Assembly: GCA_028706195.1 (NCBI GenBank)
Contig: JAQWBU010000007.1
Location: 1-34,019, forward strand
Direction of reading: 5' to 3'
DNA: 34,019 nt
Source of the DNA: Eubacteriales bacterium
Lineage (GTDB): Bacteria; Bacillota; Clostridia; Saccharofermentanales; DTU023
Part shown: piece by piece, positions 1-34,019 of the stretch
How positions within the stretch are numbered: the stretch's first letter is position 1
Layout: each line of letters opens with the position of its first letter
The notes under the pieces: model-generated
What the model was told of the DNA's origin: nothing
The model's database searches: none
The model's input: the letters and a program-made list of their open reading frames with translations, nothing else
Program-made: the position numbers and the translations under genes

Positions 1-64
1 GCCAGCGAAAAATTATAGCCTTTCTGCGGCTAAACACCAATATTTTAGCATAGTTTCTTACTGC

Positions 65-91
65 CAAAAACGCAGATGACACGAAATCTGC
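65..91 (-). terminator. Second hairpin terminator after the gcv operon
   Basis: On the minus strand a 6-bp stem (GCAGAT/ATCTGC, positions 72-77 and 86-91, 8-nt loop) is followed by a run of five T (positions 65-69). It lies downstream of the hairpin at 97-126, so the glycine cleavage transcript would meet two stop signals in tandem. The stem is short, so it is a moderate call. Positions 1-64 show no gene or other signal. Confidence 0.5.
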
Positions 92-96
92 ATAAA

Positions 97-126
97 GAAG
101 GGGGTTTGTAAAAAACTCCCCCCTTC
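97..126 (-). terminator. Hairpin downstream of gcvPB
   Basis: GAAGGGGG (97-104) pairs with CCCCCTTC (119-126), giving an 8-bp GC-rich stem about 30 nt past the gcvPB stop codon. The T-tract following it on the minus strand is weak (TTTATG), so it may act together with the hairpin at 65-91, which has a better T-run. Confidence 0.55.
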
Positions 127-154
127 GAATTCTCACAGATTGTGATCTTATTTA

Positions 155-1615
155 TTAATCCAGACAGGTCAGAATCTGATCTTTGGCGGCGCGGGTTTCG
201 TCCGGACGAGCTATCGGTGTGCCATGCGGTGCACCTTTAACCAGTTCGGGGTCCGTCTCGCATTCTTTTGCAATGTCGATGAAAGCCTGAGCCAGAGCAT
301 CGAGATCGCGCCATGTCTCCGTCTCGGTAGGTTCAACCATCATTGCTTCATGAACAATCAATGGGAAATAGACGGTCGGCGGATGGAAGCCATAGTCAAT
401 AAGTCTCTTGGCGATATCATTCGTATCAATGCCGTACTTTTCTTTCTGCCAGGCACTGGTTATGACAAACTCGTGCATGCAGGGCTCGTCATAGGGCAGC
501 TCATAGTATTCTTTAACCCGTTCCATTAGGTAGCGGGCATTCGCTACTGCGCCCTCTGAGACTTCTTTCAGGCCCTCGACTCCGTTACGCAGCATATAAG
601 CATACGTGCGGACCAGAACTCCGAAAGAACCGATAAATGAGCGTACTTTGCCCATGCTTTCGGGCATATCGTAATCCAGAGTAAAGCCATCGTCTTCCTT
701 GACCACTACAGGTCTTGGCAGGTACTTTTTCAAAAAGTCTTTGCATCCGACAGGACCGGCACCCGGGCCACCGCCACCGTGAGGTGTGGATAAGCTCTTG
801 TGCACGTTCAGGTGGACACAGTCAAAACCCATGTCTCCGGGACGAGCCTGCATCATAATCGGGTTAAGATTTGCGCCGTCGTAGTAGCAAAGACCACCGG
901 CGTCGTGAACCATTTCCGTAATCTTGTCAATGTTGCAGTCAAAAAGACCCAGGGTATTAGGGTTAGTCAGCATGAGACCGGCAACGTCATCGCCCAGCGC
1001 TTCAGCCAGAGCATCCAGATCAACTAATCCATGCTCGTTCGACTTCACTTCCCTGACCTTATAGCCTACCATGGCCGCAGTCGCAGGGTTAGTGCCGTGG
1101 GCTGCGTCGGGGACTATGATGGTGTCACGCTTAGTGTCGCCTCTCTCATCATGATAAGCCTTGATCAGGAGTATCCCTGTCAGCTCACCATGCGCTCCCG
1201 CTGCCGGCTGGAAAGTGTAAGCATCCATACCGGTCAGGTCGTTAAGCTGCATTTCCAGTTCATAGAGCAGTTCCAGACTTCCCTGAACTGTATCACAGGG
1301 CTGGTAGGGGTGAACGTTGGCAAAGCCCGGCAAGGCCGCCATGTCTTCATTCACCTTCGGGTTATATTTCATGGTGCAGGAACCAAGCGGATAGGTTCCG
1401 ACTTCAACGCTGAAGTTCTTATTCGACATATTGGTGAAATGGCGAACAGCGGTTATTTCATCCACATTCGGTATATCCGGCATTTCTGCGCGGTAACTGT
1501 CGCCGTAGTAAGCAGCCAAGTCCGGCATCTCAACATCGAGAGGACGGATGTAACTGCTTTTAAACGATTTTGATCCTAATGTAAAAATCAATGGGGTTTC
1601 TTTTAGCATAGTCAT
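155..1615 (-). CDS. gcvPB: Glycine dehydrogenase (decarboxylating) subunit 2, GcvPB
   Basis: This is the PLP-carrying half of the split P-protein of the glycine cleavage system. With GcvPA it decarboxylates glycine and passes the aminomethyl group to the lipoyl arm of GcvH, in the cytoplasm. At 486 residues it matches the family length. The PLP lysine is K273 in the HLNVHKSLSTPHGGGGPG segment, and the Gly-rich segment and the D170/H173 region (PDAAHGTNP) typical of the family are present. The ATG at 1615 is preceded by AGGAGG at a 6-nt spacing. A second ATG two codons in would be 12 nt away, so the first is preferred. It is last in gcvT-gcvH-gcvPA-gcvPB, 15 bp after gcvPA. Function is secure from family knowledge and neighbours. 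Confidence 0.97.
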   Translation of the reverse strand: MTMLKETPLIFTLGSKSFKSSYIRPLDVEMPDLAAYYGDSYRAEMPDIPNVDEITAVRHFTNMSNKNFSVEVGTYPLGSCTMKYNPKVNEDMAALPGFANVHPYQPCDTVQGSLELLYELEMQLNDLTGMDAYTFQPAAGAHGELTGILLIKAYHDERGDTKRDTIIVPDAAHGTNPATAAMVGYKVREVKSNEHGLVDLDALAEALGDDVAGLMLTNPNTLGLFDCNIDKITEMVHDAGGLCYYDGANLNPIMMQARPGDMGFDCVHLNVHKSLSTPHGGGGPGAGPVGCKDFLKKYLPRPVVVKEDDGFTLDYDMPESMGKVRSFIGSFGVLVRTYAYMLRNGVEGLKEVSEGAVANARYLMERVKEYYELPYDEPCMHEFVITSAWQKEKYGIDTNDIAKRLIDYGFHPPTVYFPLIVHEAMMVEPTETETWRDLDALAQAFIDIAKECETDPELVKGAPHGTPIARPDETRAAKDQILTCLD

Positions 1616-1630
1616 ATTATTCCTCCTCTC

Positions 1631-2968
1631 TTATTGCGACTTTGCGAGACGTTCAACAGTCTCTACAAACTTGTCCATTGCCTCTTTTGATTTCTTTTCT
1701 GTGACTGCCAGCAGCCAGCGGTTCTCATCTACGACCAGACCGCCGAAAATCTTTTCTTCAAGAAGATCCTGATTCAATTTATTAAGATCCAGACCATCTT
1801 TGGCTGTCAGTGCAAATTCGCGGAAAACAGCTGAGTTGTAAGTATTTTCAAACAGTCCTGTCGCCAGCAGTTTTTCCTGCAGATAAAGCGCCTTGGCTGC
1901 AGATTGCTCAGCAACATCTCTGATGCCGGAAGCACCCATCAGGGCCAGCCAGATAGTAGCTGATGTAGCCATCAGTGCCTGACTGGTGCAAATGTTTGAT
2001 GTGGCGCGTTCACGGCGGATATGTTGTTCACGAGCCTGAATGGTCAGAACGTAGCTGGTTTTACCATCACGATCAACAGTTTCACCGGTAATACGTCCGG
2101 GCATTTTACGCAGCAACTTCTGTGTTACAGCCATATAACCCACACCGGGGCCGCCAAAGCTCATCGGGATTCCCAAGGCCTGGGCTTCGCCGGTAACTAT
2201 GTCTACACCGAGATCACCGGGACGCTGTAATAAAGCAAGGCTGATCAAATCGCAGGATGCTGCAGCAAGAGCACCGGCAGCATGTGCCTTTTCGACCAGA
2301 AGTGAAAGATCTTCAACAACTCCGTAAAAGTTAGGGCTCTGCACCATGAAGGCGGCATAACCCTTCTCCGTCGGGTAATCCTCTGTCTGACCGGCTTCAT
2401 TTAAAGCGCCGACTTCGACTTCAACGCCTGCTGCATTGCAGTAGGTTTGAATTGTTTCAATAAACTCAGGGTGCATTCCTTGGGACACGAAGACTTTGTA
2501 AAGACGTTTCTCACGGCAGGCCATCAAAGCAGCTTCAGCTGCTGCGGAAGCGCCATCGTACATGGATGCGTTAGAGATGTCCATACCGGTAAGGCGGCTG
2601 ATATAGCTCTGCCATTCAAAAATAGCCTGCAAAGTGCCCTGGGAAATCTCAGCCTGATAAGGTGTGTAGGCAGTAAGGTATTCCGTTCTGCTGATTAAAT
2701 GTTTTACAGCGGCTGGCTGGTAATGGTCATAAAAACCTGCACCAAGATAAGAATCGTAGTCATCTGTACGTTTATTCAGATCCGCCAGTGCCTTAAGACG
2801 TTCAACTACTTCAAACTCAGAATAACCTTCTTGCTCTAAACCACTGAAATCAGTATTTTTCAATTTTTGGGACTCTTGGATCGAGTCGAAAAGGTGGTCT
2901 AAATCTACACCGACCGAAGCGAGCATCTCGCGACGTTCTTCCCGATCCATGGGAAGATAAGCGGTCAT
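1631..2968 (-). CDS. gcvPA: Glycine dehydrogenase (decarboxylating) subunit 1, GcvPA
   Basis: N-terminal half of the two-gene P-protein, 445 residues, the usual length. It forms an alpha2-beta2 complex with GcvPB. It shares the fold of the PLP half but lacks the PLP lysine, as expected. Family segments seen include the N-terminal MDREERREML helix, SFGGPGVGYMAV around residue 270, and RRERATSNICTSQ near residue 318. Its ATG (2966-2968) overlaps the gcvH stop as ATGA, with a GGAGGAG ribosome site inside the end of gcvH, so the two are translationally coupled. This is the arrangement of Gram-positive and thermophile genomes, in contrast to the single-chain P-protein of E. coli. Confidence 0.97.
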   Translation of the reverse strand: MTAYLPMDREERREMLASVGVDLDHLFDSIQESQKLKNTDFSGLEQEGYSEFEVVERLKALADLNKRTDDYDSYLGAGFYDHYQPAAVKHLISRTEYLTAYTPYQAEISQGTLQAIFEWQSYISRLTGMDISNASMYDGASAAAEAALMACREKRLYKVFVSQGMHPEFIETIQTYCNAAGVEVEVGALNEAGQTEDYPTEKGYAAFMVQSPNFYGVVEDLSLLVEKAHAAGALAAASCDLISLALLQRPGDLGVDIVTGEAQALGIPMSFGGPGVGYMAVTQKLLRKMPGRITGETVDRDGKTSYVLTIQAREQHIRRERATSNICTSQALMATSATIWLALMGASGIRDVAEQSAAKALYLQEKLLATGLFENTYNSAVFREFALTAKDGLDLNKLNQDLLEEKIFGGLVVDENRWLLAVTEKKSKEAMDKFVETVERLAKSQ

Positions 2969-3354
2969 GCAGACTCCTCCTCACAGAATTTTTCATAAGC
3001 TGCGGCATCCATCAGATCATCCAGCTGTGAAGGATCAGACATTTCAATTTTCACAAACCAGGTGCCAAAAGCATCCTCATTGATCTGTTCCGGTTCGTCT
3101 TCAATTGATTCGTTGGATTCAACGATTTTGCCGGAAATGGGGGAGAAAAGATCTGAAGCCATCTTTACAGATTCAACGCTGCCAATCAGGTCGTCAATCT
3201 CTACCTCTTCGCCGACAGGCTCTGCTTCAGCATAAACTAAGTCACCCAACTGATCCTGAGCGAAATCGGTGATACCGATCCAGGCAACATTGCCTTCTAC
3301 TTTTACCCATTCATGGGTCTTTGCATAACGAAGATCTTCTTTAACTGTTGTCAT
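2965..3354 (-). CDS. gcvH: Glycine cleavage system H protein
   Basis: Lipoyl carrier of the glycine cleavage system, shuttling the aminomethyl intermediate between P- and T-proteins and then presenting dihydrolipoamide to the L-protein. It has 129 residues, the normal size. The lipoylated lysine is K64 in ESVKMASDL, within the hammerhead lipoyl domain (about 25-105). The highly acidic C-terminus (EEESA) is ordinary for H proteins. It starts at ATG 3354 with an AAAGG-type ribosome site, 57 bp after gcvT. No lipoate ligase, lipoyl synthase or dihydrolipoamide dehydrogenase gene is in the window, so lipoylation and the L-protein must come from elsewhere. Confidence 0.97.
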   Translation of the reverse strand: MTTVKEDLRYAKTHEWVKVEGNVAWIGITDFAQDQLGDLVYAEAEPVGEEVEIDDLIGSVESVKMASDLFSPISGKIVESNESIEDEPEQINEDAFGTWFVKIEMSDPSQLDDLMDAAAYEKFCEEESA

Positions 3355-3411
3355 ATTTTTTTACCTTTCATTTTCTGAATATACTAGCCGTTTAAGAGCG
3401 GCAGGACTTAC

Positions 3412-4530
3412 CTATTTCTTTACGAAGGGGGCCTTAATAACCTTGAAGGGCTCAAATTTCTTTCTTACTTTTACCTCTACTACCATATCGGTATCATCAG
3501 GAAAATCCAGATTCACCAGCGCAAAGGCGATGCCTTTGCCTAAAGTCGGCGAGAAACTTCCGGATGAAACAACACCCACCTCAGCATCATTGAGGTAAAC
3601 AGGATATCCATCGCGCGGGATGGCGCGTCCTTCACTGACTAAAGCGATTCTCTTGCGGGTAGATTTCTCTTTCATCTTTTCTCCGCCCTGGAACTCGCGG
3701 CTAAAATCAACAAAGAAACCCATGTCGCCTTCGAGGGGAGTGATGTCTTCAGACATTTCATGTCCGTATAGAGGCATTCCGGCTTCCAGACGCAGGGAAT
3801 CACGTGCTCCTAGACCTACAGGTTTAACTCCATAATCGTAAAACAGATCCCAGACCTCAGCTGTAAGTTCAGCCGGAAGATAAATCTCATAACCATTCTC
3901 TCCAGTGTAACCAGTGCGCGAAATAATCATTTTGCGTTCAAAACCGGGTTTTTCCACTTGAATCTGACGATAGCGCTTTAGTCCCTGCAACTGTTCCTTC
4001 TGTTCTGCATCAAGGCCCAGTTTATCCGCCAGATCGAGCATCACGCTCAGACTTTCCGGTCCCTGTACGGCAATTTGTCCATAGTAAGCTGAGTCATCAA
4101 TGACTTGAACATCCCCTTCTCTGTCGGGATACTTCTCGCGATAGCTTGTCAAACTGTCATTGATATGCAAAACATCCTTATCTTTATTTGCAGCGTTTAC
4201 TACCAACATGTAGCAGTTTTCGTCCATTTCGTAGACCAGAAGATCGTCTACTGTGCCGCCATCCTCATAACAAAGAATTGCATATGTGATCTGATCTTTT
4301 TGCTTACCGGTGACATCACGGCTTAAAAGCCAGTTCAGGAATTCTCCGCTGCCCTCACCGCAAACTAATACTTCTCCCATGTGAGAAACGTCGAACATGC
4401 CGACTTTTTCTCTTACGGCTATGACCTCTTCCGTAATGCCTTCATACTGTACTGGCATCTCCCAGCCTGCGTAGTCGACCATACGGGCGTTCAAAGCCAA
4501 ATGTCTTTGATTTAGTGGTGTTTTTTTCAT
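3412..4530 (-). CDS. gcvT: Aminomethyltransferase (glycine cleavage T protein)
   Basis: Transfers the methylene group from aminomethyl-lipoyl-GcvH to tetrahydrofolate, releasing ammonia and giving 5,10-methylene-THF. The family landmarks are present: DYAGWEMPVQY near residue 20, DVSHMGE near 48-54, the Asp pair D95-D96 in GGTVDDLLVY (catalytic region), RTGYTGENGYE, and GLGARDSLRLEAGMPLYGHE. The start is taken as the ATG at 4528-4530, 7 nt after AGGAGG. A GTG directly upstream (4531-4533) sits only 4 nt from it. The gap to the preceding gene is 85 bp. It holds a small 5-bp hairpin (4548-4563) just ahead of the ribosome site but no glycine riboswitch fold and no clear promoter, so read-through from upstream genes is possible. 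Confidence 0.96.
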   Translation of the reverse strand: MKKTPLNQRHLALNARMVDYAGWEMPVQYEGITEEVIAVREKVGMFDVSHMGEVLVCGEGSGEFLNWLLSRDVTGKQKDQITYAILCYEDGGTVDDLLVYEMDENCYMLVVNAANKDKDVLHINDSLTSYREKYPDREGDVQVIDDSAYYGQIAVQGPESLSVMLDLADKLGLDAEQKEQLQGLKRYRQIQVEKPGFERKMIISRTGYTGENGYEIYLPAELTAEVWDLFYDYGVKPVGLGARDSLRLEAGMPLYGHEMSEDITPLEGDMGFFVDFSREFQGGEKMKEKSTRKRIALVSEGRAIPRDGYPVYLNDAEVGVVSSGSFSPTLGKGIAFALVNLDFPDDTDMVVEVKVRKKFEPFKVIKAPFVKK

Positions 4531-4615
4531 CACAATACCTCCTTTTCAGACTAAGTTCAGTCTATCAGATACTCCTGTTTACTTCCATAATTGGATGGTG
4601 TATTTAGCGCTATAA

Positions 4616-5233
4616 TTAAGCGTTTTCACCAGACTCAGCTTCGAGTGCCCGATTAAGTTCTTCTTCATAAGCAGGGCGATCGAAATGATACCTGGCTCTT
4701 TCGCCGCCGATTCGCGGCAGACGGGATTTCAAGGCACTTAGGTGCGCCTCTCCGATATTTTTCGTTTTTAAACGTTGTGGAATTTGAACATATTTAACGT
4801 GCATGCCGATAAATGTGTCACCAATGTCGAGTCCTGCCACTGCCGTTATTCTTGAAACCACGGCCGGATCGTTTGCCTGGGCATACGCAGCAGTGGCCGC
4901 TGCACCTCCAGCGTTCGGCACCGGGACAACACTTACTTCTTCTAAAGCATATTTTTCTGCGACGGCGCGCTCGACGACAAGTGAGCGGTTGAGATGTTCA
5001 CAGGCCTGTACCGCCAGATCAATTCCCAGAGGATCAAGCACTTCCCTGCTCGCTTTAATAACTGTATGTCCCACAATCAGGCTGGAACATTTGCCGATAC
5101 ATTCACCTAATATTTCGCTGCTGCTGCAGCCTAGAACGACAAGGTCTCCAGACTTGAGTCCTGCTTCGGAGATCAGCTCCTGCCAGGCAGCTCTTACTTC
5201 TACTGCGATGCTATCCAAAAACTCTTTAGTCAT
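4616..5233 (-). CDS. TIGR01440 / UPF0340 family protein (YwlG-like)
   Basis: This 205-residue protein belongs to the TIGR01440 (UPF0340, B. subtilis YwlG) family, whose function is not established. Recognisable segments are the N-terminal LVVLGCSSSEILGE, the HLNRSLVVER segment, PNAGGAAATAAY, GLDIGDTFIGMH, and the C-terminal RIGGERARYHFDRP. No signal peptide or membrane segment is seen, so it is cytosolic. The ATG at 5233 is preceded by AAAGGAG at 5-6 nt. It lies 24 bp after the exonuclease gene in the same direction and 85 bp before gcvT. In Firmicutes, ywlG is often near glyA, so its place beside glycine cleavage genes is suggestive of a one-carbon/glycine link, but that is inference only. 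Confidence 0.85.
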   Translation of the reverse strand: MTKEFLDSIAVEVRAAWQELISEAGLKSGDLVVLGCSSSEILGECIGKCSSLIVGHTVIKASREVLDPLGIDLAVQACEHLNRSLVVERAVAEKYALEEVSVVPVPNAGGAAATAAYAQANDPAVVSRITAVAGLDIGDTFIGMHVKYVQIPQRLKTKNIGEAHLSALKSRLPRIGGERARYHFDRPAYEEELNRALEAESGENA

Positions 5234-5257
5234 GCTCGCTCCTTTCAGTTTTCAATA

Positions 5258-6133
5258 TCAGTTGGGCGGGTACGGCAGGGTCAGCTTGAAATAATAAATG
5301 TCCTTGCCTTCACTCCGGCGCCGGTTGATCGAACAGCGCACTTGTCCGTGTGTCTCGCAATGAAGGATCCAGGACCAGCGTTTATTCTTTTTCGTGATGA
5401 TTATGGGCTCATCACTGGTCAAAACCCGCTGGCAGGCCGGACATTTATACTCCTGCCCCCTGATTGTTGCTTCGGCGTTTCCTTCGGCTGCTTCAGTCAG
5501 CTGCCACCTTGAATCACGATTCAAAAATGGATCATAAAGGAAGGGTCGGAGAGCTTCTTTGCGCTCTTCTTCTGTTTCTGTCTTTAACAATAATGCATTT
5601 AGAATTCTGGCTGCGTAACGTGCGTCGTTGAGGGCGTCATGAAAACTGAGATCTGCCTCTATATTCAAAGATTCAAGTGCATACTCGATGGACCTTTGTT
5701 GAGAGGTCTGACCCGCTTCCGCCATGTGAGCGAAAAATACCTGCAAATTAAGGGCTTTCCGGAAAAACGATGGATCCAGCTGATGAAATTCCAAGTTTTG
5801 TTTGAGTACCTGAGGATCAGATTGCCCCCAGGAAGCCAGAATCGCGTCTGCACCGCAGAATTCCGCAAACTCAGCTGCTACCAATGGAAAAGGGTCACCC
5901 TGGCTCAGACTTTCCTGGCTGCGTTGGGTGACCCTGGCGATATATTTGTTTAATTGCTTGTATACTTGTGCTTTGACGTTGGCTGAAAATGTTTCCAGAG
6001 GTTCCACTTCTGTTGAGAGTTTAACAGCGCCGATCTCAATGATTTCAAATGGCAGTTCTGCGAGGCTTTCACTGCTGCCTGATTTTCCGGGTGCGGCGCT
6101 GTTCCACTCCAAATCAAAGACGACAAAATTCAC
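5258..6133 (-). CDS. DEDDh-type 3'-5' exonuclease with C-terminal zinc ribbon
   Basis: Exonuclease of the RNase T/DnaQ (DEDDh) superfamily, 291 residues. Exo I is D7-x-E9 in FDLEWN, exo II is near D106 (SWGQSDPQ), and exo III is H165-x4-D170 in FHDALNDARYAA, so all catalytic residues look intact. The overall look is closest to KapD/ERI-1-like stand-alone exonucleases. Residues 231-262 add a possible zinc ribbon (C231, C234, C259, H262) followed by a basic stretch (NRRRSEGK), probably for nucleic-acid binding. The start is GTG at 6131-6133, sharing one base with the dnaJ stop (TAGTG), with GGGAG 6 nt upstream inside dnaJ, so it is translationally coupled to dnaJ. Whether it degrades RNA or DNA cannot be told from sequence. 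Confidence 0.85.
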   Translation of the reverse strand: MNFVVFDLEWNSAAPGKSGSSESLAELPFEIIEIGAVKLSTEVEPLETFSANVKAQVYKQLNKYIARVTQRSQESLSQGDPFPLVAAEFAEFCGADAILASWGQSDPQVLKQNLEFHQLDPSFFRKALNLQVFFAHMAEAGQTSQQRSIEYALESLNIEADLSFHDALNDARYAARILNALLLKTETEEERKEALRPFLYDPFLNRDSRWQLTEAAEGNAEATIRGQEYKCPACQRVLTSDEPIIITKKNKRWSWILHCETHGQVRCSINRRRSEGKDIYYFKLTLPYPPN

Positions 6134-7284
6134 TATTTACTCCCAAATAAGTTGCGGATCTTATCTACAAATCCTTTGCGCTTTTCGTAATGCTTGTCCG
6201 ACATGCTTTCCTCGAACTTGCTCAGCATTTCCTTCTGCTCATCATCGAGGTTCCTCGGAACTTCCAGTATAACGCGGAATTTGTGATCCCCGCGACCCTG
6301 ACGGTTCAGATAAGGAATTCCCTTGCCGCGTATTGTCATTACATCATTGGGCTGGGTTCCTTCTTTCAGCTTGTAAGTAACCGGGCCGTCAATGGTCGGC
6401 ACTTCAATTTCAGAGCCCAGAGCTGCCTCCGCATAAGTTATAGGAACTTCACAGAAAGTCATATTGCCTTCACGGGAGAACACGGGATGTGGACGGATAA
6501 AAATCTGAATGTAGAGATCGCCATAGGGGCCGCCATTACGGCCGGGTTCCCCTTCGCCTCTTAAAGTCAGCATCTCCCCTTCATTGATTCCCGCCGGCAC
6601 CGATACGAGGAGCTTTTTGTCTTTCATCATAGTGCCAACGCCCTTACAGGTCTTGCAGGGGTTCTCTATGATCTGACCACTGCCCTGACATTGCGGGCAG
6701 GGGCGTGTTGTCAGCATTTGGCCGAACATGGTTTGCTGTTGGACCTGTTCCTGACCGCTGCCCCTGCAGTTGGGGCAGGTCGCGGGTTCAGATCCGTCCG
6801 CGGTACGCTTGCCTTCACAGGCGGGACAGACGTCATCCTTGCGGATTTTGATCTCGCGTTCAACGCCGAAGGCAGCCTCCATGAAATCGAGGTTCATGCG
6901 ATAACGCAAATTTGCTCCCCGGGTTGGTCCTGTCGGGCGGCGCGATTGAGAGAAGCCCGAACCAAAGCCGTTAAAACCGAAACCTCCGAAGATGCTGTTG
7001 AAAAGATCTTCCAGATCAATACCGAAACCGGCACCACCGCCTTCAAAGCCGCTGGTGTCTACACCGGAATGCCCAAACTGGTCATAACGCTGTTTTTTCT
7101 CCGCGTTCGATAAAACTTCGTAAGCTTCATTCGCTTCCTGAAATTTCTCGCTGGCCTGAGGATCATCCTTGTTTACATCGGGATGATACTTTTTGGCCAG
7201 TTTCCAGAATGCTTTCTTGATCTCAGCAGAATCAGCGTCTTTGCTGACGCCTAATACTTCGTAATAGTCTCTTTTTGCTGCCAC
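6133..7284 (-). CDS. dnaJ: Chaperone protein DnaJ (Hsp40)
   Basis: Type I J-protein, 383 residues. It stimulates DnaK ATPase and delivers unfolded substrates. Domains in order: J domain 1-70 with HPD at 34-36, Gly/Phe-rich linker about 75-120, a zinc-finger region of four CxxC motifs (CPAC, CPNC, CPQC, CKTC), then the C-terminal substrate-binding domains. Small deviations: the first zinc motif reads CPACEGKR instead of CxxCxGxG, and J-domain helix II has FWKLA where YRKLA is usual. The start is GTG at 7282-7284, 6 nt after AGGAG. It follows dnaK after a 112-bp gap with two hairpins, so its level may be set below that of dnaK. The exonuclease gene overlaps its stop. Confidence 0.97.
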
Positions 7285-7298
7285 TCTTAACTCCTATA

Positions 7299-7321
7299 TT
7301 GTCTTTGCAGGGCAAAGACAA
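7299..7321 (-). promoter_or_regulatory. Perfect 10-bp inverted repeat just upstream of the dnaJ ribosome site
   Basis: TTGTCTTTGC (7299-7308) and GCAAAGACAA (7312-7321) form a perfect hairpin with a 3-nt loop. It ends about 3 nt before the AGGAG of dnaJ and has no T-run after it on the minus strand. It could protect the 5' end of a processed dnaJ mRNA, modulate dnaJ translation, or be a protein-binding palindrome. The role is inferred; the structure itself is plain in the sequence. Confidence 0.5.
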
Positions 7322-7323
7322 GT

Positions 7324-7365
7324 AAAACACCCGAAGAGCGATCAGGCTTCCCTGGTCGCTCTCGG
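7324..7365 (-). terminator. dnaK-dnaJ intergenic hairpin (attenuating terminator)
   Basis: An 11-bp stem with one G:T pair (7336-7346 with 7351-7361, tetraloop CTTC) extends by about four more pairs past a single bulged base. On the minus strand it is followed by TTTT (7324-7327). It sits 30-70 nt after the dnaK stop. It is best read as a leaky terminator or mRNA 3'-end stabiliser that separates dnaK from dnaJ expression. Confidence 0.6.
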
Positions 7366-7396
7366 CATTATCATATTATATGTCAGTTTAATGCAA

Positions 7397-9235
7397 CTAC
7401 TCTTCGTCACTGCCTACGTCTTTGAAGTCAGCATCATAAGTGCCGGGCTCATTATCCGCTGCAGGACCGTCAGGCTGCTGTGTCTGTTGCTGTTGGGCTG
7501 ACTGCTGGCTCAATTTTTCGGCAACTTTGTATAGCTCCTGATCCAAAGCATCACTGTCCGCCTTCATGGTATCAAAGTCATCGCTATCGTGGCTTTTCTT
7601 CAGTTTTTCCAAGGCTGCTGTTACTGCTTCGCGATCTTCGCCTTCATAGAGCTTGCCTGTTTCTTCATCTTCCAGCAGCCGCTCTGTTTGACGGATCTTG
7701 GTCTCCGCCTCGTTTTTGATCTGTACTTTCTCGGCGCGTTCCTTATCGGCTTCGGCGAATTCTTCCGCTTCTTTTATGGCCCGCTCTATATCGTCATCGC
7801 TCATGTTACTTGAAGCAGTAATGGTGATGTTTTGCTTGCGTTTGGTCGTCAGGTCGACAGCTGTGACATTGACAATGCCGTTCGCATCGATGTCAAAGCT
7901 TACTTCAATCTGAGGCACGCCGGCGCGAGCAGGCGGAATGCCGTCGAGGAAAAATCTGCCCAGAGTTCTGTTGTCAGCGGCCATGGGTCGCTCGCCCTGC
8001 AGTATATGGACCTCAACCTGAGTCTGATTGTCGGCAGCAGTGCTGAAAACTTGTTTTTTGCTGGTCGGGATTGTGGTGTTGCGCTCGATCATACGAGTCA
8101 TGACACCGCCCAGAGTTTCCAGACCCAATGACAAGGGGGTGACATCCAGCAGGACCATCTCGTCAACATCACCGGACAGGATACCTCCCTGGATAGCTGC
8201 GCCCAAGGCCACACACTCGTCCGGGTTGATGCCCTTGTATGGCTCTTTGTTGAAGAAATTTTTCACTGCTTCCTGAACTGCTGGTATGCGAGTTGAACCA
8301 CCGACCAGGAGAATCTTGTCAATCTCGGCCGGCTGTAATCCGGCATCCTTCATGGCCGTGGATACGGGAGTCATAGTTGCTTCGACCAGATCTCTGGTCA
8401 TGTCGTCAAATTTCGCGCGGGTCAGATCCAGGTCCAGGTGCTTGGGACCATCTTCCCCTGATGAAATGTAAGGCAGGCTGATATTGCTTGTCAGCACGCT
8501 GGATAGTTCGATTTTCGCCTTTTCAGCGGCATCACGCAGACGCTGCACGGCAAACTTGTCTTTCGAAAGATCGATACCTTCGTTGTTTTTCATTTCCTGA
8601 ATCATCCAGTCAACGATGCGGTTGTCAAAGTCATCGCCGCCCAGTTTGGTGTTACCCGAGGTAGATTTAACATCAAAAACACCATCACCGAGTTCCAGGA
8701 TAGATACGTCGAAAGTTCCGCCGCCCAGGTCATAAATCAGTATTGTCTGATTTTCTTCTTTTTCCAGGCCATAGGCTAATGAAGCTGCGGTCGGTTCGTT
8801 AATAATACGATCCACTTGCAGCCCGGCGATACGTCCGGCATCTTTCGTTGCCTGACGTTGTGAGTCTGAAAAATATGCAGGAACCGTAACGACAGCTTTG
8901 GTTACGGTTTCGCCCAGATAAGCCTCTGCGTCAGCCTTCAACTTTTGCAAAATCATTGCTGATATCTCAGGTGGTGTATAAGCTTTGCCATCGATCATAT
9001 GTTTATTGTTAGAACCCATCTCACGCTTGATTGATGTAATTGTGCGATCCGGGTTACGTTGTGCTTGGTTTTTGGCTACTTGGCCAACCAGACGTTCACC
9101 TTCTTTGGTGAAAGCCACAACCGACGGGGTCGTACGTTGTCCTTCGGCGTTAGGAATAATAACTGCCTCGCCGCCTTCCATAACGGAGACAACTGAGTTG
9201 GTTGTACCTAAGTCAATTCCGATAATTTTTGCCAT
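7397..9235 (-). CDS. dnaK: Molecular chaperone DnaK (Hsp70)
   Basis: ATP-dependent Hsp70 of 612 residues. The N-terminal ATPase domain (about 1-365) shows [10 protein letters not shown] at 5-14, the phosphate-2 motif [12 protein letters not shown] and [12 protein letters not shown]. The substrate-binding domain includes [12 protein letters not shown], and the C-terminus is the usual Gln-rich, acidic tail ([11 protein letters not shown] then SDEE). It lacks the roughly 24-residue ATPase-domain insertion of Gram-negative DnaK, as expected for Bacillota. ATG 9235 follows AGAGGA at 6 nt. It is third in hrcA-grpE-dnaK-dnaJ, 47 bp after grpE, under the CIRCE-controlled promoter at 11154-11182. Confidence 0.98.
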
Positions 9236-9282
9236 ATAAATTCCTCTTTCTTATCTGATATCTAAATTCTGAAATCGCTGAG

Positions 9283-9870
9283 TTAATTCGCTACTTTCAC
9301 CATACTGTGACGTATGACGCGATCTCCTCTTTTGTATCCTTTTTGAAATACTTCGACTATTTCGTTCTCACCGGCGTTTTCATCTTCGACGCTCATAACC
9401 GCCTGATGCAAAGTCGGGTCAAACTTCTCTCCCAAAGCTTTTATTTCTTCAACACCCACCTTGTTGAGTGCGTTAATTAACTGTTTATATATTAAACTTA
9501 TCCCGGTAGCTTCGGACTCGGAAATTTCTTTCTTCGTCTCGCCTTCTATACTAAGTGCGCTGTCAAAACTGTCGAGAACAGGCAGCAGTTCGCATACTAC
9601 TGCGCAGGTTGCTTCCTGGAATAAAGATTCAAGCTCGGTTTTCGAGCGACGGCGATAATTTTCGTATTCTGCCGCAATGCGCAAATATCGGTCTTCCCAG
9701 TCACTTGCCTGCTCTTTCTCTATTTCCGGAGCCTCGGTATCCGCTTCTGCAATCAAATCCGGACTATCCGCTGAAAGATCTTCCGACTCCGGAATCTGCT
9801 GCTCCAAAATCTCAGTCTCTGTTCCCGAGTTGATCTCGGCAGAATCATTTTTCTTCTTAGATTTGCTCAT
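9283..9870 (-). CDS. grpE: Nucleotide exchange factor GrpE
   Basis: Homodimeric exchange factor that releases ADP from DnaK. It has 195 residues: a charged, low-complexity N-terminus to about residue 60, a long coiled coil containing RYLRIAAEYENYRRR, and a beta domain with GEKFDPTLHQAVM and the C-terminal GYKRGDRVIRHSMVKV signature. The start is the ATG at 9868-9870, 6 nt after AAGGAG. A GTG seven codons upstream is in frame but lies ahead of that ribosome site and is rejected. It sits between hrcA (94-bp gap) and dnaK (47-bp gap). Confidence 0.95.
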   Translation of the reverse strand: MSKSKKKNDSAEINSGTETEILEQQIPESEDLSADSPDLIAEADTEAPEIEKEQASDWEDRYLRIAAEYENYRRRSKTELESLFQEATCAVVCELLPVLDSFDSALSIEGETKKEISESEATGISLIYKQLINALNKVGVEEIKALGEKFDPTLHQAVMSVEDENAGENEIVEVFQKGYKRGDRVIRHSMVKVAN

Positions 9871-9923
9871 TAAATACTCCTTATCTCCCACTACATTATA
9901 TTAATCCGCTTGAGTCATCCTCC

Positions 9924-9953
9924 GGTGCCTTGCATACTTTTGTGCCTGGCACC
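9924..9953. repeat. Nested palindrome in the hrcA-grpE gap
   Basis: GGTGCC (9924-9929) pairs with GGCACC (9948-9953), and GTGCCTGGCAC (9942-9952) is itself a short palindrome. It lies immediately after the hrcA stop codon. It has no T-tract on the minus strand, so it is not an obvious terminator. It might be an mRNA processing hairpin. Low-confidence structural note. Confidence 0.3.
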
Positions 9954-9964
9954 AAATTATGCAG

Positions 9965-11098
9965 TTAACGATCCAGCTCCAGTTCTTCAGATGTCTCTGA
10001 CAGGGTTTTGTTGATGAACTGAATTTGTGAAATTATTTCTCCATAACGCATACGTTTAGGCCCGATTACCGCCAGCTGACCGGAAATATTGTCGGAAAAA
10101 CGATACACGGTAGATATGAATGACATATCCTCAAGTCCCTTTAAAACAATTTCCTGGCCAATACGGAGCATGTAAGCATCTTTTTTCTGTTTCTTAGCTC
10201 CGGCTGTCTTCTTGTCGGCAGCAGAAACTGTCTCATCAGCTATGTCAGCCTGATCAGTTTGCGCCTCTTTGGCATCTTCTTCCTTTTGCATATCGCTCAT
10301 GTAGCCGGCTACAATTTGGGGTTTGTTAATAGCGTGAAAAAATCGCTGCGCTCTGTCAATGTCCTGAAATTCAGGCTGTCCAAGCAGGCGATGTGAACCG
10401 TCTATATAAACATCAAGATTATCCATTTGCTTGATACTGGTATAGGTTTCAAATGCAACCTGATTGAGTAAAGGTTCCGGTATATCAGTATCTTCAGCCG
10501 CTGCGGTGACCATGACGAGGGTAATATCGTTGAGCGGTTTTCCCTTGACAGCACTTTCTACAGCTTTGCCGATACGATTCAACTGTTCTGCATCCAAGAG
10601 GTCAGGAACGCGAATCAGACGATCGTGCACAATGCCCGCCGAGATCACTATGACCACCAGCGCGGATCCCGGTTCTATCATCAATATTTTCAACTGTTGT
10701 ATATTGGCGAAACTAAAATCCGGAGACAAAGCTACGGAAACAAAGGCCGTCTGTTCTGAAAGATAGTCGGCCGCTCGAATAATCAGATCTGAAGCCTCAT
10801 CTATCTGCTGCTCCAGATAATCACGAAATTCCGCCTGTTTTTTCAAAGGAACAGGAGGCAGTAACGGAAGATTTTCGACATATGCGCGATAACCTTTATC
10901 TGAAGGCACTCTGCCTGCGGAAGTATGAGGTTTTTCCAAATAGCCTTCTTCTTCCAGCCATGACATTACATTGCGCACTGTAGCGGAGGAAAGGTTAAGA
11001 TTATATTTATCTACCAGATACTTGGAACCGATCGGTTCGCAAATCTCTACGTAGCTGTTTACAATTGCCTGCAGAATCATTTTTGCACGGTTATCCAT
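9965..11098 (-). CDS. hrcA: Heat-inducible transcription repressor HrcA
   Basis: Repressor that binds CIRCE and shuts off the class I heat-shock operon; its own folding depends on GroE. The N-terminal winged-helix domain carries EPIGSKYLVDKYNLNLSSAT (21-40) and PHTSAGRVPSDKGYRAYV (57-74), and the GAF-like and dimerisation parts follow. The protein has 377 residues against about 340-350 for most homologues. The excess lies at residues 270-307, a charged Ala/Lys/Glu-rich insertion between SDMQKEEDAK and KKQKKDAYML. The start is ATG 11098, with a GGGGG ribosome site about 8 nt upstream. A perfect CIRCE lies 25 bp before the start codon, so the operon is autoregulated. Confidence 0.97.
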   Translation of the reverse strand: MDNRAKMILQAIVNSYVEICEPIGSKYLVDKYNLNLSSATVRNVMSWLEEEGYLEKPHTSAGRVPSDKGYRAYVENLPLLPPVPLKKQAEFRDYLEQQIDEASDLIIRAADYLSEQTAFVSVALSPDFSFANIQQLKILMIEPGSALVVIVISAGIVHDRLIRVPDLLDAEQLNRIGKAVESAVKGKPLNDITLVMVTAAAEDTDIPEPLLNQVAFETYTSIKQMDNLDVYIDGSHRLLGQPEFQDIDRAQRFFHAINKPQIVAGYMSDMQKEEDAKEAQTDQADIADETVSAADKKTAGAKKQKKDAYMLRIGQEIVLKGLEDMSFISTVYRFSDNISGQLAVIGPKRMRYGEIISQIQFINKTLSETSEELELDR

Positions 11099-11122
11099 AA
11101 ACTTTTCCCCCTTTTCAAAATA

Positions 11123-11149
11123 TTAGCACTCGACGCCTTCGAGTGCTAA
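11123..11149 (-). promoter_or_regulatory. CIRCE operator (HrcA binding site)
   Basis: TTAGCACTC (11123-11131), nine bases, then GAGTGCTAA (11141-11149) match the CIRCE consensus TTAGCACTC-N9-GAGTGCTAA at all 18 positions. It starts 4 bp past the -10 box of the promoter at 11154-11182, so HrcA bound here would block the transcription start. No second CIRCE is seen in the window. Confidence 0.97.
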
Positions 11150-11153
11150 ACAT

Positions 11154-11182
11154 AATTTAACATTCACGCCACAGAGTGTCAA
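11154..11182 (-). promoter_or_regulatory. Sigma-A-type promoter of the hrcA operon
   Basis: On the minus strand a perfect -35 TTGACA (11177-11182) is followed after 17 bp by a -10 TAAATT (11154-11159, 4 of 6 matches), directly upstream of CIRCE. This is the standard class I heat-shock layout. The 152-bp gap between hemW and hrcA holds this promoter, CIRCE and the hrcA ribosome site. Confidence 0.85.
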
Positions 11183-11250
11183 CGCAATAAAGAAAACAAA
11201 AATGGCGCATTATGAAGTCAATTTGAAGTCTCCTTCGCATTGATGACTGA

Positions 11251-12444
11251 TCATACAAATTCACGAAATACGATGTTGCAAAAGTCCTCTCCTTTATGTG
11301 CCAGCCGCATAGTTTCACCATTGAAATCCACTAATCCCCGCTGACACAATTTTTCAATCTGAGATGCGAATAAAATTCGATAATCCCTACCATGATGATT
11401 CCGGAAATCCTCAGCATTTACTCCGGCCAGCAGCCGCAATCCCAGCAGCATGCTTTCGCGCATAGCTTCTTCATCGGAAATGATCTCTGTGATATTGTTC
11501 TCTGAGAAAGGACCCTCTTCCTGAACAGATTTCACCCAAGTACTTAGGGATGCAGGATTACTGCGACGAATGCCAGCCAGATAGCTGCTGGCAGCCGGAC
11601 CCGCTGCCAGATAAGGTTCTGCCCGCCAATATACAGTGTTGTGGCGTGACTCAAAAGAATCCAAAGCGAAATTGCTTATTTCGTAGTGCTGGAAGCCCCT
11701 GCCAATGAGTGTATCTCTAATCCTGTGAAACATCTGTCTTTCAAGGAGATCATCCGGAAAGCGTTCAGGGTTTTCTGCCTGCATTTTCGCAAAGCGGGTA
11801 TTGTGCGCGACATCCAGAGCATAGCAGGAAATATGTGCCAAAGGCAGACTGTCAATGAAGTTCAGGGTGTCTTCGACATCAGACATTGTGGCGTCGGGAA
11901 GACCGCTAATCAGGTCCGCAGATATATTGCGAAACCCGGCCTGATGAGCATAGTTAAATGCGTGATACGCATCTTCTCTGGTATGCCTTCGCCCCAACAC
12001 TTGAAGGAGTCTATCGGAAGCGCTCTGCAGACCCATACTGAGACGATTGATACCTGCTTCCAACCAGTCTGCAGCGATTCTCTTCGAATTAAGCTGTTCC
12101 GGATTTGCCTCCAGTGTGATCTCAGCATCCTCATCTATTCCGAATAGTTCCCGACAAAGATCAAGTTCCTCAGAGAGGAACTTGACCGGGACTAAGGATG
12201 GAGTGCCACCCCCATAGTAAATTGTCTTTAATGATTGTATCTCAAGGCCTGCCGCTTCTGACTCGGAAGCCAGACGCTGGAGTTCCAATTTGATCGTTTC
12301 ATGCCACCGATGCAACTGTTCGCTGTTTGCAGAGCTGATGCTGTAAAAATCACAATAATGGCACTTGCTCTGACAGAAAGGTACATGAATATAGAGCGAG
12401 CTGACAGTTCCTGTCAGCGAATTCGGTATTTCCTCCTGCAGCAT
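11251..12444 (-). CDS. hemW: Heme chaperone HemW (HemN-like radical SAM protein)
   Basis: Radical SAM protein of the HemW family, which binds heme and hands it to target proteins; it was formerly annotated as anaerobic coproporphyrinogen oxidase. The [4Fe-4S] motif is C24-x3-C28-x2-C31 (CQSKCHYCDF), followed by the SAM-binding YYGGGTPS segment, GLQSASD and the C-terminal HemN-type domain. The HemW-specific CxxxCxxC lacks the fourth Cys of true HemN. The ATG at 12442-12444 is chosen, 7 bp after the SPFH gene stop with a weak AAGAAG site. An in-frame ATG at 12495 would overlap that gene and has no ribosome site. The hemW-hrcA order is the usual Bacillota neighbourhood, but lepA, often upstream, is replaced here by the SPFH/NfeD pair. 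Confidence 0.9.
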   Translation of the reverse strand: MLQEEIPNSLTGTVSSLYIHVPFCQSKCHYCDFYSISSANSEQLHRWHETIKLELQRLASESEAAGLEIQSLKTIYYGGGTPSLVPVKFLSEELDLCRELFGIDEDAEITLEANPEQLNSKRIAADWLEAGINRLSMGLQSASDRLLQVLGRRHTREDAYHAFNYAHQAGFRNISADLISGLPDATMSDVEDTLNFIDSLPLAHISCYALDVAHNTRFAKMQAENPERFPDDLLERQMFHRIRDTLIGRGFQHYEISNFALDSFESRHNTVYWRAEPYLAAGPAASSYLAGIRRSNPASLSTWVKSVQEEGPFSENNITEIISDEEAMRESMLLGLRLLAGVNAEDFRNHHGRDYRILFASQIEKLCQRGLVDFNGETMRLAHKGEDFCNIVFREFV

Positions 12445-12451
12445 TATCTTC

Positions 12452-13438
12452 TTAATCACGCCATGACTGTTTGTCCTGTGACTGGCTGTCCTCATACTTG
12501 CCGGAAGTATCGATATCAGTCAACATTTCTTTCACAGACACCGCTAATCCGGCCAGGCTTTGCATGTCCGAAGGAATTATTATCTTGGTAGCGCGGCCGT
12601 CAGCGACCTTTACAAAGGTGTCCAGGCTCTTCAGTGCGATCAGTGAATCATCTGCCTGCACGTCTTTAATCATCTTTAAACCTTTTGCTGTGGCAGCCTG
12701 CACGTTCAGGATAGCCTGAGCCTGACCGTCTGATTCTCTGATGGCAGTTTCCTTCATAGCATCGGCCCGCAGTATAGCTGCCTCTTTATCGCCTTCAGCA
12801 ACACGAATTGCAGCTTCTTTCTGACCTTCAGCAATCAGGATTTTCTCACGCTTTTCGCGCTCAGCCTTCATCTGACGTTCCATTGCATTCTGGATGTCCT
12901 GAGGAGGCAAAATGTTTTTCAGCTCGACACGATTCACCTTTATACCCCAGGGGTCGGTAGCTTCGTCCAAGGTTACACGCATGCGTGTATTGATTACATC
13001 ACGTGAAGTCAGCGTTTCATCCAGTTCCAGATCACCTATGATGTTACGCAAAGTGGTTGCTGTCAGGTTTTCGATAGCCATAATCGGGTTTTCAATACCA
13101 TAGCTGTAAAGCACAGGATCCATGACCTGATAAAAGATAACCGTGTCAATTTGCATCGTAACGTTATCTTTAGTAATAACGGGCTGAGGCGGAAAATCCG
13201 CAACCCTTTCTTTCAGTGAAATCCGGCGGGCTACGCGGTCAATGAAAGGCACCTTCATGTGGATGCCTGATTGCCAGGTAGATTGATAGGTACCCAGACG
13301 TTCAATTACAAAGACGTTGGCCTGTGGCACAACACGTACGTTCTTGATCAGAATCAGGAAAATAAAAAGAATAACTGCCACTAATGCAATAATTTCCCCG
13401 AGATTTGCAGTTTGAAGTACTGTGTAAATCAAAGTCAT
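12452..13438 (-). CDS. SPFH/Band 7 (stomatin/QmcA-type) membrane protein
   Basis: Prokaryotic stomatin-like protein, 328 residues. An N-terminal membrane segment (about 14-33) is followed by the SPFH/Band 7 domain (about 35-190), including VPQANVFVIERLGTY and NRVELKNILPP. A long helical, coiled-coil region follows (about 190-245) with repeated EGxKEAAI units, then a C-terminal oligomerisation part. Such proteins form ring-like membrane microdomain scaffolds and are commonly paired with NfeD, which is the preceding gene in this transcription unit (152-bp gap with a strong hairpin). ATG 13438 follows GGGAG by 6 nt. The exact cellular role is unknown. Confidence 0.9.
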   Translation of the reverse strand: MTLIYTVLQTANLGEIIALVAVILFIFLILIKNVRVVPQANVFVIERLGTYQSTWQSGIHMKVPFIDRVARRISLKERVADFPPQPVITKDNVTMQIDTVIFYQVMDPVLYSYGIENPIMAIENLTATTLRNIIGDLELDETLTSRDVINTRMRVTLDEATDPWGIKVNRVELKNILPPQDIQNAMERQMKAEREKREKILIAEGQKEAAIRVAEGDKEAAILRADAMKETAIRESDGQAQAILNVQAATAKGLKMIKDVQADDSLIALKSLDTFVKVADGRATKIIIPSDMQSLAGLAVSVKEMLTDIDTSGKYEDSQSQDKQSWRD

Positions 13439-13466
13439 AATAAGCTCCCTAATTTCTATTGCTGCT

Positions 13467-13496
13467 GTCTGCTTTGAGTTTATAACTCAAGCAGAC
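13467..13496 (-). other. Strong hairpin between nfeD and the SPFH gene
   Basis: A 14-nt arm (13467-13480, starting GTCTGC) pairs with a 13-nt arm (13484-13496, ending GCAGAC) with one bulged T and a 3-nt loop. There is no T-run on the minus strand after it. It could limit 3' decay of nfeD mRNA or define a processing point between the two genes. The remainder of the 152-bp gap shows no gene or promoter I can support. Confidence 0.45.
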
Positions 13497-13590
13497 TGTC
13501 TGCTGGTTCAATACTAAGTTTATATCCGGATGTTTTTTCGTTACGATACCTCCATTACGGACTTGCTGCGGTATCTGCTCTCCGTTTTGC

Positions 13591-14121
13591 TTAGTGATTT
13601 GATTCTTCATGGTCTAACTCAGCCTGCTCTCCCCGGGTTTTCCTCTGATGGCGTCTGACAACTGCTTTAACTCCTCTGATGGTTACAATAAGAACCTCAG
13701 CGCCCGGTTCGATGACATCTTCTTCATCTTCAGCGCGGGCACTCCAGATCTGGTTGCCCACACGGATTAAGCCGCGTCCTACTTCGGTGTCAACGGTTTC
13801 GGTCACAATACCTACTTGTCCAATGATACGATCTGCATTGGTTGCCACTGTTCTGCCGCCGTTTTTCATATATTTGGGCCTGATTACGAAAATAAAAATC
13901 AGCAAACCTATTACAGCCGCTGAGAAGAAAATCACTAACTGTAAAGCCAGCGATGCCCCAAGCAAACTGGCAACAACAGCAATTATGGCTGCTGCTATAA
14001 ACCAGATTGATACGAGATTGAGGGTGCTTATTTCTATAACGCTGGCCACCACAGCAATCAGCAGCCAAAATACCCAGTCGTTAATTCCGAGAATCGTTAT
14101 ATTCAGTAAAGAACTTAACAT
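13591..14121 (-). CDS. nfeD: NfeD-family membrane protein (short, protease-less form)
   Basis: 176-residue NfeD protein. Hydrophobic helices span about 15-82, followed by a C-terminal OB-fold domain (about 90-155) with the family pattern IIGQVGIVTETV and GLIRVGNQIWSARAE. The N-terminal ClpP-like protease domain of long NfeD is absent, so this is the short NfeD1b type. It presumably works with the stomatin-like protein encoded next. The ribosome site is GAGGAG, 8-9 nt before ATG 14121. Three tandem 23-bp repeats lie immediately upstream. Confidence 0.88.
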   Translation of the reverse strand: MLSSLLNITILGINDWVFWLLIAVVASVIEISTLNLVSIWFIAAAIIAVVASLLGASLALQLVIFFSAAVIGLLIFIFVIRPKYMKNGGRTVATNADRIIGQVGIVTETVDTEVGRGLIRVGNQIWSARAEDEEDVIEPGAEVLIVTIRGVKAVVRRHQRKTRGEQAELDHEESNH

Positions 14122-14137
14122 GTTTAACTCTCCTCTT

Positions 14138-14205
14138 CTGTCTTGTCACGCGAATAATTTCTGTCTTGTCACGCGAATAATTTCTGTCTTGTCACGCGAA
14201 TAATT
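14138..14205. repeat. Three tandem copies of a 23-bp repeat
   Basis: The unit begins CTGTCTTGTCACGCGAATAA and ends TTT. Copies are at 14138-14160 and 14161-14183 (identical) and 14184-14205 (identical over 22 bases, diverging at the last). The array fills the gap between the M28-like gene stop and the nfeD ribosome site, and the third copy overlaps the M28 stop codon. On the minus strand each copy contains GTGACA, a -35-like hexamer, but no matching -10 is seen. Confidence 0.9.
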
Positions 14206-15544
14206 ATTGATCATAAACATAGTCTATGGGACCACGTCTGGCCAGTTGAACCAGTATAAAGGCAGTATTATTGATGCGCTTTGTCAGGCGATTATCATCA
14301 TAAGCCCTTGTATCCGCTGGCTCTTCTTTTTCGGTTCCGTTAGTTTCCGTGTTCGTGGCATCGCTTTCTGTTACAGCTGGCCATTCAATAACAGTATCTT
14401 CCTCTTCCAGCGTACGGAAGAATTCCTCCAGATAATCGCTTTCATCGAATAAGCTGCCGGAGATCATGCCGTTAGTCGGTGCGAAACGAGGGCTCGTGTT
14501 TTCCTGACCGAGGTCTTCTTTAGTAACATTATAGTCACCTGACTCAATGAATACGATCGGAATTCCTGCTCTATCAAACGGTGTGTGATCAGACTCAATT
14601 ACGGTCCATTCCCGGTAGAGTCCCAATTGTGTTGCTCCACCTCCCAGTGGAGAGTAAGGCATGAAATAATCGGACTGATTAGTATATACAGCATAACTGT
14701 TCTGTGTATTCAGCATGTAGTCAAAGAACACGTCCGTTACCTGATACAGTTTGCGGCGCATCTCGTAATCCTTCTCAGCTCCGGGCAAAACAGAATTTTG
14801 TCCTGCGTGAGCGTAGATCTTATCACCGGCATAGATCGGTCCGATGTTTACCATAGCATCGATCAGATTTATTTCACTATCGGATAAAGATTTAAGATAA
14901 GCTTTGGCACCTTCCTGTTTATAAGTTCCGGAGCCAAAGAACACAAAATAAATATCGTAACCCGGTTTTACCTGCAGCATTTGCTTTGCGGCCATCAAAA
15001 CTGCTGCAACACCTGATGCATTGTTGTGAATACCATCAGCCGTATTAGAAGGCACGTAGCCATTTTCATCAGCTTCAGGAGTGAATTCCGGCGTATCATA
15101 GTGAGCGCCGATAATCAGAATTCTGTCATCAATTTTTGCAGCTGCACTCTCCGATCGGTCTTGTTCGAACTGCGGAGAATAGCTAAAACCCTCTCCATTT
15201 ATTTTTGCTATGATGTTTTGTGATTCCGTTGGTACACCGGTCTTGTAAAAAGAGAAATCCTGTTTTTGCGGCGAGTATCCCATAAGTTTAAGCTGATCGA
15301 ATATAAACTGAGCAGCTCCTGCTTCTTCGTCTGATCCAGGAGTACGTCTGGAAAAATTATGGGCCAGTGTCTCTGCGAATTCTGCCCCGGCGGTACCGTA
15401 AGCGGCATCACGTGTCTTGGCTTCAGGCTCATCTGTCTGACAGGCAAACAAAGGCAGCGCCAGAAGTATCAGGGCTAAAACAAAACAAGTATAACGGATA
15501 ATGGATCCGGCTTTATTCAGGGGCAATGGTTTATCGAGTGACAC
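14204..15544 (-). CDS. M28-family lipoprotein, probably catalytically inactive
   Basis: A 446-residue exported lipoprotein: basic N-region, hydrophobic core and lipobox LFAC with the lipidated Cys at 35. The body (about 50-385) has the fold markers of M28 zinc aminopeptidases: GAHYD with H148 and D150, an NASGVA segment, and ESDHTPF with H320 followed by GIPIVF. However, the bridging Asp of DNASG is N174, the catalytic/ligand Glu pair is G206-T207 (FFGSGT in place of FGAEE), and the later Asp ligand (NLD) is G235. Most zinc ligands are thus absent, suggesting a binding or scaffold role rather than peptidase activity. Residues 390-417 are a low-complexity Thr/Glu-rich linker. The start is GTG at 15544 with a distant GGAG, so the exact start is uncertain. 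Confidence 0.8.
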   Translation of the reverse strand: MSLDKPLPLNKAGSIIRYTCFVLALILLALPLFACQTDEPEAKTRDAAYGTAGAEFAETLAHNFSRRTPGSDEEAGAAQFIFDQLKLMGYSPQKQDFSFYKTGVPTESQNIIAKINGEGFSYSPQFEQDRSESAAAKIDDRILIIGAHYDTPEFTPEADENGYVPSNTADGIHNNASGVAAVLMAAKQMLQVKPGYDIYFVFFGSGTYKQEGAKAYLKSLSDSEINLIDAMVNIGPIYAGDKIYAHAGQNSVLPGAEKDYEMRRKLYQVTDVFFDYMLNTQNSYAVYTNQSDYFMPYSPLGGGATQLGLYREWTVIESDHTPFDRAGIPIVFIESGDYNVTKEDLGQENTSPRFAPTNGMISGSLFDESDYLEEFFRTLEEEDTVIEWPAVTESDATNTETNGTEKEEPADTRAYDDNRLTKRINNTAFILVQLARRGPIDYVYDQ

Positions 15545-15603
15545 GAGGTCTCTAAACTCCTTTATATCTGCTATTTCCCTTTAATTTTAGCATACAATCA
15601 TTA

Positions 15604-15632
15604 TTGCTTCTTAAATGAAAAGACCCTATCAT
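15604..15632 (+). promoter_or_regulatory. Candidate promoter of the S11-like gene
   Basis: TTGCTT (15604-15609), a 17-bp spacer, then TATCAT (15627-15632), which has 5 of 6 matches to the -10 consensus. The -35 box is weak. It lies 30 bp before the start codon of the plus-strand gene, in the 117-bp divergent gap shared with the M28-like gene. Confidence 0.35.
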
Positions 15633-15661
15633 TATCTTGTACCAGTTGAAAGGGCGCTGTA

Positions 15662-17203
15662 ATGGTGGGCACAACACGTTCCAATAAACATAAGAGATTT
15701 TCTTGTTCAAATAAAATCGCACTGTCCATCGTTGCCTTTTTCATCTTTTTAATTCTCCTGACAGCTGTTGTCCTTATAAGCGGAGAAACAGTTCTTGCTG
15801 CTGACGGTGATGAGGGCAGCATGGCTGCAGCATTTGATCCGCCCTTCAAGCTGCCGGCGGGACTTGCATTTAATGCTCCCGGGCGTCCCCTGCTCTACAG
15901 CCATAATTCTGAAATTCCCCTGGAGATCCCTGCTGCCTCACGTTTAATGCTGCTTCTGATCAGCTCCGAACAAATTACAGCTGATGAGACGATACTTATA
16001 TCAGAAGAGGCGGAAAAACTCGCAACTTTCGAAATGAACACAAATCTTAAGCTTGAGAGCGGTATGACCCTGCCTTACCGCTACCTCATGCTAAGACTGC
16101 TGATGCAAAACTCTGACGCTGCCGCGCTGGCGATTGCCGAACACATCAGCGGCGGCGAGGATGACTTTTTGGAAATAATGCAGCAAAGAGCCTCCGAACT
16201 GGGTATGATCAATACCGAATTTCACACTGTGCTTGTCTCCAAAGCAGAGCGGGAAAACCAGGCTCCTGCTTTTTTCGCAGATCCCTCAATTGACTGGGGC
16301 TCTTTTACTTATGAAAAAAACGAAAATCAGGGATTCCAGGTGATAATAGGTGGCCAGCCGGTGCCGACTATTATTCCTGACTTTCAGGATATGGAAATAC
16401 ATACAGCCAAAATCAACCTAAATGATATGTGTTTACTGGCGCAGGCTTTAAACTCCAGCAGATCAGCGCTGGATTATCTTCGTGTCACCGAACAGCTGGT
16501 TTCTGTGCGCGTGGATAGCGGTGACAGGGTAATACCGATGCGTTCGAATGTTTCCCGCTTATTCACTCTTTCCGAAGGGGACGTTGAAGCTGCTTATCAT
16601 CATCGCTCTGAACGCTTTTCGCTGACTATGAGCTTTGGCCAAAGCGATGGAGAAATCCGCATCACCACTTTGCTGCTATCAGCCAATCAAAGTCCGATGA
16701 TAGACGAAACACTGAAACTCTATGACAGTATTGATCAGTATTACCAGCGCATAGCTCTAACTGAGGCAGGCTCTCCTGTTCCCGGACACAGAGAAAGTAC
16801 AGAAAGCGGAGAGAGCTTTTCTTTGCAATATCTGGACACGGTTTATTATGTTCACCCTAAGGACAACTTTTATCTGAAAGACGATGTCATTTATGTGGGC
16901 AACGCCCCCTATTTCCTGCCTATTCAAAAGGGAAGCATGACCGGTCAGATAATTTTCGAGATGCTGGACGGTACAAGAATACCAGTCCGGGTTGGCCCTG
17001 ATCGTGACATTATTTCATCTAATACTGCTATGGCCAGGCTGGTCAGTCTGCTCTATAATAACGCGAATTTGGGCCGTTTGATTATTGGACTGGCCGTATT
17101 TATCTGCCTCATTCTCATAATTCTTTTAATCAAAGAAATTTATCTATTGCTGTACTGGCGGCGTATGCGGAGACTGGAACGCGCCGGGCACCCTGAAAAA
17201 TAG
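15662..17203 (+). CDS. S11 (DD-carboxypeptidase family) membrane protein lacking catalytic motifs
   Basis: 513 residues: signal-anchor helix (about 18-42), an S11 penicillin-binding-type domain (about 60-345), a beta-rich PBP5_C-like domain (about 385-445), and a C-terminal transmembrane helix (472-497) ending in a basic tail. S11 homology is clear from AAALAIAEHISG, the MQQRASELGM segment and the spacing of the elements. Yet the SxxK motif (usual PASTTK) reads P90-A-A-S-R-L95, the SxN motif (usual SAND) reads Q149-N-S-D, and the KTG position reads S304-E-G. All three active-site motifs are gone, so it should not cleave D-Ala-D-Ala. The ribosome site is AAAGGG, 8 nt before ATG. It diverges from the M28-like gene and its stop is 6 bp from the convergent membrane gene. 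Confidence 0.82.
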   Translation: MVGTTRSNKHKRFSCSNKIALSIVAFFIFLILLTAVVLISGETVLAADGDEGSMAAAFDPPFKLPAGLAFNAPGRPLLYSHNSEIPLEIPAASRLMLLLISSEQITADETILISEEAEKLATFEMNTNLKLESGMTLPYRYLMLRLLMQNSDAAALAIAEHISGGEDDFLEIMQQRASELGMINTEFHTVLVSKAERENQAPAFFADPSIDWGSFTYEKNENQGFQVIIGGQPVPTIIPDFQDMEIHTAKINLNDMCLLAQALNSSRSALDYLRVTEQLVSVRVDSGDRVIPMRSNVSRLFTLSEGDVEAAYHHRSERFSLTMSFGQSDGEIRITTLLLSANQSPMIDETLKLYDSIDQYYQRIALTEAGSPVPGHRESTESGESFSLQYLDTVYYVHPKDNFYLKDDVIYVGNAPYFLPIQKGSMTGQIIFEMLDGTRIPVRVGPDRDIISSNTAMARLVSLLYNNANLGRLIIGLAVFICLILIILLIKEIYLLLYWRRMRRLERAGHPEK

Positions 17204-17209
17204 TTCTGC

Positions 17210-17755
17210 TTATTTCCTGTGAAGCCAGGGTTTGATTCTATCGAAATAAAAAGCTTCATAATTCAAAAGCGCATAGCGATAGGCAAGCAGCACGATCTGG
17301 AAAGCGACAAAAATAATCAGCCAGATCAGCCATGTTTCCAGGTTTAGACGATTTACGATGAAACTGTCCAATCCGACAATCCTGATAACTGCGATCAATA
17401 TAAGACTCATTAAGCTGTGACTGATAAGGTATTGTAAAAATTTGGACAAGCCGCTCCGGTAAAGCCGGAGTATTATGAGTGGCAAAGGTCCTGCAAAGAT
17501 GGCAAAGGCGAGAGCGTGAATAACACCGGGATACATCAGACTTAAGACACTGATACCAAGTGCAAGCAGAACAGCTCCGCTGATCCGAAGTTCAAAGTAA
17601 GCTGTTGCTACTATGAGAGAAGCCAGGAATAGTAAAAAGAGGCGGCCTGTTGGCAGGACACCTGAGAGGATAACGAAAATCCAGCCCAAAGCCATTAAAA
17701 TTCCGCTTAAGGCGATTGTGTAAGAGGATCGTGAAGATTTATTATCAGGTGGCAT
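17210..17755 (-). CDS. Six-helix integral membrane protein, function unknown
   Basis: I do not recognise a named family with certainty. The 181-residue protein is almost wholly hydrophobic, with about six membrane segments near residues 13-35, 37-55, 57-76, 78-98, 105-127 and 140-165, and short basic ends. A Pro-Thr-Gly-Arg motif (PTGRLFLL) follows the first helix. Size and helix number resemble small ECF-transporter S components, but no substrate signature is seen. The ATG at 17755 has no good ribosome site (the region reads GAGCATTAATT), so the start is uncertain or translation is weak. It is 48 bp after the J-domain gene in the same direction and converges with the S11-like gene. Confidence 0.7.
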   Translation of the reverse strand: MPPDNKSSRSSYTIALSGILMALGWIFVILSGVLPTGRLFLLFLASLIVATAYFELRISGAVLLALGISVLSLMYPGVIHALAFAIFAGPLPLIILRLYRSGLSKFLQYLISHSLMSLILIAVIRIVGLDSFIVNRLNLETWLIWLIIFVAFQIVLLAYRYALLNYEAFYFDRIKPWLHRK

Positions 17756-17803
17756 AATTAATGCTCGAACATTTCAATAAATAAGTGAAAACAAAAGCCG
17801 GAT

Positions 17804-18196
17804 TTAGCAACAAAGGCAAAGATCGCCGCCCATGCATTCGCAACAGGAGTCCGCACAACATAGACAGGTCAGCTGCTCACAGCAACCAGTGCCAGAGGAG
17901 CGGTAATAGGGCGATTGATTTTGTGGCTGTTGTTGATAAAAAGGACCCTGATAGCTGCCATAAGGGTTCTGATAAGGCGGTCTCTGGTATGGGCCCCTCT
18001 GCTGCTGACCACCTTTAGTTAACTGGTCGTAGGCGTTGTTGACTTCCTTCATCTTCTCCTCAGCCAGTTCTTTCATATTAGGATCCTGATATTTGTCCGG
18101 GTGATATTTCTTGGTTTGCTCGAGATAAGCATCACGGATTTCTTTCTCCGTGGCTCCGGGCCTGACACCTAAAACATCGTATGGATCTTTTGCCAT
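17804..18196 (-). CDS. Small J-domain protein with cysteine-rich C-terminus
   Basis: 130 residues. The J domain (1-65) has an intact HPD at 32-34 and is followed by a Gln/Pro/Tyr-rich linker (about 65-100). A cysteine-rich tail (about 103-130) starts GTGCCEQLTCLCC and ends GGDLCLCC, with more than ten Cys in 28 residues. It is not DnaJ itself: it has no Gly/Phe region or CxxCxGxG fingers. The J domain should recruit DnaK, while the Cys tail may bind metal or a cluster, or anchor to a membrane if acylated (inference). The ribosome site GGAG is 7 nt before ATG. It lies 29 bp after the DUF5685 gene, and in my recollection this pairing recurs in Clostridia. Confidence 0.85.
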   Translation of the reverse strand: MAKDPYDVLGVRPGATEKEIRDAYLEQTKKYHPDKYQDPNMKELAEEKMKEVNNAYDQLTKGGQQQRGPYQRPPYQNPYGSYQGPFYQQQPQNQSPYYRSSGTGCCEQLTCLCCADSCCECMGGDLCLCC

Positions 18197-18225
18197 TTCA
18201 TATCTCCAATATCAACTTGAATCTG

Positions 18226-19077
18226 CTATAAGCGAGGCAGTTCTACACCGGCCAAAATACGTTCTCGGGTTCGACTCAAACCAATGGTGGCAACATTTCC
18301 TACGATAGCGCCATCGCGCTGATAAGGCAGGAGAGCCAGGAGCCGATCAACTTCTTCTTCGCATTCTTTGAGCTTTTCCTCTACAAATATCCGGCTGTCC
18401 GGCTCGGAAAATTTCAGCAGGGGATTCCATTGCTTATTATGAAGATCGTCTTCCCTATCGTCAAATGCATCCATCAGATAAATCCATTTCCCCAGAGCAA
18501 AGCCAACCTCCGGCAGCACTCTGATCAACATGTCGCGATCGGGATGATCCAGCAGCCTGGCACCCTCGGCAAAAAGCTCCGCCAAAAGTCGGCCAAAGAT
18601 GTCCGCCGCAGAGGGATCATAGTCGCCTTTTTCAATATCATTCAGTTCGCGCAATGAAGCTGCGATATTCGCAGACAAGTCCGGATAGAGTCTGCTTGCT
18701 TTTCTCCCTGATCGCCTGAGTAAAAGGCTTTGCGCCCGACCCAGAAATGGTCTTTCGTCCCGTGCGTTATCAAGAGCGGAATAGTAGGCAAGAATGATGC
18801 TGCTGTCCGCAGCAAAGTCAAGCGCTGCATGGTGCTTGCTGATCGGCTTCTTCTTAAGGGGGTTTAAAACACAGCCCTCCTGCACGATCTCACTATCTTC
18901 AAGGGATAACGACAAAAGAAGCAGCGCCAGAAAAGTCATGTCGTAAGTGACGACACTGCGTTGCAGATTACCATAACGTTCCTTTATGGTTTTGCATAAA
19001 CCACAATAAACAGAACGATAGCGGGTAAAATCACGCATCAATAATAATTCTTTTTCCGGCCGAACATAACCAAACAT
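18226..19077 (-). CDS. DUF5685 family protein
   Basis: 283-residue, largely alpha-helical protein of the DUF5685 family, recognised from MFGYVRPEKE at the N-terminus, VYCGLCKT (C25, C28), the GCVLNPLKKKP segment (C69) followed by H82-H83, and KWIYLMDAFDDREDD near residue 198-211. No function is established. Two Asp motifs, D103-x3-D107 and D203-x3-D207, are about 100 residues apart, a pattern and size like squalene/phytoene synthases; this is my inference. The conserved Cys/His residues could bind a metal. ATG 19077 follows AGGAT. It is first in a unit with the J-domain Cys-rich gene (29-bp gap) and diverges from glnS. Confidence 0.82.
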   Translation of the reverse strand: MFGYVRPEKELLLMRDFTRYRSVYCGLCKTIKERYGNLQRSVVTYDMTFLALLLLSLSLEDSEIVQEGCVLNPLKKKPISKHHAALDFAADSSIILAYYSALDNARDERPFLGRAQSLLLRRSGRKASRLYPDLSANIAASLRELNDIEKGDYDPSAADIFGRLLAELFAEGARLLDHPDRDMLIRVLPEVGFALGKWIYLMDAFDDREDDLHNKQWNPLLKFSEPDSRIFVEEKLKECEEEVDRLLALLPYQRDGAIVGNVATIGLSRTRERILAGVELPRL

Positions 19078-19108
19078 AATGATCCTGACTGAGATTTAAA
19101 GCGTGTAA

Positions 19109-19137
19109 TAGTCAGCTTATTCATTGCATGGTATCAT
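19109..19137 (+). promoter_or_regulatory. Candidate glnS promoter
   Basis: TAGTCA (19109-19114, 4 of 6 to TTGACA), a 17-bp spacer, then TATCAT (19132-19137), preceded by TGG, which makes an extended -10. It lies about 50 bp before the glnS start in the 109-bp divergent gap with the DUF5685 gene. Confidence 0.45.
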
Positions 19138-19186
19138 GAACAGGCTCAAATAACTAACATTTAATACTACAAGGAAGTGAATTTTT

Positions 19187-20926
19187 ATGACAAAAAACGA
19201 CGCAGGCTTCAGCTTTCCGACTAGCGATTTTGGTATCACACCGGCAGAAGAAGTCACCACTGATAATGAATTGTCACACTTCATTATCGACGCGATAGAT
19301 GAAGACATGGCAGAAGGCGGCCGCACTGAGGGTATGACCGTGCACACGAGATTCCCGCCTGAGCCCAATGGTTTACTCCATATCGGGCATGCTAAGGCCA
19401 TTGTGATCAACTTTGGTTTGGCAGAACGCTATCAGGGCTTATGCAACCTGCGCATGGACGACACCAACCCTGCTAAAGAAGAAGAGGCCTTTGTCAAGGC
19501 GATCAAAAAAGATATTCACTGGCTGGGGTATGACTGGGAGGACCGATTCTACCACGCTTCCGACTATTTCGAGCAAATGTATCTTTTTGCTGAAGAATTG
19601 ATCGAAAAGGATTTGGCTTTCGTCTGTGAGCAGACTGCAGAAGAGATACGCACAGCGCGCGGGACTCTGACCGAGCCGGGTGAGGAAAGTCCCTGGCGTT
19701 ATCGGCCCAAGGAAGAGAGCCTAGATCTGTTCCGGCGCATGAGAGCAAGAGAATTTCCGGATGGCGCAATGACGCTGCGCGCTAAAATCGACATGAGCTC
19801 GGGAAACATGAATATGCGCGATCCGGTAATTTACCGCATCAGCCATATGGATCACCACCGCACCGGTAATGAATGGTGCATCTACCCTATGTATGATTTT
19901 GCCCATCCGCTGAGTGATGCTTTAGAACACATAACTCATTCTCTCTGTTCCTTGGAATTTGAAGACCACCGCCCGCTTTATGACTGGGTAATCAATAATA
20001 CTTCAGTACCTTCAAAACCACGACAGATTGAATTCGCCCGGCTTAACCTGACCAATACGGTCATGAGCAAACGCAAGCTGCGCCATATAATTGAAAACGG
20101 TGTAGTTGATCGCTGGGATGATCCCAGACTTCCCACGCTCTGCGGCCTTCGTCGCCGCGGTTATACTCCGCGCTCGATCAGAGATTTTTGTGAACGGATC
20201 GGTGTTTCAAAAGTCGACAGCATTGTTGACATGGCCTTCCTCGAGCATTGTTTGCGTGAAGATCTGAATGAAAGAGCTCCACGTGCTATGGCCGTGCTGG
20301 ATCCAATTCCGCTGACAATCAGCAATTATCCTGAGGGGAAATCGGAAACACTGATGATGGATAATCTGCCGAGAAATCCTGAAGCCGGTCAGCACGAAAT
20401 TAGTTTCTCCCGTCATCTCTGGATTGAACGTGACGACTTTATGGAGGATCCTCCCAAAAAATATTTCCGTCTCTTCCCCGGTAACCACGTAAGACTGGCG
20501 AATGCCTATATAGTTGAATGCACCGGTTTTAAAAAGGACGAGAACGGCGAAATTATTGAAGTTTTTGCTGAATACAACCCGGAAACAAAGGGAGGGTCTG
20601 CGCCTGAAGGGCAAAAGGTGCGTGGTACCATCCACTGGTTAGATCAGGCTACAGCAATGGATGCGGAAATTCGCCTCTACAACAAACTCTTCACAGTTGA
20701 AGAACCGGAAAAGGAAGCCGAAAACTATCTTGAGCTGGTCAATCCCAGATCACTGGAAGTACTGCAGGCAAAGGTTGAACCTTCCTTGGCTGAGGAGGTT
20801 TCACCTATCGGTTACCAGTTTATGCGCAACGGCTACTTTATCCACGACTCACAGGATTCTACACCTGAAAACCTCGTTTTCAATCGCTCGGTAGCCTTGA
20901 AGGATTCTTACAAACCACCGCAATAA
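19187..20926 (+). CDS. glnS: Glutaminyl-tRNA synthetase
   Basis: Class I aminoacyl-tRNA synthetase charging tRNA-Gln with glutamine. It has 579 residues: Rossmann domain with RFPPEPNGLLHIGHAKAI (HIGH at 65-68), the CIYPMYDFAHPLSDALE segment that distinguishes GlnRS from GluRS, the KMSKS loop as VMSKRKL (about 292-298), and two C-terminal beta-barrel anticodon-binding domains. It carries about 25 more N-terminal residues than the E. coli enzyme. Its ATG follows AAGGA. GlnRS is present in only part of the Bacillota, others using GatCAB; whether GatCAB coexists here cannot be seen. No T-box is apparent upstream. Confidence 0.97.
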   Translation: MTKNDAGFSFPTSDFGITPAEEVTTDNELSHFIIDAIDEDMAEGGRTEGMTVHTRFPPEPNGLLHIGHAKAIVINFGLAERYQGLCNLRMDDTNPAKEEEAFVKAIKKDIHWLGYDWEDRFYHASDYFEQMYLFAEELIEKDLAFVCEQTAEEIRTARGTLTEPGEESPWRYRPKEESLDLFRRMRAREFPDGAMTLRAKIDMSSGNMNMRDPVIYRISHMDHHRTGNEWCIYPMYDFAHPLSDALEHITHSLCSLEFEDHRPLYDWVINNTSVPSKPRQIEFARLNLTNTVMSKRKLRHIIENGVVDRWDDPRLPTLCGLRRRGYTPRSIRDFCERIGVSKVDSIVDMAFLEHCLREDLNERAPRAMAVLDPIPLTISNYPEGKSETLMMDNLPRNPEAGQHEISFSRHLWIERDDFMEDPPKKYFRLFPGNHVRLANAYIVECTGFKKDENGEIIEVFAEYNPETKGGSAPEGQKVRGTIHWLDQATAMDAEIRLYNKLFTVEEPEKEAENYLELVNPRSLEVLQAKVEPSLAEEVSPIGYQFMRNGYFIHDSQDSTPENLVFNRSVALKDSYKPPQ

Positions 20927-20945
20927 ATTGCGACTTCTAAAACGC

Positions 20946-20975
20946 TTGACAAGGTATTGTGTTCTGTCCTACACT
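20946..20975 (+). promoter_or_regulatory. Promoter of the tRNA-Ala gene
   Basis: A perfect -35 TTGACA (20946-20951), an 18-bp spacer, and TACACT (20970-20975, 4 of 6 matches) lie 42 bp before the mature tRNA 5' end. The box starts only 19 bp after the glnS stop, and no terminator lies between them. Confidence 0.7.
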
Positions 20976-21017
20976 GTAGTTCGCTTGATCAGAATTTTCG
21001 CTGGCAGCAGCAGCCGT

Positions 21018-21093
<76 letters not shown>

Positions 21094-21094
21094 C

Positions 21095-21133
21095 AGGCCC
21101 TGTATCACCTCATTTGAGTGACAGGGCCTTTTT
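21095..21133 (+). terminator. Rho-independent terminator of tRNA-Ala
   Basis: AGGCCCTGT (21095-21103) pairs perfectly with ACAGGGCCT (21121-21129), with a further CAC/GTG match inside, and the stem runs into five T (21129-21133). It begins 1 nt after the CCA end, and probably also ends any read-through from glnS. Confidence 0.92.
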
Positions 21134-21157
21134 GTCATAAAACATTAGAGGGACTTT

Positions 21158-22372
21158 ATGGATCTGCAGGAATTAAAAATAACAGCGCAGGACGGCAATG
21201 AAGCGGAGGAGCGAAAATCTCAAGGGATAAAAGCTGCGGTACTAGGGATCATTCTTAATCTTCTTTTGGCTATCAGTAAAATTATCGCCGGTTATTTATC
21301 AGGCAGTGTAGCTATTAGCGCAGATGGCTGGAACAATGTTTCTGATGCGTTTTCTTCTATCGTTACTATGTTATCTTTTGCCTATTCCAGTAAGCCGGCA
21401 GACAAAGAACATCCTTTTGGGCATGCCAGAGCAGAATATATCGCTTCCTCAATTATAGCCCTGGGTATGCTGATTGTCGGCTTAAGCTTGGGGCGTCAGT
21501 CTATTGAGAGAATCATCAGTCCTCAGGATCTGGATTTCGGCATTATGTCATATCTATCTCTGGGCATCTCCATCGCTGTCAAGGGCTTTTTATATTTTTA
21601 CTATAATGCGCGGGCTAAACGTTTGAGTTCACCTGCCATGCGTGCCAGCGCCAAGGACAGTCTGGCAGATGTAATTTCCACGTTGGCAGTACTGTTGTCT
21701 ACGATTCTCTTTGCAGTCGGAGGTATCAATATCGATGGCCTGACAGGTTTGATGGTCAGTGTATTCATCTTGTGGTCCGCAATTGGCATCATGCGAAATA
21801 TGGTCAACCGCCTCATGGGCTCCCCTCCTTCAAATGAATTGAAGCAACTGATTATTGACGAAATTATGGAAACAGATCCTGGTATTTTGGGTGTGCATGA
21901 TCTCTTGCTGCACGATTATGGACCGGGGAATATGCATGCATCTGCTCACGTCGAAATAGACAGTAAAATGACATTCGTTGCGGCGCATCTCTTGCTTGAT
22001 CGCATTGAAAGCAAGTTTTACGAGGACTATGGTTTGGAGATCGTCCTGCACGGGGATCCGACCGCTTTAAAAGATCCGCTTAACGGAAAACTGGTGGAAA
22101 TGCTTCAAGAAACGGCGCACAAAATTGACCCCGCAGTTGATGTGCATGATCTGCAGCAATTTGAGACTGCGGACGAACATATTCTCGCCTTTGACGTATC
22201 TTTGCCGGACAATGTCATGCTAAGCGATGAAGAGATCCGCTATCAATTTCGCACAGCTTTCCAGAAAAACTATCCGGAGCTTACGCTGATCATCGCTATC
22301 GAGCGTGCTTATCAGACCAGCAGTAAAGAGCAAATCAGCGACAAAATTGATAAAATTATTGATGAAGCATAA
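21158..22372 (+). CDS. Cation diffusion facilitator (CDF) metal exporter, probably Mn-type
   Basis: 404-residue CDF transporter with about six membrane helices (25-200), exporting divalent metal in exchange for protons. The transport site reads N59-x3-D63 in TM2 (DGWNNVSD) and D166-x3-D170 in TM5 (KDSLAD). Zinc exporters have HxxxD, and the N/D-D-D set is what is described for MntE-type manganese exporters, so Mn(II) or Fe(II) is the likely substrate (inference). The HPFGHARAEY loop (about 85-94) is conserved. It is longer than the usual 300 residues because two ferredoxin-like C-terminal domains seem to follow in tandem (about 210-290 and 300-385). The ribosome site is GAGGG, about 6 nt before ATG. 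The following 155 bp shows no gene or confident promoter. Confidence 0.9.
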   Translation: MDLQELKITAQDGNEAEERKSQGIKAAVLGIILNLLLAISKIIAGYLSGSVAISADGWNNVSDAFSSIVTMLSFAYSSKPADKEHPFGHARAEYIASSIIALGMLIVGLSLGRQSIERIISPQDLDFGIMSYLSLGISIAVKGFLYFYYNARAKRLSSPAMRASAKDSLADVISTLAVLLSTILFAVGGINIDGLTGLMVSVFILWSAIGIMRNMVNRLMGSPPSNELKQLIIDEIMETDPGILGVHDLLLHDYGPGNMHASAHVEIDSKMTFVAAHLLLDRIESKFYEDYGLEIVLHGDPTALKDPLNGKLVEMLQETAHKIDPAVDVHDLQQFETADEHILAFDVSLPDNVMLSDEEIRYQFRTAFQKNYPELTLIIAIERAYQTSSKEQISDKIDKIIDEA

Positions 22373-22527
22373 ACAAGCTGTCACCGGCTAAGCCACGTAA
22401 GTCATATCCATCCCCACTGTTCTCTCATAGACTTTCTCTGCTAATTGAATACAACAATGTCTTTTGTTAAGCTTAAGCAGAGGGGTAATTTTCATATATT
22501 CTTTTACTTGCAAAGAGAGGTATTTGT

Positions 22528-24270
22528 GTGAAACGACTAATGTCCGGGAACGAAGCCGTAGCCCGTGGCCTTTACGAGGCAGGTGTAAAACTTGCCAGCG
22601 CTTATCCGGGAACTCCCAGCACTGAAATTATCGAAAACCTGAACCAGTATGACTCTGTGTATTCTGAATGGGCACCTAATGAAAAAGTTGCTGTAGAAGT
22701 AGCTTATGGTGCTTCTATTGCCGGTGTGCGCTCAGTTGCCATTATGAAACACGTAGGATTAAACGTTGCGGCTGATCCCATATTTAATGCCGTTTATGAC
22801 GGCGTCGAAGGTGGCTTTGTCATTATCTCCGCTGATGATCCCAGCATGCATTCCTCCCAGAACGAGCAGGATAACCGTCATTACGCCCGTGCTGCCAAAA
22901 TGCCGATGTTTGAGCCCTCAGACAGTCAGGAATGCCTCGACATGATCCGAGAGGCGTTTGAGGTCTCTGAGCGCTTCGATACGCCGGTGTTTTTTCGCAT
23001 GACTACCAGAATCTGTCACTCCAAGAGCCTCGTTGAACCAGGCGACGTGTTAGAAATTGAAGCCATTCCTTATAAAAAAAACCCAGCGAAATATATCAGC
23101 TCTCCCGGCAATGCCATGGTGCATAGACCGCTTCTGGAGCAAAGATTACTCGCTCTGGCAGACTATAGCGATAAGTCTGAGTTCAATAGAGTTGAGATCA
23201 ACAACACAAATTTCGGTGTGATCGCTTCCGGCATCTCTGTTCAGATCGCTCGCGAGGTCTTCCCTTCCGACTACTCATTTCTCAGTCTTGCTTTCACCTA
23301 TCCGCTCCCGAAAAAACTGATCCACAGCTTCGCTGAGCAAGTGGATGAGATTTATGTGCTGGAAGAGGTGGATCCCTTTATGGAGGAGCAGATCAAAGCC
23401 CTGGGCATAGAAGTCAGGGGAAAAGATATTTTCCCCAAGATGTTCGAACTCAATCCGGCAATAGTACGCGAATGTCTTCGCGGTGAAAAACAAGAACTTT
23501 CTGATCTGGATGTAGACATGGTGGCCAGACCGCCCTCTCTTTGCCCCGGTTGCCCACATCGCGGATTTTTCTATAGCATCCGCAAAAAGAAAAAGGCCGT
23601 TATCGCCGGAGACATCGGCTGCTATACATTGGGAGGCTCAGAACCTCTGAGCGCCATCGATTCCGTTATCTGCATGGGAGCCGGTTTTTCTGCAGCTATG
23701 GGTATGTCCAAAGCCTTCGAGCTTTCCGGCGAAGATAAAGTTGTCTTTGGCGTGGTGGGCGATTCCACCTTTTTCCATAGCGGAATTACCGGTGCGATAG
23801 AGATAATCTACAATAAAGGCCGCGTCATCCCGGTCGTACTTGATAACAGTACTACAAGCATGACGGGTCAGCAGGATAATCCGGGAACAGGACGGACTCT
23901 GTCCGGAGAAATCGCTGAGAAAATTTCAATTGAAGCCATCTTCAGGGCTGTCGGTTACGAAAAAGTGATCACGGTGGATCCGCAGGATCTCACTGCAATG
24001 GAAGCAGCCATAGACGAGGCCATTGATTCGGATCAGACCTGCGCCATGATTGTTAGACGCCCCTGTGTTCTTCTGAAAAACGTCGAACATGATTTCAAAC
24101 TCTGTGAAGTGGATCGCGACTTATGCACCAGTTGCAGACGCTGCCTGCAAGTGGGCTGTATGGCGATTTATTATGTAGACGACAAGGCCTATATTGATCC
24201 TGGTCTATGTACCGGGTGTACTGTCTGCATGCAGGTCTGCAATTTCGACGCTATCCATATAGTTGAATAG
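22528..24270 (+). CDS. iorA: Indolepyruvate:ferredoxin oxidoreductase, alpha subunit
   Basis: Large, TPP- and cluster-bearing subunit of IOR, 580 residues, oxidising aryl pyruvates (indolepyruvate, phenylpyruvate, hydroxyphenylpyruvate) with CoA to aryl-acetyl-CoA plus CO2 and reduced ferredoxin. Domain I has SAYPGTPSTEI (about 23-33). The TPP domain has CPGCPHRGFFYS and the GDSTFFHSGI segment with Mg/TPP-binding residues. The C-terminus has two [4Fe-4S] motifs: C533/C536/C539/C544 and C561/C564/C567/C571; the first has four rather than three residues before its last Cys. The start is GTG 22528, 7 nt after GAGAGG. It is first in the iorA-iorB-aminotransferase operon. This is an anaerobe's amino-acid fermentation enzyme. 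Confidence 0.96.
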   Translation: MKRLMSGNEAVARGLYEAGVKLASAYPGTPSTEIIENLNQYDSVYSEWAPNEKVAVEVAYGASIAGVRSVAIMKHVGLNVAADPIFNAVYDGVEGGFVIISADDPSMHSSQNEQDNRHYARAAKMPMFEPSDSQECLDMIREAFEVSERFDTPVFFRMTTRICHSKSLVEPGDVLEIEAIPYKKNPAKYISSPGNAMVHRPLLEQRLLALADYSDKSEFNRVEINNTNFGVIASGISVQIAREVFPSDYSFLSLAFTYPLPKKLIHSFAEQVDEIYVLEEVDPFMEEQIKALGIEVRGKDIFPKMFELNPAIVRECLRGEKQELSDLDVDMVARPPSLCPGCPHRGFFYSIRKKKKAVIAGDIGCYTLGGSEPLSAIDSVICMGAGFSAAMGMSKAFELSGEDKVVFGVVGDSTFFHSGITGAIEIIYNKGRVIPVVLDNSTTSMTGQQDNPGTGRTLSGEIAEKISIEAIFRAVGYEKVITVDPQDLTAMEAAIDEAIDSDQTCAMIVRRPCVLLKNVEHDFKLCEVDRDLCTSCRRCLQVGCMAIYYVDDKAYIDPGLCTGCTVCMQVCNFDAIHIVE

Positions 24271-24304
24271 TGCGTCGGTGGCTGGAGAAGAAAGAGGTTA
24301 TGTG

Positions 24305-24910
24305 ATGAGTGAAGCAGTTAAATCTATTGTGCTGATCGGCGTAGGTGGTCAGGGGACAATTTTAGTCAGTAATGTTCTGACTTCCGCACTGGTCGCAGCC
24401 GGCTACGATGTAAAAATGAGTGAGATTCACGGCATGGCTCAGCGTGGAGGCAGTGTTTCTACTCAGATCAGGTATGGCCAGAAGGTTTACTCACCCTTAA
24501 TCGGCGCCGGTGAGGCTGATCTGCTTCTGGCCTTTGAGCGCATGGAAGCTGTACGGGGAGCAGCTTACCTGAAAGAGGATGCTCTGATTATTGTTAATGA
24601 TTACGCCATTGTACCGCCTCCGGTAGCCTCCGGTAAAGCAAGCTACCCCGATAACTGCATAGAGGCACTCAGCAATAAATTTAAAGTCATTTCCTTCAAT
24701 GCGGCCAGGGTCGCTGAAGAGCTTGGCAATTCACGTGTGATGAATGTCGTCTTGTTGGGTGCTATGGCTGAGGTTTTGCAGCTGGACAGTCTGGATTGGG
24801 ACACTGCCCTGAAGGAAAATGTCCCGGAGCTTTTTATTGAGACAAATCAGAAAGCCTTTAAGCGCGGGCGCGAACTGGCTCGCAGTGAGGAGAAAGCTTA
24901 TGAAGCGTGA
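24305..24910 (+). CDS. iorB: Indolepyruvate:ferredoxin oxidoreductase, beta subunit
   Basis: 201-residue gamma-domain (POR/KOR gamma-type) subunit that pairs with IorA. Family markers: IVLIGVGGQGTILVSNVL near the N-terminus, SEIHGMAQRGGSVSTQIR, and the LLAFERMEAVR segment. The ATG at 24305 is chosen because AGAGG stands about 7 nt upstream. An in-frame TTG at 24263 would overlap the end of iorA and adds 14 residues without family similarity. The gap to iorA is 34 bp, and the end overlaps the aminotransferase start by 11 bp. Confidence 0.95.
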   Translation: MSEAVKSIVLIGVGGQGTILVSNVLTSALVAAGYDVKMSEIHGMAQRGGSVSTQIRYGQKVYSPLIGAGEADLLLAFERMEAVRGAAYLKEDALIIVNDYAIVPPPVASGKASYPDNCIEALSNKFKVISFNAARVAEELGNSRVMNVVLLGAMAEVLQLDSLDWDTALKENVPELFIETNQKAFKRGRELARSEEKAYEA

Positions 24911-26117
24911 CCTGCCATTAACACTCAATCAGGAAGCTCTGCATAATGGTCAGCAGCGTTCCGTTATCCGCGAACTGTTCGACTATGGTCAAATCAAAGC
25001 CAAAGAAATTGGCGCGGAGAACATTTTCGATTTCAGTATCGGAAATCCGAGCATTCCCCCACCCCCTGAAGTTCAGGCAGCTTTCCTTACATTGCTGCAG
25101 GACAGGGATCCGACAAAACTACATGGTTATACCAGCAGCGCCGGCGACATATCAGTTCGGCAGACGATCGCTGATTCGCTCAACAGGCGCTACGGAACTC
25201 ATTATGCCGGAGAAAATATTTTCATGACCTGTGGAGCAGCGGCTGCTTTAACAAGCGCATTCAGAGCTTTGGTTGAAGAAGGTGCCAATAACGAATTCAT
25301 TGTTCAGGCTCCGTATTTCCCTGAGTACAAACCTTATATTGAAGGACAGCAGGGAAATTTTCTTGTTGTCCCGGCCTGCCCGCCTGATTTCGGTCTTGAT
25401 CTGGATGAAATTGAAAAATCTATAAGCCCTGATACCAGAGCGATTGTTATTAATTCACCCAACAATCCCAGCGGCAAGTTATACAGTGAAGAGGAATTAC
25501 AGAACCTGGCTTATTTGCTGAGACTCAAATCTCAGGAATACAGAAGACCGATCTTTATTGTTTCGGATGAACCATATCGGGAACTGGTCTACGACGGCAA
25601 GGAAGCGCCACATATTCCGGCCATATATGAATACACAATTATGACCTATTCCTACAGCAAGTCGCTCTCAATCCCCGGCGATCGCATCGGCTATGCCTTG
25701 GTGCCACCAAATTTCGAAGGGCATGATCTTGTCTTTGCCGCCATTGCAGGAGCTGCGCGCGGCATGGGTTACGTTTGCGCCCCCAGTCTTTTGCAGCACA
25801 TGATAGGACTTACAGTTGACGTCAAAACAGATACGAAAACCTATGATAAAAACAGACAAATGCTCTACAAGGGTTTGCGTGAAATCGGCTACGAGGTCTT
25901 GCGGCCTGAAGGCGCGTTTTACCTGTTTATGAAGGTGCCGGGGGGCGATGCTCCGGCTTTCTCTAATTTCCTCAGGGATGAATACAACGTGCTGGCAGTT
26001 CCCTCTGACAGCTTTGGCTGTGAGGGCTATATGCGCGTATCTTACTGTGTTGCTACGAAGACTATCGAAAATGGATTAGAAAGATTTGAGAAGGCCTTTA
26101 AGAACTGGCCCGGATGA
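24900..26117 (+). CDS. PLP-dependent class I aminotransferase, probably for aromatic amino acids
   Basis: Fold-type I aminotransferase of 405 residues. PLP lysine K254 (SYSKSLSIPGDR), N189 (NSPNNPSG), D223 and Y226 (VSDEPY), and R262 are in place. The start is ATG 24900, 7 nt after GAGGAG, overlapping the iorB stop by 11 bp, so it is translationally coupled to iorB. An in-frame ATG at 24819 lies well inside iorB and is rejected. Position in the ior operon suggests it makes the aryl pyruvates that IorAB oxidises, or runs in reverse for synthesis; the amino-group acceptor is not shown by the sequence. General aspartate-type specificity cannot be excluded. Confidence 0.93.
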   Translation: MKRDLPLTLNQEALHNGQQRSVIRELFDYGQIKAKEIGAENIFDFSIGNPSIPPPPEVQAAFLTLLQDRDPTKLHGYTSSAGDISVRQTIADSLNRRYGTHYAGENIFMTCGAAAALTSAFRALVEEGANNEFIVQAPYFPEYKPYIEGQQGNFLVVPACPPDFGLDLDEIEKSISPDTRAIVINSPNNPSGKLYSEEELQNLAYLLRLKSQEYRRPIFIVSDEPYRELVYDGKEAPHIPAIYEYTIMTYSYSKSLSIPGDRIGYALVPPNFEGHDLVFAAIAGAARGMGYVCAPSLLQHMIGLTVDVKTDTKTYDKNRQMLYKGLREIGYEVLRPEGAFYLFMKVPGGDAPAFSNFLRDEYNVLAVPSDSFGCEGYMRVSYCVATKTIENGLERFEKAFKNWPG

Positions 26118-26137
26118 TATTAAATTAAATTTTAGTG

Positions 26138-26170
26138 AAAAAATCCCGCCAGTCCAAGCGTGATTTTTTT
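26138..26170. terminator. Bidirectional terminator between the ior operon and the C69 gene
   Basis: AAAAAATC (26138-26145) pairs with GATTTTTT (26162-26169), with an inner CGC/GCG match and one mismatch, and an 8-nt loop. A/T runs on both sides allow stopping of the plus-strand ior operon and of the convergent minus-strand transcript ending at 26188. Confidence 0.8.
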
Positions 26171-26187
26171 ATTGGGGGGAACACAGC

Positions 26188-27528
26188 TTATGTTCCACGC
26201 TTTAACTTATCGTTCGCTTTTTTCCAATAACGTCTGAAATAGAAATTACCCTCTATGTCAAGTTCCTGCTTGCCGGCTGCTGCGAGAGCCCGGGTACGCA
26301 GGTCATATTCCGACTCCAGCGCCATATGTTGAATCTCAGCCAGTTCAATGGCAGGAGTGTTTCCGTCTACTTTCCCCACTTCAGATAGCAAAATATCCTC
26401 AATCTGATTTCGTTCAAATTGATACTTTTCCCAATCTATGCGCTGTTCCAGTACGGCCCTATATATTTCTTCCTGCCTTTCCCAGTAAGCCAAAGCGGCT
26501 TTTGTTTCTGCTTCCGAAAAGCTCAGGTGATCGGGTTCAATCATCCACCAGGGCTTGAATAAACTAAGACAAGGAGCAGAGCTGCCTGTGATCCAGTAAG
26601 TATCACGGGGCGCAGCCTCACTAAGACCTTCCCCCGGATAAGCAAGTTCTGATATGAAACTGCCTGTCGTCTGATCTCCTACCAATCCACCGGCATGCAT
26701 GCAGACACTCGATACAGAGGCTCTCTGATAAGGCTTCTCTTCGAAAGTCGCTGTATGGCTGCGCAGGATGTCCATCACACTTGCAACAGTAATACTGCCT
26801 TTCCGCGCTTCAAGTGCAGCTCGTGTAGTATGCTCACGCTTCGCCGCTCCGCTGAAGCGCGTCACTAAGCGATTTGTATAGCAACGGGCAAAATCAAAAT
26901 CATCTTCACTGCGGCACCAGCCTTGGTCGAGCGCATGATGAAAGAGATCCGGGTGGGCGCGATCATAATCCCTACCGATGGTGAGGCGGTTGGAGATGGA
27001 ATAGACATCCTTCACTTTTCTGGCTGCCCAGTACTGCCCTGCAGTTTCCAGAACCCAGGCTGTGGAACGGTCAGCAATCAGGTAAGAGTTATCGTAGCGG
27101 AAATTCTTTGCAAAAGCGCAATTGCCTCCCTGACCATAAGTCCCCAGTAATCTGATTATGCAGTTTAGAGCCTCTTCAGCGTTCTTGCTACGTTCCAATG
27201 CCAATCGCAACAGATCCATTCCTAGTAAAGCTTCTTCTCCGGGCTTCTCACGAGTGAAGACAGCCTCATTGCCTATGACCACACCGTATTCGTTGCAGCC
27301 CATCTCGGCGCCCCAGATCCAGTGTGGTCGAAAAAGAAGTACCTCATAAGTTTCTGTAATCTGAGGAATTGTGATGTAAGTACAATTGACCATGCTTCCG
27401 GGAGCATACTGTTTCCGTGGGATTCTCTCTGTCAGAAGCCGCTCATTAGGTGAACGATCACTGTTCTTGGCGAAAATTATCCTACCGTTCTGTGTCGAGT
27501 TTCCCAGGGCAATCAGCGTGTCACACAT
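26188..27528 (-). CDS. Peptidase C69 / secernin-like Ntn hydrolase
   Basis: 446 residues. The N-terminus MCDTLIALG followed by FAKNSDRSPNE is the hallmark of the secernin/C69 dipeptidase group. Cys2, exposed after Met removal, is the Ntn nucleophile. Supporting segments are GAEMGCNEYGVVIGNEAV and YGQGGNCAFAKNF. No signal peptide is present, so unlike secreted C69 dipeptidases it should be cytoplasmic. The substrate is unknown: dipeptidase or another amidase. ATG 27528 follows AGGAG (9 nt) that overlaps the pncB stop, 12 bp away, so the two form one unit. It ends at the bidirectional terminator 26138-26170. Confidence 0.88.
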   Translation of the reverse strand: MCDTLIALGNSTQNGRIIFAKNSDRSPNERLLTERIPRKQYAPGSMVNCTYITIPQITETYEVLLFRPHWIWGAEMGCNEYGVVIGNEAVFTREKPGEEALLGMDLLRLALERSKNAEEALNCIIRLLGTYGQGGNCAFAKNFRYDNSYLIADRSTAWVLETAGQYWAARKVKDVYSISNRLTIGRDYDRAHPDLFHHALDQGWCRSEDDFDFARCYTNRLVTRFSGAAKREHTTRAALEARKGSITVASVMDILRSHTATFEEKPYQRASVSSVCMHAGGLVGDQTTGSFISELAYPGEGLSEAAPRDTYWITGSSAPCLSLFKPWWMIEPDHLSFSEAETKAALAYWERQEEIYRAVLEQRIDWEKYQFERNQIEDILLSEVGKVDGNTPAIELAEIQHMALESEYDLRTRALAAAGKQELDIEGNFYFRRYWKKANDKLKRGT

Positions 27529-27540
27529 GAAATTTGGCTC

Positions 27541-28998
27541 CTAAACCGGATTGTTCCGGCGCAGATAATTGTCCTTCAGGGTCCAGAGATTTTCTGACAA
27601 GTCTACATAATAGTTCTGTGGTTTTTCAAAACGTTTCACTGTATCCCACAGCTTGTCCTGTTCACTTGCGCAATATGCGCGAACCTGCTGCACACTTTGT
27701 TTTTCATACACGGATTTGCCACGTACAAATACCGGTTTCAGCAAAGCTTCAGCGCGAAAATCAGGCAATGTCTTTCTCTTCCAGGTGTGGAAAGGATCAA
27801 AGATGGTTAAGGGTTTGCTGTCGTCAATTACTTCATCATTCAGTGTGATCAGGTCAGCTTCGGCTTTGCCGGTTTCACGGTCATATAATCGATAAACCTG
27901 CTTGTTGCCCGGGTTGGTAACCTTCTCCGGATTGTCGGAAAATTTCATTTTCGGTTGCAAGTGACCGTTTTCTTCAACTGCGGCTAATTTATACACACCG
28001 CCAAAAACAGGGTCTGAACGAGAAGTAATCAATCGTTCGCCAACCCCGAAACTATCGATTCTGGCCCCCTGATGTAACAACTCACGAATCAGGTACTCGT
28101 CCACAGAATTGCTGACCGTGATGCCGCAATCATGCAGGCCTGCATCATCTAACATCTTGCGTGCATTTATACTCAGATAGGTTAAGTCACCAGAATCGAT
28201 TCTGATAGACTTAAGACGCTTGCCCATTGGCTCCAAAATTTCTTTTGCCACCCGAATAGCATTGGGCACGCCACTACGCAAGGTATTGTAGGTATCTACC
28301 AAGAGTTGAGCATCATCAGGAAAAGCCTTCGCATACGCTGCAAATGCCTCAAATTCAGTCGGGAAAGCCTGCACCCAGCTGTGTGCCATAGTGCCCATGA
28401 CCGGAATATCAAAATATTCACCTGCAATCGTGCAGGACGTTCCTGTGACACCGCCAATGTAAGCTGCCCTTGCTCCCAGAACAGCAGCGTCTATACCCTG
28501 AGCGCGCCGTGCACCGAATTCCATCACTACCCGGCCTTCTGCAGCGCGCACAATACGCGAGGCTTTGGTTGCTATCAGACTTTGGTGATTCAGAACCAGC
28601 AGGATCATAGTTTCTATCAGCTGAGCCTGCATGATGGGGCCCTTCACCTTTAGAATCGGCTCACCAGGGAAAATCGGCAAACCTTCATTAACAGCCCAGA
28701 CATCGCAAGTAAATTCAAACTTGCGCAAATAATCTATAAATTCATGATCAAAGATATTGAGGCTTTGCAGATATTTGATATCGTCATCATCAAACTCCAA
28801 AGTCAGTAAATGATCAACCAGCTGCTCTAAGCCGGCCATGATGGCAAAGCCGCCATTCTCAGGCACCGTGCGAAAAAACATATCAAATACCGCTTCCGTA
28901 TCCTGCATGCCACACTTCAGGTAGCCATTTGCCATCGTGAACTCATAAAAGTCAGTCAACATCGTCATATTTTGACGATTAGTCCATTTCAAAGCCAT
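27541..28998 (-). CDS. pncB: Nicotinate phosphoribosyltransferase
   Basis: Makes nicotinate mononucleotide from nicotinate and PRPP with ATP use, the entry step of the Preiss-Handler NAD salvage route. It has 485 residues, matching the long Gram-positive-type enzyme. Seen are TDFYEFTMANGY (15-26), EFGARRAQG (160-168), and GTMAHSWVQAF with the conserved His206 that is phosphorylated in the family, followed by the IRIDSGDL phosphate-binding region. The start is taken as ATG 28998; a TTG just upstream reads in frame. AAGGAG is only 3 nt from this ATG, unusually close, so initiation is slightly uncertain. The 113-bp upstream gap contains a weak promoter candidate and a 5-bp hairpin (29026-29041). 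Confidence 0.95.
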   Translation of the reverse strand: MALKWTNRQNMTMLTDFYEFTMANGYLKCGMQDTEAVFDMFFRTVPENGGFAIMAGLEQLVDHLLTLEFDDDDIKYLQSLNIFDHEFIDYLRKFEFTCDVWAVNEGLPIFPGEPILKVKGPIMQAQLIETMILLVLNHQSLIATKASRIVRAAEGRVVMEFGARRAQGIDAAVLGARAAYIGGVTGTSCTIAGEYFDIPVMGTMAHSWVQAFPTEFEAFAAYAKAFPDDAQLLVDTYNTLRSGVPNAIRVAKEILEPMGKRLKSIRIDSGDLTYLSINARKMLDDAGLHDCGITVSNSVDEYLIRELLHQGARIDSFGVGERLITSRSDPVFGGVYKLAAVEENGHLQPKMKFSDNPEKVTNPGNKQVYRLYDRETGKAEADLITLNDEVIDDSKPLTIFDPFHTWKRKTLPDFRAEALLKPVFVRGKSVYEKQSVQQVRAYCASEQDKLWDTVKRFEKPQNYYVDLSENLWTLKDNYLRRNNPV

Positions 28999-29054
28999 CA
29001 ACTCCTTCTTTCTCAGTTACTGCTAAAGCGCCTTCACGCTTGTTTCTTAGTTTG

Positions 29055-29083
29055 ACTTTACTACCACTACAGTTCAAATGCAA
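29055..29083 (-). promoter_or_regulatory. Weak candidate promoter for pncB
   Basis: On the minus strand TTGCAT (29078-29083), 17 bp, TAAAGT (29055-29060). Matches are 3 and 4 of 6. It lies in the only sizeable gap between truA and pncB. Read-through from truA is the alternative, since no clear truA terminator is visible. Confidence 0.3.
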
Positions 29084-29111
29084 TTAATTTATAGGTCGAA
29101 ACAAACAAAGC

Positions 29112-29924
29112 TCAGCTCTCTGCCTGCCAGTCGTGATAAGGCCAGCGGTCTGACCCGAACAGCTCATCTTTGTAAAAAACCCGCTCCAGAGTTAATCCGC
29201 AAGCAGACAGGGTAGGACCCATGGCCCTGCGATCTCTTTCTTTTAAGAGTAGCGGAATGTCTTGGGCAGTCAATTTGCCGAGACCCACATAAAGCAGCGT
29301 TCCAGCCAGTATCCTCACCATATGATACAGAAAGCCATCGCCGATCACGTGCAGATGGAGGAAGGGATCCGCTTCTTCCAGAACCAAGGAATATAGACTG
29401 CGGCAGGGTCTTTTTGAGGGACTGCCCTGATCCATCAGAGCCGTAAAGTCATGTTCTCCCAGAAAAGAAGCACTAGCCTCGCGCATAGCCGCCAGATCCA
29501 ACTTCTGAGGAACGTGATGTGTCTGAAAACGCTCTATCACCGGCCTGGTTTTGCTGAGATAAAAAGAGTAAGTGTATTCTTTGCCCAAAGCATCAAAACG
29601 TGGGTCAAAATCTGTCTGAGTGATCTTAGCCTCTCTTACGGCAACGCCCGGACCTAGCTTCGTATTCCAGGCCAGTGGAATGCGTTCTACAGGAATGCTG
29701 CTGCAAGTCACAAAGGAAGATATATGTCTGCGTGCGGAAACGCCGGCATCGGTTCTGCTGCTGCCATTAAGTACAATACGTTCAGAAGTCAGTTCAAACC
29801 AGGCATCTTCCAACTCTGCCTGAACAGTATGCGCATTCTCCTGACGCTGCCAACCGTGAAAATCCACCCCCAGATACTCGGTGGATATTGCGATCTTAAG
29901 TTTTTCCCTGCATACATTTGTCAT
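29112..29924 (-). CDS. truA: tRNA pseudouridine(38-40) synthase TruA
   Basis: Modifies uridines 38-40 in the anticodon arm of many tRNAs. It has 270 residues. The catalytic Asp is D59 in SSRTDAGVSA; YLGVDFHGWQRQ (17-28) and the GDGFLYHMVRILAGTLL segment of the family are present. The ATG at 29922-29924 is 2 bp after the ecfT stop (TAATTATG). There is no ribosome site, so translation probably depends on coupling to ecfT; an in-frame TTG at 29936 is less likely. The order ecfA-ecfT-truA is the common Bacillota arrangement. Confidence 0.95.
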   Translation of the reverse strand: MTNVCREKLKIAISTEYLGVDFHGWQRQENAHTVQAELEDAWFELTSERIVLNGSSRTDAGVSARRHISSFVTCSSIPVERIPLAWNTKLGPGVAVREAKITQTDFDPRFDALGKEYTYSFYLSKTRPVIERFQTHHVPQKLDLAAMREASASFLGEHDFTALMDQGSPSKRPCRSLYSLVLEEADPFLHLHVIGDGFLYHMVRILAGTLLYVGLGKLTAQDIPLLLKERDRRAMGPTLSACGLTLERVFYKDELFGSDRWPYHDWQAES

Positions 29925-29926
29925 AA

Positions 29927-30748
29927 TTAAAACCAAATTATTTGCGGAAGACGCGGTTGAACTACAGCCACCAGAAGCAGCAAAATAACGATGAGCGCCA
30001 GGAGTGAGTACTCGCGCCAGGTCAATTTCCGGCCACTTCTGCGAGTCCTGCCTGCTTCACCCTGATAGCAGCGCGCTTCCATCGCTACAGCCAAATCCTC
30101 TGCACGGCGAAAACTCGAAATAAAAAGCGGAACTAAAATACTGACCAGACCGCGGACCTTTTTGATCAAGCCTCCTGTATCATAAGAAGCACCGCGCGAA
30201 GACTGGGCTTTCATCAGCTTGTTTGCCTCCTCGAGCAAAGTCGGAACAAAGCGCAGGGCTATCGACATCATCATGGCGAACTCGTTCACAGGAAAGCGCA
30301 GGTGTCTGAGTGGTGAAAGCAAACGTTCCACACCATCTGCTAAAGCGGTAGGCGGAGTTGTAAGTGTCAGAAATAAAGATGTATTAATGACAAGAAGAGT
30401 GATACGCAAAGCCGTGAGCGCACCCGTCACAATACCTTCCAGACTGATTCTAAAAATCCAGAAGCTGGCAATGGTTTCACCTTGACCACTGAGCCCGTGG
30501 ATTATAAAGGCAAAGATAATTATGAAAAGTATGGGACGTACACTCTTCAACACCAAGCTGAACGGCAATTTTGACAACTTGATCAGAAGAAGTGTGAGAA
30601 TTGTCATGAACAGCAAAATCAGGGGATGCTGCGACAGTAACACAATCACCATCAAAGCGATAGCTGCTAGCAGCTTAACGCTGCTGTTCATCCTATGCAG
30701 CTGAGAATCCGCAACGAAAGTCCTGCCGAGCAGGGATAAACTAGACAA
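29927..30748 (-). CDS. ecfT: ECF transporter transmembrane protein EcfT
   Basis: Coupling membrane subunit of energy-coupling-factor vitamin transporters, 273 residues. It joins EcfA ATPases to exchangeable substrate-binding S components. It has several hydrophobic helices (about 25-55, 68-88, 100-135, 240-265) and the coupling-helix motifs: ALRFVPTLLEEANKLMKAQ with SSRGA, and AVAMEARCYQG. The start is a TTG at 30746-30748, supported by AGGAGG at exactly 6 nt. It overlaps the ecfA stop by 8 bp (TTGTCTAG), so the two are tightly coupled. No S component gene is in the window. Confidence 0.94.
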   Translation of the reverse strand: MSSLSLLGRTFVADSQLHRMNSSVKLLAAIALMVIVLLSQHPLILLFMTILTLLLIKLSKLPFSLVLKSVRPILFIIIFAFIIHGLSGQGETIASFWIFRISLEGIVTGALTALRITLLVINTSLFLTLTTPPTALADGVERLLSPLRHLRFPVNEFAMMMSIALRFVPTLLEEANKLMKAQSSRGASYDTGGLIKKVRGLVSILVPLFISSFRRAEDLAVAMEARCYQGEAGRTRRSGRKLTWREYSLLALIVILLLLVAVVQPRLPQIIWF

Positions 30749-32555
30749 TTGTTCCCTCCTCTGAAGGCTGTAGATAAGCTGTCAGAAGAGCGAGAAGACC
30801 TTCTTCTGCTGTGAAGGCGCCTGACTGCAGATGGGGAAAATCACTCCTTAACAAATTAAGGAATTTAACTGTCGAGGGCACGGTCAGACTGGCTTCGGCC
30901 AGAAGCCCTTCACTGGATAATATCTTCTCCGGCGTATCGATTGCTATTATTTCACCCTTGCTCATCAGCATGAGACGGTCCACTATTCGTGCGATCGACT
31001 CCAAATCATGTGAAATCAAAATAACCGTCTTAGAGGATTTTGCCAGCTCTGACAGATCATTAAGGACAGTCTCACGCCCATCCGGGTCAAGACCTGCGCT
31101 GGGTTCATCCATAATTAAAATCTCCGGATTAAGCGCCAGAACACCGGCAATAGCGACACGTCTTTGTTCACCGCCTGAAAGTTCAAAAGGCGACCGGCTC
31201 AGCAGATGAGACACTCCTGTTATTTCAGCAGCTCTTTCCACGTTTTCCGCTACTTCAGCCGGCGAAAACTTCATCTCCTTAGGGCCAAAAGCTATATCCA
31301 GGGCTACGGTTTCTTCAAAGAGCTGGTCCTCAGGATATTGGAACAGCAATCCTACCAAACGTCTGACCTCACGCACGTTTTTCTTCTCTGCAAGATCCTG
31401 TGAAAAAATCAGAACTTTCCCTTTTTCCTCAGGGCGAATCAGTCCATTAAGATGTTGTGCGAAGGTGGACTTTCCGGACCCGGTAGCACCAACCACCCCT
31501 AGAATCTCGCCTCGTGTACTGGCCATGGTCAGATTATGTAAAGCTGTAACCTTTTGCAGAGGATTATCGTCGTATGTAAAAGAGAGCTTATTGACTTCTA
31601 TGACGGTCTCGCCGGAAGTGGAAGGCTGACGTCGCTCTGTTTCAATAAGAGCTTCCAGACGTAGCTGCTCATCGCGTAACATTTCCAGAGGAAAGTTCTC
31701 TGCCCTGGCTTGAAGCATAACCTGCCTGACGTGATCAGCTGCATCGTTCAAATCAATTATGGCCGTGGCCTCAATCTCTCCGTTAAAAATTCTGTCAATG
31801 TTTTGACTTATTTCAATATAGGGAGGAACATCCAGCTTCAGTTCGCGTAATTCATAAGGACGACTGAATATTTCCGCAGGCGTACCACTTCGGATAATAC
31901 TGCCTTCTGACAATAATAAGACGTAATCAGCTTCCAGCGCTTCTTCCATATAATGGGTTATCTGAACGATGGAGAGCCCTTCCTCGTCACGTAATCTAAT
32001 AATCAGCTGCATTAACTCATCTCGTGAAACAGGGTCAAGCATCGAAGTTGCTTCATCCAAAATCAGGCAAGATGGCTTCATCGCCAAGACGCCGGCTATT
32101 GCCAGCTTTTGTTTCTGGCCACCTGACAGTTCGTGCGGTCCCCGGTCTCTGAGGGCCGACAAACCGGTCATAGCTAAGGCCTCATCAACACGCCGCTCAA
32201 TTTCTCCGAGCTCCACTCCCAGGTTTGATGGTCCGAAAGCAACATCCAAAGCCACGGTAGATTCAATTATCTGATTATCAGGATTTTGAAAAACCATGCC
32301 ACATTGACGGCGAATCTCATAGATCGAGTTTTCATCTGCGGTGTCCATATCTGCGACAGTAACAGTTCCTCTGTCAGGCACAAGCAAACCGTTCATCAGG
32401 CGCGCCATAGTCGACTTGCCGGAACCGTTGGCTCCCAGAATGGCTAAATGCTGGCCGCGTGGCAGAGAAAATGATACGTCATTGACAGTCGGCTGACTGT
32501 CAGCGCCCGTATCATAAAAAAAAGAAACGCGATCAAATTCTAAGATCGGGTCCAT
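30741..32555 (-). CDS. ecfA: Fused ECF transporter ATPase (EcfA1-EcfA2 in one chain)
   Basis: 604 residues with two complete ABC ATPase domains. Domain 1: Walker A GANGSGKS (41-48), Q90, signature LSGGQ (143-147), Walker B ending E168, H201. Domain 2: Walker A GATGSGKS (356-363), Q406, LSGGE (459-463), Walker B ending E484, H516. Residues about 245-315 are a charged helical linker. In most Bacillota these are two adjacent genes; here they are a single reading frame with no internal ribosome site needed. The ATG at 32555 has only a weak AGAAAG site. It follows rplQ after a terminator-like hairpin and overlaps ecfT. Confidence 0.95.
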   Translation of the reverse strand: MDPILEFDRVSFFYDTGADSQPTVNDVSFSLPRGQHLAILGANGSGKSTMARLMNGLLVPDRGTVTVADMDTADENSIYEIRRQCGMVFQNPDNQIIESTVALDVAFGPSNLGVELGEIERRVDEALAMTGLSALRDRGPHELSGGQKQKLAIAGVLAMKPSCLILDEATSMLDPVSRDELMQLIIRLRDEEGLSIVQITHYMEEALEADYVLLLSEGSIIRSGTPAEIFSRPYELRELKLDVPPYIEISQNIDRIFNGEIEATAIIDLNDAADHVRQVMLQARAENFPLEMLRDEQLRLEALIETERRQPSTSGETVIEVNKLSFTYDDNPLQKVTALHNLTMASTRGEILGVVGATGSGKSTFAQHLNGLIRPEEKGKVLIFSQDLAEKKNVREVRRLVGLLFQYPEDQLFEETVALDIAFGPKEMKFSPAEVAENVERAAEITGVSHLLSRSPFELSGGEQRRVAIAGVLALNPEILIMDEPSAGLDPDGRETVLNDLSELAKSSKTVILISHDLESIARIVDRLMLMSKGEIIAIDTPEKILSSEGLLAEASLTVPSTVKFLNLLRSDFPHLQSGAFTAEEGLLALLTAYLQPSEEGTIV

Positions 32556-32570
32556 GAGTTAGTGCTTTCT

Positions 32571-32605
32571 AAAAAAGAGGCCGCGTTGATCACGTGGCCT
32601 CTTTT
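32571..32605 (-). terminator. Terminator between rplQ and ecfA
   Basis: AAAAGAGGCC pairs with GGCCTCTTTT (32573-32582 with 32596-32605), 10 bp, with an inner CGT/ACG match, and continues into TTTTTT on the minus strand (32571-32576). It probably ends most ribosomal-protein operon transcripts while letting a fraction read into ecfA, for which no separate promoter is seen. Confidence 0.88.
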
Positions 32606-32611
32606 AATACT

Positions 32612-33136
32612 TTAAACAAGTTCCAGCATGACCATCGGGGCGGCATCTCCGCGCCTCGGCCCGAGTTTTATCATTCGAGTGTAACCGCCCTGTTTACCTG
32701 CGTAACGCGGCGCAACATTGCTGAAAAGGTAATTAACAGTTTTAATTCGATCGCCGTCACTGTTGTAGGTATCTTCTAAAACTGTGAGAAGTTTTCTGCG
32801 AGCGGCTAAACGAGAAGGTGAATCAACTTCGACTTCTTTCGTAGTCATTTCACGCTCAACCACATCGTAAACACGATCATTTTTGGAGGTAGCGGTCTGC
32901 AGAATTTTGCGTCCCTTACCATCCAATTTAGCTGCAGATACCGTAACTTTCTTTACTGTAAAGTTTGTGTACTCTTTGACAGCTAAGGTAATGGCTTTTT
33001 CTGCCAGCTTCCGAACTTCTTTGGCCTTAGCTTCTGTTGTCTTAACTTGGCCATTCACGATCAGAGATGTTACCAAACCACGCAAGAGTGCCTTGCGCTG
33101 GCTGGAAGTACGACCAAGTTTTCTATATCCAGGCAT
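32612..33136 (-). CDS. rplQ: 50S ribosomal protein L17 with an internal insertion
   Basis: Large-subunit ribosomal protein near the exit tunnel, 174 residues. The N-terminus GYRKLGRTSSQRKALLR and C-terminus GGYTRMIKLGPRRGDAAPM are canonical. Between about residues 56 and 108 lies an extra stretch (KKVTVSAAKLDG through EVEVDS) absent from the roughly 120-residue B. subtilis protein. The start is the ATG at 33134-33136, 8 nt after GGGAGG, giving the canonical MPGYRKLGR. An in-frame ATG two codons upstream is only 2 nt from the site. It lies 38 bp after rpoA in the usual rpoA-rplQ order. Confidence 0.95.
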   Translation of the reverse strand: MPGYRKLGRTSSQRKALLRGLVTSLIVNGQVKTTEAKAKEVRKLAEKAITLAVKEYTNFTVKKVTVSAAKLDGKGRKILQTATSKNDRVYDVVEREMTTKEVEVDSPSRLAARRKLLTVLEDTYNSDGDRIKTVNYLFSNVAPRYAGKQGGYTRMIKLGPRRGDAAPMVMLELV

Positions 33137-33174
33137 ATTCATACCCTCCCGTTTGTCTTAATATTAATAATGTC

Positions 33175-34019
33175 TTATTTAAGTTCAAGACCAATACTAG
33201 CCAGTTTTTCGTCCACTTCTTCCATGGATTTCTTGCCCAGATTGCGAACTTTCATCATGTCTTCTCTGCTTCTGGCCATCATATCTGCCACCGTATTCAT
33301 ATTGGCGCGCTTTAGACAATTGTATGTCCGCACAGAGAAGTTCAGATCCTCAATCGGGATCATGTAATCTTCTTCAGCGCTTTCGTCAATCACAACTTCT
33401 TCTTCCCTGTCTTCTGTGACGACTTCCGCATCGGAGATCGAGGAAAACAGATTCAGATGCTCGATCAGAATCTTTGAAGCCAATGATAATGCGTCGTTAG
33501 CTTTGATTGACCCGTCCGTCCAAACTTCCATTGTCAATTTATCATAGTCAGTTACTTGTCCGACACGAGTGTCAGTGACTGAGTACTTGACCTTGCTAAC
33601 AGGTGTGAAAATAGAGTCAACCGGAATCACGCCGATCGGCGAATTATCAATTTTATTGTCTTCGGCACTCCTGTAGCCCAGACCGTTATTGAAGGTCAGC
33701 TCCATAAACAGGCGTCCTTCGCCGTTTAAGTTTGCAATAACCAGATCCGGATTGACTATTTCGACTTCATCGTCGCGGATAATGTCACCGGCAGTCACAG
33801 GACCTGTGAAGCCTTCTTCGGTGCTGATATAAACAGTCTTAGGACCTTCCACACGCATTCTTGCGCGAATTTCCTTTACATTGAGGATAATCTCAGTGAC
33901 ATCCTCAATTACACCGGGAACTGTGGAAAATTCCTGATAAACATTTTCAATGCGAATAGCAGTAACTGCTGAACCCGGCAGTGAAGATAACAGTACACGT
34001 CTCAAGGCGTTTCCCAGGG
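33175..34019 (-). CDS. rpoA: RNA polymerase alpha subunit, partial (N-terminus outside window)
   Basis: The reading frame runs off the window edge. The visible part begins [18 protein letters not shown], a motif close to residue 35-40 of alpha, so about 30-35 N-terminal residues are missing. The N-terminal domain drives assembly of the polymerase core. The C-terminal domain (last 65 residues: [19 protein letters not shown] to the [15 protein letters not shown] helix-hairpin-helix) contacts UP elements and activators. An acidic linker ([16 protein letters not shown]) joins them. It is followed by rplQ after 38 bp. Confidence 0.97.

Follow-up and report, generated by a model that had tools for sequence, protein, structure and literature searches.

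Within the window (the whole 34,019-nucleotide stretch that was analyzed, taken from a 1.67-Mb MAG), positions 15662 to 17203 of the forward strand form a single open frame encoding a 513-residue S11-like protein, here called S11ps for pseudo-S11. The Pfam model Peptidase_S11 (PF00768) matched residues 77 to 190 with 65.1 bits (E 8.9e-18), above its gathering score, and the same profile matched all 37 members of the order to which it was applied. A search with the single sequence retrieved structure-linked S11 enzymes, the top match being Bacillus subtilis DacB (3mfd, E 5.1e-10), and a profile built from 37 S11ps orthologues matched 3mfd at E 7.5e-32 across the S11 domain. Comparison of the S11ps domain with canonical paralogues by hhalign gave a probability of 99.5. 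The S11 architecture and well-preserved frame reported in the initial annotation are borne out by these results.

Four segments can be read along the protein. Residues 1 to 46 (15662 to 15799, forward strand, as are all four) form a probable cleavable signal peptide and are followed by a degenerate S11 (PBP transpeptidase-like) domain at residues 63 to 360 (15848 to 16741), which was placed by Pfam, the 3mfd profile match, and hhalign. Next comes a PBP5_C-like beta domain at residues 362 to 452 (16745 to 17017), and then a C-terminal transmembrane helix at about residues 472 to 491 (17075 to 17134), kept in orthologues and followed by a short basic tail that runs to 17200. The PBP5_C-like assignment derives from the position of the segment directly after the S11 domain and from a profile alignment that continues through the corresponding region of 6osu; the Pfam model PBP5_C (PF07943) matched 2 of 37 order members (best E 7e-4), the protein of the window not being one of them. 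This domain is the best conserved part of S11ps, with the lowest entropy among order members and a mean identity to the window protein of 50%, versus 37% and 28% for two stretches of the S11 domain.

Hydropathy analysis identified two hydrophobic stretches, at residues 19 to 40 and at about residues 472 to 491. Because TVLA|AD, at the end of the first stretch, resembles a signal peptidase cleavage site, and orthologue N termini are alike by eye, with comparable sites in many of them, the N terminus was read as a cleaved signal peptide. The mature protein is thus probably held by the C-terminal helix only, rather than anchored at both ends as originally proposed, and it presumably faces the surface.

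The genes around S11ps form a block that was the same across the comparison loci of the order, consisting of DnaK, GrpE, HrcA, HemW, SPFH, NfeD, and M28 lipoprotein genes, followed divergently by the S11ps side with a small transmembrane protein, a J-domain protein, a DUF5685 protein, and a glutaminyl-tRNA synthetase-like gene (DnaK, GrpE, HemW, and the synthetase were named from their own sequences rather than by family search). The M28-family lipoprotein gene, here M28ps (14204 to 15544, reverse strand), was recognized by PF04389 (E 3.9e-15) and a lipobox and lies head-to-head with S11ps across a divergent intergenic region whose extent, 117 bp (15545 to 15661), follows from the frame positions. 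A promoter scan of positions 15400 to 17500 found promoter-like sites to be no commoner than in shuffled sequence. On the other side of S11ps, three reverse-strand genes were observed: one for a small protein with multiple transmembrane segments and no Pfam match (17210 to 17755), which is kept next to S11ps in 17 of 21 loci, one for a short protein whose N terminus resembles a J domain and whose C terminus is rich in cysteine (17804 to 18196; CCEQLTCLCCADSCCECMGGDLCLCC), and the gene for the DUF5685 protein (18226 to 19077), found in the block in most loci. Outside the order, the neighbors of S11ps genes differ.

All three active-site motifs that define S11 enzymes have been lost from S11ps, as the initial annotation had stated. 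Scanning the whole protein for SxxK or [KHR][TS]G returned nothing, so that, as far as sequence can tell, an intact Ser/Lys/Ser-x-Asn set elsewhere in the protein is impossible. The register of the former motifs, in contrast, had to be revised from the alignments. The former SxxK site corresponds to A91-A92-S93-R94 (15932 to 15943, forward strand) in both the MAFFT alignment and the 3mfd profile match, and the former SxN site to N150-S151-D152 (16109 to 16117, forward strand) by alignments and the same profile match; the positions first given, A92...L95 and Q149-N150-S151, were each off by one. For KTG, first placed at S304-E305-G306, alignments of distant sequences disagree by up to 4 residues. 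Relatives intermediate in sequence preserve the preceding V-D-G-G, as read by eye along the series VDGG-KTG (L100), VQGG-MIS (L049), VDGG-IYL (L045), ITGA-FYS (L041), and VEAA-YHH (window), which puts the site eight residues later, at Y312-H313-H314 (16595 to 16603, forward strand), a placement also based on column composition. AlphaFold models of the full protein (6 sequences) and of the S11 domain alone had pLDDT values of 38 and 37 (36.8), too low to lend structural support to this register, and were discarded.

Substitutions at these sites follow a pattern across the order. In 40 order members, the nucleophile column holds Ala (18), Gly (9), Leu (8), Val (3), or Ser (2). Arg occupies +3 in both of the Ser-bearing proteins; Lys is kept at that position in 9 of the 40. 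The KTG lysine position is Tyr, Phe, or Trp in 34 of 37 members, and the former SxN serine has become His, Asp, Asn, or Gln in nearly all, while S151 is near invariant (36 of 37) and A154 is also conserved. A complete catalytic set was found in 0 of 40 order members versus 30 of 30 canonical S11 paralogues, ruling out chance or an annotation artifact as the origin of the motif loss. One such canonical S11 gene, with STTK, SAN, and KTG, lies on another contig of the source genome, which therefore does not depend on the S11ps gene for an active enzyme.

Maintenance of the inactive protein, also suggested by the initial annotation, is supported by its distribution and by selection. S11ps was present in 42 of 59 related genomes, with the same residues lost order-wide, and orthologue frames were free of stop codons despite high divergence. 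Against two genomes of the same genus, S11ps had 67 to 68% identity and a dN/dS of 0.06 to 0.11, similar to HemW, with the ratios being rough because dS is near or beyond saturation. The gene was absent from 17 of the 59 relatives, including one represented by a single 1,809,746-bp contig (G039) and the f2 genomes, so that on a longer time scale it can be dispensed with.

A profile of the C-terminal part recovered the combination of S11 domain, PBP5_C-like domain, and C-terminal transmembrane helix in 54 of 391 genomes of the class; among 300 genomes of the phylum, it gave two weak matches beyond the class, plus the genome of the window itself. In an S11 tree (IQ-TREE, quick search, 105 rows, motif columns excluded), S11ps-type members of the class and order separated from canonical S11 enzymes with an SH-aLRT of 99, and the order members formed one clade, also with a support of 99. 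Two class rows (L115 and L116) clustered with the canonical enzymes. Judged by its motifs, the S11ps clade ranges from fully intact to fully dead members. For example, L098, L100, and L101, representing one other family in the Clostridia clade, share the domain order of S11ps yet keep SxxK, SxN, and KTG, L106 has Ala for the nucleophile Ser with KTG kept, and other class members are more damaged. Six losses explain this pattern if losses are irreversible, and plain parsimony with regain needs fewer; the number is approximate, as the tree leaves part of its inner branching unsettled and includes several long rows.

The head-to-head neighbor is degenerate as well. M28ps orthologues have HNNASG for DDxASG, GT for EE, and NIG for NLD, whereas most retain HxD and SDH. 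The EE pair was missing from every order orthologue read, and the Asp of DDN is kept in some members. In sequence comparisons that also included 2ek8, EE was present at this site in the 9oqa relative and in class relatives elsewhere. M28ps lacks the combination of Asp/Glu metal ligands and catalytic Glu by which an M28 protein was counted as active. The motif loss extends to order members without S11ps, and because the dead M28 protein occurs there alone, the two proteins are not obligate partners.

A role in sporulation was considered and rejected. SpoIVA was found in 0 of 19 order genomes, versus 10 of 11 genomes from other families carrying the clade, so S11ps is kept where sporulation seems lost, and on this gene content the order appears not to sporulate. 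Germination genes or dapB lie near clade members in other families and are not neighbors of S11ps in the order. Separately, a Spo0A_C match in order members (G000:C151:40013-40207) was weak and partial, covering about 65 of 104 positions, in contrast to other families that carry the clade.

Of the characterized S11 DD-carboxypeptidases, B. subtilis DacB (3mfd), Staphylococcus aureus PBP4 (3hum), and Escherichia coli PBP5 (1nzo) resemble S11ps in having an S11 domain, a signal sequence, and a C-terminal domain at the PBP5_C position. S11ps differs from them in lacking SxxK, SxN, and KTG, in the aromatic residue at the KTG lysine position, and in its clear C-terminal transmembrane helix with a basic tail. 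Where a role is known for dead homologs of wall enzymes, as for the LytM factors, the proteins belong to other folds. The degenerate LytM factor DipM (PMC10336132) is one dead wall-hydrolase homolog with a demonstrated regulatory role; like S11ps, it is an exported protein without catalytic residues, and a comparable action by binding is what we propose for S11ps. Such factors have the M23/LytM fold and are not homologous to S11ps, and regulation has been demonstrated for them, whereas for S11ps we infer it. A search of an open-access literature library turned up no account of S11 proteins that form a dead family.

We propose that S11ps is a pseudo-DD-carboxypeptidase, exported and anchored in the membrane by its C terminus. 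It would have arisen by duplication of an active S11 enzyme, the copy later losing the nucleophile together with its partner residues. The purified protein would be expected to be inactive in the test tube, and covalent beta-lactam binding is not expected from a protein without the serine. Because S11ps is a maintained, noncatalytic, membrane-anchored S11 homolog, it would act through binding rather than through hydrolysis or acylation, and we consider such a binding role quite probable. The surfaces involved may be those of the S11-like body, which has been retained, and especially of the conserved membrane-adjacent PBP5_C-like domain. The protein would most likely position or tune a cell-wall enzyme on the external side of the membrane, much as degenerate LytM factors do with amidases, although this assignment as regulator or scaffold, which leans on that analogy, is tentative and falls somewhat short of being probable in itself.

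Among the alternatives, the one with the greatest likelihood, while still improbable, is that S11ps and the divergent M28 lipoprotein form a complex of dead peptidases on the outside of the membrane, for example as a receptor or scaffold. Animal nicastrin and the transferrin receptor are dead M28 proteins, and M28ps resembles them in having an M28 domain without catalytic ligands, but it is a bacterial lipoprotein that evolved separately. The two genes stay head-to-head in nearly all order loci read, across large sequence divergence, both have lost catalysis order-wide, and both products are predicted to be exported and membrane bound. However, slow rearrangement alone can explain a conserved gene order, an M28 neighbor was found in 0 of 20 loci read outside the order, one genome (G051) carries S11ps without an adjacent M28ps, and, as described above, M28ps persists in order genomes that lack S11ps. 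Somewhat less likely again is that S11ps holds stem peptides or peptidoglycan uncut in the old cleft, as a lectin-like wall anchor. Retention of the S11-like body and of S151 and A154 would fit this idea, but the residues that contact substrate have not been kept, since the KTG lysine is mostly aromatic and the SxN serine replaced, and conservation peaks outside the cleft, in the C-terminal domain. An aromatic side chain at the lysine position, as placed by our alignment, argues against simple retention of a D-Ala-D-Ala pocket.

Pseudoenzymes sometimes retain or alter chemistry, and the members with Lys at +3, like the two with Ser at the nucleophile column, could be taken as signs of a replaced catalytic mechanism. 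With a nucleophile column that varies among five residues and a general base that is not conserved, we regard this as very improbable. Decay of a relic without present function has the lowest likelihood of all; it would account for the absence of the gene from some relatives, but not for open frames in divergent orthologues, a dN/dS of about 0.1, or the high conservation of the C-terminal domain. Beyond the preferred reading of S11ps as a binding protein, a wider and rather doubtful extension would be that the catalytic losses were several times independent with the membrane-proximal domain kept each time, and that in this order, without SpoIVA, S11ps and the dead M28 lipoprotein make up an envelope module that consists entirely of pseudoenzymes and controls wall synthesis.

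On homology alone, genes of the S11ps type would be misread as D-alanyl-D-alanine carboxypeptidases and wrongly counted as beta-lactam targets. The dead M28 lipoprotein beside S11ps offers a second, testable protein, and the clade, running from intact to dead, is a natural series in which to study at what point an enzyme of the penicillin-binding type turns structural or regulatory. One class member (L104, G397:C1:1397000-1399500) carries Cys in place of the nucleophile Ser with SxN and KTG kept, and is possibly an intermediate between active and dead forms.
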